Position numbers and translations under genes: made by a program. Of a DNA stretch of 53,013 nt, positions 1-53,013 are shown piece by piece; position 1 is the stretch's first letter, and each line of letters opens with the position of its first letter. The DNA is taken from positions 1-53,013 of the forward strand of contig JAHEEX010000003.1 in the NCBI GenBank assembly GCA_024640465.1, in the 5' to 3' direction. This stretch comes from Sphingobacteriales bacterium (GTDB taxonomy: Bacteria; Bacteroidota; Bacteroidia; Chitinophagales; Chitinophagaceae). The notes beneath the pieces were generated by a model, which saw only the letters and a list, made by a program, of their open reading frames with translations, was not told the DNA's origin and made no database searches.

Positions 1-231
1 GATGGGGGAAATCCCAGGAGGCAAATAATAGTCAGTGCCTTCTTTGCTGGTTATGGCGGCCCGGTATAGCCTGGTGAAGTTTTGATGAAACCGATTTGCA
101 CCCCATTCACTGGCTACAAATTCTGCAATCAGTAAAAATACCGCGATCCCAATTGCCAAACCGGCAATATTGATCGCAGAGAAAACTTTATTCCTGGCTA
201 AGCTTCTTTGAATTGATCTGATCTGATTCAT
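1..231 (-). CDS. FtsX/MacB-type ABC transporter permease (N-terminal part, cut by window edge)
   Basis: This is the first 77 codons of a seventh member of the permease array. The reverse strand reads from ATG at 231 as MNQIRSIQRSLARNKVFSAI and continues with INIAGLAIGIAVFLLIAEFV, the amphipathic start and first membrane helix seen in all six complete permeases downstream. It then enters the extracytoplasmic MacB_PCD domain (FHQNFTRLYRA, matching FHEKAERIYRV and similar in the neighbours) and is still open at base 1. The family usually has about 780-810 residues, so roughly a tenth is visible. The start is chosen by alignment to its paralogues. It lies on the same strand, about 290 bases downstream of the next permease, so it probably belongs to the same transcription unit or a close duplicate of it. 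The frame and family are clear. Substrate and intactness cannot be judged. Confidence 0.85.
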   Translation of the reverse strand, partial: MNQIRSIQRSLARNKVFSAINIAGLAIGIAVFLLIAEFVASEWGANRFHQNFTRLYRAAITSKEGTDYYLPPGISPI

Positions 232-518
232 GCTATCGGTTTTAATCTTTGCGTACAATTTAACTTAGCGGTTAGGCTTTGATAATTAAAAACAAATGCG
301 ATGCCTATTTATAAATCAATGAAAATCAATACATTAACTTCAAAGAAAATTTTGAATTGTCCGCTTTTGATACAACAGGTGTACGCTTTGGAGCAAGATT
401 TTAAGGATTTGATGGATTGGCAGGATAGATTATTTGGATTTTCAAAAATGCGATTGGTTGTACGACTCCCGATACTGTCTTTTACTTCGCAGTTCGCACC
501 TCATACCTCGCACTTCCT
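232..518. repeat. Intergenic mosaic of several short-word repeat families
   Basis: No credible gene is seen in this spacer between two permease genes. It holds pieces of several repeat families found elsewhere in the window. At 244-275 there is a CTTTGCG...CTTAGCGGTTA piece (family A). At 391-446 there is an AAGGATTTGATGGATTGGCAGGAT-type piece (family B). At 466-481 there is CGACTCCCGATACTGTC, related in reverse to the AGTCGGGAGT words near 48761. At 484-516 there is a TTCGCAGTTCGCACCTC word array. An open frame at 301-573 runs through these repeats and into the end of the next gene, and is not believed to be a gene. Confidence 0.6.
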
Positions 519-2882
519 TTACTCTGTTCTTAAAGACTTCACCGGATTAACCAATGCAGCTTTTATAGATTGAAAGCTGATCGTCAGTAAAGCAACCAGC
601 AAAACCATTCCGGCTGCTGCTCCAAATATCCACCAGCTGATTTCAATTCGATATACATACTGTTGTAACCAGTTATTCATTAAATAGAAAGCAACCGGAA
701 TGGCAAGTATTATGGCCAGTGCAATAGGGTAGAGAAAGTTTTTAGAAACCATCGACACAATATCAATAACAGAAGCACCCAGTACTTTACGTATACCAAT
801 TTCTTTTGTTTTTCTTTCAACTGTAAATGCAGTCAGTCCAAGTAAACCCAGGCATGAAATAAAAATGGCAACGAATGCAAACCAGTTAACCAGAGCCCCG
901 GTCTGGCTTTCACTTTTATACAGTCGTTCATATTCTTTATCCTGGAAATTATAATCGAATATGAAGCCCGGAGCCATTTTTGCATAAACAGATTCGAGTC
1001 CTTTGATACTTTGCTGAATATTATCTCCCTTTAACCTGGCATAATACAGCCATGTCCATTCTGGCTTGCAATTAATAATTACCGGTGCGATCGGGTTATG
1101 CAATGATTCAAAATGAAAATCTTTAACTACTCCAATGATGGTACCCTTTCCGGAAAACGATTCTATTTGCTGGCCCACCGGATTTTTTAACCCCATTCTT
1201 TTTACCGCTTCTTCATTCAGAATGAAAGAAGTGGTATCGCTGGCGATCTCTTTTGAGAAACCCCTTCCTTCTTTAAGTTGTATGCCCATGGTTTGAAGGA
1301 TATCATGATCACTGGTTATGAAACTGAAAAAAATTTCTTCACCCTGGGGTTTCCCTGGCCAGTTAACGTTTGTGCCTCGATTGTTGGGCATGGTAAATGT
1401 CATGGATGCTCTTGATACATTGCTTACTCCTGGTACTTTAAGGAATTCTTGTATGGCGAGGTCGTTTTTGGGTAAGTCTATATTATTGGGAAACCAGACG
1501 AGGTTCTCTTTTTCGTAGCCCAGGTTTTTATTATTGATGTATTTGATTTGTTGTGATACGACGATGGTGCCAATGATCAGCAGTACAGAAACGGTGAACT
1601 GTGTAACCACCAGGAATTTTCTGATCCAGGCTGTATTGGCCGTACCTGTGCCGATGGATGATTTTAATACTTTGATAGGTTTAAAAGCAGCAAGGATCCA
1701 GGAAGGGTAACTTCCTGCCAGTAAACCTGTGAACAGTATGATACCCGTGGAGATGGCGATATTCTTTGGATCTGTATATTCAATGACGATCTTACGGTTA
1801 AGCATTTGATTGAATGAAGGCAGCACTAGCGTTACTATTAACAGCGCCAGCATGCCTGCCAATAAAGAGAGCATCACAGATTCGCTCATGAATTGCCCAA
1901 TCAGTGATTTTTTTCCAGCGCCCAATACTTTCCTAACGCCAACTTCCTTTGCCCTTCGGGTAGCCCCTGCCGTAGACAGGTTCATAAAATTGATGCAGGC
2001 GAGGAGCAGGATGAAAAAAGCAATCATGGAAAATAGTTTCACATATTTTATGCGTCCTCCTCCGGCATAAATCCCATTTTTGAAGTCAAACCTCAGGTAC
2101 CAGTCTTTCAGTTCCCAGAGGAATAATGTTGTATTGGCCTGTTGGTCTGTGTATTTATCCATGAAATTTTTTATCGCCATATTCATGGATGCCATATTCA
2201 CACCAGGTTTTATTTTGACATAGGTCCGCATATTATTGCTGGTCCAGTTTTCCACTCCACCCATTGCCTGTTCAAAATAATCTTTCACCGGCATGAGGTA
2301 ATCAAAAGTCAAAGTTGCATTTGAGGGGATGTCTTTGAATATGCCTTCAATAATATAAGGTGTGGTACGTTCCACTAAAATTTCTTTGCCAATGGGGTTC
2401 TCATTGCCAAAATATTTTTTAGCCAGTGTTTCAGAAAGTAAGATGGTATGCGGTTTTTTCAGTACTTCAGCTTTGTTTCCGGCGGTTAAAGGGATCGTGA
2501 AAATATTCAGGAAGTCGTGATCAACATACAGCCCGTATTCCGTAAATCTTTTTTCTTCTTTTGACAGCAGGCGAACATCTCCCCAGGAGCTGCGGGAAGC
2601 ATATTCTATGCCTGGCAGATCTTTTATAAGCGTTGGTGCCAGTAGGGAAGGAACAGCAGGGTAACTCGCCATCTCATTATTGGTGAATTTTTTATTTATC
2701 ATCAATGCAGCTATGCGGTCCTTATCCTCATGGAAATTATTATAGCTTAACTCATTTCCTATCCAAAGCATTATCAGAAGAAATACTGACAAACCTATCG
2801 CTAGTCCTGAAATATTAATGAAACTAAAAAGGTTGTTTTTTTTCAGGTTTCTGAATGCTATAATAAAAAAATATTTTTTCAT
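519..2882 (-). CDS. FtsX/MacB_PCD-type ABC transporter permease, copy 1
   Basis: This is a membrane permease of 787 residues for a MacB/LolCE-like ABC system, expected in the inner membrane with the ATPase encoded at 15473-16150. The layout is typical of the family. A first helix lies at about residues 18-42 (INISGLAIGLSVFLLIMLWI), then a large MacB_PCD domain outside the cytoplasm to about residue 280. A first FtsX block follows with the signature ACINFMNLSTAGATRRAKEV and VRKVLGAG. Next come two more helices, a second soluble domain, and a C-terminal FtsX block with RKTKEIGIRKVLGAS ending in NPVKSLRTE. The EVG(V/I)RKVLGA motifs are the likely coupling helices that touch the ATPase. It is full length with no frameshift. 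The array paralogues share these motifs but differ in the external domain. The substrate is unknown. Confidence 0.93.
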   Translation of the reverse strand: MKKYFFIIAFRNLKKNNLFSFINISGLAIGLSVFLLIMLWIGNELSYNNFHEDKDRIAALMINKKFTNNEMASYPAVPSLLAPTLIKDLPGIEYASRSSWGDVRLLSKEEKRFTEYGLYVDHDFLNIFTIPLTAGNKAEVLKKPHTILLSETLAKKYFGNENPIGKEILVERTTPYIIEGIFKDIPSNATLTFDYLMPVKDYFEQAMGGVENWTSNNMRTYVKIKPGVNMASMNMAIKNFMDKYTDQQANTTLFLWELKDWYLRFDFKNGIYAGGGRIKYVKLFSMIAFFILLLACINFMNLSTAGATRRAKEVGVRKVLGAGKKSLIGQFMSESVMLSLLAGMLALLIVTLVLPSFNQMLNRKIVIEYTDPKNIAISTGIILFTGLLAGSYPSWILAAFKPIKVLKSSIGTGTANTAWIRKFLVVTQFTVSVLLIIGTIVVSQQIKYINNKNLGYEKENLVWFPNNIDLPKNDLAIQEFLKVPGVSNVSRASMTFTMPNNRGTNVNWPGKPQGEEIFFSFITSDHDILQTMGIQLKEGRGFSKEIASDTTSFILNEEAVKRMGLKNPVGQQIESFSGKGTIIGVVKDFHFESLHNPIAPVIINCKPEWTWLYYARLKGDNIQQSIKGLESVYAKMAPGFIFDYNFQDKEYERLYKSESQTGALVNWFAFVAIFISCLGLLGLTAFTVERKTKEIGIRKVLGASVIDIVSMVSKNFLYPIALAIILAIPVAFYLMNNWLQQYVYRIEISWWIFGAAAGMVLLVALLTISFQSIKAALVNPVKSLRTE

Positions 2883-2915
2883 ATTCTTAGCTTACTTTGT
2901 TTCTTAGCGGTTAAT
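2883..2915. repeat. Family A word repeat in a 33-base spacer
   Basis: The spacer reads ACTTTGTTTCTTAGCGGTTA on the plus strand (AACCGCTAAGAAACAAAGT toward the start codon of the downstream minus-strand gene). It is nearly identical to the spacer at 10434-10465 and to pieces at 17915-17944, 19318-19337, 35541-35562, 45650-45675 and 48898-48916. It fills almost the whole gap between two permease genes, so any ribosome-loading sequence of copy 1 lies within or next to it. Confidence 0.7.
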
Positions 2916-5321
2916 TTATTCCGTTCTCAAACTTTTCACAGGGTTGGCCACAGCTGCTTTGATTGCCTGGAAACTGACCGTAAATAGTGCAATCAGTATA
3001 GCAGCGGCGCCAGCTACTGCAAATACCCACCAACTCATGTTAATCCTGTATGCAAAATCCTGCAGCCAGTTTTTAACAACAAACCAGGAAATGGCCCAGG
3101 CAATAATTATTGATATGCCAACCAGTTTGATGAAACTACCAGATAGTAATGCAGCCAGATTAAATACACCTGCTCCCAATACTTTTCGTATGCCTACTTC
3201 TTTAGTTCTTTTTTCTGCCGCATAAGATGCCAGTCCGAATAAACCAAGACAGGCAATAATGATAGCTAATGCAGCCAAATAACCAATGATCTTACTAACC
3301 TGGTTATCCGCCCGATACAGTTCTTCAAAGTGTTCATCCAGAAATTTGTATTCAAATGGAATATCTGGAACAAGTGTTGCCCAATTTTCCTCCATGTATT
3401 TAATGGCTTCTTTAGATTTAGCACCATTTATTTTTACCGACATTTCGCTATATCCCCATTCTTTCTGATTAAAAATTAGCAAGGTTTCAATTTTATGATG
3501 CAAAGAGTTGAAATTAAAATCCTTGGCCACACCGATGATTTTACCAGAGGAATCCATCCCGCTAAAGCCAAACATTTTTCCAAGTAAAGTTTCATAGGAT
3601 GCTTTGGGATCATCTTTTAATAGCTCTTTCGCCAGCGCTTCATTGATAATATAGGTACTGGCATTTTCTGATGGTTCACCGGTAAAGTTTTTCCCGGCTA
3701 TAAGTTTAATGTCATACAGATTAAGAAAGTCGTGATCAACGATAACCTGAGAAGATGTCAAGTCCCTTGCAGGTCCGTTTCCATGATAGGTTATGCCACC
3801 TTGATGAAGGTTATTGCCTAAACGCTGCTGTGAAGCGGTAACACTTTTTATAAGTGTATTTTTTAATAAAGATTGTTTAATGGCTTCATAATTTTTATTG
3901 GCTGTATTATTCAAGGGAATAACAACGATCTGCTCCTTGTTAAATCCAGGATCTTTATCCTGCATAAAACGTAATTGCCTTACTGCAAAGATGGTAGATA
4001 CAATGAGGAATACTGCGCCGGTAAATTGCGTTACCACCAGCATATTTCTGAAGTTAAATTTATTAGGACCTGATTGAACTGAACCTTTTAAAACAGCAAC
4101 CGGATTGAAGGATGATAAATAAGCAGCAGGGTATAGTCCGGCAATAAGACCAACCAGAACAGCACCCCCAAGTAGTAATAGGAGTAATAACGGATTGGTG
4201 AAAATGGGAAGACTTAATTCCCGCTCACTTAGAGACGATACGGCAGGTAAAACAAGAATTGCCAATCCAATTGCCAACAGAAGCGCCATGAGGGCTATCA
4301 TAATTGATTCAACCAGGAATTGGATGCCCAGCTCTCCTCTTCTGGCGCCTACTGATTTTCTGACACCTACTTCTTTTGCCCTGCCTGCAGAACGGGCGGT
4401 TGATAAATTCATGAAATTGATACAGGCAATGATCAATACAATTAATCCTATGATGGAAAATATATACACATGTTTCTTGTCAAATTTTTGATAATTGATA
4501 TAGTCGTGGGTGATATTAGAAGAATTGGCATGAACGTCTTTGAGTGGTTGCAGGAAAAGCTCATAATGTTTCCAGCCATCACTTTCCATATGGCGTTTCA
4601 AGTAGGCAGGAAACTTTTTCTCCATGGAAGCTATATTTGCATGCTCATCTATTTCAAGGTAGGTAGTCAGCCAGTTACCTCCCCAGTTCTCCATCATCTG
4701 CGGATCAGAAATTGTGCTGAACGAATAAAGTCCGTCGAATTGCATGTGTGAATTGGCCGGGACGTTTTTCAATATGCCCGTAATGGTAAAGGGAATGGTA
4801 TCTGAGCCATATTTAACCACTGTTTTACCCATTGGGTCTTCTTTGCCAAAAAGTTTTAATGCACTTTCTTCTGTAAGTAATAAACTATTGGGTTTTTGTA
4901 ATACTGTTTTTCGATTTCCCTTTAATAATGGGAACTCAAACATTTCCAGGAAAGTAGAATCCACATAAAATACAGCAGGCAATATGATGCGTTTCTCACC
5001 TAATCTCATATTCACTTTCTCACTTTGCCTGACACGAGTGAAATTTTTTATTTCCGGAAATTCATTTTTTAATGTAGTTGCCATGGGGTACATGGAAAGT
5101 GCCACATTTTGTGGTTCAACCATGCCTTCAAATTTCTGTACTTCATCCAGTCGGTAAATATTTTTTGTGTGGATGCCATCAAAACTTTTCTCGTAATATA
5201 CAAATACCATGATGATGATACAGGCCGCTATTCCAATTGCCAATCCAATGATATTGATTGCTGAAAAAACTTTGTTTTTCCAGATGTTACGCCAGGCAGT
5301 TTTGAAATAATTTTGGAGCAT
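2916..5321 (-). CDS. FtsX/MacB_PCD-type ABC transporter permease, copy 2
   Basis: This is the second complete permease of the array, 801 residues. The first helix is at about residues 20-44 (NIIGLAIGIAACIIIMVFVY). An extracytoplasmic MacB_PCD domain follows to about residue 285, then the FtsX block with ACINFMNLSTARSAGRAKEV and VRKSVGARRGELG. A second soluble domain comes next, and a C-terminal FtsX block with KRTKEVGIRKVLGAG ending in NPVKSLRTE. The first coupling motif reads RKSVGAR instead of the RKVLGA of its neighbours. It lies 33 bases upstream of copy 1 on the same strand, so the two are probably co-transcribed. Its 3' end is very similar at the DNA level to that of copy 3, which suggests recent duplication or gene conversion. 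The substrate is not known. Confidence 0.93.
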   Translation of the reverse strand: MLQNYFKTAWRNIWKNKVFSAINIIGLAIGIAACIIIMVFVYYEKSFDGIHTKNIYRLDEVQKFEGMVEPQNVALSMYPMATTLKNEFPEIKNFTRVRQSEKVNMRLGEKRIILPAVFYVDSTFLEMFEFPLLKGNRKTVLQKPNSLLLTEESALKLFGKEDPMGKTVVKYGSDTIPFTITGILKNVPANSHMQFDGLYSFSTISDPQMMENWGGNWLTTYLEIDEHANIASMEKKFPAYLKRHMESDGWKHYELFLQPLKDVHANSSNITHDYINYQKFDKKHVYIFSIIGLIVLIIACINFMNLSTARSAGRAKEVGVRKSVGARRGELGIQFLVESIMIALMALLLAIGLAILVLPAVSSLSERELSLPIFTNPLLLLLLLGGAVLVGLIAGLYPAAYLSSFNPVAVLKGSVQSGPNKFNFRNMLVVTQFTGAVFLIVSTIFAVRQLRFMQDKDPGFNKEQIVVIPLNNTANKNYEAIKQSLLKNTLIKSVTASQQRLGNNLHQGGITYHGNGPARDLTSSQVIVDHDFLNLYDIKLIAGKNFTGEPSENASTYIINEALAKELLKDDPKASYETLLGKMFGFSGMDSSGKIIGVAKDFNFNSLHHKIETLLIFNQKEWGYSEMSVKINGAKSKEAIKYMEENWATLVPDIPFEYKFLDEHFEELYRADNQVSKIIGYLAALAIIIACLGLFGLASYAAEKRTKEVGIRKVLGAGVFNLAALLSGSFIKLVGISIIIAWAISWFVVKNWLQDFAYRINMSWWVFAVAGAAAILIALFTVSFQAIKAAVANPVKSLRTE

Positions 5322-5461
5322 GATTCTGAGGATTTAATGTGAGCAGGATTCCTAGGATTTGATGGATTGGCAGGATGGATTATTGGGATTTTATAGGATT
5401 CTTTGTTTGGTGTATTGGCTGTTTCATTTTCGATTTTCGACTTTCCACTTTCGATTTTCTT
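5322..5461. repeat. Family B spacer repeat (GGATTTGATGGATT / TTTCGATTTTCGAC words)
   Basis: This 140-base spacer between permease copies 2 and 3 is built from imperfect words: GGATTTGATGGATTGGCAGG, then GGATTATTGGGATTTTATAG, then a CTTTGTTTGGTGTATTGGCT block, then TTTCGATTTTCGACTTTCC. The same order occurs at 7886-8051 and 12827-12941, more weakly at 15363-15472 and partly at 391-446. A run of about 30 bases (5395-5424) is identical to 7984-8013. No promoter or hairpin terminator was recognised in it. Confidence 0.75.
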
Positions 5462-7885
5462 CTATTCCGTTCTCAAACTCTTCACCGGATTTGCCACGGC
5501 TGCTTTGATTGCCTGGAAACTGATGGTGATCATGGCGATTAAAATCGCTATGAATGCGGCTACGATAAATACCCACCATTGGATATCGATGCGGTAGGCG
5601 AAATTTTGCAGCCATGTATACATGGCCCATCCCGCAATCGGAAAGGCAATCAGTGAAGCGATAACAATAAGTTTAAGAAAGTCTTTCGATAACATTTGAG
5701 TTATATTGGCCACAGATGCTCCCAATACTTTTCTGATCCCGATTTCTTTCACCCGCTGCTCTGATGCATAGGTAGCCAATCCAAATAAGCCCATAGATGC
5801 TACGATGATGGCAAGAATGGCAAATCCCAGGGCCAGTTTACCCATCCTTTGCTCTGCGCGATACATGCTGTTGAACGAGTCGTCGAGGAATCGGTAACTG
5901 AAAGGCAAACCCGGCGCCATTTTTTTCCAGGTGGATTCAACTCCTGCAACCAGGCTTTTTATATCATTTGTTTTTATTTTGAAAATTCCGGAACCGATAC
6001 TTTTATCCAGTCGGAAACAAAGTGGCCCCACATTTTGCCTTAATGATTCAAAATGAAAATTTTTAACCACACCTATAATCTTAAGGGGTACTATTTTGTT
6101 TCCATCATCTGATATGTATATATCCTTTCCAATTGGATCAGCATAACCCAAAAGTCCGGCACAGGTTTCATTGATTATAATGGCGGTTGAATCAGTTCCA
6201 AATTCTTTTGAGAAGTTTCTTCCTTTCACCAGTTCCATTCCCAGTGTTGCCAGGTACTGTTCATCTATTCGCCAGGTTTGCATGTTCAGGCCGCTATTTA
6301 TATCCATCACCGCATCTTTGGAATACGTATTATCAGAGCGTGATGAATTTGATACGGGCAGATAACTACTCATGGTAGCGTTGCTGACACCGGATAATTT
6401 ACTGATCTCTTCTTTAAAAGGACCGGCCTGTTGCCCCAATGCATAGGTATTATCCACTATGAGAACCTGTTCTTTATTGAAACCAAGTTTACGGTTTTGT
6501 ATAAAACTGAGTTGGTTATAAACAACAATGGTTGAGATTATGAGGATGATGGTGGTTGCAAATTGAATCACAACTAACGTACTTCTCAGCCTGCTTTTTT
6601 TGAATCCTGATGCCAGTTTTCCTTTGAGTACTGTAATCGGTTGAAAGGAGGATAAATAGAGTGCAGGGTAACTGCCAGCCAATAGACCAACAAGCAATGG
6701 AATCAGGATGAGAAAGGGCAGAAAACGGGCGCTGAAAAGATTTGAAAACTGAAGTGTTTTTGAAGCAACATCATTGAAGAAGGGCAAAATCAACAAAGTG
6801 ATACCCAAAGCTATGAACAATGCAATGAATGATACCAATGTGGATTCGGTAAGGAATTGCCAGATAAGGGTTTTTCTTTCGGTTCCCAATACTTTACGAA
6901 TACCTACTTCCTTGGCCCTGTTTGCAGAACGGGCTGTGGAAAGATTCATGAAATTGATGCAGGCAATCAATAAAATAAATAAGGCAACGGCTGAAAAAAT
7001 GTACACGTTTTGAATATCGCCATTGGGTGATAATTCAGGAAAACGATCAGAATAGAGATGGATCTTTGTCATAGGCATGAGCCGATATTCCAGTCGATTG
7101 CCGCTTTTTTCAAATTCATCCATGGTCTTGATCTGCATGAATGCCTGTGCCTGTGGTAACACATACTTAGAAAGAATTGCAGGAAAGAATTTATTGATAA
7201 CAGCAGGGTCAGTACCTTTTTGTAATACAATATAGGTGGTGAAATTATGGCTGAGATAATTGCCAAACTGGTAGTCTACATTATCCATGGACAGTAGGAT
7301 GTCGAAAATAAAATGGGAGTTAGACGGCATATCTTTCATGACAGCCGTAATTTTAAAAGCATTTTTATCACTGGTTACAATGAGCTTTCCCACTACATCT
7401 GTAGTACCGAAATATTTTTTTGCGCCAGTCTCAGATATCACCGCTGTATTAGGATCATTAAGTGCTGTTTTGGGATTACCGGAAATCAGATCAAAACTAA
7501 ATACATCGAAAAAAGTTGAATCAACATAAGCAATGCGCGGTTCATTGATAAACTCATTTCCTTTTTTGATAAGTTTAGACCCCTCAGAAGCATAAATCCG
7601 GGTGAATTGTTCAACCTGGGGGTAATCTCTTTTTAATGTTGCACCCATGGGATCGGAGCTTACGCAAAGTTTCATATCCGTTCCGCCAAATTTTATATCC
7701 GAATCCACCCGGTAGATCCTCTCTGCCTTTTCATGGAATTTATCATAACTCAGTTCATCCCAAACATATAATACAATCAGGAGACAAGTGGCTAGTCCTG
7801 CAGCCAGTCCAAAAATATTAATGGCAGTGTACCCTTTGTTTTTCCAAAGATTCCGGAAGGCGATTTTAAAATAATTCTTGAACAT
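5462..7885 (-). CDS. FtsX/MacB_PCD-type ABC transporter permease, copy 3
   Basis: This is the third complete permease, 807 residues. The first helix is at about residues 18-43 (AINIFGLAAGLATCLLIVLY). The MacB_PCD domain extends to about residue 290. The first FtsX block carries ACINFMNLSTARSANRAKEV and IRKVLGTERKTLI. The C-terminal FtsX block carries QRVKEIGIRKVLGAS and ends NPVKSLRTE. It sits between two long family B spacers (140 and 166 bases), so it could be a separate insertion or duplication unit within the array. Strand and order are compatible with one long transcript starting at the adaptor gene, but read-through of the spacers is not proven. The frame is full length with no missing motif. 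Confidence 0.93.
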   Translation of the reverse strand: MFKNYFKIAFRNLWKNKGYTAINIFGLAAGLATCLLIVLYVWDELSYDKFHEKAERIYRVDSDIKFGGTDMKLCVSSDPMGATLKRDYPQVEQFTRIYASEGSKLIKKGNEFINEPRIAYVDSTFFDVFSFDLISGNPKTALNDPNTAVISETGAKKYFGTTDVVGKLIVTSDKNAFKITAVMKDMPSNSHFIFDILLSMDNVDYQFGNYLSHNFTTYIVLQKGTDPAVINKFFPAILSKYVLPQAQAFMQIKTMDEFEKSGNRLEYRLMPMTKIHLYSDRFPELSPNGDIQNVYIFSAVALFILLIACINFMNLSTARSANRAKEVGIRKVLGTERKTLIWQFLTESTLVSFIALFIALGITLLILPFFNDVASKTLQFSNLFSARFLPFLILIPLLVGLLAGSYPALYLSSFQPITVLKGKLASGFKKSRLRSTLVVIQFATTIILIISTIVVYNQLSFIQNRKLGFNKEQVLIVDNTYALGQQAGPFKEEISKLSGVSNATMSSYLPVSNSSRSDNTYSKDAVMDINSGLNMQTWRIDEQYLATLGMELVKGRNFSKEFGTDSTAIIINETCAGLLGYADPIGKDIYISDDGNKIVPLKIIGVVKNFHFESLRQNVGPLCFRLDKSIGSGIFKIKTNDIKSLVAGVESTWKKMAPGLPFSYRFLDDSFNSMYRAEQRMGKLALGFAILAIIVASMGLFGLATYASEQRVKEIGIRKVLGASVANITQMLSKDFLKLIVIASLIAFPIAGWAMYTWLQNFAYRIDIQWWVFIVAAFIAILIAMITISFQAIKAAVANPVKSLRTE

Positions 7886-8051
7886 TGAGCAGAATTTTTA
7901 GGATTTGATGGATTCTCAGGATGGATTAATGAGCAGGATTCATAGGATTTGATGGATTATCAGAATGGATTTTTTGGATTTTGAAGGATTCTTTGTTTGG
8001 TGTATTGGCTGTTTTACTTTCGATTTTCGACTTTCGATTTTCGATTTCTTT
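7886..8051. repeat. Family B spacer repeat, longest copy
   Basis: This 166-base spacer contains the GGATTTGATGGATT word twice (about 7910 and 7948), then the shared CTTTGTTTGGTGTATTGGCT block (7991-8010) and a TTTCGATTTTCGACTTTCGA array up to the stop codon of copy 4. It is the longest of the family B spacers and looks like an internal duplication of the one at 5322-5461. Confidence 0.75.
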
Positions 8052-10433
8052 TTATTCCGTTCTCAAACTTTTCACCGGATTTGCCAATGCCGCTTTAACT
8101 GCCTGAAAACTCACCGTTAGAATGGTAATCAGCAGCGACCCAAAAATCGCTAAAGCAAATACCCACCAATCGATATTTGTCCGGTAATCATATTTCTGAA
8201 GCCATTGATTCATGCCATACCATGCCAGCGGTACTGCTATCAAACAGGCAATTATTACCAGCAAAACAAAATCTTTGGATAATAAAGTCCAGAGGTTAAA
8301 TACAGTGGCCCCAACTACTTTCCTGATGCCTATTTCTTTAGTACGTTGTTCAGCAACAAATGATGCAAGTCCAAACAAACCAAGTAAAGAAATAAATATG
8401 GCGAGGATCGCAAAAACAGATGCCAGTTTACCTATTCGTTCTTCATTACCAAATTTCCTCGCGAATTCTTCATCTACAAAATTGAATTCATAGGCAGTCG
8501 CCGGGTCATAGGTTTTAAAAGTTGTTTCAATTTTTTGAATGGCTTCACCTGCATTTAATGATGGATTGATTTTTAGCAGAAAAATATTTTCCTGTTCTGT
8601 CGACAGATGGAACATGGCAGCCCTTATGGGTTCATACGGCGATTGTACCAGCATATCTTTTATCACACCAATGACGGTATAAGGCTTATCATCCCAATTA
8701 ATAATTTTTCCAATAGGTTCTTTAAAACCAATGAACTTTACCGCCGATTCATTCAATATTAATGCTGCAGAATCTGTAGCAAAATCCCTGGAAAAATCAC
8801 GTCCTTCTTTAATCTTCCAGTCAATCACTTTACCAAATTCATAAGTAACACCTGAATTCGGAAAATCTACCCCGAGATTTGGATCCTTGCCCTCCCAGTT
8901 AAAACCTCCATTTGTATTCCATACATCTGTTGTGGGACTTGTGGATTCTGACATTTCCACTATCAGGTTTTTACTTTTCAGTTCATTTCGAATAGGTTCA
9001 AATTTATCATGCAGCGCTTTATTTGAACTCAGCCAAATCAGGCTTTCCCTGGAATAACCAACCGGCCTGCTTTTGGCATGTTGAATCTGCTGGTACACTA
9101 CTATGGTACCGATAATGAGGACCACAGAAACAGCAAATTGCAATACCACCAAAACTTTTCTGGGAATAGTGGCAAAACGGCCGGCACGAAATGCACCCTT
9201 CAAAACTTTCACGGGCTGGAAAGATGATAAATACAAAGCCGGATAACTCCCCGCGACAATTCCTGTAATGATGCTAAAGCCAACCCCCATAGCCCAGAAT
9301 ACCGGATTGAGCCATAGCAGTGAAAGTTTTTTATCTGCCACATCATTAAAAAAAGGCAATGATAAAAAAACAAAAAGGAGGGATAGGACAAATGCAAATA
9401 AGACCACTAATAATGATTCACTGAAAAATTGTGTGATCAATTGCCACCTGGCAGAACCAATGGCTTTTCTGACACCTACTTCCCTGGCTCTTTTTTCCGA
9501 CCTGGCTGTGCTCAAATTCATAAAATTAATGCAGGCCAGTAATAACACAAATAAACCGATGATTCCAAACAACCATACATACTGAATCCTGCCGCCTGTA
9601 TTGATCCCGTTTTTAAAATCTCCTCTTAAATGCCAGTTACGCATGGGTTGCAGGAAAACAGACGGCTTGTATCTTTTTTCTTCCGGAGCGATGGCATTCA
9701 ATTTTACATCTTTGATCCTTGCAGAAACTTTCTCCATGTCGGCATTATCGGACAGTTGCGCGTAGGTTTGAGTAAAATTACTGCGCCATGGGTTCTCCAT
9801 CTTTTTTATCCATGTTTCCCTGATCAGGTACAATTCCCATGGAAGGATATAGGTCATTCCCCTGAAGCTGGTATTATATGGCAGGTCTTCATACACCCCG
9901 GTAACCTTTACATCTACAGCATTATCCAGTTTCAATGTTTTATTGATCGGATCATCATTTCCAAAATAAGCATTGGCAACAGATTCAGCTAACATGATGG
10001 AATATGGTTCTTTCAATCCGTTTTTATTGCCTTTCAATATTTTTAAAGACAACATATCAGTTACTTCAGGTTCAAAATAAGAACCAGTTTTTAATAATTT
10101 CTTTTCGCCATAGGCGAGGGTATGTTGAGAATTCCATGATGATTGCAACACATATTTGAAATCACTTCCATATTTATTACGGATCTCAGATGCCATCAGG
10201 TAAGGATTGGCCGTTTGCGTCCCAATCTCCCCGTTATAATTCTGGTGTTGCATTACCTGGGCAATACGGTCATAATTTTTGTGGTACTTATCAAAAGACA
10301 ACTCATCCCATATCCACATACCAATTAGCATAGCAACTGCCATACCAACAGCCAATCCGCCGATATTAATCGCACTGTAACCTTTATTTTTTAAAAGGTT
10401 GCGCCATGCGATCTTGAAATAGTTTTTCAACAT
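8052..10433 (-). CDS. FtsX/MacB_PCD-type ABC transporter permease, copy 4
   Basis: This is the fourth complete permease, 793 residues. The first helix is INIGGLAVGMAVAMLIGMWI. The external MacB_PCD domain runs to about residue 280 and includes the YFGNDDPINKTLKLDN-type segment common to the family. The first FtsX block has ACINFMNLSTARSEKRAREV and VRKAIGSARWQLI. The C-terminal FtsX block has QRTKEIGIRKVVGAT and ends NPVKSLRTE. The STARSEKRAREVG segment is shared exactly with copy 5, and the two genes are only 32 bases apart, so they look like a sister pair separated by a family A spacer. The substrate is unknown and the inner-membrane location is inferred from the helices. Confidence 0.93.
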   Translation of the reverse strand: MLKNYFKIAWRNLLKNKGYSAINIGGLAVGMAVAMLIGMWIWDELSFDKYHKNYDRIAQVMQHQNYNGEIGTQTANPYLMASEIRNKYGSDFKYVLQSSWNSQHTLAYGEKKLLKTGSYFEPEVTDMLSLKILKGNKNGLKEPYSIMLAESVANAYFGNDDPINKTLKLDNAVDVKVTGVYEDLPYNTSFRGMTYILPWELYLIRETWIKKMENPWRSNFTQTYAQLSDNADMEKVSARIKDVKLNAIAPEEKRYKPSVFLQPMRNWHLRGDFKNGINTGGRIQYVWLFGIIGLFVLLLACINFMNLSTARSEKRAREVGVRKAIGSARWQLITQFFSESLLVVLFAFVLSLLFVFLSLPFFNDVADKKLSLLWLNPVFWAMGVGFSIITGIVAGSYPALYLSSFQPVKVLKGAFRAGRFATIPRKVLVVLQFAVSVVLIIGTIVVYQQIQHAKSRPVGYSRESLIWLSSNKALHDKFEPIRNELKSKNLIVEMSESTSPTTDVWNTNGGFNWEGKDPNLGVDFPNSGVTYEFGKVIDWKIKEGRDFSRDFATDSAALILNESAVKFIGFKEPIGKIINWDDKPYTVIGVIKDMLVQSPYEPIRAAMFHLSTEQENIFLLKINPSLNAGEAIQKIETTFKTYDPATAYEFNFVDEEFARKFGNEERIGKLASVFAILAIFISLLGLFGLASFVAEQRTKEIGIRKVVGATVFNLWTLLSKDFVLLVIIACLIAVPLAWYGMNQWLQKYDYRTNIDWWVFALAIFGSLLITILTVSFQAVKAALANPVKSLRTE

Positions 10434-10465
10434 AACTTTTTTTTCTTTGTTTCTTTGCGGTTAAA
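10434..10465. repeat. Family A word repeat in a 32-base spacer
   Basis: The spacer carries TTTCTTTGTTTCTTTGCGGT followed by TAAA on the plus strand. It is the near twin of 2883-2915 in sequence, length and position, lying between the start of one permease and the stop of the next. Confidence 0.7.
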
Positions 10466-12826
10466 CTATTCGGATCTCAAACTCTTCACTGGGTTACGAA
10501 TCGCTGCTTTGATCGCCTGTGAGCTCACAGTAAGCAAAGTGATCAATAAACTTAATGCTCCGGCAATCACAAATACCCAAACAGAAATCGGTGTCCGGTA
10601 AGGATAGCTTTGCAGCCATGTATGCATGGCCCACCAGGCGGAGGGTACGGCAATAGCCAGTGCAATTAATATAAGTACAAGAAAGTCTTTCGATAAAAGA
10701 GCAGTGATGTCTGACATGGAAGCTCCCAGTACTTTCCTGATCCCAATTTCCTTGATCCTGTTTTCTGCCATATAAGTTGCTAAACCAAAAAGTCCGAGAC
10801 AGGAAATAAAAATGGTTAATCCCGCAAATAAGGCTGCCAGTGTGCCGGTCCTTTTTTCTGAATCAAATTTCCGTGCATAGGATTCATCTACAAATTTTAC
10901 TTCAAATGGAAAATCCGGATTGTATTTTTTAAATACGGCTTCCATCTTTGCCAGGTTATCGGCAGTGGAATGCTGGTTATTCATTTTTATATTAATTACA
11001 TTAAACCAGCCCTTGGCACCTTCAATAACCATAGGATTGGTGGGGTGAAAAGGGGAGGTTAGGATAAAATCCTTTACTACCCCCACAACTGTCCAATCAT
11101 TACCGTTGTCTTTGATGATCTGTCCGAGGGGTTCTTTGAAGCCCATCCCTTTCACCGCAGATTCATTTAATATGATCGAGTTTGAGTCGTTAGGATATTT
11201 TGAAAGGTCAATATCCCGACCACTCACGAGTTGCATACCGGCTGTTTGTACAATTTTATCGTCTGCACAATAGCGATCATACACGGTTCTGTCGTTAGGG
11301 TCTTTCCCGCTCCATTCAAAACCCCAGCTATTGCTCCATCCTTCAGTCATGGGTGCACTTGTTTTAGTTACAGAACTGGCGATGCCTGCTGATAATAATT
11401 CATTTTTGAGCGGAGTATAATTTTTAACCAGGTCGTCAGATAGAAAATGGTAGACCAGGTTTTGTTTATCATACCCTGCAGCCCTCTCCCGGGCATAACC
11501 AATTTGTTTGTGCACGATAATCGTGCTGATGATCAGGATGATGGCAAATGTAAATTGTAATACCACCAGTACTTTTCTGGGAGTGACCAGTGCATTCACT
11601 TTTTGCAGGTTGCCCTTAAGTACTTTTACCGGTTTAAATGATGAAAGGAAAAATGCGGGGTAGCTGCCTGCAAGCAAGCCGGTGAATATGATAAATCCAA
11701 TTAATATTATCCAGAATTTGACGCTGGAGTAGTTAATAGATAAAATTTTCCCTGTAAGTGTATTAAATGCAGGAAGGCAAAATTGTACAATTAATAATGC
11801 CAGTATTCCGGAAAGAAGTGCAATTAAAATTGATTCGCCCAGGAACTGACCGATCAATGCATTTTTACGCGCACCTACAACTTTACGAATACCCACTTCA
11901 CGTGCCCTTTTTTCACTTCGTGCAGTACTCAGGTTCATAAAATTAATGCAGGCAATCAACAGGATAAATCCGGCAATGATGCTCATTAATTTTACAAAAT
12001 CTATCAAACCACCCGTTTCAATTCCATTCTCAAATCGGGAATATAAGCGCCATCGGCTTATGGGGTATAGGAAGAACTCACCCTTCGGGCTGTCCTTGTC
12101 ATATTTTCTGCGTGTTTCTTTTATTCTTTCAGAAAGAGCGGATAGTGTTGTATTTGGTTTCAGTAACACATAAGTTTCGGTTGAATTATTCCCCCAAAAA
12201 GTATCGTCTTCGCCTATGGATCTCAGGTAGGAGAAAGGCATCAGGCTTTCAAAATCAAACCGGGTATTATTGGGTTGATCTTTTACGATTCCGGTAACCG
12301 TAAAATTATCCCTGTTCTCCACTTTGATCGTTTTTCCCATGGGATCATCATTCCCAAATAATTTTTTAGCAAGTCTTACAGTCAATACAACTGAATGCGG
12401 GTCATTTAAGGCTGTTGCCGGGTTTCCTTTCAGCAGCTGAAAACTAAACATCTGTAAAAAACCTGAATCAACGAAATTGCCACTGCCGGGGATCTTTTTT
12501 TCACCTGCTGCAAAAAGATACCTTTGGTTCCAGTTCACCCTCACCACTCTTTCAATTTCAGGATTGTCTTTCTGGAGTGCTGATGCAAGTACTTTGGGGG
12601 TAGTATTCCAGCAGGTAACTTTATCATTCATAATGTCCCGGTTCCATGCCTCGTATATCCGGTCTTTCTTTTCATGGAACTGGTCATAGCTTACTTCATG
12701 ATAGATCCATAACAGTATTAATATGGCACTGGCCATCCCAATTGCCAGGCCCAGAATATTTATGAAGGAGAAGCCTTTATTTCTATAAAGATTTCTGATG
12801 GCAATTTTGAAATAATTCTTGAGCAT
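10466..12826 (-). CDS. FtsX/MacB_PCD-type ABC transporter permease, copy 5
   Basis: This is the fifth complete permease, 786 residues. The first helix is at about residues 20-43 (INILGLAIGMASAILILLWI). The MacB_PCD domain runs to about residue 275. The first FtsX block has ACINFMNLSTARSEKRAREV and IRKVVGARKNALIG. A second soluble segment follows, then a C-terminal FtsX block with NRIKEIGIRKVLGAS ending NPVKSLRSE. Its partner is presumably the single ATPase of the cluster. It is paired with copy 4 by a short family A spacer. There is no truncation or frameshift, and the substrate is unknown. Confidence 0.93.
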   Translation of the reverse strand: MLKNYFKIAIRNLYRNKGFSFINILGLAIGMASAILILLWIYHEVSYDQFHEKKDRIYEAWNRDIMNDKVTCWNTTPKVLASALQKDNPEIERVVRVNWNQRYLFAAGEKKIPGSGNFVDSGFLQMFSFQLLKGNPATALNDPHSVVLTVRLAKKLFGNDDPMGKTIKVENRDNFTVTGIVKDQPNNTRFDFESLMPFSYLRSIGEDDTFWGNNSTETYVLLKPNTTLSALSERIKETRRKYDKDSPKGEFFLYPISRWRLYSRFENGIETGGLIDFVKLMSIIAGFILLIACINFMNLSTARSEKRAREVGIRKVVGARKNALIGQFLGESILIALLSGILALLIVQFCLPAFNTLTGKILSINYSSVKFWIILIGFIIFTGLLAGSYPAFFLSSFKPVKVLKGNLQKVNALVTPRKVLVVLQFTFAIILIISTIIVHKQIGYARERAAGYDKQNLVYHFLSDDLVKNYTPLKNELLSAGIASSVTKTSAPMTEGWSNSWGFEWSGKDPNDRTVYDRYCADDKIVQTAGMQLVSGRDIDLSKYPNDSNSIILNESAVKGMGFKEPLGQIIKDNGNDWTVVGVVKDFILTSPFHPTNPMVIEGAKGWFNVINIKMNNQHSTADNLAKMEAVFKKYNPDFPFEVKFVDESYARKFDSEKRTGTLAALFAGLTIFISCLGLFGLATYMAENRIKEIGIRKVLGASMSDITALLSKDFLVLILIALAIAVPSAWWAMHTWLQSYPYRTPISVWVFVIAGALSLLITLLTVSSQAIKAAIRNPVKSLRSE

Positions 12827-12941
12827 GATTTTGAGGATTTGATGGATTAGCCGGATGAATTATTTGGATTTTATAGGATTCGTTATTTGGCGTATTGGCT
12901 GTTTCACTTTCGATTTTCGATTTTCCACTTTCGATTTTCGA
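12827..12941. repeat. Family B spacer repeat between permease copies 5 and 6
   Basis: This 115-base spacer has the same word order as 5322-5461: GGATTTGATGGATTAGCCGG, GGATTTTATAGGATTCG, TTTGGCGTATTGGCTGTTTC, then TTTCGATTTTCGATTTTCC. It ends at the stop codon region of copy 6. No gene or convincing terminator is seen. Confidence 0.72.
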
Positions 12942-15362
12942 TCATTCCGACCTCAAACTCTTAACAGGATTTTCCAAAGCTGCCCTCACTGCTTTGAATC
13001 CAACCGTGATCCAGGCTATGACAATCGAAACAACAATTGCGGAAATAAAAATCCAGGCACCTATATTTATTTTGAATACGAAATTGCTCAACCATTTAGA
13101 CATCAGGTACCATGCAAGCGGCGCCGCTACCAGGAAGGCCACAAAAATCAGTATCGTAAACTCTTTGGAAAACAGCATGACAATACTGCTCACAGAAGCC
13201 CCCAGCACTTTGCGTATACCCACTTCTTTTGTTTTTTGCACCGCCATAAATGATACCAGTCCGTATAATCCCAGGCAGGAAATAAATATGGCTAAAATGG
13301 CAAAGAACTGATACAGCTTTGTCAATTGTGTTTCCTGCTTGTAAAATTTATTGATGGTCTCATCCATAAATTCACTTTTGTTTACATACTCTGGAAAATA
13401 TTTATCCCAGGTACGTTGTATATTTTCTTCCACTCCCATCAGGTTAGACGTACTAAGCTTAATATTTGTTACACCATAAAACCTGCTGCGGGAAGCTATG
13501 GCAATGGGGCTGATTTTTTCCCTCATTGTATTTGGTTTGAAATCCCGTACAACACCTACAACAGGCTTCCAGCGGCCTCCGCCTAACCGGAGATTTTTTC
13601 CCAATGCTTGAGCCGGATCTTTTAATCCCAGTTTTTTTACCAGGGTTTCATTGATCACTATTTCATTTACCGTATCTGAAACAGAGATGCCCCTGCCGGC
13701 GATTAACTGAAAGCCATAGGTTTTGAAATAATCCGCATCGGCGAATTTGAGGCAGACTTCAAAATCTTCATCATCCCTGCCGTCAAAAGCAAAATTGGTT
13801 GACCAAGTATTTTGAGAGGAAGGCATGTCTGAACTAAAGCTTACCGCCTGAATGCCTTTTTGCGTTAATAATTCGTTCTTAAATGCTTTTTGCCGTGAAA
13901 TAACAGCACTGTCTGTATTGGTGCTCAACACTAAAACGGCTTCTTTTTTAAAACCTAAATCTTCAGTGCGTATGAACTTCATCTGGCTTAATGCCACGAT
14001 TGTGCCGATGATGAGCAGCTGCGAGATGGCAAATTGAAGTACCACCAGGCCGCGGCGTAGGGAGATACCGCCAACGGAAGCAGAACTGATTTTATTTTTA
14101 ATGGCCAATGCGGGTTTAAAGCCAGAAAGTACCAGGGCTGGATAAAAACCGGAAAAAATAGTCACTAAAAAAAATAACAATGCCATAAATCCCAGCACCT
14201 TACCATTGAAAAAACTAAGTTTTTCAGGTATGTTTATAAATTGATCAAGGTAGGGGACGCAGAAAAATGCAATCGCAGTTCCCAGGATCAAAGCGATAAA
14301 AACAATCACCGCCGTTTCGCCCATCATCTGGCCCATGAGTTGCATACGGTTACCCCCAAGTACTTTACGCAGGCCCACTTCTTTTGATCTGCTGATAGCC
14401 TGCGCAGTAGAAAGATTTATAAAGTTGATGCAGGCCATTATAATGATCATGATACCGATCAGGCTTAATGTCCATAATGTTGGTTTGCTGGTAACATGAT
14501 CTCCCAAATGCTCAGTGCGACTGTCGAAATGGATTGCAGAAAGCGGCCGTACAAAATGTGTTCTTACGCCGCTGCTTTGCTTGTTTTTATATTGTTCCCT
14601 GCTGAATGCCAAAAGCTGCTGATCAACTGTTGCAGCACTAGCGTTTTCGGGTAATCGCAAATAAACCTGGAATGAACTGGAGAGATTGTTCCAGTCGGGC
14701 TGGTAAAAATATTGACCAGGGTTGTTCTTCAGGGTTATATAAGAACTGACTATCCTGATGGGGAAATCACTGTTCAATGGTGTGTTATCAATGATACCTT
14801 TCACCATGAGCACAGCATTATTATCCATTTTAACAAACTGGCCATTGGCCTGCTGCCAGTTGCCGAAATATTTTTCCGCCACTGATTTTGAAAGGACCAC
14901 TGCATTGGGCTCTGCAAGAACAGCGGGTGAACCGTTTAACCAGGTATAGTTGAATACTTCAAAAAATTCCGGCTCGGCAAAAAAAACGCCTGTTTCTTCT
15001 AAATATTTACCCTTGATATGCGTGCTTGCTGAATCGTTACCAATGATGGTAAACTGGCTTCCATAACTGGAAAAAATGCCGGCTACTTTTGCCTGGGGGA
15101 ATTTTAAGCGGAATACTTCCAATGCCGGTACAGGAACACCAGGATTAATATTATCTTCTTCTGCCGTTTTTTCTGAAGTCACAACCTGGTAGATCTGATC
15201 GAAGTTTGGTTGAAACCGATCGTAGCTGAGTTCATACCGGATAACCAGGAAAAGAAGCAGGCTGGCCGCGATACCGATAGCCAGCCCTGTTATATTTATG
15301 GCCGCATATCCTTTATGCCTTACAATATTCCGGAAAGCAATTTTGAAATAATTAAAGAGCAT
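12942..15362 (-). CDS. FtsX/MacB_PCD-type ABC transporter permease, copy 6 (divergent, ATPase-proximal)
   Basis: This is the sixth and most upstream permease, 806 residues, directly after the ATPase gene in reading order. The first helix is INITGLAIGIAASLLLFLVI. The MacB_PCD domain runs to about residue 290. The first FtsX block reads ACINFINLSTAQAISRSKEV and LRKVLGGNRMQLMG, which differs from the FMNLSTARS...RAKEVG form of the other five. The C-terminal FtsX block has QKTKEVGIRKVLGAS and ends NPVKSLRSE. Being next to the ATPase and the most divergent, it may be the ancestral partner from which the array grew, or a functionally distinct subunit. That is inference. It is full length and intact. 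Confidence 0.93.
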   Translation of the reverse strand: MLFNYFKIAFRNIVRHKGYAAINITGLAIGIAASLLLFLVIRYELSYDRFQPNFDQIYQVVTSEKTAEEDNINPGVPVPALEVFRLKFPQAKVAGIFSSYGSQFTIIGNDSASTHIKGKYLEETGVFFAEPEFFEVFNYTWLNGSPAVLAEPNAVVLSKSVAEKYFGNWQQANGQFVKMDNNAVLMVKGIIDNTPLNSDFPIRIVSSYITLKNNPGQYFYQPDWNNLSSSFQVYLRLPENASAATVDQQLLAFSREQYKNKQSSGVRTHFVRPLSAIHFDSRTEHLGDHVTSKPTLWTLSLIGIMIIIMACINFINLSTAQAISRSKEVGLRKVLGGNRMQLMGQMMGETAVIVFIALILGTAIAFFCVPYLDQFINIPEKLSFFNGKVLGFMALLFFLVTIFSGFYPALVLSGFKPALAIKNKISSASVGGISLRRGLVVLQFAISQLLIIGTIVALSQMKFIRTEDLGFKKEAVLVLSTNTDSAVISRQKAFKNELLTQKGIQAVSFSSDMPSSQNTWSTNFAFDGRDDEDFEVCLKFADADYFKTYGFQLIAGRGISVSDTVNEIVINETLVKKLGLKDPAQALGKNLRLGGGRWKPVVGVVRDFKPNTMREKISPIAIASRSRFYGVTNIKLSTSNLMGVEENIQRTWDKYFPEYVNKSEFMDETINKFYKQETQLTKLYQFFAILAIFISCLGLYGLVSFMAVQKTKEVGIRKVLGASVSSIVMLFSKEFTILIFVAFLVAAPLAWYLMSKWLSNFVFKINIGAWIFISAIVVSIVIAWITVGFKAVRAALENPVKSLRSE

Positions 15363-15472
15363 GGAGCAGGATTCTGAGGATTTGATGAATTTGCTGAATG
15401 GATTTTAATATTATTAAAATGCATTTGGCTGTTACTACTTTCGATTTTCGTTTTTCGCTTTTTCACTTTCTT
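15363..15472. repeat. Degenerate family B spacer between copy 6 and the ATPase gene
   Basis: The spacer starts with GAGCAGGATTCTGAGGATTT and GATGAATTTGCTGAATGGAT and ends with CTTTCGATTTTCGTTTTTCG. It is a more diverged version of the family B spacers, lacking the clear TGTTTGGTGTATTGG block apart from ATTTGGCTGTTAC. Confidence 0.6.
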
Positions 15473-16150
15473 TCAGACCATGATATTTTCTGTAACCGTT
15501 TGTCCATCAAGCATTCTTATTATCCGGTGGCTGTATCTTGAATCATGTTCCGAGTGCGTCACCATGATAATGGTAGTTCCCTGTTCATTCAGGTCTGTCA
15601 GCAACTGCATCACTTCATTACCATTTGATGAGTCAAGGTTTCCTGTAGGTTCATCGGCCAATATCAGTTTGGGGTTGTTGACCACCGCACGCGCTACGGC
15701 TACGCGTTGTTGTTGTCCACCGGAAAGCTGTTGTGGGTAGTGGTTTCGGCGGTGCATGATCTGCATTTTGTCCAGCACGGCTTCTACTTTGGCTTTCCGG
15801 TCGGCTGCTTTTACGCCGGTATAGATCAGCGGTAATTCCACATTTTCAAATACAGTAAGTTCATCGATCAGGTTAAAACTCTGGAAAACGAAACCAATAT
15901 TATGTTTCCTGAGATCGGCCCGCTGGCGTTCGTTGAAATGTGCCACTTCCGTGCCATTAAAAATAAAGCTGCCGGCATCGGGGTCATCCAACAGGCCAAG
16001 GATATTCAAAAGGGTTGATTTACCGCAACCTGATGGGCCCATGATGGCTACAAATTCTCCTTCTTTAACATCAATAGAAAGTTTGTTGAGTGCAACTGTT
16101 TCAACTTCATCGGTACGGTAAATTTTCTCGAGGTCTTTGATCTTGATCAT
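15473..16150 (-). CDS. ABC transporter ATPase, LolD/MacB-like
   Basis: This is a cytoplasmic ATPase of 225 residues that should drive the permeases encoded downstream. The sequence shows all nucleotide-binding motifs: Walker [10 protein letters not shown] at residues 38-46, the Q-loop glutamine at residue 90 in FVFQSFNL, the signature LSGGQQQR at 142-149, Walker [14 protein letters not shown] at 162-174, and the switch histidine at 199 (MVTHS). The length and the TGNLDS form fit the MacB/LolD/FtsE group (COG1136), which pairs with FtsX-type permeases. It is the only ATPase gene in the window, so six or seven permeases appear to share it. It lies between the adaptor gene and permease copy 6 on the same strand. 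The start ATG at 16150 gives the usual [11 protein letters not shown] opening. Confidence 0.96.
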
Positions 16151-16172
16151 ATATTTGGTTTAGTTGGAAATG

Positions 16173-16376
16173 TTAGAAATGATTGAGCAACGATTTGTAT
16201 AAGGGCAGATGTGATTTCCCTTTAGTTACTTTTTTAGGTTTGGCCTGCTTTGTTTCAACTGGCTGCGATTTTTGCGTTGCACAGGTTGACGCGGTACTGG
16301 CTGTAAGCACTTGCAAGCAGCAGGCAAGTATGAATAACCAGGTAAGTTTTGTTTTTACACTTTTCATCTTTTTCAT
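16173..16376 (-). CDS. Small exported or lipoprotein-like ORF inside the exporter operon (candidate)
   Basis: This is a possible gene of 67 codons in the 340-base gap between the adaptor and ATPase genes, on their strand and 22 bases upstream of the ATPase start. The N-terminus looks like a secretion signal: basic MKKMKSVKTK, then the hydrophobic stretch LTWLFILACCLQVLTAS. Cysteines at ILACC could serve as a weak lipobox, and cleavage after TAS or STAS is an alternative. The rest is short, rich in lysine, proline, threonine and glutamine (QPVETKQAKPKKVTKG), and has no recognised domain. A second ATG nine bases further in is an alternative start. It could be a small secreted peptide, an accessory lipoprotein or a chance frame. 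An overlapping plus-strand frame (16183-16446) looks less plausible. I do not recognise a family. Confidence 0.45.
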   Translation of the reverse strand: MKKMKSVKTKLTWLFILACCLQVLTASTASTCATQKSQPVETKQAKPKKVTKGKSHLPLYKSLLNHF

Positions 16377-16392
16377 TTTTAATGGAGGTATC

Positions 16393-16484
16393 CGGGTACC
16401 GTGTGCTTTGCTTTTTTGTGGTCTTTGTGTTCTTTTCCTTTTCTAATGATGATTTCCTTTCCCATTTGTTGCACACGATACCCG
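16393..16484. repeat. Inverted repeat with 14-base arms around a family A-like word array
   Basis: CGGGTACCGTGTGC at 16393-16406 is matched in inverted orientation by GCACACGATACCCG at 16471-16484, with one mismatch. The 64 bases between contain GCTTTTTTGTGGTCTTTGTG-type words related to family A. The element lies between the adaptor stop codon and the small ORF. It could fold in RNA as an operon-internal hairpin, or be a small mobile cassette. Confidence 0.55.
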
Positions 16485-16490
16485 TAACCC

Positions 16491-17747
16491 CTAATCTTTT
16501 TTCAATACCAGTTCCTGCATGGTGCCATAGTTTTCATAACTGGAGGTCACCACTTTGTCGCCGGGTTTCAATCCTTGGAGAACTTCATAGTAGTCAGGAT
16601 TTTGTCCGCCTAATTGTATGTCCGTTCTGTATGCTATTTTGCCATTCTCGCTTACTTTGAAAATCCAGTTTCCGCCCGTTTGCTGGTAGAAACCACCACG
16701 GGGCAGGAGCAGTGCCTGTTTTTCATCACTGAGCGCCAGCCTGATTTGCAGTGTTTGTCCGCGGCGTATTCCCTGTGGGACCGTGCCGGCAAATTCCATG
16801 TCTACCTGGAATCTGCCGTTGGTCACCTGGGTGAACACTTTTTTAATCGTCAGTATGTAATCCTTTCCTGCAAAACTGAAACTGCCTTTCAACCCGGTAA
16901 AAATCCGTGAAATATAATGCTCATCTATATCCGCCCTGACTTTAAAACCATTTGTTGCGTCTACCTGTCCAAGCCTTTCACCCTTGTTTTTGTTTTGTCC
17001 GATCTCTGCATCTAAAGAAGTCAATTGCCCATCAATTGGAGCCCTTACGATCAGGTCGCCCACTTTTCTGCGCATTACATCGAGCGCATTCTGCGTGCGT
17101 TCAAATGATTGACGTGCCTGGTCCAGCTCCTGTTTTACGGAAACCGTATCCTGTCTGAGTATCTGTTCCTGTAATTTTTTGCGTTTAACCTGGTATTCAT
17201 ATGCGATCTCAGATTGTTTGAACTCCTGGGAGCCGATCACTTTTTGTTCATATAATTGTTTATTGAGTTTGTATAAACGTTCTGCTTCTCTGAAACCGTT
17301 ATCGGCATCGGCCATCTGGTTGAGTTTGCCGATCGTATTCTGTTGAGCGGCATTGCGTGATATCTGCATTTGGGTCAGGAGGTTAAAAACCGAGGTCTCC
17401 TGGTTTACGAGACTAAGTTCAAGATCTGTATTGGATAGGCGCATGATAGGCTGGCCTTTTTTCAGTATGGCGCCGTCCTCTACAAATTTTTCTTCCACAC
17501 GGCCGCCTTCCTGCGCGTCGAGGTAGATGGTGGTCAGGGGAAGCACTACACCGTTTACCGGGGTATTTTCCTGGAAGATTCCGCTTTTCACCTCGCTGAT
17601 GGTAATTCGTTCTGTATCCACATTCAACCGGCTTTTGCCGGAAGTGAAATAATAACTGCCAGCAATGAGCAAAACGATCCCGGCGATTCCTGCAATGGTG
17701 AGGATTCTTTTTGTTGACCATTTCTTCTTTTCAATGACTCTGTCCAC
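16491..17747 (-). CDS. HlyD/MacA-type periplasmic adaptor (membrane fusion protein)
   Basis: This is an adaptor of 418 residues expected to link the inner-membrane ABC complex to an outer-membrane channel, which is not encoded in the window. It has a short cytoplasmic start, one membrane helix at about residues 14-31 (ILTIAGIAGIVLLIAGSYYF), then a beta-barrel/lipoyl part (NTPVNGVVLPLTTIYLDAQE and the half-motif VEEKFVEDGAILKKGQPI at about 85-105). A long alpha-hairpin follows at about 110-225, with QNALDVMRRKVGDLIVRAPI returning to the lipoyl half (IDGQLTSLDAEIGQ), then a beta-barrel and a membrane-proximal domain (VLQGLKPGDKVVTSSYENYG). This is the normal order of the family. It is the first gene of the minus-strand unit, with a sigma-54-like site about 30 bases upstream. 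No outer-membrane TolC partner lies nearby. Confidence 0.93.
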   Translation of the reverse strand: MDRVIEKKKWSTKRILTIAGIAGIVLLIAGSYYFTSGKSRLNVDTERITISEVKSGIFQENTPVNGVVLPLTTIYLDAQEGGRVEEKFVEDGAILKKGQPIMRLSNTDLELSLVNQETSVFNLLTQMQISRNAAQQNTIGKLNQMADADNGFREAERLYKLNKQLYEQKVIGSQEFKQSEIAYEYQVKRKKLQEQILRQDTVSVKQELDQARQSFERTQNALDVMRRKVGDLIVRAPIDGQLTSLDAEIGQNKNKGERLGQVDATNGFKVRADIDEHYISRIFTGLKGSFSFAGKDYILTIKKVFTQVTNGRFQVDMEFAGTVPQGIRRGQTLQIRLALSDEKQALLLPRGGFYQQTGGNWIFKVSENGKIAYRTDIQLGGQNPDYYEVLQGLKPGDKVVTSSYENYGTMQELVLKKD

Positions 17748-17778
17748 GCTTAATGTATTTTATTGATGAAAACAAAGG

Positions 17779-17795
17779 ATACAACTCCGTGCCAC
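17779..17795 (-). promoter_or_regulatory. Candidate sigma-54-type promoter for the exporter operon
   Basis: The minus strand reads GTGGCACGGAGTTGTATCC from 17795 downward, 32 bases before the adaptor ATG at 17747. It resembles the -24/-12 consensus TGGCAC-N5-TTGCA, with TGGCAC perfect. However, TTG follows after four bases instead of five and is followed by T instead of C. The divergent neighbour is an NtrC-type activator, which supports a real site, but the short spacer is a clear defect. Overlapping TATCCTTTG also resembles the Bacteroidota -7 box with one extra base, so a housekeeping promoter is an alternative. Confidence 0.4.
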
Positions 17796-17914
17796 TCTTA
17801 ATATATATTGATAATCAATAAGTTAAATAGATATTCTGGCTCCAGTTGTGCGATACCGATACAACCACTGTCCGGTTTTGATACACCTGTAATTATATAT
17901 AATGAGTATCCTAT

Positions 17915-17944
17915 TTCTTTGCATCTTTGTTTCTTTGCGGTTAG
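17915..17944. repeat. Family A word repeat upstream of the response regulator
   Basis: Words TTTCTTTGCATCTTTG and TTTCTTTGCGGTTAG stand 10 bases before the chosen ATG at 17955. The orientation relative to the gene is opposite to that upstream of the permease genes at 2882 and 10433. Confidence 0.65.
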
Positions 17945-17954
17945 AAATATTAAT

Positions 17955-19316
17955 ATGATTTTACGGAACGCTTCCATATTGGTGATAGATGATGATACTG
18001 ATGTACTTACGGCAGTGCGCTTACTTTTAAAAACAGAAGCTAAGGAAGTGGTGATTGAGAAGAACCCTGAAAATATCCGGAGCCTGCTCAGTAAGCAAAG
18101 CTATGATGTGATTTTGCTTGATATGAATTTTACCAGTTCCATCAATACAGGCAACGAGGGATTTTATTGGTTGAATAAGATAAAAGAGTTGGGATCCGAG
18201 GCAGCAGTTATTATGATTACGGCATATGGTGATATCGACCTCGCTGTAAGATCACTCAAAGAAGGTGCGGCCGATTTTGTGGTAAAACCCTGGCATAATG
18301 AAAAACTCATCAGTACCATTCGCGATGCGCTCAGCAAGAAATCTGGTAATCGTGTTGGGGGATCAATTAAAAGCGATGATGCCTCAACGTTAGGAACCAT
18401 GTTAGTGGGAGAGTCTGAGGCTATTCGTAATATTTTTTTCAAGCTGGATAAGATCGCCCCAACAGAAGCCAATATTCTTATCCTGGGGGAAAACGGAACC
18501 GGAAAGGATTTGATCGCAAAAGCCATTCATGAAAGATCGCTCAGAAAAGACAAGCCTTTTGTGAAAGTAGATGTTGGTGCCCTGACGGAGGGCCTTTTTG
18601 AAAGTGAATTGTTTGGCCACAAAAAAGGTGCGTTTACGGATGCCCGTGAGGACAGGGTAGGCCGTTTTGAGGCAGCAAACGGAGGCACACTTTTCCTGGA
18701 TGAGATCGGTAATATATCACTGCATCAGCAGGCTAAATTGCTGTCTGTTTTGCAAAACAGGATGGTCACGCCATTAGGTACCAACCAGGCTATTCCCATT
18801 GATATAAGACTCATATGCGCAACCAACCTGCCATTATCTGAACTGGCCAATGAGAACCGTTTCAGAAAGGACCTTATCTACCGGATCAATACGGTGGAAA
18901 TGATGGTGCCGCCATTACGGAAGCGGGAGGAAGATATCATTTTACTGGCCAAACATTTTGCAGGCATTTATGCCAAAAAATATCTGAAGCCCAGCATTTC
19001 TTTTAGTGAAAAAGCCCTGGAAAAATTAAGAAGTTACCATTACCCCGGGAATGTACGTGAACTTCAATATACCATAGAACGCGCGTTGATCATGGCGGAT
19101 CATCCTGTGCTTCAGCCGGAAGACCTTATCTTTTCTCCATTGGAATCAGCTTCTGCAGCAGAAGATGAACCAGATGAATTGAGGCTTAGTACAATTGAAA
19201 AGAATACGATTCTAAGGGTCATTGAAAAGAACAGTGGCAATATCACCAAGGCAGCAAAAGAATTAGGGCTTACCAGAACCGCTTTATACAGGCGACTCAG
19301 TAAATATGATATTTAA
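17955..19316 (+). CDS. NtrC-family sigma-54-dependent response regulator
   Basis: This is a transcription activator of 453 residues. It has a receiver domain at about residues 1-125, with acidic pocket VIDDDTD and phospho-acceptor Asp56 in LLDMNF. An AAA+ domain at about 145-375 has Walker A GENGTGKD at 177-184, Walker B GGTLFLDEIG, and the sigma-54 contact loop as GAFTDA at 225-230 (GAFTGA in the enteric proteins). A Fis-type helix-turn-helix lies at the end (NITKAAKELGLTRTALYRRL). The frame is open from 17808, but ATG 17955 is chosen because MILRNASILVIDDD begins the receiver domain exactly and the upstream part is repeat-derived. The gene diverges from the HlyD-ABC-permease unit and precedes a histidine kinase, so it probably controls the exporter through the site near 17779-17795. 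Confidence 0.94.
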   Translation: MILRNASILVIDDDTDVLTAVRLLLKTEAKEVVIEKNPENIRSLLSKQSYDVILLDMNFTSSINTGNEGFYWLNKIKELGSEAAVIMITAYGDIDLAVRSLKEGAADFVVKPWHNEKLISTIRDALSKKSGNRVGGSIKSDDASTLGTMLVGESEAIRNIFFKLDKIAPTEANILILGENGTGKDLIAKAIHERSLRKDKPFVKVDVGALTEGLFESELFGHKKGAFTDAREDRVGRFEAANGGTLFLDEIGNISLHQQAKLLSVLQNRMVTPLGTNQAIPIDIRLICATNLPLSELANENRFRKDLIYRINTVEMMVPPLRKREEDIILLAKHFAGIYAKKYLKPSISFSEKALEKLRSYHYPGNVRELQYTIERALIMADHPVLQPEDLIFSPLESASAAEDEPDELRLSTIEKNTILRVIEKNSGNITKAAKELGLTRTALYRRLSKYDI

Positions 19317-19317
19317 C

Positions 19318-19337
19318 CTTTGTGTCTTAGCGGTTAA
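19318..19337. repeat. Family A word repeat between the two-component genes
   Basis: CTTTGTGTCTTAGCGGTTAA immediately follows the response regulator stop and precedes the kinase gene by about 25 bases. It has the same orientation as the copy at 17915-17944. Confidence 0.65.
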
Positions 19338-19361
19338 AGGCTGTTTTAATCTACATAAATT

Positions 19362-20702
19362 ATGTTTAAGCAATACCAATGGCGCATTATCATCAGGGTG
19401 ATCCTGATGTTTCTCATCCTCAGCCTGGGTGCATACCTGCTGGTAAAAGCGCAATATGTTTATCTGCTGGTACTCCTGCCCGTTATTGCATACCAGGTAT
19501 ATGATTTTTTCCTCTTCCATAAAAAAGCACAGGATGAGGTTGACCAGTTTGTAGAGTCTGTCCATTACCGTGATTTTTCCAGGTATTTTGATGTGAAGCA
19601 GGCTCCGCTTGAACTTCAGCCATTAAGAAAAGGTTTCAATGAGATCAACAGCACGTTCAAGGTTATCAGTAAAGAAAGGGAAACGCAATACCAGTATTTA
19701 CAGAAGATACTCGAACTGGTTGATACGGGCATTTTATCTTATGAACCGGAAACCGGTAATATCATCTGGATGAATGAGTCGTTAAAAAAAATGCTGAATA
19801 TCCCTTACCTGAAGAATATGGAGTCATTGCATAAGCGGGATGCCATGTTATATGATGAACTTCTTCAGATTAAGCCGGGGGAAAATAAAATTGTTCCCCT
19901 TACAAGGGAGAAGCAGGTGGTAAAAACATTATTATCCGCGACCGCTTTTCAAACAGACCTCCAAAAATTTAAACTCATTGCATTTCAAAATGTGAATGAA
20001 GCATTAGATGAAACAGAAGCCAAAGCATGGCAGAAGCTGCTCAGTGTTATGACACACGAGATCATGAATTCCATTGCACCCATTTCGTCTTTGGCAGATA
20101 CCTTAAAGAACAGGTTGCAAACCGCCAGATCACATTTCGAAGCACAGCCCTCCACTGTTGAGGACCTTGAACTGGGAATAGAAACGATAAAAAGAAGAAG
20201 TGAAGGCTTATTGAAATTCGCGGAGACTTATCGTAATCTCAATAAGATCACAACACTTAACCTGCAGAAGATTTTTGTTCGCGACCTTTTTGAAACGCTG
20301 CACCAACTCATGCAGCCCACCCTGGAAAATAAGAAGATTGAGCTGGAAATCATACTCAAAGACCCGCAACTGGTTATTGAAGCCGATATCAATTTAATGG
20401 AACAGGTACTCATCAATCTGCTGGTTAATGCCATTGAAGCGGTTAAGGATAAACCGGATCCCCGGATAGTATTATCTGCCTACCAGCAGCCTGGCAGTAA
20501 AATTATTATCAAAGTGGCTGATAATGGTATGGGTATGACACCGGCTGTAATGGAAAATATTTTTATTCCATTTTTCAGTACTAAAAAAACAGGCAGTGGC
20601 ATAGGTCTCAGCCTTTGCAAGCAGATCATGATGTTGCATAAAGGGAATATCCAGGTGCAATCTGTTGAAGGCGAGGGGAGTGCGTTTATGCTGCAGTTTT
20701 AA
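19362..20702 (+). CDS. Membrane sensor histidine kinase, partner of the NtrC-type regulator
   Basis: This is a kinase of 446 residues that should phosphorylate Asp56 of the regulator encoded 45 bases upstream. Two membrane helices lie at about residues 9-50 (VILMFLILSLGAYLLVKA and YVYLLVLLPVIAYQVYDFFL) with almost no loop between them, so there is no external sensor domain. A PAS-like segment follows at about 100-210 (ILELVDTGILSYEPETGNII). The phospho-acceptor is His232 in VMTHEIMNSIAPI, and the ATPase domain has NLLVNAIEAVKD (N box), VADNGMGM (G1), FFSTKKTGSGIGLSL and GEGSAF. This layout fits NtrB/NtrY-like kinases, which pair with sigma-54 regulators. With no external domain, the signal is probably sensed in the membrane or cytoplasm, such as envelope stress or the transporter itself. 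That last point is inference. Confidence 0.94.
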   Translation: MFKQYQWRIIIRVILMFLILSLGAYLLVKAQYVYLLVLLPVIAYQVYDFFLFHKKAQDEVDQFVESVHYRDFSRYFDVKQAPLELQPLRKGFNEINSTFKVISKERETQYQYLQKILELVDTGILSYEPETGNIIWMNESLKKMLNIPYLKNMESLHKRDAMLYDELLQIKPGENKIVPLTREKQVVKTLLSATAFQTDLQKFKLIAFQNVNEALDETEAKAWQKLLSVMTHEIMNSIAPISSLADTLKNRLQTARSHFEAQPSTVEDLELGIETIKRRSEGLLKFAETYRNLNKITTLNLQKIFVRDLFETLHQLMQPTLENKKIELEIILKDPQLVIEADINLMEQVLINLLVNAIEAVKDKPDPRIVLSAYQQPGSKIIIKVADNGMGMTPAVMENIFIPFFSTKKTGSGIGLSLCKQIMMLHKGNIQVQSVEGEGSAFMLQF

Positions 20703-20833
20703 TGCCTGTACCGCCATGAAACGAAGTAGCAAAGAATCCCTGGCGCTCTTTTTTCTTGGCGGTAAAGGTTTTTTTATATGGTTGTAATAACTCTGCTCCA
20801 ATTGTTACTAGTTTTTGTAGTTAACCAACAAAT

Positions 20834-21310
20834 TTGAGTGAATCAGCATTTTTATCGTTGATAAAAGCAAACCAGGGAATCATATATAAACTGACGGGTT
20901 TGTATGCCGCTGATGCGGAGGAGAAAAAAGACCTCTGCCAGGAGATCATTTGCCAGGCCTGGAAAGGATGGCCCTCGTTCAAAGGAGATTCCAAATTCAG
21001 CACATGGCTCTACCGCATCAGTCTGAATACTATCCTTACTCAAAAGCGCAGGAAAAAGATAATCGATTATAGGGAAGACCTGGAGCCAATTGCCGCATCT
21101 GTGGAACAAGGCACTATTCAGCAGGAAAATTCGCGAAGGCTACATAAGGCTATCCGGGAACTGGTTGAAACAGACCGTGCATTGATTTCCCTTCACCTCG
21201 ACGGGTATGAAAACGGGGAAATAGCGGAGATCGTTGGCATAACGGCCAACAATGTGGGCGTAAAACTACACCGTATTAAAAATCAGTTGGCAAAAATATT
21301 AAATGACTGA
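20834..21310 (+). CDS. ECF-type RNA polymerase sigma factor (TTG start)
   Basis: This is a sigma-70 family protein of 158 residues. Region 2 spans about residues 10-75: FLSLIKANQGIIYKLTGLYA, then DLCQEIICQAWKGWPSFKGD and FSTWLYRISLNTILTQKRRK (the -10 binding part). Region 4 spans about 100-155, with IREL..DRALISLHLDGYEN and IAEIVGITANNVGVKLHRIK (the -35 helix-turn-helix). The only start that gives the full region 2 is TTG at 20834, and no ATG is available in frame before it. The gene is followed two bases later by a membrane protein gene, the usual place for a regulator of the sigma factor, although that protein does not look like a FecR or zinc anti-sigma factor. Targets are unknown. A CTTGGCGGTAAAGG word at 20754-20767 upstream is a weak family A relative. 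Confidence 0.9.
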   Translation: MSESAFLSLIKANQGIIYKLTGLYAADAEEKKDLCQEIICQAWKGWPSFKGDSKFSTWLYRISLNTILTQKRRKKIIDYREDLEPIAASVEQGTIQQENSRRLHKAIRELVETDRALISLHLDGYENGEIAEIVGITANNVGVKLHRIKNQLAKILND

Positions 21311-21312
21311 TC

Positions 21313-21921
21313 ATGGATATTGAAAAAAGCTGGAAAGATTTGAAGCCTGATGACCAGGATTGGGATGACCTGGTAAAGTTTTCTCTTTCTAAAAAAAGGG
21401 AACCGCTGGATCCCTTATATAAGCTGAAAAGAAGCCTTAAGATGAATATCGGTTATGCTTTACTGATATGTATCTTATATATAGCAGCTATCATCTATTT
21501 TACGTTGCCTGTATTCCGGATTTCGATGATCTTAATGTTGGGATTTACAGTCTGGGGTTTCTTTACGGCTTTGAGGGAATATAAAAACATTGAGCCGGGA
21601 GTAAAAACCAGCCATTCACTGCTGGAAGATATGGAACGTCATTATTTTTCCATCAATCACTGGATAAAGACCCAGGAAAAAGTGGCCTTATTTTTTTATC
21701 CAATAGCAGTTACAGGAGGGTTCATGATGGGAGGCGTAGTAGGTTCAGGTAAAACCGTTGGGGAGTTTATGTCTAAACCAATTGTCATCATAGCCTTCAT
21801 TATTATCCTGGTTGTTTTAATGCCGGTTTGCTATTACCTGGCTAAATGGATGAATAAAAAAGCATTTGGCAATCATCTCGATCAACTAAAAGAGAATATT
21901 GATCAATTGAAAAATGTGTGA
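21313..21921 (+). CDS. Four-helix membrane protein downstream of the sigma factor
   Basis: This is a protein of 202 residues with no family I can name. A soluble N-terminus (MDIEKSWKDLKPDDQDWDDL) of about 45 residues is followed by two close helices at about 48-90 (IGYALLICILYIAAIIYFTL; ISMILMLGFTVWGFFTAL). A loop and a second pair of helices follow at about 125-180 (VALFFYPIAVTGGFMMGGVV; VIIAFIIILVVLMPVCYYLA). It ends in a charged coiled-coil-like tail (LDQLKENIDQLKNV). The start is two bases after the sigma factor stop, implying translational coupling. By position it may bind and restrain the sigma factor through its acidic N-terminal segment, but that is inference and no known anti-sigma motif is visible. 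Confidence 0.8.
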   Translation: MDIEKSWKDLKPDDQDWDDLVKFSLSKKREPLDPLYKLKRSLKMNIGYALLICILYIAAIIYFTLPVFRISMILMLGFTVWGFFTALREYKNIEPGVKTSHSLLEDMERHYFSINHWIKTQEKVALFFYPIAVTGGFMMGGVVGSGKTVGEFMSKPIVIIAFIIILVVLMPVCYYLAKWMNKKAFGNHLDQLKENIDQLKNV

Positions 21922-21948
21922 ATGACCGAAATAAAAATTAAACCATCA

Positions 21949-22290
21949 TTATTTTTCTTCCAGGTGTAAGCGATGAAATAAACGATGAATCGCCGGTGCA
22001 AAGATGAAGCCTATGTTAGCGATAAATATAACCCCGCTGAAAAGAGCGTAAACAGTAGAAAACAATTTGCCTGTATTTGTTTCGATCTCTATAACAGGCC
22101 CCATACCACTCAGGATCATGGCGGCATTATGCAGCGCATCAATCCAGGAAGCATTGGCCAGGTAATGATACCCAATGATTCCAATAACCAGGCATATCAT
22201 TATTATTCCTGAAGCAACCAGCAGGTTTTTAAGCACCCGCTGGTAAAAGATCCGGCTACTGGCCAGGGGTTGTTTTTTATGCTCGTACAT
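21949..22290 (-). CDS. Small two-helix membrane protein resembling a degenerate K+ channel pore
   Basis: This is a protein of 113 residues with two strong helices, at about 25-46 (LLVASGIIMICLVIGIIGYH) and about 82-103 (LFSTVYALFSGVIFIANIGF). Between them is WIDALHNAAMILSGMGPVIE followed by TNTGKLFSTVYALFSG. Order and spacing match the outer helix / pore helix / filter / inner helix plan of the Ion_trans_2 family, where one expects TTVGYGD followed by ...GK(L/I)F...YAL. Here the filter position reads SGMGPVI, so K+ selectivity should be lost. It is convergent with the sigma factor/membrane protein pair, and its start ATG is at 22290. The assignment rests on my reading of the pattern and has not been tested by a search. 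A plain two-helix protein is the alternative. Confidence 0.7.
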   Translation of the reverse strand: MYEHKKQPLASSRIFYQRVLKNLLVASGIIMICLVIGIIGYHYLANASWIDALHNAAMILSGMGPVIEIETNTGKLFSTVYALFSGVIFIANIGFIFAPAIHRLFHRLHLEEK

Positions 22291-22608
22291 AACTATTGAA
22301 TGGGATCAATTAAATGTACATAAACAGTTCCATCCAAAACGGCTGACTCTTGATTTCAAGATGATGAACATAATTGGTTAAAGATTAATCAACTGCAAAC
22401 GATTCCTGCTGTATAATATTTAATAAATATCCTAGTTAATTTGATATTATTTATAAAAATGTCTTTTTTATTTCTATAAAGCCACTCTTTTTAGGCATCT
22501 GTGATATTTTTTGAAAACTTTTCCAAATGTGTAAAAAGTACGTATTAGTTTCCATCTAATGTGTAATTTTAACACGCTTTTTTAACGATCGCTATCAATA
22601 ACTGCAAT
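22291..22608. other. AT-rich intergenic region before the glucan utilisation locus
   Basis: No gene is seen in these 318 bases between two divergent starts. The stretch is AT-rich, with several small palindromes: TATTTAATAAATA at about 22418-22430, and GTGT-AATTTTA-ACAC near 22561. These could be operator or promoter parts for the amylase-susCDEF genes. TAATTTTA within the second palindrome resembles a -7 box, but no matching -33 element was found with confidence. A regulator of the SusR type is not encoded nearby. Confidence 0.4.
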
Positions 22609-25518
22609 ATGAAAGGGTTTCTCACCACGGTATGTATACTTGCATACTCATTAGGCTTCGGGCAGCTGCTAAGCTGGAACCCTGATTTTATAGTAGAAAA
22701 TACTTCAACTGTTGAGATAACCGTTGACGCAACCAAGGGTAACCAGGGTCTGAAAGATTATGCCGCTACCGGTGACGTATACATCCATACAGGGGTTATT
22801 ACCACTTCCAGCACCAGTTCAAGCGACTGGAAATATGTAAAGTTTACTTCTTTTAATACACCCAATGCTGCAGCACAGGCAGTTTACCTTGGTAATAATA
22901 AATGGAAATTCACTATCAGCGGCGGATTACGTACTTATTACGGACTGCTGAACCCCTCTGAAAAAATATTGAAGATCGCTTTGCTTTTCAGAAGCGGCAA
23001 TGGTTCCACTGTACAGCGAAATGCTGACGGCAGCGACATGTATATCCCTGTTTATGAAGCAGGATTACAATTGAGGTTGACACAACCGCCCAAACAACCC
23101 CTGTTCACCCCCGCACCAGAACCCATTATTAAATCAATTGGTGAAAGCATAACCATTACGGCTAATGCAAGTTTATCTGCCAACATGAAACTCTTTTTTA
23201 ATGGTACGCAGATTGCCGCTCAAAACGGTGTATCCTCCATCACAGCGAATGCAGTTATCAATACAGGAGGCCTTCAATTAATAAGCGCTGAGGCAAATGA
23301 TGGAATAACTGCCCGGTTTGATTCCATGAGTTTTTTTGTTGCTGCACCTCCTGTTGTAGCACCTGTACCAGCGGGCTTGCGCGACGGAATCAATTATGAA
23401 CCCGGGGATACTTCCGCAACGTTGGTCTTCTTTGCACCCGGCAAGAATGCTGTTTTTGTACTGGGTGATTTTAATAACTGGACACAGGATCAAAAATACC
23501 AGATGGCCAATTCCCCCGATGGAAACCGCCACTGGGTGCGTATTACCGGACTTACACCCGGAACAGAATATGCCTATCAATTCCTTGTAGATGCTACACT
23601 TAAAGTAGCTGATTATTATACGGAAAAAGTATTGGACCAGGGCAACGATCCCCAGATTTCACCACTTACTTATCCCGGATTAAAAACATATCCCATTGGT
23701 AAAACCACAGGCATTGTTTCGATCCTGCAAACCAGGAAACCGGCTTTTAACTGGCAGGTCCCCAACTTCACCCGGCCGGATAAACGTAACCTGGTAATCT
23801 ATGAATTACTGGTGCGCGATTTTGCAGGTACCCCTAACTGGCAGACACTGATCGATACCCTGAGTTATATGAAGCGATTAGGCATTAACGTTATTGAGCT
23901 CATGCCCATCAATGAGTTTGAAGGGAACAACAGCTGGGGGTATAACCCGAGTTTTTATTTCGCTCCTGATAAATATTATGGAACGGAAACAGACCTTCGC
24001 CGTTTTATCGATGCCTGTCACCAGCAGGGTATTGCAGTAGTGCTTGATATAGCCCTGAACCATTCTTTCGGTCAATCGCCAATGGTACAGCTTTACTTTG
24101 ACGGTGCAACCGGCAAACCTGCGGCTAATTCACCCTGGTTTAATACTGATCCTCGTCACCCATTCAATGTAGGGTATGATTTCAACCATGAAAGTGCCGC
24201 TACAAAAGACTTTGTTGACAGGGTGGTTGAACACTGGCTGGTCAATTATAAAATAGACGGTTTCCGTTGGGACCTCTCAAAAGGTTTCACACAGGTTAAT
24301 AACCCCAATAATGTTGGCGCCTGGGGCGCATACGATCCAACACGGATCGCCATCTGGAAAAGGATCTATGATAAAATGCAGGCATCGTCAGCCGGAAGTT
24401 ATTGTATCCTGGAACATTTTGCAGATAACAGCGAAGAAATTGAATTATCAGATTACGGCATGCTCCTTTGGGGAAATTCCAACTTCAACTTTAATGAAGC
24501 TACCATGGGGTATGTAGCCAACTCCAACTTTGATGGCAGCATTGCAAAGAAAAGAAACTGGAATAAACCCCACCTTGTGGCATACCAGGAAAGCCATGAT
24601 GAAGAAAGGCTGATGTATAAAAACATCACTTTTGGTAACAGCAGTAACAGCGGTCATAATGCCAAAAATACTCAGGTTGCACTTTCCCGCAATGCCATGG
24701 CTGCTGCCTTCTGGTCTATGATGCCAGGCCCTAAAATGCTCTGGCAGTTTGGTGAATTGGGATATGATTTTTCCATTACCTACTGTCCGTCTAACGGAAC
24801 AGTTCCCCAGCCATATCCCAGCGACCAGTGCAGGCTGGACCCAAAACCGGTTAGATGGGAATACCAGCTTGATCCGGATCGTAAAAATTTGTATAACGTC
24901 TATGCGGCACTGTTACAATTAAGGAAGACCCCCAATTATATTTCCACATTCACCACCAATACAGATGTGAGTTGGGATCTGGGCACAGGTTTTAAATGGT
25001 TAAAAACAGAAAGTGATTCTTTGAGAGTAGTGGTGATAGGGAATTTTGATGTAACCAGCAGGACAGGTAATGTAACATTTCCGGGTGCCGGAACCTGGTA
25101 CAGTTACCTGAGCCAGGGTACAAGGATCGCCTCCGGATCATCTGAAGCAATTACACTGCAACCTGGCGAATTCTATGTATATACAAACAGGAATATCAGC
25201 AACCCGGTAATCACAGGCCTGGAAGATCTGCGTCCCGATTACAGCGATCAGTCGCTTATAATCTATCCCAACCCCGTTATTTCTTCAGCCACACTGGCTT
25301 ATGAGATACCCGTTACCGGCAAAGTTGATATCAGTGTATATAACCTGCAGGGGCAAAAAATGGTCACCCTGTTTACCGGGGTAAAACCCAAAGGCAAACA
25401 CTCCTTAAGCTGGAATGCTTCAGGTAACTGGACAAAAAAAGTATCGAACGGGCAATACCTGTTAATACTGGATGTGGATGGAAGAAAAATGAAAAAACAA
25501 TTCTTAATCGCAAGATAA
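22609..25518 (+). CDS. Secreted GH13 alpha-glucan hydrolase with T9SS sorting domain
   Basis: This is an enzyme of 969 residues expected to cut starch-like alpha-glucans at the cell surface. A signal peptide ends near residue 19 (CILAYSLGFG). It is followed by N-terminal beta domains (about 20-250), a CBM48-like early-set domain (about 258-350, AVFVLGDFNNW...), and a GH13 barrel (about 395-790). The GH13 motifs are DIALNHS, GFRWDLS (nucleophile Asp555), ILEHFAD (acid/base Glu602) and ESHDEER (Asp664). The last 85 residues (from about 883, IIYPNPVISSATL ... GQYLLILDVDGRKMKKQFLI) form a type A C-terminal sorting domain, the signal for type IX secretion. It lies directly upstream of susC. The T9SS sortase and shuttle genes porU and porV are in the same window. 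The exact specificity (alpha-amylase, pullulanase-like or other) is not decided. Confidence 0.92.
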   Translation: MKGFLTTVCILAYSLGFGQLLSWNPDFIVENTSTVEITVDATKGNQGLKDYAATGDVYIHTGVITTSSTSSSDWKYVKFTSFNTPNAAAQAVYLGNNKWKFTISGGLRTYYGLLNPSEKILKIALLFRSGNGSTVQRNADGSDMYIPVYEAGLQLRLTQPPKQPLFTPAPEPIIKSIGESITITANASLSANMKLFFNGTQIAAQNGVSSITANAVINTGGLQLISAEANDGITARFDSMSFFVAAPPVVAPVPAGLRDGINYEPGDTSATLVFFAPGKNAVFVLGDFNNWTQDQKYQMANSPDGNRHWVRITGLTPGTEYAYQFLVDATLKVADYYTEKVLDQGNDPQISPLTYPGLKTYPIGKTTGIVSILQTRKPAFNWQVPNFTRPDKRNLVIYELLVRDFAGTPNWQTLIDTLSYMKRLGINVIELMPINEFEGNNSWGYNPSFYFAPDKYYGTETDLRRFIDACHQQGIAVVLDIALNHSFGQSPMVQLYFDGATGKPAANSPWFNTDPRHPFNVGYDFNHESAATKDFVDRVVEHWLVNYKIDGFRWDLSKGFTQVNNPNNVGAWGAYDPTRIAIWKRIYDKMQASSAGSYCILEHFADNSEEIELSDYGMLLWGNSNFNFNEATMGYVANSNFDGSIAKKRNWNKPHLVAYQESHDEERLMYKNITFGNSSNSGHNAKNTQVALSRNAMAAAFWSMMPGPKMLWQFGELGYDFSITYCPSNGTVPQPYPSDQCRLDPKPVRWEYQLDPDRKNLYNVYAALLQLRKTPNYISTFTTNTDVSWDLGTGFKWLKTESDSLRVVVIGNFDVTSRTGNVTFPGAGTWYSYLSQGTRIASGSSEAITLQPGEFYVYTNRNISNPVITGLEDLRPDYSDQSLIIYPNPVISSATLAYEIPVTGKVDISVYNLQGQKMVTLFTGVKPKGKHSLSWNASGNWTKKVSNGQYLLILDVDGRKMKKQFLIAR

Positions 25519-25627
25519 ACATGGAAGAAGGATTTTGTTTAAAGGATAATCGTCAGAGCAGATAAAATAAAAGTACAAGAGATAAACTTTTTGGATTTTT
25601 TTATTAACGTTAAATTTTAAACTGTAT

Positions 25628-28600
25628 ATGAAAAGTAAGCGATTGATTGCCCGACTTGGATTACTGGGCCTATTGCTTTTTGCTATGGTGCAGATTAGTT
25701 TTGGCCAGGGCAAAACAGTAACAGGTAAGATCACCAGTGGGAAAGACGGCAGCCCTGTTGCGAATGCAACTGTGGTAGTAAAAGGAACAAGCAAAGGGGT
25801 TAGTACAGATGCAAACGGAAATTTCACGATTAACGTGGAGAATAATAATGCTGTACTGGTGGTTACCTCAGTAGGATTTGGCAGAAAAGAAATTGCAACT
25901 GCCGGTCAGTCACAAATCAATCTGGCGCTGGATGAAGCAGCCGGCAACCTGAATGAAGTGGTTGTAGTTGGTTATGGTACACAACGTAAGCGCGACCTTA
26001 CAGGTGCGGTTACTTCTGTTTCCAGCAAGGACTTTGTAAAAGGCGCTTTGCAGACACCGGAACAACTCATAGCCGGTAAAGTGGCAGGTGTGCAGGTAGT
26101 TTCTAATAGTGGTGCTCCAGGTGCGGGTAGTCGTATCCGTATCAGAGGCGGTGCCTCACTGAATGCCAGCAACGATCCGTTGATTGTTATTGACGGGGTA
26201 CCGGTTGATAATTCCGGTGTAGCTGGTTCTTCCAACCCACTTAACATGATCAACCCGAATGATATTGAAAACTTTACCATTCTGAAAGATCCTTCAGCCG
26301 CTGCAATCTATGGTTCAAGGGCCTCCAACGGGGTGATCCTGATCACCACTAAAAAAGGTACAAGGGGTAAAGTGAAATTCAATTTCGGAGCACAATTTTT
26401 TGTACAAACGCCAAGCAGTAGCGTGGATGTGTTATCCGGAGATCAGATCCGGGATATCGTTGGTGCAAAAGGAAGCGGTTCTGCTGATATCAATAAATTA
26501 GGTACTGCAAACACCGACTGGCAGGATGAAATTTATCATACTGCATTAGGTGAAGATCTTAACCTGAGTGCTTCCGGCGCCCTGATAGGAGGTAAATTGC
26601 CTTTCAGGTTATCTGGCGGTTTCTTAAACCAGGATGGTATTCTGTTGACCAGCAACTTTAAGCGCCAGACATTGAGCTTAAACCTCAATCCCCGCTTACT
26701 CAAAAATACCCTGAAAGTTGATATGAATGTGAAAGGTGCATGGACACAAAACCAGTTTGCCAATGAAGGTGCCATAGGAAGTGCCATTGCCTTTGACCCA
26801 ACTCAACCTGTTATGGTAAACAGTCCAAGGTTTGGTGGTTATTTCACCTATGTTGATCCAATCGCAGCAGGCGCTCCTCCAAAGGATCTTTCTCCTGCCA
26901 ACCCGGTTGGGTTACTGAAAATGCGTGATGACAGAAGCAATGTGTTTCGCAGTATCGGTAATCTTCAATTAGATTATACGCTACCTTTTGTTAAGGGCCT
27001 GCGTGCAAACCTGAACCTCGGTTATGATTGGCAGGAAGGTAAAGGGACAGTAGTTGTTCCGGATAGTGCTGCCAGCGCTTACCGCAGGTGGGAAACAAAA
27101 AGTAGTCCATTTAGTGTGGTGCATTATGGCGGTGTAAACAACCAGTATAACAGCCAGCGCCGCAACCTGCTGATGGATTTTTACCTGAACTATGTGAAAG
27201 ATCTTGCGAACATAAAAAGTCGCATAGATATAATGGCAGGAACCGGTTACCAGGATTTTCTTTTCACGAATGATAATTTTGCGGATTACAGGTATGATAA
27301 ATCTATTCGTCCTGGTACTGAACCTCAGTTTCCAACCAACGAATCCCAGTATACCCTGATCTCTTATTATGGACGTATGAATTATACGTATGATAATAAA
27401 TATGTATTGACCGCCAGTCTCCGTACAGATGGAAGCAGCCGTTTCAGCAAAGACAATCGCTGGGGTGTGTTTCCTTCCGTAGCATTTGCCTGGAGAGTAA
27501 GCAACGAAGATTTCCTCACCAGTTCCAAAGTTATCAGCGACCTTAAATTAAGGGTAGGTTGGGGTGTTACCGGTCAGCAGGATGGTATTGATTTTTATGG
27601 ATACCTGCCCAGGTATTCTCTTAGTAATAACGCCGCCCTGTACCAGTTAGGTACTGAATATTTGAGCATGCAGCGTCCTAGTGCATATGATCCAAATCTT
27701 ACATGGGAAACAACACAAAATATAAACTTTGGTCTTGATTTTGGTTTATACAGCAACAGGATCACGGGTACGGTTGATGTATTCAATCGTAAAACGGAAG
27801 ACCTGCTGAGTGTGGTTCCGATTTCATTAGGTACCAATTTCAGCAACCAGTTACTTACCAACGTAGGTAATATTGAAAGCAATGGTGTTGAATTCACCAT
27901 CAATGCAACTGCAGTTAAAAACCAGAATGTAACCTGGGATATTGGATTCAATTTCACTTACCTCACACCAAAGATCACCAAACTTCTCCTCAACCCTGAT
28001 CCTTCCTTTAAAGGGAACCTGGTAGGTGGAATTTCTGGTGGTACCGGTAATACTATCCAGATTCATTCTGTTGACAACAGGCCTTATACCTATTTTGTCC
28101 GGAAACAGATCTATGATCCTTCCGGAGCACCTATCGAAGGACTTTATGAGGATCTCAACAGGGATGGTATCATAAATGATAACGACTTGTATCGTTATAA
28201 ATCACCAGATCCAAGGGTATTCATGGGGCTTAACAGTAATGTAACTTTTGGAAAATGGAATGCAGGTTTTGTATCACGTATCAGTATAGGCAACTATAAT
28301 TATAACAACGTAGAAAGCAGTCTTGGAGTTTTACGCCAGGTGATCAATCCGCTGGGATGGCTGGGTAATGCAAGTGCCAATTACCTGAAAACAGGTTTTT
28401 CCAATAACCAGTATTTCAGTGATTACTATGTGCAGAATGCATCTTTCTTCCGCATGGATAATATCAATGTTGGTTACGATGCAGGAGAGGTTTTCAAAAA
28501 CGTACGCTTACGCCTGACTGCTAATGTGCAGAATGCATTTGTAATTACGAAATACACAGGACTTGATCCGGAAGTAAACGGTGGTATCGACAACCAGATA

Positions 28601-28648
28601 TATCCACGTCCACGCATTTTTGCACTGGGTTTAAATCTTGATTTTTAA
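25628..28648 (+). CDS. susC: SusC-like TonB-dependent outer-membrane transporter
   Basis: This is an outer-membrane glycan importer of 1006 residues. A signal peptide (LGLLGLLLFAMVQISFG) ends near residue 27. A carboxypeptidase-regulatory-like beta domain follows at about 30-105 (VTGKITSGKDGSPVANATVV), then the TonB-box-like EVVVVGYGTQRKRDLTGAVT segment that marks SusC proteins. The plug follows (ALQTPEQLIAGKVAGVQVVS; IRIRGGASLNASNDPLIVID) and then the long barrel. The length is in the normal range and there is no N-terminal STN domain, so signalling to an anti-sigma factor is not expected. It is placed between the GH13 gene (109-base gap) and susD, the standard order of a polysaccharide utilisation locus. 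The substrate is inferred as starch or maltodextrin from the GH13 neighbour. Confidence 0.95.
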   Translation: MKSKRLIARLGLLGLLLFAMVQISFGQGKTVTGKITSGKDGSPVANATVVVKGTSKGVSTDANGNFTINVENNNAVLVVTSVGFGRKEIATAGQSQINLALDEAAGNLNEVVVVGYGTQRKRDLTGAVTSVSSKDFVKGALQTPEQLIAGKVAGVQVVSNSGAPGAGSRIRIRGGASLNASNDPLIVIDGVPVDNSGVAGSSNPLNMINPNDIENFTILKDPSAAAIYGSRASNGVILITTKKGTRGKVKFNFGAQFFVQTPSSSVDVLSGDQIRDIVGAKGSGSADINKLGTANTDWQDEIYHTALGEDLNLSASGALIGGKLPFRLSGGFLNQDGILLTSNFKRQTLSLNLNPRLLKNTLKVDMNVKGAWTQNQFANEGAIGSAIAFDPTQPVMVNSPRFGGYFTYVDPIAAGAPPKDLSPANPVGLLKMRDDRSNVFRSIGNLQLDYTLPFVKGLRANLNLGYDWQEGKGTVVVPDSAASAYRRWETKSSPFSVVHYGGVNNQYNSQRRNLLMDFYLNYVKDLANIKSRIDIMAGTGYQDFLFTNDNFADYRYDKSIRPGTEPQFPTNESQYTLISYYGRMNYTYDNKYVLTASLRTDGSSRFSKDNRWGVFPSVAFAWRVSNEDFLTSSKVISDLKLRVGWGVTGQQDGIDFYGYLPRYSLSNNAALYQLGTEYLSMQRPSAYDPNLTWETTQNINFGLDFGLYSNRITGTVDVFNRKTEDLLSVVPISLGTNFSNQLLTNVGNIESNGVEFTINATAVKNQNVTWDIGFNFTYLTPKITKLLLNPDPSFKGNLVGGISGGTGNTIQIHSVDNRPYTYFVRKQIYDPSGAPIEGLYEDLNRDGIINDNDLYRYKSPDPRVFMGLNSNVTFGKWNAGFVSRISIGNYNYNNVESSLGVLRQVINPLGWLGNASANYLKTGFSNNQYFSDYYVQNASFFRMDNINVGYDAGEVFKNVRLRLTANVQNAFVITKYTGLDPEVNGGIDNQIYPRPRIFALGLNLDF

Positions 28649-28667
28649 TTTTAAAACGGAATTCATT

Positions 28668-30254
28668 ATGATAAAGATTTCAATTAAATGGACAGGTCTC
28701 CTGGCAGTAGTGCTCCTGCTGGCCAGTTGTCATAAAGACCTCGACCGTTTTCCGCCGAATGATGTAACCAGTGCTCAGCTGTATGTTGATGAAGCCGGTT
28801 ACAAGCAGGTACTCGCCAAAGTCTATGGCAGTATGGCCCTTACCGGAAATTCCGGCCCTGCCGGTTCCGGCGATGTGGCTGGTATTGATGAGGGTACCTC
28901 AGATTTCCTGCGCCTCTTCTGGAAAGCCCAGGAACTGAGCACAGATGAAGCAGTGGTTGCATGGAATGACCCTGGTATCCAGGATTTCCACAATATGAAC
29001 TGGAGTTCCAATAACCCGATGCTGATCGGTTTATATGGCCGCAGTTATTATGTTATCACACTTTGCAATGAGTTCATACGGGAAAGCACACCCGAAAAAC
29101 TTGCTGAACGCGGAATTACCAGTCCCGCTTCAGATAATATTAAAGCAATGCGTGCTGAAGCACGTTTTGTAAGGGCATTTCAGTATTGGGTACTCATGGA
29201 TCTGTATGGAAATGTAGGATTCACCAATGAGGAAACCCCGATTGGTGCATCTGTAAGGCCTGAGCAGATTACACGTGCTAATTTATTTACGTACATTGAA
29301 ACTGAACTCAATGCACTGGTTGCAGATCTTCCTGCTCCTAAAGGCAACCAATATGGACGGGCAGATAAAGCTGCCGTATGGTCTTTATTAGCTCGTATGT
29401 ATCTCAATGCAGAGATATATACCGGTACTGCAAAATGGAGTGAAGCGATTACCAATTCAAAAAAAGTATTGGATGCAGGATACACCCTGATACCTGATTA
29501 CAGAAACCTGATGCTGGCTGATAATAATACCGGCAATACAGAAGCTATCTGGACACTAAACTACGATGGTCTGAAAACCAAAAACTACGGTGGCACAACA
29601 TTCCTGGTGAATGCATCTGTTGGCGGCGATATGGACCAGACTGTTTCCGGTTTATCCAAATGGGGTGGGATCAGGACAACCAAAACACTGCCACAATTAT
29701 TCCCTGATTATACCGGTGCTGCAGATAAGCGTGCACAGTTCTTCCAGCAAAACCTGGAAATAGAAAAGATCAGTGAATTCAAAGATGGCTTTGCAGTTAC
29801 CAAATACCGTAACCGCACAAAGAGCGGCGGATATGGAACCGATCCTGAAAAAACTTTCAGCGATATTGATTTCCCTGTATTCCGCCTGGCTGAAATGAAC
29901 CTGATCTATGCGGAAGCTGTTTTACGCGGAGGAACCGGAGGAGACAGGGTTACAGCACTGAACTATATCAACAAGTTACGTGAAAGGGCTTATGGAAGCA
30001 CAACCGGTAATATTTCTGATGTGTCTTTTAACCTGGATTTTGTGCTGAATGAGCGCGGTCGTGAATTATACTGGGAAGGATTCCGTCGTACAGATCTGGT
30101 GCGTTATGGCAAGTTTACCGAAGGCACATATTTGTGGCCATGGAAAGGTGGTGTGAAGAATGGAACAGCAGTTGACTCATATAGAAAACTGTATCCTATT
30201 CCTGCAACAGAAGTAGGTTCCAATCCAAACATCAAACAAAATTCTGGTTACTAA
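28668..30254 (+). CDS. susD: SusD-like glycan-binding outer-membrane lipoprotein
   Basis: This is a surface lipoprotein of 528 residues that would lid the SusC channel and bind the glycan. The N-terminus MIKISIKWTGLLAVVLLLAS is followed by C, giving lipobox LLASC. The body shows SusD/RagB features: helical TPR-like segments (ALRAEARFVRAFQYW form, here MRAEARFVRAFQYWVLMDLY), GRADKAAVWSLLARMYLNAE, and near the end FVLNERGRELYWEGFRRTDL and PIPATEVGSNPNIKQNSGY. The frame is open from a TTG at 28638 that overlaps the end of susC. ATG 28668 is preferred because it starts the lipoprotein signal directly. It sits in the susCDEF order with a 20-base gap to the next gene. Confidence 0.95.
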   Translation: MIKISIKWTGLLAVVLLLASCHKDLDRFPPNDVTSAQLYVDEAGYKQVLAKVYGSMALTGNSGPAGSGDVAGIDEGTSDFLRLFWKAQELSTDEAVVAWNDPGIQDFHNMNWSSNNPMLIGLYGRSYYVITLCNEFIRESTPEKLAERGITSPASDNIKAMRAEARFVRAFQYWVLMDLYGNVGFTNEETPIGASVRPEQITRANLFTYIETELNALVADLPAPKGNQYGRADKAAVWSLLARMYLNAEIYTGTAKWSEAITNSKKVLDAGYTLIPDYRNLMLADNNTGNTEAIWTLNYDGLKTKNYGGTTFLVNASVGGDMDQTVSGLSKWGGIRTTKTLPQLFPDYTGAADKRAQFFQQNLEIEKISEFKDGFAVTKYRNRTKSGGYGTDPEKTFSDIDFPVFRLAEMNLIYAEAVLRGGTGGDRVTALNYINKLRERAYGSTTGNISDVSFNLDFVLNERGRELYWEGFRRTDLVRYGKFTEGTYLWPWKGGVKNGTAVDSYRKLYPIPATEVGSNPNIKQNSGY

Positions 30255-30274
30255 AATTATAAAAAGCAATCATT

Positions 30275-31120
30275 ATGAAACGAATCATAACTGCATTCAC
30301 TTCCTTAGTACTGGCAACTTTTCTGTTGGAAAGCTGCGAGAAGGAAGAAAATAAAATCTTTTACGAAGGCGGAACCTCGCCGGCATTGACCGCTTCAACA
30401 GCCGCCGTAAACCTTCAACCACCCCCTGCTGATGAATCAGCGGAAGCCATTAAATTCAACTGGACCAACCCTGAATATACCTTTACAACCGGTATCAGTT
30501 CCCAGGATGTAAATTATAAACTGGAGTTTGATACAGTGGGTGCCAATTTTGGCAGCAAGAGTAAGTATACAACCACTATCGCGCGGGAGCTGTCAAAACG
30601 GTATACCGTAGCCGAACTTAACGCGGTGTTGGGTAATTCCATGTTCCTCCCATTTGGCCGGAAATATACCCTTGAGGCAAGGATCACCAGTACCATTGGA
30701 GATAATGCTGCTGCATTGACATCCAATAAGGTAACTTTTACAGCAACACCATATGCCCCGCCACCTAAAGTAGCGATTCCGGTAACTGGTAAACTGTATA
30801 TAGTTGGTAATGCAACGCCGGGTGGATGGAATAATCCTGTTCCCACCCCATCCCAGGAGTTCACTAAAATTTCCAATACAGAATATACCATTACCCTTCC
30901 ATTGGGTGGTGCCGGAAATTTCTACCTCTTTCTGCCGGAAAATGGAAGCTGGTCGAGCAAATACGCCGTTCCTGATAATACCGCTTCCGGTATTTCCAAT
31001 GGCGGTGAATTCCGTTTTTATTCCAGTGGCGGACAGGATATTCCTGCTCCTGCAGCACCCGGTAATTATAAAATTACGGTTGACTTCCAGAAAGGATTGT
31101 TCACCGTGGTAAAACAATAA
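30275..31120 (+). CDS. SusE-like starch-binding lipoprotein
   Basis: This is a surface lipoprotein of 281 residues with signal LVLATFLLESC and the lipobox cysteine in LLESC. The N-terminal domain (about 30-160) has the SusE/SusF immunoglobulin-like pattern (IKFNWTNPEYTF ... YTLEARITSTIGDNAAALTS). The C-terminal module (about 170-281) is one SusF-type carbohydrate-binding repeat: LYIVGNATPGGWNNPVPTPS then NFYLFLPENGSWSSKYAVPD. The following gene has the same N-terminal domain with two such modules, so the pair corresponds to SusE and SusF in order, but with fewer modules than the Bacteroides proteins. Conserved tryptophans in GGWNNP and NGSW probably contact glucan rings. The binding role is inferred from the family and location. 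Confidence 0.85.
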   Translation: MKRIITAFTSLVLATFLLESCEKEENKIFYEGGTSPALTASTAAVNLQPPPADESAEAIKFNWTNPEYTFTTGISSQDVNYKLEFDTVGANFGSKSKYTTTIARELSKRYTVAELNAVLGNSMFLPFGRKYTLEARITSTIGDNAAALTSNKVTFTATPYAPPPKVAIPVTGKLYIVGNATPGGWNNPVPTPSQEFTKISNTEYTITLPLGGAGNFYLFLPENGSWSSKYAVPDNTASGISNGGEFRFYSSGGQDIPAPAAPGNYKITVDFQKGLFTVVKQ

Positions 31121-31148
31121 ATATTCATTCATTTAAAAAAGCATACAA

Positions 31149-32300
31149 ATGAAATTTCTGAATAAAATTGGGTTGCTTGCGGTTACCATCCTGTTCATGG
31201 TATCAGCATGTGAAAAAGTACCCGACCTTCCCGTTTATACTGAAGGGATAGAGACTGTTCTCAGTTCATCTGCAGCAACGCTGGCACCATTGCCTGCAGA
31301 CAGTAATAAAACCGTACTCACCCTTAATTGGACAAGTCCGGAATATGCAAGTGACTCGGCAACCTATAAGTACATTGTACAGATAGATTCTGCAGGCCGT
31401 AATTTCTCCAAAGCAACCAGTAAGGAACTTATCGGAACAAGAACCCTGTCTTTAACTGCCAAGGAATTAAATACCATCATGCTCGGTTATGGCTTTGAAT
31501 TCAATAAGCCATACAATATGGACATGCGGGTTATTTCTTCCTATAGCAATAACAACGAAAGAAGGTTATCAAATACGGTAAAGCTTACTGCTACACCGTA
31601 TAAGATCCCGCCAAAAGTTACATTGCCTACAACGGGTAAATTGTACCTGGTTGGTGATGCTACACAGGGTGGCTGGAATAATCCTGTTCCCGTACCAACA
31701 CAGGAATTAACTAAGATCGACGAAACAACCTATGGTGGCATTTTCAACCTGATTGGTGGAAAACAATACCTGGTTTTGCCTTTGAATGGTAACTGGGATA
31801 ATAAGTATTCTGTTGCCAGCAATCTTGTACCCGGTTTATCCGGTGGCGGTGATTTTGGATTTAACCTGAGCGATAACTTCCCTGGCCCCGCTGCCAGCGG
31901 CTGGTATAAACTCATTTTAGATTTTCAAACAGGTAAGTTCACCCTTACTCCTTATACGCAGCAACATGGATTGCCGGATTCATTGTATATCGTTGGTGAT
32001 GCAACACCAGGCGGATGGAATAATCCTGTTCCAACCCCATCTCAAAAATTCACCCGGTTGAATTCAACACGCTTCGAAATTGCCAGTATAGCATTAACAA
32101 CAGGAAAAGCATATTTATTCCTGCCGGAAAATGGAAACTGGGATAAGAAATTTGGTGCTGTTGATCCCTCAGCGGCAGGTATTAAGTTAAGCGGACCTTT
32201 TAAGCCTCAAGGAGATAATATACCTTCGCCGGATGTTACAGGTAATTATAAAATCGCCGTTGATTTTATAAATAACCAGTATACTTTGACCAAATTATAA
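31149..32300 (+). CDS. SusE/SusF-like starch-binding lipoprotein with two binding modules
   Basis: This is a surface lipoprotein of 383 residues. The signal ends in FMVSAC, the lipobox cysteine being at about residue 21. A SusE-like beta domain (about 35-150, VLTLNWTSPEYASDSATYKY) is followed by two tandem modules. The first is at about 165-265 (LYLVGDATQGGWNNPVPVPT ... LPLNGNWDNKYSV). The second is at about 275-383 (LYIVGDATPGGWNNPVPTPS ... LPENGNWDKKFGA). The second module is closer in DNA sequence to the single module of the preceding gene than to its own first module, pointing to recent module copying between the two genes. It is the last gene of the sus block and is followed by a strong terminator at 32354-32387. 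Confidence 0.87.
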   Translation: MKFLNKIGLLAVTILFMVSACEKVPDLPVYTEGIETVLSSSAATLAPLPADSNKTVLTLNWTSPEYASDSATYKYIVQIDSAGRNFSKATSKELIGTRTLSLTAKELNTIMLGYGFEFNKPYNMDMRVISSYSNNNERRLSNTVKLTATPYKIPPKVTLPTTGKLYLVGDATQGGWNNPVPVPTQELTKIDETTYGGIFNLIGGKQYLVLPLNGNWDNKYSVASNLVPGLSGGGDFGFNLSDNFPGPAASGWYKLILDFQTGKFTLTPYTQQHGLPDSLYIVGDATPGGWNNPVPTPSQKFTRLNSTRFEIASIALTTGKAYLFLPENGNWDKKFGAVDPSAAGIKLSGPFKPQGDNIPSPDVTGNYKIAVDFINNQYTLTKL

Positions 32301-32353
32301 AAAGCCAAAAATAAAAGCTGTAAGATAGTTTTTATTGATAGTTATCGTTAATC

Positions 32354-32387
32354 AGCCCTGCTGTTTTTACAGCGGGGCTTTTTTTTA
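32354..32387 (+). terminator. Rho-independent terminator after the sus locus
   Basis: AGCCCTGCTG, loop TTTTTA, CAGCGGGGCT form a 10-base-pair stem with one G-T pair, followed by eight T residues. It lies 54 bases after the last sus gene stop codon and should end the GH13-susCDEF transcript. Confidence 0.9.
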
Positions 32388-32451
32388 CTGCTAAGAAAGA
32401 GGAACGCAAAGAATGGAAACACTATCTTTAGCTACAGGAAAAAGTTTTAGT

Positions 32452-33573
32452 ATGAATAAAATTTTCATTGTCATTGGATTGCTCATGTGCAATTTCATAG
32501 GAATGACACAGGGTCACCCTGATCCGGCAACCCTTGCTATCGGAGCATCCGCACCGGATTTTAAACTGCCTGGAACCGATGGCAGGTACTACAGCCTGGC
32601 TGATTTCAAATCATCACCCATATTGGTCATCATCTTTAGTTGTAATCATTGTCCTACAGCGCAGGCATACGAAAGCCGGATAATCCAACTGGTAAATGAC
32701 TACAAATCAAAAGGGGTAGCCTTTGCCGTTATCTCACCAAACGACCCCAAGGCAATTAACCTCGGGGAACTGGGCTATACAGATATGAGTGATACATTCG
32801 AGGAAATGAAAATCCGGTACAGGGAAAAGGGTTATAATTTTCCTTATCTCTACGATGGTGATACACAGGCCAGCTCACTCAAATACGGACCAATAGCCAC
32901 ACCTCACGCCTTTGTTTTTGATGCTGCCCGGAAATTACAATATGCCGGCCGCATAGATGCTAAAGAGAAACCAGGTACAGGCCAGTCGGAAGATATCCGT
33001 GCTGCATTGGATGCCATGATCGCAGGGAAAATAGTTGCTGTTCCGGTAACAAAAACATTTGGCTGCTCCATCAAATGGGCCTGGAAAAATGAATACAATG
33101 CGAAACTTGCTGCACAATGGGCTGCTTTACCCGTTGATTTGAAAGACCTTGATTTGAAATCGGTGGATGCACTCGTAAAGAATGAAAGCTCCGGCAAACT
33201 CAGGCTTATTAATATATGGGCTACCTGGTGCGGACCATGTGTCCAGGAAATTCCGGAATTCATTACAATCGATCGTATGTATCGGGAAAGGGATTTTGAA
33301 TTCATCACCATTTCCCTTGATCAGCCGGAGAAAAAAGCAAAAGCCCTGGAGCGGCTCAAAAAAATGGAGGCTTCAAATGCTAATTACATTTTTACCGGGG
33401 AAGATAAATATGCACTGATTGAAAAAATTGATCCCAAATGGCAGGGTGCATTGCCATATACTTTACTGGTTGAGCCGGGGGGTAAAATTGTTTATGGTAA
33501 ACAGGGAACGATCAATCCACAGGAGCTCAAAAAAATTATTGTAGAAAACAAAATGATCGGCAGATATTATTGA
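32452..33573 (+). CDS. Exported two-domain redoxin (peroxiredoxin-like plus TlpA-like)
   Basis: This is a protein of 373 residues from ATG 32452. The frame is open from ATG 32413, but the later start gives a clean signal peptide (MNKIFIVIGLLMCNFIGMTQ). Domain 1 (about 30-195) is an AhpC/TSA-redoxin fold with ASAPDFKLPGTDGRYYSLAD and FSCNHCPTAQAYESR, cysteines at about 64 and 67. Domain 2 (about 225-373) is TlpA/ResA-like with the redox motif WCGPC (first Cys about residue 260) in NIWATWCGPCVQEIPEF. Two redox domains in tandem suggest an electron relay or thiol repair role in the cell envelope. It stands alone, after the sus terminator and convergent with the DUF983 gene. A family A-like word (CTGCTAAGAAAGAGGAACGC) lies just upstream. 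The substrate is unknown. Confidence 0.87.
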   Translation: MNKIFIVIGLLMCNFIGMTQGHPDPATLAIGASAPDFKLPGTDGRYYSLADFKSSPILVIIFSCNHCPTAQAYESRIIQLVNDYKSKGVAFAVISPNDPKAINLGELGYTDMSDTFEEMKIRYREKGYNFPYLYDGDTQASSLKYGPIATPHAFVFDAARKLQYAGRIDAKEKPGTGQSEDIRAALDAMIAGKIVAVPVTKTFGCSIKWAWKNEYNAKLAAQWAALPVDLKDLDLKSVDALVKNESSGKLRLINIWATWCGPCVQEIPEFITIDRMYRERDFEFITISLDQPEKKAKALERLKKMEASNANYIFTGEDKYALIEKIDPKWQGALPYTLLVEPGGKIVYGKQGTINPQELKKIIVENKMIGRYY

Positions 33574-33587
33574 ACAGCCGGAGGATA

Positions 33588-33714
33588 GAGGATAGAGGGC
33601 AGAGGAAAGAAATGAACAGCCTGAGGATAAAGGTCATAGGATAATAGCAAATAAAATACTAAAAATTTGTCTTGCTGCATTTCCCCTGCCCTCTATCCTC
33701 TGCCCTCTATCCTC
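33588..33714. repeat. Inverted pair of GAGGATAGAGGGCAG word arrays between convergent genes (family C)
   Basis: GAGGATAGAGGGCAGAGGA at 33588-33606 is exactly repeated in reverse complement at 33696-33714, a perfect 19-base inverted repeat. The right arm ends on the base before the stop codon of the DUF983 gene. Each arm is part of a longer array of 7-base words (GGATAGA, GGGCAGA). A second such pair lies at 49641-49747, also between convergent genes, so a transcription-ending role is plausible. Confidence 0.8.
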
Positions 33715-34170
33715 TTACCAATTATGCTGATGCTCCTTGACCACTCTTTCCGTTGCTTCGATTTTATTGGTTTTCCAATCCGGATCATATTTCACAAACC
33801 AGGAAAGCCATAGACTACGCGACAATCTCATGATAAGAGGTTGCAATAAAACCAAAACAACTGCATTGATACCCATCCACCAGAAAAACCGGGTATCATC
33901 CAGTGAGAATCCAATAATCACCCACCAGGCTATAAAAGAAGCAACACTGAAGGCAACGGTCAACGCATAACTTACATAACCGGTGCCATAATAAAATCCT
34001 GTTTCTATTTCGGTAGGCTGACCGCAAACCGGGCAGTTTTCGTGCATCTTTACCGTATTTTTAAGGTCGTAGGCATTTGAAAATGTAAAAATTTTGCCTG
34101 TCCTGCAACGCGGGCAACGGTTATCCAACGCACTAAGTAAATAATTAGGTCTGTGGTCTGATTTTGACAT
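33715..34170 (-). CDS. DUF983 membrane protein
   Basis: This is a protein of 151 residues from ATG 34170, where MSKSDHRPNYLLSALDNRCP begins. An upstream ATG at 34185 would add five residues. The N-terminus has two CxxC pairs, CPRC and CPVC, forming a likely zinc ribbon (about residues 18-60). Two membrane helices follow (YVSYALTVAFSVASFIAWWV and FWWMGINAVVLVLLQPLIMR) and then a short basic tail. This is the usual plan of DUF983 proteins of Bacteroidota and Proteobacteria, whose function is not established. The gene is convergent with the redoxin gene and lies downstream of murF on the same strand with a 60-base gap, so it could share its transcript. Confidence 0.88.
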   Translation of the reverse strand: MSKSDHRPNYLLSALDNRCPRCRTGKIFTFSNAYDLKNTVKMHENCPVCGQPTEIETGFYYGTGYVSYALTVAFSVASFIAWWVIIGFSLDDTRFFWWMGINAVVLVLLQPLIMRLSRSLWLSWFVKYDPDWKTNKIEATERVVKEHQHNW

Positions 34171-34230
34171 GCAAAAAATTTGCACAAAATTACTGGAATA
34201 AAGCCAGAAGGCGGGTGATAAAAATCACGA

Positions 34231-35511
34231 TTAAAAGGAGTCCATCACCTTCTCCATTTGCATACTGCGCGAACCTTTTACCAGCACGAGTGCCTGATTA
34301 ACCGGGTTTGCTTTAAGCCAGTTGGCTGCTTCTGCAGAAGTATTAAAGAATCGGAAAGGGTGGGGTACCTTTGCAAAATCACCACCAACGAGGATAACAT
34401 CCTGCCAGGTAAACTGTTTTAATAAATTGATTATCTCAGTATGTTCGGCGAGGCTTTCATCGCCCAGTTCCATCATTCCGCCGATCAGGATCATTTTTTT
34501 ATCATGGTGCTGCCGCGCAAAATTTTCAATGGCTGCGCGCATACTGGTTGGGTTGGCATTATATGCATCAAGAATTACCTGGTTTGTTCCTTTCCGCACC
34601 ATTTGTGACCGGCTGTTGGAGGGGCTGTAAAGTTCAATGGCCGAAATGATTGACCTTTTATCAACTGAAAAATATGTACCAACGGTAACGGCTACCAGTA
34701 TATTGGGGAGGTTATAATCGCCAACCAATTGTGTGCGGATCACGGAAGAGCCATTGAGGTCCGTTTGAACTTCCAGGAACGGTTCGCTTTGAATAGCATG
34801 GCCATTATGCTGTGTGCCACTCGTGCCGTATGTAATAATTTCGGGGATGCCTTTACTCATGTCACGCAGGTAATCGTAATCCCACATTACAAAAGCGGTT
34901 CCCTTATTTGCCCGCAGAAAATCATATAATTCTCCTTTTCCTTTACGCACGCCTTCCACTCCGCCAAAGCCTTCCAGGTGTGCTTTTCCGCAATTGGTTA
35001 TGATGCCATGTGTAGGGAGTACGATCCTGCAATAGCTTTCAATCTCTTTCTGGTGGTTTGCGCCCATTTCAATAACCGCCATTTCTGCATCTTTTCGAAT
35101 AGCCAGCATCGTTAGTGGAATGCCGATATGGTTGTTCAGGTTCCCCTGTGTTGTATAGGTTTTGTATTTGGCGGATAAAACCGCGTGTACTAATTCTTTG
35201 GTAGTTGTTTTCCCATTGCTCCCGGTGATGGCAATGAAAGGGATATTAAATTGCTTCCGGTGGTGGAGCGCCAATTGCTGCAGTGTTTCCAGCACATTGT
35301 GTACCATGAATACCCGCCCGTCTGCAATCCCGGTTTCTTCATCTGCCACCACCAGTGCGGCACCCATTTCCAGCGCCTGTTTGGCAAATTGATTGCCATT
35401 GAAATTGGGCCCTTTGAGGGCAAAAAATATTTCTCCTTTGGATATTTTCCTGGTGTCTGTCTGTACCTGCGGATGCTGCAGATATAACTCGTATAGTTTT
35501 TCAATACTCAT
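34231..35511 (-). CDS. murF: UDP-N-acetylmuramoyl-tripeptide--D-alanyl-D-alanine ligase
   Basis: This is a cytoplasmic ligase of 426 residues that adds D-Ala-D-Ala to the UDP-MurNAc-tripeptide in peptidoglycan synthesis. The N-terminal Mur ligase domain (about 1-80) has QTDTRKISKGEIFFALKGPN. The central ATPase domain carries the P-loop ITGSNGKTTTKEL (about 93-105) and LNNHIGIPLTMLAI, VIEMGANHQKEIE. The C-terminal domain (about 300-426) has LDAYNANPTSMRAAIENF and LVKGSRSMQMEKV. The motif set is the usual one for MurF, distinct from MurD/E. A perfect TATATTTG box lies only four bases before the ATG, suggesting a nearly leaderless message. In flavobacteria, murF-like genes can lie near gldJ, and here gldJ is the next gene upstream on the same strand. 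Confidence 0.94.
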   Translation of the reverse strand: MSIEKLYELYLQHPQVQTDTRKISKGEIFFALKGPNFNGNQFAKQALEMGAALVVADEETGIADGRVFMVHNVLETLQQLALHHRKQFNIPFIAITGSNGKTTTKELVHAVLSAKYKTYTTQGNLNNHIGIPLTMLAIRKDAEMAVIEMGANHQKEIESYCRIVLPTHGIITNCGKAHLEGFGGVEGVRKGKGELYDFLRANKGTAFVMWDYDYLRDMSKGIPEIITYGTSGTQHNGHAIQSEPFLEVQTDLNGSSVIRTQLVGDYNLPNILVAVTVGTYFSVDKRSIISAIELYSPSNSRSQMVRKGTNQVILDAYNANPTSMRAAIENFARQHHDKKMILIGGMMELGDESLAEHTEIINLLKQFTWQDVILVGGDFAKVPHPFRFFNTSAEAANWLKANPVNQALVLVKGSRSMQMEKVMDSF

Positions 35512-35515
35512 TTGT

Positions 35516-35523
35516 CAAATATA
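35516..35523 (-). promoter_or_regulatory. Candidate Bacteroidota -7 box upstream of murF
   Basis: The minus strand reads TATATTTG, matching TAnnTTTG, four bases before the murF ATG at 35511. A start about seven bases further on would give a message with essentially no leader. No clear TTTG -33 element was found at the expected distance, so support is partial. Confidence 0.35.
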
Positions 35524-35560
35524 ATATAGAACCGCATTGCGTTCTTTTTTCTTCGCGGTT

Positions 35561-35725
35561 AATGTATTTATTTTTGACTTTCGACTTTCGATTTTCCAAC
35601 TCACCCCCGTCCCCTCTCTTCCAGAGAGGGGTGCCCAGCATATTAACTGCTCTGCGAAACACAGCGTTCTCTATTCTCTGGGATGAATGTATTTATTTTC
35701 GATTTTCGACTTTCGATTTTCCACT
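35561..35725. repeat. Two direct repeats flanking a hairpin segment (TTTCGATTTTCGAC words)
   Basis: AATGTATTTATTTTTGACTT and following TCGACTTTCGATTTTCC (35561-35598) are repeated as AATGTATTTATTTTCGATTT and TCGACTTTCGATTTTCC (35686-35722). Between them lies a perfect hairpin at 35611-35631 (CCCCTCTCT, loop TCC, AGAGAGGGG) and about 50 bases of unassigned sequence. The words are the same as in the permease spacers (5430-5459, 8018-8046, 12908-12941). A family A word (TTCTTCGCGGTTAA) adjoins at 35548-35562. Confidence 0.7.
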
Positions 35726-35726
35726 T

Positions 35727-35757
35727 AAAAAAAAGCCCTCACATTTCTGAGAGGGCC
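35727..35757 (-). terminator. Rho-independent terminator after gldJ
   Basis: On the minus strand GCCCTC, loop of 10 bases, GAGGGC is followed by eight T residues (35734 down to 35727). It is 26 bases after the gldJ stop codon. The plus side also has TTTT after the stem, but no plus-strand gene needs it here. Confidence 0.85.
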
Positions 35758-35782
35758 TTTTCTATGCTGAAAAAACAGTTAT

Positions 35783-37327
35783 TTACTTACGGCTATTTTG
35801 TCTTTGCTTACTGAAATGGTTACCATTTTTGAAACCATTACCTTCCTGGCTGCCTACGCGATCCATTGCGCAACGGAAACCAATCGTGGCACTTGCCTGG
35901 TCTTCTTCCAGGTAGCGACGGGTTGCAGGACCGAGCCAGTATGCACGGTCGTTCCAGCTACCACCTTTGTACACACGAGATTTATCACTGATCAGGGTAG
36001 TCTTACCATAACCATACTGAACCATGGAAGTAGAGTCACCATCACCATAGTTGATTACATTACCGCGCTGATAGTTGCGGCGGTCTTTGCTTTCTTCATT
36101 GGTAACTTCAACCATTTTCACACGGCCGAGGCTGTCTCTTTCAAATTCGCCATTGGCATTTTGATAATTCTTTTTGTACACGTTACCCCTGAATGGATTC
36201 AGATCGTCAACATCCATGTTAGACATTGGGCGATAAACGTCGGCTACCCATTCGTTAACGTTTCCAGACATATTATATAAACCAAATCCGTTAGGGAAGA
36301 AAGCTTCGATCGGTCCAGGAATAGAGGCGTTATCGTTAAGGCCACCAGCGATACCCATGTTATCACCACTACCTCTTTTAAAGTTGGCCAGGAATTTACC
36401 CTGCCAGCTGCCATGACGTGTATCACGCAGGCCGTTCACGTTTTGTGACCATGAGTAAACTTGTTTGTTCATGATCAACTCTTCACCACGCTTACCTTCT
36501 TTGGTTTTAGCTTTGGGGTTTTGGTTGATATAACCAAGGGCGGCATATTCCCATTCTGCTTCAGTTGGAAGGCGATAATCCGGTAACAGGTAACCATCTT
36601 CAAACTTTACATAATTACGCGGCTTGCCGTTTGCATCCATCAAAGGATTTTTCTTGGCGCTTGGCTTGCCAGGGGTAGGAGAATATAAACCCATCAGGTA
36701 AGACTTGGTAGTGAAATTCTCTTCACCCTGTCCCTGAACGGTTTTCAGTTGGTTTTTATTTACATATCCTTTTTCAACAAGGATCAACTCATTCACCCTG
36801 TTGCTTCTCCAAAGGCAGAAGTCGTTAGCCTGTTTCCAGTTTACACCAACTACAGGATAATCATTATAAGATGGATGGCGGAAATAGTATTCAACCAGTG
36901 GTTCGTTGGCGGCAAGTTCACTGCGCCATACAAGCGTATCTGGCTTTGCACCATCAATTACTTTTGCGTATTGAGGATCATCGAAAGCATTTTCCAGCCA
37001 GTAGAGATATTCACGATAATGAATATTGGCTACTTCTGTACGGTCGATGTAGAAAGAAGATACGGTAACCCGGCGAGGAACGTTGTTCCAGTCGCCCATT
37101 ACATCTTCTTCTGCTGCTCCCATGGTAAAGGTACCACCCTGGACAAAAATGAGACCCGGGCCGGTTTTCTGCTCCTTTTCTTTGGAGACATTATAGCCAC
37201 CCATGTTTTTGTCATTGTAGTTCCATCCGGTTACGGTAGATTTCTCTTTTTTGTTCTTGCCGAACATCCCATTCTTACAGGAAGTGAACAGGGCGGCTGC
37301 TGCTAGTACGAATAAAAGGTTTTTCAT
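35783..37327 (-). CDS. gldJ: Gliding motility / type IX secretion lipoprotein GldJ
   Basis: This is a lipoprotein of 514 residues from ATG 37327, where MKNLLFVLAAAALFTSC gives signal and lipobox. The frame extends five codons further to 37342. After a short linker with the GldJ-like TGWNYNDKNMGGYNV, it has a formylglycine-generating-enzyme/sulfatase-modifying fold: GPGLIFVQGGTFTMG at about 60, SFYIDRTEVANIHYREYLYW, YRLPTEAEWEYAALGYIN, MSGNVNEWVADVYRP and VYKGGSWNDRAYWLGP plus TIGFRCAMD. GldJ and GldK share this fold. The N-terminal linker and the porU-porV neighbourhood favour GldJ, which in Flavobacterium johnsoniae is required for gliding and for stability of other Gld proteins and lies beside porU and porV. 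Here it is divergent from porU. It is intact and near normal length. Confidence 0.92.
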   Translation of the reverse strand: MKNLLFVLAAAALFTSCKNGMFGKNKKEKSTVTGWNYNDKNMGGYNVSKEKEQKTGPGLIFVQGGTFTMGAAEEDVMGDWNNVPRRVTVSSFYIDRTEVANIHYREYLYWLENAFDDPQYAKVIDGAKPDTLVWRSELAANEPLVEYYFRHPSYNDYPVVGVNWKQANDFCLWRSNRVNELILVEKGYVNKNQLKTVQGQGEENFTTKSYLMGLYSPTPGKPSAKKNPLMDANGKPRNYVKFEDGYLLPDYRLPTEAEWEYAALGYINQNPKAKTKEGKRGEELIMNKQVYSWSQNVNGLRDTRHGSWQGKFLANFKRGSGDNMGIAGGLNDNASIPGPIEAFFPNGFGLYNMSGNVNEWVADVYRPMSNMDVDDLNPFRGNVYKKNYQNANGEFERDSLGRVKMVEVTNEESKDRRNYQRGNVINYGDGDSTSMVQYGYGKTTLISDKSRVYKGGSWNDRAYWLGPATRRYLEEDQASATIGFRCAMDRVGSQEGNGFKNGNHFSKQRQNSRK

Positions 37328-37486
37328 GCTCAAAGTTTGCATTTTGCTGGATTTAGCTAATTGAAAACGGATAGCTCATTTAAATATTGTACTTATACCC
37401 ACTAAGTTGGGTTCCAGAAATGCGAATTTATGCGTTTTAATGGATTTGATATCCCTTTAATACCCACAATTATGTTTACTAAATGC

Positions 37487-37494
37487 TAATTTTG
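37487..37494 (+). promoter_or_regulatory. Candidate -7 box upstream of porU
   Basis: TAATTTTG matches TAnnTTTG and lies 16 bases before the porU ATG, in the divergent gldJ-porU region. A convincing -33 element was not found, so this is a weak call. Confidence 0.3.
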
Positions 37495-37510
37495 AAGGGA
37501 TTGTTCCAGG

Positions 37511-40500
37511 ATGAAAAGATGTTTCTGCATTTTTTTAGGGGCACTGCTGATACTGGAAGCGGCAGCACAAAGGACCTATACCGATAATTCCGTACTCTCC
37601 TCCGGGGCATGGTACCGGCTTGCCATTACGCAACCCGGTGTGTATAAAATTGACGCAGCTTTTCTCGCAAACCTGGGTATAACCGTTCCGGTTAGTTCAT
37701 CATCGATCAGGCTTTTTGGTAATGGCGGCAAGATGCTCCCGGAGAATAATGGCGTTTCCCGTCCCGATGACCTCCTTGAAAATGCTATCCAGGTGGAAGA
37801 TGGAGGCGATGGGAATTTCGGTGGCAGTGATTATTTCCTTTTTTATGCTGATGGTCCAGATGATTGGGTCAAAGACACAGTGAATAAAAACTTCTCCCAT
37901 CAAAAGAACCTTTATTCAGATGAATCATATTATTATATAACCATTAGCGGATCTGGTAAGAGGATCCCGGTGCAAAATCCACAGGCTCCCGGGGCTGTCA
38001 TCATTGAAAACTTTGATGAACATTATTATTATGAACTGGATACCATAAACTTTCTTTCAAGTGGTAAACAATGGTATGGGGAGGAGTTCAGCGCCAATCC
38101 GGGTCGGGTTGCCAGTCGCGATTTTACCATCAATCTTCCGGGACTCCTGGTAAATACTCCCGTAACCGTTACCAGTGATGTTATTGGAAGGAGTGTTGGC
38201 CAGGGTAGTCGTTTTGACGTTCGCCTGAATAATATTCCGCTGTATCAGCATGTGCTGCAGCCACTACCTGGTGTATTATATGAACCGGTTGCTACCACCA
38301 GTCAACTCAGCACCACGATCAATCTTTCCGAAGCCAGGTTGCTGTTGAATTTCACGTTCACACCAGGTAGTGTAAACAGTCAGGGATGGCTAAACTGGTT
38401 CGAGATTTTTTGTACCCGCGACCTGAGCCTTAACGGAATTAATCAATTACAGTTCCGTCACTGGGGCAGTGTTTCGCCAGGCAACAGGGCGGAATTTATC
38501 GTAAAAAATGCAAACCAGGGAACGCGTATCTGGGAAGTCACTGATCCCCGTCAACCCGTTTCCATGGCTCTTCAAAATGGAACAGCAGACAGTCGTTTTC
38601 GGAATGATTGTTCAAGGCTCCGGGAGTATATCGCATTCACAGGTAATGGCTTTTTGCTACCCCGGCCATTGGGCCGGATATCCAACCAGAACCTGCACCG
38701 GCCAGTAAATGCCGGGATGATCATTATTACAACGGCTGCTTTTTTAGGAGAAGCAAAAAGACTGGCGGATCATCACCTTCAACGGGAAAACCTCGTAAGT
38801 TATATCGCAGACATTATCCAGGTTTACCAGGAGTTTTCTTCCGGGAGCCCAGATCCTACCGCGATTCGTGATTATGTGAAAATGTTTTACGACAGGGCGG
38901 GGGTGGACTCCACCCGCAGGCCAAGATACCTGCTGCTTTTTGGCGATGCATCATTTGATTATAAGAACCGCGTTTCCGGAAATACAAACCTGGTGCCTGC
39001 ATATCAGGGCCCTTTTTCACTGGACCCATTAACAACCTTTACATCTGATGATTATTACGGTTTCCTGGATGATGGAGATGATATAAATACATTGATCCCG
39101 CAAAGCTACCTCGACATTGGCATTGGCCGGATTCCCGCAGAAACCCCGGCCGAAGCAAAGATCATTACGGATAAAATCATTCGGTATCATAATGCTTCGT
39201 CATTAGGTCCCTGGAGGAATCAACTCAGTTTTGTTGCAGATGATGAGGATCAGAATATCCACCTGAATGATGCTGAGTTGCATACCGGATTATTATCAAC
39301 CATTGCGCCGGAATGGAACCAGCAGAAGACTTACCTCGATGCATTCAGGCAAGAGAGCGGCACGGGAGGAAGCCGGTATCCCCAGGTGAATGAATCAATC
39401 AACAGCCGCATTTTCACCGGAACCCTGATCTGGAATTACAGCGGACATGGCGGCAATAAGAGGCTTGCGCAGGAGGCCATACTGGACGAAGAAATGGTCA
39501 ACAGCTGGCGAAATGAAAATAAGTTACCGCTTTTTATTACCGCCACCTGTGATTTTGCACCATATGATAATCCCCTTACAAAGTCGATAGGAGAAAAGAT
39601 ATTGCTTGGTCAAAGTTCCGGGGGTATTGCACTCATGACCACCACAAGGTTGGTATTTGCATTCAGTAACAGGGTGATCAATAATAATTATCTCCGTTTT
39701 GCCATGCAGAGGCAAGCCAATGGTCAGTATCTGTCATTGGGAGATGCCGTAAAACAAACCAAAAATTTTACTTATCAGAATTCAGGAGATGTGATCAATA
39801 ACCGGAAATTCACGCTGCTAGGCGATCCGGCATTGACCCTCGGGTTTCCTTCGGCCAGTGTGCGCACTGTGTCAATAAATGGCAAGCCTGCCAACGCATT
39901 CACCGATACCATAAAAGCCCTCAACAGGTATACCATAAGTGGCGAGGTTACAGATCTGAATGGCATCCTCCTCAGTAATTTTAATGGCTCCATTTATCCT
40001 TCTATATATGATAAAGAGCAATCGGTTTCAACCCTTGCAAATGATCCCGGCAGCAGCGTAACAAGTTTCAGGGTACAGCAGAACCTATTATATAATGGTA
40101 AAATCAAAGTGGTGAATGGGAAGTTCAGCTACACTTTTATTGTTCCGAAAGATATCAATTACCAGCCTGGCAAGGGCAGGATCAGTTACTACGGTGATGA
40201 TGGCATTAAAGAAGCCAATGGATTGAATACGGATCTGTTGATCGGTGGATTAGGCAATGAAGTGAAGGATGACGGAGATGGGCCGGCCATGAAAGCTTTT
40301 TTAAATGATGAAAAATTTGTGAATGGCGGACTCACCAACGAAACCCCTGTTTTGATCATTAAATTAACCGATTCGTCCGGGATCAACACAGTTGGCACGG
40401 GAATTGGTCATAACCTGACCGCTGTAGTAGATGACAATACCCGCGAAACCTTCATCCTGAATGATTTTTATGAGGCAGAGCAGGATAGTTATCAGTCGGG

Positions 40501-40930
40501 CAAAGTACGTTTTCAGCTGCCTAAACTGGAAGAAGGATTTCACCGTATTTCCATTAAGGCCTGGGATGTTTTTAATAATTCGAGTGAATACCTGTTGGAA
40601 TGCCAGGTAGTGAAGAAAGAAGAGTTGTCTATTAAACATGTATTAAATTATCCTAATCCGTTCACAACCCGCACGCAGTTTTGGTTTGAGCATAACCGCC
40701 CGGGAGAGGAACTTCAGGTAACCGTACAGGTAATGACCATCAGTGGTAAACTGGTGAAAACCATTGCAAAAACAATAAAAAGCGACGGAAATCGTTCAAG
40801 TGAGATAGAATGGGATGGTAGAGATGATTATGGCGGAAAGCTCGGCAGGGGGGTATATATCTACCGGCTCAGGGTACGAAGTGGGGATGGTAAAGTGCAG
40901 GAAAAATTAGAAAAGTTGTTGATTTTATAG
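37511..40930 (+). CDS. porU: Type IX secretion system sortase PorU
   Basis: This is a surface protease of 1139 residues that removes the C-terminal sorting domain from T9SS cargo and links cargo to anionic lipopolysaccharide. The signal peptide is CIFLGALLILEAAA. The N-terminal beta region (about 20-390) starts with the PorU-like SGAWYRLAITQPGVYKID. The gingipain-type C25 domain (about 400-790) shows LLLFGDASFDYKNRV, DIGIGRIPAETPAEA, catalytic His646 in NYSGHGGNK and catalytic Cys680 in ITATCDFAPYDNP. The end (about 1045-1139, LNYPNPFTTRTQFWFEHNRP ... GVYIYRLRVRS) is itself CTD-like, as known for PorU. porV follows 95 bases downstream. It should act on the GH13 enzyme encoded at 22609-25518, whose tail is a sorting domain. 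Confidence 0.95.
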   Translation: MKRCFCIFLGALLILEAAAQRTYTDNSVLSSGAWYRLAITQPGVYKIDAAFLANLGITVPVSSSSIRLFGNGGKMLPENNGVSRPDDLLENAIQVEDGGDGNFGGSDYFLFYADGPDDWVKDTVNKNFSHQKNLYSDESYYYITISGSGKRIPVQNPQAPGAVIIENFDEHYYYELDTINFLSSGKQWYGEEFSANPGRVASRDFTINLPGLLVNTPVTVTSDVIGRSVGQGSRFDVRLNNIPLYQHVLQPLPGVLYEPVATTSQLSTTINLSEARLLLNFTFTPGSVNSQGWLNWFEIFCTRDLSLNGINQLQFRHWGSVSPGNRAEFIVKNANQGTRIWEVTDPRQPVSMALQNGTADSRFRNDCSRLREYIAFTGNGFLLPRPLGRISNQNLHRPVNAGMIIITTAAFLGEAKRLADHHLQRENLVSYIADIIQVYQEFSSGSPDPTAIRDYVKMFYDRAGVDSTRRPRYLLLFGDASFDYKNRVSGNTNLVPAYQGPFSLDPLTTFTSDDYYGFLDDGDDINTLIPQSYLDIGIGRIPAETPAEAKIITDKIIRYHNASSLGPWRNQLSFVADDEDQNIHLNDAELHTGLLSTIAPEWNQQKTYLDAFRQESGTGGSRYPQVNESINSRIFTGTLIWNYSGHGGNKRLAQEAILDEEMVNSWRNENKLPLFITATCDFAPYDNPLTKSIGEKILLGQSSGGIALMTTTRLVFAFSNRVINNNYLRFAMQRQANGQYLSLGDAVKQTKNFTYQNSGDVINNRKFTLLGDPALTLGFPSASVRTVSINGKPANAFTDTIKALNRYTISGEVTDLNGILLSNFNGSIYPSIYDKEQSVSTLANDPGSSVTSFRVQQNLLYNGKIKVVNGKFSYTFIVPKDINYQPGKGRISYYGDDGIKEANGLNTDLLIGGLGNEVKDDGDGPAMKAFLNDEKFVNGGLTNETPVLIIKLTDSSGINTVGTGIGHNLTAVVDDNTRETFILNDFYEAEQDSYQSGKVRFQLPKLEEGFHRISIKAWDVFNNSSEYLLECQVVKKEELSIKHVLNYPNPFTTRTQFWFEHNRPGEELQVTVQVMTISGKLVKTIAKTIKSDGNRSSEIEWDGRDDYGGKLGRGVYIYRLRVRSGDGKVQEKLEKLLIL

Positions 40931-41025
40931 CAGTTACATTAAAAATTGTATTTTTAGCTCCCCAAAACGAATTGATGGCATAGACTTCTACCCAATATTT
41001 TATACTAATAGCCAAACACCTTTTC

Positions 41026-42183
41026 ATGAAAAGATTTATGTCGAAACTCTCTTTGGGAGTAGTGTGTCTTATTTCTGCCATCGGAACCTATGCGCAAACA
41101 ACAGACCCGATAAATGTTGTAACATCAGCGGTCCCTTTTCTTCGGATCTCACCGGATGCCCGTGCGGGCGGTATGGGTGACCTTGCCGTGGCTACTTCTC
41201 CGGATGCTAATGCACAGTTTTATAACCTGTCTAAATATGCTTTTGCAGAAAGCAAAGGTGCTGTAGCGCTAACTTATACTCCATGGCTGAAAGAACTTGG
41301 ACTGAATGATGTATACCTGACCACCCTTGCCGGGTATTATAAGTTTGATGATGTTCAGGCCGTTTCAGGTTCTCTCAGGTATTTCAGCTTGGGTAATATT
41401 CAATTCACGGATAACCTTGGAAACGACCTCAATTCGTTCCGTCCAAGGGAATTTGCCATTGATGCGGGTTACTCACGGAAACTTTCAGACAACCTGAGTT
41501 TAGGTGTGGCATTACGTTATATTAATTCAAACCTTGCCGGTGGTGCTTCTGTAAATGGCGTATCCTACAAGGCCGGGCAATCTGTAGCGGGTGATATCAC
41601 CCTTTTCTATACAACCATGAAAGACAATGGAACAGGATGGAATTTTGGCGCTGCTTTCACCAACCTCGGAACCAAGATCGGATATACGGATGATGCTTCT
41701 CAAAAAGATTTTATTCCTGCCAATATGGGATTAGGAGCAGTGTATACCAAGACATTTAACGAAGTAAATAAAGTTTCTTTTGGACTGGACATTATGAAGC
41801 TGATGGTTCCAACTCCGCCGGCATTGGGTGATTCAGCAGGCCTTGCAGAATATCGCAGCCAGGGTGTTGTGCCCAGTTGGTTCACTTCTTTTGCTGATGC
41901 CCCGGGAGGTTTCAGTGAAGAACTCCAGGAGTTTTATTTTGCATTGGGTGGTGAATATTGGTACAATAACCAGTTCGCATTCAGGGCAGGTTATTTTTAT
42001 GAAAATGAAAATAAGGGTAACCGCCAATACTTCTCCATGGGTGCGGGTATCAAGTACAATATTTTTGGTTTGAATTTTTCTTACCTGATCCCTTCAGGCT
42101 CTGGTGTAAACAGGAACCCTTTGTCTAATACCATCCGCTTTAGCCTGGTATTTGATTTTGACGGGTCAGGTGGGAATGAATAA
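41026..42183 (+). CDS. porV: Type IX secretion system outer-membrane shuttle protein PorV
   Basis: This is an outer-membrane beta-barrel protein of 385 residues (also called LptO/PG27-like) that carries T9SS cargo from the translocon to the PorU sortase. The signal peptide MSKLSLGVVCLISAIGTYAQ begins at residue 5. The mature part begins with the family hallmark VVTSAVPFLRISPDARAGGM and GDLAVATSPDANAQFYN. The alternating barrel strands end with the typical TIRFSLVFDFDG. Length and order fit known PorV proteins. The start at 41026 is chosen over the second ATG 12 bases later, though either is possible. The porU-porV order is conserved in gliding Bacteroidota. A terminator follows at 42208-42248. 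Confidence 0.95.
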   Translation: MKRFMSKLSLGVVCLISAIGTYAQTTDPINVVTSAVPFLRISPDARAGGMGDLAVATSPDANAQFYNLSKYAFAESKGAVALTYTPWLKELGLNDVYLTTLAGYYKFDDVQAVSGSLRYFSLGNIQFTDNLGNDLNSFRPREFAIDAGYSRKLSDNLSLGVALRYINSNLAGGASVNGVSYKAGQSVAGDITLFYTTMKDNGTGWNFGAAFTNLGTKIGYTDDASQKDFIPANMGLGAVYTKTFNEVNKVSFGLDIMKLMVPTPPALGDSAGLAEYRSQGVVPSWFTSFADAPGGFSEELQEFYFALGGEYWYNNQFAFRAGYFYENENKGNRQYFSMGAGIKYNIFGLNFSYLIPSGSGVNRNPLSNTIRFSLVFDFDGSGGNE

Positions 42184-42207
42184 TTGATTTATACTTTTTT
42201 CAAAGCG

Positions 42208-42248
42208 AAAGCCACTTTGCGCCATTGCGGTGAAGAGTGGCTTTTTTG
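42208..42248 (+). terminator. Terminator after porV with a family A word in its loop
   Basis: AAAGCCACT and AGTGGCTTT form a nine-base-pair stem followed by a run of six T residues (42242-42247), 25 bases after the porV stop codon. The loop (TTGCGCCATTGCGGTGAAG) contains the words TTTGCGCCATTG and GCGGT of repeat family A, so the repeat seems to have been adopted into a terminator. Confidence 0.85.
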
Positions 42249-42276
42249 TTTTATTTTCATGCATATAAATACGCTT

Positions 42277-42753
42277 ATGTCATTTAGAATCGGCTTTGGT
42301 GTTGACTTTCATCAGTTGGTAGCAGGACGCGACCTTTGGATAGGTGGAGTAAAAGTGCCCTTTCACCTTGGAGCAAAAGGGCACAGTGATGCGGATGTAT
42401 TATTACATGCCATTTGTGATGCCATGCTCGGTGCAGCGGCACTGGGGGATATTGGTGTTCATTTCCCGGATACCAGCGCTGATTTCAAAAATATAGACAG
42501 TAAGATATTATTAGCAAGAAGCATGGATTTGATTGCGGCAAAAGGTTATAAAGTGGTGAATGTAGATAGTACACTTTGCCTCGAAGAGCCTAAAATAAAA
42601 CCTTATGTGCCGGAGATGCAACAGGTGATCAGTGGTATCCTTCAACTTGAATTAGATGCGGTTTCGGTTAAAGCAACCACCACAGAGAAAATGGGTTTTG
42701 TGGGGCGTGGAGAGGGGCTGGTGGCCTATGCTTCGGTCTTGCTTACCCGGTAG
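42277..42753 (+). CDS. ispF: 2-C-methyl-D-erythritol 2,4-cyclodiphosphate synthase
   Basis: This is an enzyme of 158 residues of the non-mevalonate isoprenoid pathway. It converts CDP-methylerythritol 2-phosphate to the cyclic diphosphate. The metal site is seen in [12 protein letters not shown] (DxH), and the conserved segments [40 protein letters not shown] and FPDT are present. TTEKMGF...GEGLVAYA is at the end. The frame is open from 42184, but that part contains the porV terminator. ATG 42277 (MSFRIGFG) gives the normal length, with an ATG six codons earlier (42259) as the alternative. It is a trimer in known homologues. Other isoprenoid genes are not in the window. Confidence 0.95.
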
Positions 42754-42790
42754 TTTTTTCCACTTTCTTTTAATCGTATACAAATTTTGA

Positions 42791-42879
42791 CACAGATACC
42801 ACTGTAGAACAGCCGGAAAATACAAATACAGAAAAAATCTGGTATTTCTTCCGGCTGTTTTTCTGTGTATTCTGTGGCT
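42791..42879. repeat. Large hairpin with CACAG/ACACAG words (family D) between ispF and dut
   Basis: AACAGCCGGAA at 42809-42819 pairs perfectly with TTCCGGCTGTT at 42849-42859, and CACAGA at 42791-42796 can pair with TCTGTG at 42862-42867. The right part, 42855-42879, read on the minus strand matches 52745-52769 at 23 of 25 bases (both contain ATACACAGAAAAACAG). The hairpin could terminate ispF transcription, although no long T-run follows directly (TTTTTC only). Confidence 0.7.
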
Positions 42880-42982
42880 AATTTTTCATGACAATTTTAT
42901 TCAAAGCTTTTAGTTGCTATTTTCCCTTTGTGGTTAAACCAACTTTTTCCATCCTTTAACGCTGTTTTCCCCTCAAGTCCGT

Positions 42983-42990
42983 TAATTTTG
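42983..42990 (+). promoter_or_regulatory. Candidate -7 box directly upstream of dut
   Basis: TAATTTTG matches TAnnTTTG and ends four bases before the dut ATG at 42995. As with murF, transcription from it would give an almost leaderless message. The -33 element is not clear. Confidence 0.35.
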
Positions 42991-42994
42991 CGCC

Positions 42995-43438
42995 ATGTCT
43001 GAATTAACCATCCGTATTATCAATCAATCCGTTAATCCCCTGCCGGTTTATGCAACGGATGGGTCTTCCGGAATGGATTTGCGGGCTTCACTTGATGCAG
43101 ATATTGTATTGGCACCCCTGGAAAGGTGCCTGGTGCCAACCGGTTTGTTTCTGGAGATCCCTACAGGATTTGAAGCACAGATAAGGCCAAGAAGCGGACT
43201 TGCCATAAAACAGGGTTTAACCTGTTTGAATACACCAGGTACTATTGATGCAGATTACAGGGGGGAAATAAAAGTGATCCTGGTTAATTTGTCTGCAGAA
43301 GTACAGCATATCCATCATGGCGACCGCATAGCTCAAATGGTTTTCCAGAAAGTGGAAAAAGTAAACTGGATGGAGGTTTTGGAGATCAGTGAAACAGGCA
43401 GAAGTGCAGGTGGTTTTGGCCATACAGGGAAACAATAA
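42995..43438 (+). CDS. dut: dUTP pyrophosphatase
   Basis: This is a cytoplasmic enzyme of 147 residues that hydrolyses dUTP to dUMP, keeping uracil out of DNA and supplying dTMP synthesis. All five trimeric dUTPase motifs are visible: GSSGMDLRA (1), [11 protein letters not shown] (2), [17 protein letters not shown] (3, with the catalytic Asp), [12 protein letters not shown] (4), and [11 protein letters not shown] (5, the glycine-rich tail that closes on the substrate). The length is typical. It is followed at 17 bases by the DUF4292 lipoprotein gene on the same strand, probably in one transcript. Confidence 0.96.
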
Positions 43439-43455
43439 TTGTTATCATCGCAATC

Positions 43456-44265
43456 ATGAAAATATTCACTTTTTTATTTCTTGTTTTGACCCTGGCTGCC
43501 GGATGTCGTTCAACCAAAAAGATATCCTCCACCATGACTATTAAAGAAGATACAGCCATTATAGTTCAAAACCCGGCTGAATCGGATTCAGTTAAAATTA
43601 TAAAGGAGGCATTTGGGAAGATCGAAAAAAATCATATTGACTTCAGCACTTTTTCTGCAAAAGTGAAGATGGATTATAAAGACAGCAAGGACCGGAATTA
43701 TGATTTCAATGCGTTTATTCGCATTAAAAAAGACAGCATTATCTGGGTCTCTGTTATAGCTGCCCTGGGCATCGAGGCCTTCAGGGTAATGATCACGCCG
43801 GATAGTGTGATGATACAGGATAAGCTGAACAAGACCATCCAGTATCAAACGGTTTCTTATTTGAAAGAGATAACACAGCTGCCATTTGACTTTAGCACTT
43901 TACAGGACCTGATCATTGGTAACCCGGTGTATGTAACCGGCGAAGTAAAAATGTATAAGGATGATGGGAACCTTGTAACCATGTCTATGTTGGGAACTTT
44001 ATTTAAACACCTGATGACCTTTGACAAGAACCAGTTTAACCTGATGTTCAGTAAGCTGGATGATGTGGACCTTGCAAGAAGCAGATCAGCGAACCTGGCA
44101 TATGATAAATATGAAGCCAATGGCAAATGGCAGTTCGCCACTGTAAGGCGTATCACTGTTGCAGAAAAAACAAGAGTGGATGTAGATATGGAGTTCAAGC
44201 AAGTGGAATTTGATAAACCACAGAACTATCCTTTCTCTGTTCCGCGTAATTACAAATTGAAGTAA
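43456..44265 (+). CDS. DUF4292 lipoprotein
   Basis: This is a lipoprotein of 269 residues with signal MKIFTFLFLVLTLAAGC (lipobox LAAGC). The body matches the DUF4292 pattern known from Bacteroidota: FSTFSAKVKMDYKDSKDRNY, DSIIWVSVIAALGIEAFRVM, ITPDSVMIQDKLNKTIQYQT and LQDLIIGNPVYV. The beta-rich pattern recalls LolA/outer-membrane lipoprotein carriers, but no function is established. The gene stands between dut and an envC-like gene on the same strand. The pairing with the M23-like gene suggests a role in envelope maintenance (inference). Confidence 0.85.
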   Translation: MKIFTFLFLVLTLAAGCRSTKKISSTMTIKEDTAIIVQNPAESDSVKIIKEAFGKIEKNHIDFSTFSAKVKMDYKDSKDRNYDFNAFIRIKKDSIIWVSVIAALGIEAFRVMITPDSVMIQDKLNKTIQYQTVSYLKEITQLPFDFSTLQDLIIGNPVYVTGEVKMYKDDGNLVTMSMLGTLFKHLMTFDKNQFNLMFSKLDDVDLARSRSANLAYDKYEANGKWQFATVRRITVAEKTRVDVDMEFKQVEFDKPQNYPFSVPRNYKLK

Positions 44266-44349
44266 TTTTAACAAAACTGGAGGCAATATCCCGCTTCATT
44301 TACGTTTGATGAAACGGGTAATTCCATGTAAACCTCAAAAGATTCCGGC

Positions 44350-45642
44350 ATGCAAATCCTACGATTGATCGCTTTTTTCCTGTTTATGATCCCTGCGCTG
44401 CACCTGTCGTTACAGGGACAAACAAGGGAAGAACTGGAGAAAAAAAGAAAAGAAATCCAGCAGGAAATTGAAGAATTACAAAGGGCCCAAAGTGCCATCA
44501 GTAAAGACAAGAAAGCCAGCCTTGGCCAGCTAAACCTGATCCAGAGCAAATTGCAGAAGAGAAATGCGGTGATCGACAATATCAATTCCCAGGTCAGGCT
44601 TATTGATAATAATATCTATAATAATAACCGCGAGATATATCGCCTGCAAAAACAGATCGATACCCTTAAAGAGCATTACGGAAGGACCATTGAATATGCC
44701 TATAAGAACCGGAGTAATTATGATATGCTCAATTTCATTTTCACTTCCACCAGTTTCAATGACGCCGTTAAAAGGATATCCTACCTCAAGAGTTACCGGA
44801 CTTACAGGGACGACCAGGTAGCTAATATCAATAAAACAAAAGCGACACTTGAAAACCGGATAGCCACACTGTCGGAAAATAAAAAAGAAAAAAGCCAGGT
44901 GCTTGTAGAACAAAGCAAACAAATGAAGATCCTGGAAGAAGAAAAAAAAGAAAAGAGTGGATTTGTGAATAAATTGAAGTCAAGGGAAAAGGAACTGGAG
45001 AAGGAAATGGCGGCTAAAAAAAGAGTTGAACGGAATCTGCAAAATGCCATTGCGTCTATTGTTCGCCGTGAGATTGAAGCCGCACGTAAAAAAGCAGCTG
45101 ATGATGCCAGAAAGCTTGCGGAAGCAAATGCAGCAAAGCCTAAAACCAATGCACCAGAGGCAGCTGCTCCAAAGAATACACCCAGTGTACGGAAAGCTAC
45201 CCCACTGGAAAGCACACCCGAAGTAACCCGCGTTTCTGTGGGGTTTGAAAATAACCGCCGTAACCTGCCATGGCCGGTGGATAAGGCCAATGTTACATCA
45301 GGTTTCGGTAAGAAAAAGATCGAAGGGACAACGCTTGTTGAAGATAATATAGGACTTACCATTGGTACGCAGGAAGGGATAGCGGTGAAGGCTGTGTTTG
45401 AAGGAATTGTTTCATCTATATATGATGTTGCAGGCAGTCAGACCGTCACCATCAAGCATGGTAAATATTTTACAACCTATTATAACCTTACAGGGGTTAA
45501 TGTTTCCAAAGGCCAGGAAGTTAAAATGGGCCAGGTGATTGGCAAGGCGGGCGTTAATGATGATGGCGACGGAGAGATATTGTTTGTTGTGAACAACGAG
45601 GCAACATTTGTTGATCCGCAGTTGTGGTTGAAGTCTAAATAA
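44350..45642 (+). CDS. EnvC-like murein hydrolase activator (degenerate LytM/M23 domain)
   Basis: This is an exported protein of 430 residues with signal LIAFFLFMIPALHLSLQGQ. Two long coiled-coil stretches lie at about 20-110 (REELEKKRKEIQQEIEELQR) and about 155-260 (EKKEKSGFVNKLKSREKELE, RREIEAARKKAADDARKLAE). An Ala/Pro/Lys linker follows, then a LytM domain at about 300-430 (WPVDKANVTSGFGKKKIEGT). The zinc ligands of active M23 enzymes are largely missing. The HxxxD position reads NIGLTIG, and the HxH position reads TYYNL, with only KHGKYF keeping one histidine. This is the situation in EnvC, which activates amidases rather than cutting peptidoglycan. It probably helps daughter-cell separation. 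It follows DUF4292 by 84 bases. Confidence 0.9.
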   Translation: MQILRLIAFFLFMIPALHLSLQGQTREELEKKRKEIQQEIEELQRAQSAISKDKKASLGQLNLIQSKLQKRNAVIDNINSQVRLIDNNIYNNNREIYRLQKQIDTLKEHYGRTIEYAYKNRSNYDMLNFIFTSTSFNDAVKRISYLKSYRTYRDDQVANINKTKATLENRIATLSENKKEKSQVLVEQSKQMKILEEEKKEKSGFVNKLKSREKELEKEMAAKKRVERNLQNAIASIVRREIEAARKKAADDARKLAEANAAKPKTNAPEAAAPKNTPSVRKATPLESTPEVTRVSVGFENNRRNLPWPVDKANVTSGFGKKKIEGTTLVEDNIGLTIGTQEGIAVKAVFEGIVSSIYDVAGSQTVTIKHGKYFTTYYNLTGVNVSKGQEVKMGQVIGKAGVNDDGDGEILFVVNNEATFVDPQLWLKSK

Positions 45643-45649
45643 AAAATTT

Positions 45650-45697
45650 AACCGCAAAGACACAATGGCGCAAATTCCGTAACCCGGTCAGACCGGG
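45650..45697. repeat. Family A word array plus short hairpin between convergent envC-like gene and bshA
   Basis: TTAACCGCAAAGACACAATG followed by GCGCAAATT is a family A array read in reverse (AATTTGCGCCATTG...CTTTGCGGTTAA). It is followed by CCCGGT-CAG-ACCGGG at 45683-45697, a six-base-pair hairpin that may end one of the two convergent transcripts, though it lacks a T-run. Confidence 0.6.
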
Positions 45698-45707
45698 ATG
45701 CGACACC

Positions 45708-46841
45708 TCAGGCCAGCACTCCCGCAATTACTTTTTCATATAACTCTTCATACTGCGGAACGATATTGGAGATATCAAAACGCAAGGCCTGTGTTTGCGC
45801 ATTTTCTTTAAATGAAGCGAGTGTCTTGTCGTCTTTGAGAATACTGATCGCCTGTTTACTCATCCCTTCCACATCACCCACATTACTCATATAGCCATTC
45901 TTTCCCGGAATTATAATTTCGGGTAAACCACCCGCATTACTTGCTACAACCGGTGCGCCTCCTGCCATGGCTTCCAGCGCGGCAAGCCCGAAACTTTCAT
46001 ATTCTGAAGGAAGGAGAAACAGGTCTGAAATCACATAGATCTCTTCCATATCCTGTTGTTTGCCCACAAAACGAACATCATCACATATATCCAGTTCACG
46101 GCTCAATTCTTCTGCCATCGGGCGCTCAGGACCATCACCCACCAGCAGTAATTTAGAAGGGATCTCTTTCCTGACATTGGCGTAGATATGGATCACGTCT
46201 GTTATTCTTTTTATCTTACGGAAATTCGAAGCATGCAGTAGGATCCTTTCCCCGTTAGGTGCGATCACTTTACGAAAAGCATCAATAGGCTTTTTGCTGA
46301 AGCGTTTTATGTCCACAAAATTATGGATGACCTCAATCTCTTTTTCGATCTTGAAATTGGCAAAAGTTTCTTCCCGGAGGTTATCCGAAACCGCGGTGAT
46401 GGCATCGCTCTGGTTAATGGAAAAAGTTACAACAGGTGCATATGTTTTATCCTTTCCTACAAGGGTGATATCGGTGCCGTGCAGGGTAGTGATCACCGGT
46501 ATGCGGATATTTTCCTGTTCCAGGATCTTTTTAGCCATGTATGCTGCAGCTGCATGCGGAATAGCGTAATGCACATGCAAGAGGTCCAGGTGGTTATTCC
46601 GGATCACATCTACCATGGTACTGGCCAGGGCGGTCTCATATGGCGGAAAGTCAAAAAGCGGGTAAGTTGGAACCCTAACTTCATGATAAAAAATATTAGC
46701 GCTGAAACCGGTTAGGCGAACGGGTTGCTGATAGGTAATAAAATGGATATTATGTCCCTTATCGGCCAGTGCTTTTCCCAGTTCTGTAGCTAAAACGCCG
46801 CTTCCGCCAAATGTTGGATAACAAACAATCCCGATATTCAT
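45708..46841 (-). CDS. bshA: N-acetyl-alpha-D-glucosaminyl L-malate synthase
   Basis: This is a GT4-family glycosyltransferase of 377 residues for the first step of bacillithiol synthesis: UDP-GlcNAc plus L-malate gives GlcNAc-malate. The N-terminal Rossmann domain begins MNIGIVCYPTFGGSGVLATE, which is diagnostic for BshA. It continues with LLHVHYAIPHAAAAYMAKKI and TLHGTDITLVG. The C-terminal domain has VGDGPERPMAEELSREL, LLPSEYESFGLAALEAMAGG and PVVASNAGGLPEII, the nucleotide-sugar site. Length and motifs are normal. The gene is convergent with the envC-like gene and divergent from the small protein gene at 46987. bshB and bshC are not in the window. Confidence 0.95.
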   Translation of the reverse strand: MNIGIVCYPTFGGSGVLATELGKALADKGHNIHFITYQQPVRLTGFSANIFYHEVRVPTYPLFDFPPYETALASTMVDVIRNNHLDLLHVHYAIPHAAAAYMAKKILEQENIRIPVITTLHGTDITLVGKDKTYAPVVTFSINQSDAITAVSDNLREETFANFKIEKEIEVIHNFVDIKRFSKKPIDAFRKVIAPNGERILLHASNFRKIKRITDVIHIYANVRKEIPSKLLLVGDGPERPMAEELSRELDICDDVRFVGKQQDMEEIYVISDLFLLPSEYESFGLAALEAMAGGAPVVASNAGGLPEIIIPGKNGYMSNVGDVEGMSKQAISILKDDKTLASFKENAQTQALRFDISNIVPQYEELYEKVIAGVLA

Positions 46842-46986
46842 GACTGCAGTTTAAATGTGAGAACGAAGGTAAACATATAAATTTAGAAATATGTTGCGGT
46901 GCAATAGTATGAATATTCGTAAAAGCAGCCCCACCTTTGATCATATTTCACTAAGATTTATTACTTTGTTGACTCAAATTACGGTT

Positions 46987-47364
46987 ATGAGAAAAATGAT
47001 ATGGTCCATTGTTTTAATTCTTTTGGTCCTTGGCGCTGGGTTTGTCTACTGGAAGTTCTATTTTGTTTTCGGTGAAGGCGCAAAAGCAGGGGAATTGAAT
47101 TTCCTGGTAAAAAAAGGATATGTTTTCAAGACCTGGGAAGGTAAACTCATCCAATCGGGACTGCGGTCCAAGGCTGCTAATACCGTACAATCATACGACT
47201 TTGATTTTTCTGTAACCGATGAAGCTGTTGCGCAAAAATTATTGTCGAGTGAAGGAAAAATTTTCAACCTCCACTATAAAGAATATATGGGCGCGTTGCC
47301 ATGGAGGGGATATAGTAAATATGTGGTAGACAGTATTATTTCCATCACTGAGGTCACTCATTAA
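46987..47364 (+). CDS. Small membrane-anchored conserved protein (often mislabelled 6-phosphogluconate dehydrogenase)
   Basis: This is a protein of 125 residues from ATG 46987. The frame opens at 46891, but MRKMIWSIVLILLVLGAGFV starts a clear N-terminal anchor helix. The soluble part reads AGELNFLVKKGYVFKTWEGK, VQSYDFDFSVTDEAVAQKLL and NLHYKEYMGALPWRGYSKYV, a pattern I recall from small Bacteroidota proteins that databases tend to label 6-phosphogluconate dehydrogenase. There is no Rossmann fold or substrate motif here, and 125 residues is far too short for that enzyme, so the name should not be used. It lies 11 bases upstream of the M28 peptidase gene and is probably co-transcribed with it. 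Its function is unknown. Confidence 0.82.
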   Translation: MRKMIWSIVLILLVLGAGFVYWKFYFVFGEGAKAGELNFLVKKGYVFKTWEGKLIQSGLRSKAANTVQSYDFDFSVTDEAVAQKLLSSEGKIFNLHYKEYMGALPWRGYSKYVVDSIISITEVTH

Positions 47365-47375
47365 CCTAAAATCAT

Positions 47376-48758
47376 ATGCGAATATTCCGTTTAATTCCGG
47401 CAGTCCTGCTGGGTGTTTTTTTCATGCCCGTTGTGCATGCTCAATCCGCGGCTGATTCCATCGTACTTCGACGAATGGCAGATGATATACTGCGCAAGAA
47501 TGCTGCGTACGAAAACCTCCGTTTTCTTTGTAAGAAAGTGGGCTCCCGTTTGTCCGGTTCTGCAGGTGCTGAGAAAGCCGTTATAGAAACGGCTCGTATG
47601 CTTCGGGAGGCTGGTGCAGATACTGTTTATCTTCAGCCTTGCATGGTTCCACACTGGGTGCGGGGAGCAAAAGAAGAAGCTAATATTACACTCTCCAATG
47701 GCAAGACCTTCACTTTGAAAGCGGCCGCGCTGGGTAATTCTGTAGGAACACCGGCTAAAGGGATCAGTGCCCATATTATTGAAGTAAAGAATTTTGCTGA
47801 GTTGGATAACCTGGGTAAAGCCGGGGTAGAAGGAAAAATTGTTTTCTATAATTATCCGATGGACCCTACCAATGTGGCCACTTTCAGATCATATGGACAG
47901 GCTGGTGCATACCGGGGCAACGGACCATCTATGGCAGCAAAATATGGTGCCGTGGGTGTAATGATCCGGTCGCTGGCATCTAACGTAGACGATTACCCGC
48001 ACACTGGCGCAACCCGTTATAATGATTCATTTCCCAAATTACCGGCCATAGCCATCAGTACCCGTGATGCAGATTACCTGAGTGAGGCTTTGCAGAAAAA
48101 GCAGGTGACTAAGGCTTATTTCAAAACCAATGCGGAAATGTTGCCCGATGTTCAATCTTACAATGTAGTAGGGGAGATACGCGGCACTGAGTTTCCAGAT
48201 GAAATCATCACCGTAGGCGGCCATCTCGATAGCTGGGACCTGGCCGAAGGGGCGCATGACGACGGCACAGGATGTGTACAGAGCATTGAAGTTATTCGCG
48301 TAATGAAAGCCCTCGGCATTAAGCCAAAGCGAACCATACGTGCAGTAATGTTCATGAATGAGGAAAATGGGTTGAGAGGCGGTACAGCGTATGCAGAACA
48401 AGCCAAAAAAGAAAATAAGAAATTCATTTTTGCACTCGAAAGTGATGCCGGCGGATTTGTTCCCAGGGGATTTGGTGTTTCTGCAAACCCGGATCAGGCA
48501 GCAAAGATTTTTGCCTGGAAGTGGCTTTTTCAACCTTATGGTGCAGGTGATTTCACGTCAGGAGGTGGTGGTGCAGATATAGGACCGTTAAAGCCGTTAG
48601 GCACTGCCATGGCAGGGTTGAGCCCGGATTCACAGAGGTATTTTGATGTGCATCATGCATCTACTGATGTTTTTGAGGCCGTGAGTCCGAGGGAACTTAA
48701 TTTAGGGGCCATTGCTATGGCTGGTTTAATTTATTTGGTAAGTGAATATGGCCTATAA
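47376..48758 (+). CDS. Secreted M28 family zinc metallopeptidase with PA domain
   Basis: This is an exported peptidase of 460 residues, similar in layout to plasma glutamate carboxypeptidase (carboxypeptidase Q). The signal peptide ends at VVHAQS. An N-terminal catalytic part is interrupted by a PA-like domain (about 120-230, NLGKAGVEGKIVFYNYPMDP ... GPSMAAKYGAVGVMIRSLAS). The zinc site follows: TVGGHLDSWDLAEGAHDDGT (His and bridging Asp), FMNEENGLRGG (Glu pair), ESDAGGFVPRG (Asp) and VHHASTDVFEAV (His). All five expected ligands are present, so it should be active on small peptides in the periplasm or outside. It follows the small anchored protein by 11 bases. The exact specificity is unknown. 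Confidence 0.92.
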   Translation: MRIFRLIPAVLLGVFFMPVVHAQSAADSIVLRRMADDILRKNAAYENLRFLCKKVGSRLSGSAGAEKAVIETARMLREAGADTVYLQPCMVPHWVRGAKEEANITLSNGKTFTLKAAALGNSVGTPAKGISAHIIEVKNFAELDNLGKAGVEGKIVFYNYPMDPTNVATFRSYGQAGAYRGNGPSMAAKYGAVGVMIRSLASNVDDYPHTGATRYNDSFPKLPAIAISTRDADYLSEALQKKQVTKAYFKTNAEMLPDVQSYNVVGEIRGTEFPDEIITVGGHLDSWDLAEGAHDDGTGCVQSIEVIRVMKALGIKPKRTIRAVMFMNEENGLRGGTAYAEQAKKENKKFIFALESDAGGFVPRGFGVSANPDQAAKIFAWKWLFQPYGAGDFTSGGGGADIGPLKPLGTAMAGLSPDSQRYFDVHHASTDVFEAVSPRELNLGAIAMAGLIYLVSEYGL

Positions 48759-48760
48759 GG

Positions 48761-48793
48761 AGTCGGGAGTCTTTAGTCGGGAGTCAACAGTCG
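48761..48793. repeat. AGTCGGGAGT word array (family F)
   Basis: AGTCGGGAGTCTTTAGTCGG followed by GAGTCAACAGTCG starts two bases after the M28 peptidase stop codon. It repeats the word AGTCGGGAGT twice and AGTC a further two times. A reverse-orientation relative (CGACTCCCGATACTGTC) is at 465-481. Confidence 0.6.
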
Positions 48794-48873
48794 ATGCCCC
48801 GGTTCGTCTCTCCACGAACCGGAAAACGAGATGTTCACGAAGATGGTTCGTGAGGACACGAACCATGGCATCG
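48792..48873. repeat. Palindromic element folding as an exact three-way junction
   Basis: Outer arms CGATGCC (48792-48798) and GGCATCG (48867-48873) enclose two perfect hairpins. Hairpin 1 at 48799-48822 is CCGGTTCGT, loop CTCTCC, ACGAACCGG. Hairpin 2 at 48843-48866 is ATGGTTCGTG, loop AGGA, CACGAACCAT. Hairpin 1 starts on the base after the outer arm, and hairpin 2 ends on the base before it. They are joined by a 20-base linker (48823-48842). The shared core GGTTCGT/ACGAACC in both hairpins suggests a REP-type or small mobile palindrome family. It is not a tRNA. Confidence 0.8.
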
Positions 48874-48929
48874 TGGTGAAGTGAAAATGGACTCTGAATT
48901 TAACCGCAAAGAAAAGCATCTAGGACGCT

Positions 48930-49631
48930 ATGAGCAAAGGAACTGTTTATCTTATCCCAACCGTATTAGCGGAAGACGGCTTTGCGGCTGTTCCGGCGTA
49001 TACACTTGATGCCATAAAAGCATGTGCTGTTTTTTTTGTAGAAGAAGAAAGAACGGCCAGGCGATATCTCAAAAAGTTGTGGCGGGAGATGGTAATAGAT
49101 CATTACCAGTGGCATGTTATTGATAAAAAAAATCCGGAGGTTAAAAAAGCAATGGAAGATGCGCTGCGTGCAGGCCTTACCGTTGGTATCATGAGTGAGG
49201 CCGGTTGCCCGGGAGTAGCAGATCCCGGGCAGGACCTCGTGGCCCTGGCACAAAGCAGGGGTGCAATAGTGAAACCACTGGTTGGCCCCAGTTCCATTTT
49301 ATTGGCACTGATGGCCAGTGGTATGAATGGACAGCATTTTCGTTTCAAAGGATATCTTCCTATTGATCAGTTGCAAAGGAATAAAGTGATCAAGGAACTG
49401 GAGGCTGATTCTGCTAAAACAGGATGCACACAAATTTTCATCGAAACGCCTTATCGTAATAACCAGATGCTCGACAGCCTGCTGAAAATTTGCCAGCCTG
49501 CAACGCGTTTATGCATTGGCGTAGATATCACTTCTGCTAATGAGAAGATTCAAACCAGGACCATTGCAGACTGGAAGAAAGACATTCCGGAGCTGCATAA
49601 GAAACCGGTGATTTATTTGATAAGTGTATGA
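48930..49631 (+). CDS. Tetrapyrrole methylase-family SAM-dependent methyltransferase (RsmI-like)
   Basis: This is a protein of 233 residues of the Pfam TP_methylase type. It opens with MSKGTVYLIPTVLAEDGFAA, a variant of the glycine-rich first loop. The SAM-binding centre follows in GIMSEAGCPGVADPGQDLVA (RsmI: ISDAGTPLISDPG) and VGPSSILLALMASGMNGQHF (RsmI: PGPSA...ALSASGL). FKGYLPIDQLQRNKVIKELE and IFIETPYRNNQMLDSLLKIC also align with RsmI. It differs enough from RsmI, for example at SEAGCPG, that the 16S rRNA C1402 ribose target cannot be assumed. A family A word (TTTAACCGCAAAG at 48899-48911) lies 18 bases before the start. It is followed by a family C repeat and a convergent gene. Confidence 0.86.
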   Translation: MSKGTVYLIPTVLAEDGFAAVPAYTLDAIKACAVFFVEEERTARRYLKKLWREMVIDHYQWHVIDKKNPEVKKAMEDALRAGLTVGIMSEAGCPGVADPGQDLVALAQSRGAIVKPLVGPSSILLALMASGMNGQHFRFKGYLPIDQLQRNKVIKELEADSAKTGCTQIFIETPYRNNQMLDSLLKICQPATRLCIGVDITSANEKIQTRTIADWKKDIPELHKKPVIYLISV

Positions 49632-49640
49632 ATTGATTTA

Positions 49641-49747
49641 GAGGATAGAGGGCAGAGGATAGAGGATAGAGGATAGAGGATAGAGGATAGAGAATACATA
49701 AACATCTGGATTGGCTGCCCTCTACCCTCTGCCCTCTACCCTCTATC
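49641..49747. repeat. Second inverted pair of GAGGATAGAGGGCAG word arrays (family C)
   Basis: The left array (49641-49693) holds GAGGATAGAGGGCAGAGGAT and then the 7-base word GGATAGA repeated in tandem about five times. The right array (about 49714-49747) is its inverted counterpart, CTGCCCTCTACCCTCTGCCC and CTCTACCCTCTATC. It overlaps the stop codon of the EI24 protein gene. It sits between convergent genes, exactly as the first pair at 33588-33714. Confidence 0.78.
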
Positions 49748-50504
49748 AACTATTCTTCTGTTCATGCATACTTATCGTAGCCGCAATAACCGCATAAGCC
49801 GGTGCAAGAACCCAGCCAATCACAATAATGCCGTGCATCATATAAAAAACCAAACCATTGCCTATTGCCAACCCTTTATGTTTACCCACATATTCAATAC
49901 TTTTTGAAACATTCATCTGTTTCCTTTCGCAACTGTAATCAAGCATGGAGAATCCATAGTAATAGCATTCCACAAATAAGGCAAGAATTGGCGTGGCCCA
50001 GCCAATGACCGGAATAAAAGAGAGTATAAGAATGGATAAAGTGTATACTGTTTGCCAGAGTGTATTGCGTAATGCAAGCCGGATACCCCGGATCATATCA
50101 GCCCAAAGTTGTTTCATGCTGAAAGGGTAATCACGCCCTTCAATAATGGAAGAAGTTTTTTCGCTCAGGTAGGCGAAGATCGGGGAACCTAAAATCAGCC
50201 AGATATATTTGAACAGGGAAAAGTAAAAGAACATGAGGATGATCCAGAAAATGATACCGGCGAGGGTAAAGAAGAATCCGAGCCAGCTGTTTTCTAATTT
50301 TTGCACCCAGTTGCGGATACCACTGAATTCAGTGAGGTACTCAATTACCCCTGTAGCAGAACGGCCGAAGAAATACATGCTGGCCGCAAATAACAGCGCA
50401 TAGATGATGCCGGGAATGAGTATCCATTTCCACAGCCGGTTCTGGATAATGAACTGGTGGGCTTTAAAATAGGATTGTACGGCTATTACGATTTCTTTTA
50501 GCAA
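49746..50504 (-). CDS. EI24/CysZ-like integral membrane protein (TTG start)
   Basis: This is a membrane protein of 252 residues with the EI24 domain plan. It starts with a short amphipathic segment (VIAVQSYFKAHQFIIQNRLW). The helices are WILIPGIIYALLFAASMYFF, WLGFFFTLAGIIFWIILMFF, WQTVYTLSILILSFIPVIGW (with the family motif PVIGWATPILALFVECYYYG) and GNGLVFYMMHGIIVIGWVLA. The segment YFSLFKYIWLILGSPIFAYL SEKTSS is also typical. CysZ members of this family are sulfate transporters, and other members have no known role. The reading frame has no ATG before the first conserved part, so TTG at 50504 is taken as the start. The gene is divergent from the glycosylase gene by about 100 bases. An SLC13 anion transporter gene nearby makes a sulfate link tempting but unproven. 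Confidence 0.86.
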   Translation of the reverse strand: MLKEIVIAVQSYFKAHQFIIQNRLWKWILIPGIIYALLFAASMYFFGRSATGVIEYLTEFSGIRNWVQKLENSWLGFFFTLAGIIFWIILMFFYFSLFKYIWLILGSPIFAYLSEKTSSIIEGRDYPFSMKQLWADMIRGIRLALRNTLWQTVYTLSILILSFIPVIGWATPILALFVECYYYGFSMLDYSCERKQMNVSKSIEYVGKHKGLAIGNGLVFYMMHGIIVIGWVLAPAYAVIAATISMHEQKNS

Positions 50505-50604
50505 GCCAGTGGTTTTTATTTATGTTTGTTACAGGGTAAGGGCTGGGGTTAAAACTTTTTCCTTTACCAAACATAAGATAAATATTCTCAGAAACGGGAC
50601 CATT

Positions 50605-51231
50605 GTGAAAAAACTCAAGGCCTCATATTACCAACGCAGTGATGTGGTGGAAATTGCCCGGGATTTGTTGGGTAAATTGGTCATTACCAAATGGGAAGGC
50701 CAGCTGACTGCAGGCAGGATCGTGGAAACGGAAGCTTACCGGGGTATTACAGACAGGGCCTCTCATGCATTTGGTGCAAAGCGGACGGCAAGGACCGAGG
50801 TCATGTACGCCACGGGAGGAATTGCCTATGTATATCTTTGTTACGGGCTCCATCATCTTTGCAATGTTGTAACGGGCACAAGGGATGAACCTCATGCGGT
50901 ACTGCTCAGGGGGATCGAGCCGGTGGAGGGACTAACTATAATGAGTAAACGAACTGGCAAGGGTAAGGATGATAAAACGATTGGTGCCGGGCCGGGTAAT
51001 CTTTCCAGGGCATTGGGCATATCTTTAGCCCATAACGGTCATAGCCTGCTGGGGGATTCTTTTTATATTGCGGAAGACGGGTTCCTGTTACCGGAAAAGA
51101 ATATCATGGCCACTCCCAGGATTGGCGTTGATTATGCGGGGGAAGATGCCAGCCTGCCTTACCGGTTCATCATCCATAATAATCCATGGATCAGTAAAAA
51201 AAATGCTTTTTTACCCATAAAAAATGATTGA
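50605..51231 (+). CDS. DNA-3-methyladenine glycosylase (AAG/MPG family)
   Basis: This is a base-excision repair enzyme of 208 residues that removes alkylated purines. The catalytic glutamate is in AGRIVETEAYRG. Further family motifs are RASHAFGAKRTARTEVMYAT, GGIAYVYLCYGLHHLCNVVT, HAVLLRGIEPVEG, GPGNLSRALGI and ATPRIGVDYAGE. The frame is open from a GTG at 50509, but the first 32 residues are not family-like. GTG at 50605 (KKLKASYYQRSDVVEIARDL) gives the usual start and length, and no ATG is suitable. The stop codon is directly followed by the TTG start of the SLC13 transporter gene, so the two are probably translated from one message. Confidence 0.93.
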   Translation: MKKLKASYYQRSDVVEIARDLLGKLVITKWEGQLTAGRIVETEAYRGITDRASHAFGAKRTARTEVMYATGGIAYVYLCYGLHHLCNVVTGTRDEPHAVLLRGIEPVEGLTIMSKRTGKGKDDKTIGAGPGNLSRALGISLAHNGHSLLGDSFYIAEDGFLLPEKNIMATPRIGVDYAGEDASLPYRFIIHNNPWISKKNAFLPIKND

Positions 51232-52701
51232 TTGAATAACATAAGTTTTCCAAACCAACTGTTACAGAAAATTTCCTTCTGGCTGGGACCGATATTATTC
51301 TTTTTTTTAATTTTTGTTAACCCGCTGCATCTTGATGAAAAGGCCAGTCGCGTAGTGGCTGTTGCCGCTCTCATGATCACCTGGTGGATCAGTGAAGCCA
51401 TGCCTATGCCTGCGGTGGCCCTGATTCCGCTGGTACTGTTCCCATTATTAGGCATCTCCACTATTTCTGAAACAGCAGCACCCTATGCCAATGAAGTGAT
51501 CTTCCTTTTCATGGGCGGATTCCTGATCGGGCTGGCGATAGAAAAATGGAACCTGCATAAACGCATTGCTTTATCAATAGTAAAGGTCACGGGGACGAGT
51601 GGTAACCGCATCATCCTGGGATTTATCCTAGCCACGGGATTCCTGAGTATGTGGCTGAGTAACACTGCAACAACGATGATGATGTTTCCGATTGCACTTT
51701 CAGTAATCAGTGTGGTGAAGGGAACTGGAGTTGATGAAAAGAGTGCGATAAATTTTTCCCTGTGCATCATGTTATCCATTGCATATGCTTCCAATTTCGG
51801 GGGCATTGCCACCATCATTGGTACACCGCCTAATGTGGCGTATACATCTTTTATCAATAAACGATATGGATATGATGTTTCCTTTGCCAACTGGATGATC
51901 GTATGTTTACCAATTGCGTTAATTCTGTTGCTTTCCCTTTATTTCGTTCTGGTAAAATGGCTCTATCCTAACAAGATCGCCACCAGTGCTAAAATGCAGG
52001 ACATGATCCATTCGGGGCTTTCAGAACTGGGCCCGATGCAGCAGCCAGAGAAGCGGGTACTCTTTGTTTTTGTACTTACCGCAATGCTGTGGATCACCCG
52101 CGACCTGATCAACAAATTGGGCTGGTTCAGGCTGGATGATAACATGATAGCCATATTTGGCGCTTTGTTATTATTCATCATACCTGCACGCGCAGCCGAA
52201 GATAGTCAGAAAAAGATCCTCGAATGGCGCGATACAGGTTCCATGGCCTGGGGGATATTGTTATTGTTTGGTGGTGGAATAACACTTGCCAGCGCGATGG
52301 AAAAGGCAGGACTGATTAAATTGTTGGGTAGCTGGATCGCCGGGTTTTCTGGTTCCAATTTATTGGTCATTATCATTGTAATAACAGTGCTTTCCATATT
52401 TATGAGCGAATTGATGAGTAATATCGCACAGGTGATTGTTCTGGCGCCGGTGGTGAGCGGCATTGCGGATGCTATTGGAATGAATCCCTTCCTGTTGGGA
52501 ATTCCCATGACACTGGCGGCGAGTTGCGCTTCGATGATGCCGATGGGCACACCACCCAATGCGATCGTTTTTGCCAGCGGGCATATTCAAATGAAACAGA
52601 TGATGAAGGCTGGGTTTGTGATGAATATCATCAGCATCGTGTTGATTGTGCTGTTCTGTTACCTGGTATTGCCACACTTCCTAAGCTTAACCGCAAAGTA
52701 A
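51232..52701 (+). CDS. SLC13/DASS family anion symporter (TTG start)
   Basis: This is an inner-membrane transporter of 489 residues, probably Na+-coupled and carrying a dicarboxylate or sulfate. The first Na+/substrate motif SNT is in FLSMWLSNTATTMMMFPIAL. The second repeat has SELMSNIAQVIVLAPVV, where SNI replaces the usual SNT. The C-terminal half also has ASCASMMPMGTPPNAIVFAS, and the N-terminal half NFGGIATIIGTPPNVAYTSF, the paired GTPPN signatures. Ten or more helices are visible. The TTG start adjoins the stop codon of the glycosylase gene and is followed by NNISFPNQLLQKISF, a normal cytoplasmic start. The last four codons (LTAK) and stop are formed by a family A repeat word, TTAACCGCAAAG. 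The substrate is unproven. Confidence 0.92.
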   Translation: MNNISFPNQLLQKISFWLGPILFFFLIFVNPLHLDEKASRVVAVAALMITWWISEAMPMPAVALIPLVLFPLLGISTISETAAPYANEVIFLFMGGFLIGLAIEKWNLHKRIALSIVKVTGTSGNRIILGFILATGFLSMWLSNTATTMMMFPIALSVISVVKGTGVDEKSAINFSLCIMLSIAYASNFGGIATIIGTPPNVAYTSFINKRYGYDVSFANWMIVCLPIALILLLSLYFVLVKWLYPNKIATSAKMQDMIHSGLSELGPMQQPEKRVLFVFVLTAMLWITRDLINKLGWFRLDDNMIAIFGALLLFIIPARAAEDSQKKILEWRDTGSMAWGILLLFGGGITLASAMEKAGLIKLLGSWIAGFSGSNLLVIIIVITVLSIFMSELMSNIAQVIVLAPVVSGIADAIGMNPFLLGIPMTLAASCASMMPMGTPPNAIVFASGHIQMKQMMKAGFVMNIISIVLIVLFCYLVLPHFLSLTAK

Positions 52702-52744
52702 TTTTTAAAAGCTCGCTGTATAGGAAAAATAACTTTTTTATATC

Positions 52745-52827
52745 AGCCACGGTATACACAGAAAAACAGAAGGAGTAACAGCCAGTTTCTTTCCTGTATT
52801 TCCTTTTTCCCGCTGTTTATCCGTGGC
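52745..52827. repeat. Family D repeat with outer inverted arms between convergent genes
   Basis: AGCCACGGTATACACAGAAA continuing AACAG (52745-52769) is the second copy of the repeat at 42855-42879 (inverted, 23 of 25 bases). Arms GCCACGG (52746-52752) and CCGTGGC (52821-52827) are perfectly complementary, and AAACAG/CTGTTT can extend the stem. It lies in the 181-base gap between the SLC13 gene and the PorP/SprF gene end. Confidence 0.7.
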
Positions 52828-52882
52828 CTCCGTGGCAATTAGTATATTTAACACAACTTTATTAAGCGCCAAGTAACGAAGA

Positions 52883-53013
52883 CTAAAACTTGGGGCAGTT
52901 CAGTTTTTTCAGGTTGGGATCTGCAGGCTTACGGATATATATAAGCGAAATTTCCGTGCCGCCTCTTCCGTTGGAAGCCGTATTCAGGGATGAGTTGTTG
53001 ATATCATACGAAA
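52883..53013 (-). CDS. PorP/SprF-family type IX secretion membrane protein (C-terminal end, cut by window edge)
   Basis: On the minus strand an open frame enters from the window edge and ends at TAG (52885-52883). It encodes about 42 residues: SYDINNSSLNTASNGRGGTE then ISLIYIRKPADPNLKKLNC and PKF. The pattern SYD-N-SSL--AS-GRG--EISL-Y is the typical last barrel strand region of PorP/SprF proteins of Bacteroidota, which assist secretion and assembly of large adhesins such as SprB through T9SS. Such genes usually lie next to a giant T9SS adhesin gene, which would be outside this window to the right. The piece is short, so the call rests on one motif, but the fit is good. Confidence 0.7.
   Translation of the reverse strand, partial: SYDINNSSLNTASNGRGGTEISLIYIRKPADPNLKKLNCPKF

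Follow-up and report, generated by a model that had tools for sequence, protein, structure and literature searches.

A palindrome between two genes in the 53,013-nucleotide stretch of DNA analysed here (the window) raises the question of whether it is a REP-type element mobilized by an enzyme like TnpA_REP or a structured RNA or RNA processing site, all of which had been considered in the initial annotation. The evidence makes it highly probable that the element is a REPIN, that is, a pair of REP hairpins, which is non-autonomous and is moved as folded single-stranded DNA by a RAYT of one Bacteroidota clade. The REPIN is about 79 bp long and consists of two inverted REP hairpins, each with a GCC foot, a paired lower stem differing from genome to genome, and the constant tip GTG-TCYY-CAC.

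Fold and surroundings of the window element

The element is an 82-base clover (48792-48873, not assigned to a strand), in which all 26 of the base pairs described initially (7 + 9 + 10, with a 20-nt linker) are Watson-Crick pairs. REP hairpin A (48799-48822, + strand; CCGGTTCGT/ACGAACCGG) has 9 bp and a 6-nt loop and is followed by a 20-nt spacer (48823-48842, + strand), which is variable among copies. REP hairpin B (48843-48866, - strand; ATGGTTCGTG-AGGA-CACGAACCAT) has 10 bp and the loop AGGA and is inverted with respect to hairpin A. Next to the loop, hairpin A of the window has a C where the 22 other copies in the alignment have G. At its foot, hairpin A carries GCC (48796-48798, + strand), which is proposed to act as a guide, and the corresponding foot of the second REP reads as GGC (48867-48869, - strand), which is invariant or nearly so in an alignment of 23 doublets (A1). 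The 7-bp outer stem (48792-48798 with 48867-48873) does pair throughout in the window copy, but only GCC/GGC is conserved among copies, and the four pairs beyond it rest on variable bases to the right of GGC. The seven-base outer stem is therefore partly local to this copy. The window contains a single pair of perfect hairpins of at least 9 bp within 40 nt, and no such pair occurred in any of 10 dinucleotide shuffles, in agreement with the earlier suggestion that this order is unlikely by chance.

The element begins 34 nt past the stop codon of a gene of the M28 peptidase family (47376-48758, + strand; PF04389, E = 2.5e-23) and is followed by an RsmI-like gene of the tetrapyrrole methylase family (48930-49631, + strand; PF00590, E = 1.4e-10), which scored 95.2 bits against TIGR00096, under the cut-off of 167.9. 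The array reported next to the palindrome comprises two directly repeated AGTCGGGAGTCTTT-like units of 14 nt (48761-48788, + strand), the second 79% like the first, but it lies outside the element. Arrays of this AGTCGGGAGT-like, AGTC-rich kind adjoin only a few other copies (e.g., C260 and C22), and the AGTCGGGAGT array is unrelated to the REPIN. Two other features of the window were recorded. The sequence AACCGCAAAGA, with at most one mismatch, occurs 8 times in the window versus 1.3 expected (positions 2902, 10452, 17932, 19325, 35550, 45650, 48902, and 52689) and is also found near many elements. At 49639-49744, a tandem array of TAGAGGA and, after it, the inverted counterpart form a low-complexity hairpin that attracts sub-threshold microRNA matches in Rfam.

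Copies in the genome and in relatives

The pattern TGGTTCGTG-N4-CACGAACCA, which is palindromic, so that each place appears on both strands, was found exactly 25 times in the 3.8-Mb genome, and the reversed pattern was not found at all, which is a clear excess. Doublets make up 24 of the 25 exact copies, and the remaining one (C260) is a solo hairpin. A covariance model (R2) built on 23 doublets of this genome detected 33 places at E ≤ 0.01, plus two weaker ones (C328b and C324). The window element is 1 of these 33 places (48793-48871, + strand), with a score of 95.7 bits (E = 1.6e-22). A count of doublets by a loose expression (33 of 35) was set aside, since one hairpin can serve twice.

In alignment A1, the 23 doublets share the layout GATGCC-hairpin-spacer-hairpin-GGC, with GCC-hairpin-spacer-hairpin-GGC as the conserved unit, and the GCC/GGC helix is paired in 98.6% of the cells. 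The inverted feet in this alignment indicate that the two REP hairpins stand in inverted orientation. The C85 copy has both of its loops reading in the same direction. Most copies in this genome are near-perfect palindromes, and some are degenerate. According to the loose expression, the foot is GCC at 28 of the 35 places, and a GTAG foot was found at none of the other places listed. None of the 32 places checked lies mostly within an ATG-started ORF of at least 120 amino acids, which indicates that the copies are extragenic and dispersed. A right-hand extension with an TTGTAAACATAGGAG-like end, up to 60 nt past the doublet, was observed at 9 of the 35 places (C234, C149b, C175, C326, C58, C170, C13, C16, and C22) and is absent from the window copy.

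Covariation within this genome carries no information, since its copies had been chosen by an exact pattern, and 167 of 500 shuffles scored as high. The relatives were searched with R2 under stricter filters, which may have missed some matches. In total, 33 of 98 genomes of the family, including the present one, had a match at E ≤ 0.01, nine of them a single match. Within the genus, the repeat was found in 1 of 41 genomes, namely the present one, and in none of its 40 congeners. The lower stem in relatives differs yet stays paired (e.g., GGTTTGTG, GGTTGGTG, and TGATGCGTG). In an alignment of 55 matches from 18 loci (A2), 94.8% of the cells pair, 19 of 22 stem pairs changed on both sides, and 191 cells changed on both sides versus 46.8 ± 5.6 in shuffles (0 of 500 as high); these counts are inflated and not independent, since A2 is model-fitted and holds both strands of each palindrome. 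In part of the relatives, the foot is CTA/TAG instead of GCC/GGC, having changed as a pair, although such pairing of the feet is also expected of any two REPs that share a foot and stand inverted to each other. Among 166 hairpins at 80 loci of the RAYT clade described below, the foot found by expression was GCC-like in 99, CTA-like in 13, and other in 54, so that it is less uniform in relatives than in the present genome. With some thirty copies in its genome and stem pairs that covary in relatives, the element is neither unique nor devoid of covariation, which together had been named as the refuting outcome.

RAYT genes beside the hairpins

A Y1_Tnp search of 17 genomes revealed a second, weaker Y1 class, of which the member in genome G047 (L103) sits between two elements. 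The model NF047646 identifies this class as RAYTs, with 92.4 bits for L137 (cut-off, 80) and 74.9 bits, just under the cut-off, for L103. At E ≤ 0.001, NF047646 matched in 77 of the 98 genomes, 43 of them above the cut-off. By this model, any RAYT was present in 31 of the 33 genomes with an R2 match and in 46 of the 65 without, and the presence of any RAYT hardly separates the genomes; a single RAYT clade does better.

Scanning 48 RAYT loci with R2 located the repeat next to the RAYTs of seven genomes, G028 (L185), G044 (L172), G047 (L174), G083 (L182), G091 (L173), G096 (L178), and G003 (L175, the same gene as L167). Locus L186 also matched, but its element had been the reason for choosing it. 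The seven hairpin-flanked RAYTs fell within a clade of nine with support of 100/98 when 46 proteins were placed in a tree. The other two members, L165 and L166, had no R2 match nearby (2 of 9 clade proteins without a nearby hairpin). No match was found near any of the 27 RAYT loci outside the clade (L138 to L164); another RAYT outside the clade, L133 of G005, had a weak match about 120 bp upstream (25.3 bits).

An independent set of 80 loci was collected by similarity to the nine clade proteins (alignment A4), as the best 80 of at least 237 relatives. Hairpins had no part in this choice, and at least two of the loci (L236 and L243) are seeds again. A perfect tip-type hairpin of 8 bp occurred within 320 bp of the protein match at 60 of the 80 loci and was lacking at 20, and control windows 960 to 1,300 bp away contained one at 1 of the 67 loci whose flanks were long enough. 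The exact core of the window element was present at 20 of the 80 loci, including those of Niabella drilacis and Pedobacter terrae, and R2 matched at E ≤ 0.5 anywhere in the stretch at 62 of 83 loci (the 80 plus three congener loci). Record titles of the 80 loci carry Bacteroidota names, except for one Ignavibacteriae. A loose tip expression was set aside, since it matched at 65 of the 80 clade loci but also at 6 of the 27 RAYT loci outside the clade. The repeat core clusters on a quickly built RAYT tree, where, with 59 of 77 rows labelled, it required 11 changes versus 24.4 when shuffled (0 of 200 as low).

The scores to A4 over the 98 genomes show a gap between 138 and 127 bits, and the 28 genomes with a RAYT of at least 138 bits were defined as having a clade-like RAYT. 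At least five R2 matches were found in 13 of these 28 genomes and in 6 of the 70 others (Fisher's test, P = 6e-5), and any R2 match was found in 15 of 28 and 18 of 70, respectively (P = 0.017), with kinship ignored in both comparisons. In the nine proteins of A4, HIH, W, and Y.H.NP are invariant; the variants are DH in L165, WK in L182 and L165, WE in L166, YLHQNP in L185, YIHGNP in L178, and YIHWNP in L165 and L166. By motif, length, and taxon, the clade appears to fit TnpA-REP subclass 2.6. Taken with the dispersed doublets and the covariation in relatives, the same hairpins beside this RAYT clade favor the REP-type element with a TnpA_REP-like enzyme among the possibilities raised initially.

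Under the REPIN reading, a strand exposed, for example, as the lagging-strand template would allow the doublet to fold into the clover. A RAYT (TnpA-REP, HUH/Y1 family) of the clade resembling subclass 2.6 may then recognize the foot, with GCC as a putative guide, together with the tip, and cut, after which the doublet would re-insert elsewhere, between genes.

The RAYT gene that the initial annotation proposed to look for was found in relatives, as the clade with the same hairpins, but a search with A4 did not find a clade RAYT in the assembly of the present genome. This absence is unproven, since the assembly is 93.6% complete and lies in 330 contigs. The RAYT behind its copies is lost, unassembled, or of another clade. 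Two RAYT-like genes of this genome, C132 (E = 2.7e-14 to A4) and C157 (E = 7e-5), were rejected as partners, being long-branched, outside the clade, and surrounded by other repeats. Their loci (L170 and L171, respectively) lie near different repeats, an GGTTTCCAAAACC array and GTCAGACCGGG-type repeats. Together with the present genome, five others with at least five R2 matches lack a clade-like RAYT. A clade RAYT was not found in G009 (100% complete, 6 contigs) and G048 (83% complete), both of them repeat-rich, or in G057, G076, and G082 (6 to 8 R2 matches each). Because a clade RAYT is missing even from the nearly closed genome G009, confidence in the REPIN reading was lowered slightly, from very high to high. 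Genomes G052 and G061, with 4 and 2 R2 matches, respectively, gave no RAYT match at E ≤ 0.001. Conversely, the congeners G098 and G104 have a RAYT that is clade-like by score and no R2 match genome-wide; no hairpin of at least 7 bp lies within 320 bp of their RAYT loci, and the G104 gene has a stop.

It is quite conceivable, with a chance only a little short of even, that the element is the same but that a RAYT of another clade moves the copies of this genome, or that they form a fossil family that has lost its RAYT. Such a situation would be one state of the REPIN explanation and does not exclude it. The present assembly, G009, and G048 are all repeat-rich and without a clade RAYT, the repeat does not occur in the 40 congeners, and some copies are degenerate, all of which speak for this state. 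Yet most copies keep near-perfect palindromes, the two RAYT-like genes of the genome have other repeats around them, and the gene may simply be missing from an assembly that is incomplete and fragmented.

Other readings and known REP systems

It is very unlikely that the element is a structured RNA, a terminator, or an RNA processing site between co-directional genes that has been conserved for its RNA fold. The element does lie between two plus-strand genes, and the fold of 48740-48890 as RNA has a z score of -1.91, with 4 of 200 shuffles as good, although this is only a moderate excess. However, the clover is not the RNA minimum, losing at -39.1 by 0.9 kcal/mol to a long hairpin (-40.0) in which A is cross-paired with B, whereas the minimum structure as DNA contains the clover and, in addition, one small hairpin. 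A kissing interaction of the loops of A and B was rejected, since the loop complementarity is not kept among the aligned copies. The same doublet is present at 33 places, and neither an Rfam match nor a terminator-like site was found at the element.

The short IS200-like Y1 protein encoded on C323 (L027:4918-5337) is very unlikely to be the enzyme that moves the repeat. This protein is full-length (PF01797, E = 5.4e-22), and two doublets lie on the same contig, about 1.2 kb upstream, but its 11 closest relatives occupy the same place in the shikimate operon with no R2 match in the surrounding stretch, and the repeat-rich genomes G003 and G048 have no match to the protein at all. It is IS200-like by NF033573 (59.7 bits; cut-off, 55) and scores 26.5 bits against REP_Tyr_transpos (cut-off, 80). 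A MITE derived from IS200/IS605 was likewise rejected, since the C323 gene has no such hairpin at its ends and the nearest doublet is about 1.2 kb away. The gene itself is a single-copy gene between the DAHP synthase/chorismate mutase gene and aroB, in the present genome as well as in the 11 best-matching others among 98 genomes searched (L060 to L070), and looks vertically kept and is perhaps domesticated. Its tyrosine motif YLDRQEEYH resembles that of subclass 1.2 as described in PMC6006769; the corresponding expression matched only this protein of 12. Several other Y1 genes of the family (L071 to L078) adjoin hairpins of another type (e.g., CTCCGGCATAAATGCCGGAG in L078).

Direct duplications specific to the locus, about 21 to 170 bp long, bracket the copies at C85, C251, C170, C101, C58, C326, and others in this genome, as well as L198 (G096) and L224 (G055). 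An alignment score of 37 between the two flanks was reached by 14 of 71 elements (9 of 31 in the present genome, 4 of 20 in G096, 1 of 2 in G055, 0 of 9 in G048, 0 of 7 in G009, 0 of 1 in G058, and 0 of 1 in G083), a count that omits four tandem elements of the present genome (C323a, C323b, C328a, and C328b). In 9 of the 14, the end of the left copy lies no more than 3 nt from the element. If the elements had inserted at random into an old repeat present in two copies, the modelled probability of this would be 4.5e-7. However, the score of 37 was also reached at 134 of 1,684 test positions between genes, which fell in 5 of 21 loci (24 of 208 in a first sample), and 59 of the 134 also end within 3 nt, so that with so high an empirical background no excess of flanking duplication is shown. 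Tandem duplications between genes, which are common in this genome, are enough to explain much of the flank signal. It is unlikely that REPIN insertion duplicates its target, leaving the element between two locus-specific copies of about 21 to 170 bp, the left one often ending at GCC. If it did, a repair- or replication-coupled route of insertion would be implied, since such a duplication would not arise from Y1 transposition as known.

The REPINs of Pseudomonas fluorescens SBW25 have feet of the GTAG type, in contrast to the GCC foot of the present family. Like the family described here, they are reported to be inverted doublet units, intergenic, with two alternative folds, a long hairpin and a "clover," and with repeat types specific to their RAYTs (PMC3116915). 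Excision reads are reported in that account, whereas movement is inferred for the present family. REP/BIME elements and TnpA-REP of Escherichia coli share with it a foot 5' of the hairpin and a Y1 HUH enzyme, but the descriptions give them a GTAG foot and a mispaired stem, whereas there is no GTAG here and the stems are mostly perfect (PMC6006769 and PMC8266576). A classification of REPs into GTAG and CGTC superfamilies likewise describes short palindromes that are dispersed and tagged at one end, the GTAG ones with RAYTs, but the GCC tag is of neither type (PMC3733652). The route by which REPs spread is described as remaining to be elucidated (PMC8266576).

The closest counterpart is TnpA-REP subclass 2.6 of Quentin et al. 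(2018; PMC6006769), which is placed in Bacteroidetes, with the motifs NH[LIV]H, WQ, and YIH[QN]NP and a length of 179 amino acids, and corresponds in a table to group 5 of Bertels. Manual inspection is described as having revealed "atypical secondary structures" on the flanks of its genes; these lack GT[AG]G and recur at other places in the same genome. The present clade is alike in taxon, motifs, a length of about 180 amino acids, and repeats that flank the gene and are copied elsewhere. It differs in that its repeats are defined here by a GCC or CTA foot, a tip that stays constant, and a stem that covaries, whereas the available part of that description carries no repeat consensus, and in that the cognate gene was not found in the assembly of the present genome. 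The motif of a GCC foot with a constant tip was not found in the titles and abstract beginnings of the open-licence literature on REPINs, RAYTs, and Bacteroidetes REPs. The kind of element is already known, and what is added here is the description of its motif, the covariation of that motif, and the numbers.

For a Bacteroidota RAYT clade whose repeats have been little described, these results provide a searchable and testable grammar, consisting of a GCC/CTA foot, a GTG-TC..-CAC tip, and a covarying lower stem, and the repeat core and the RAYT lineage go together. Because the doublets are abundant, nearly perfect, and without a GTAG foot, they are well suited to studying which features a RAYT recognizes.
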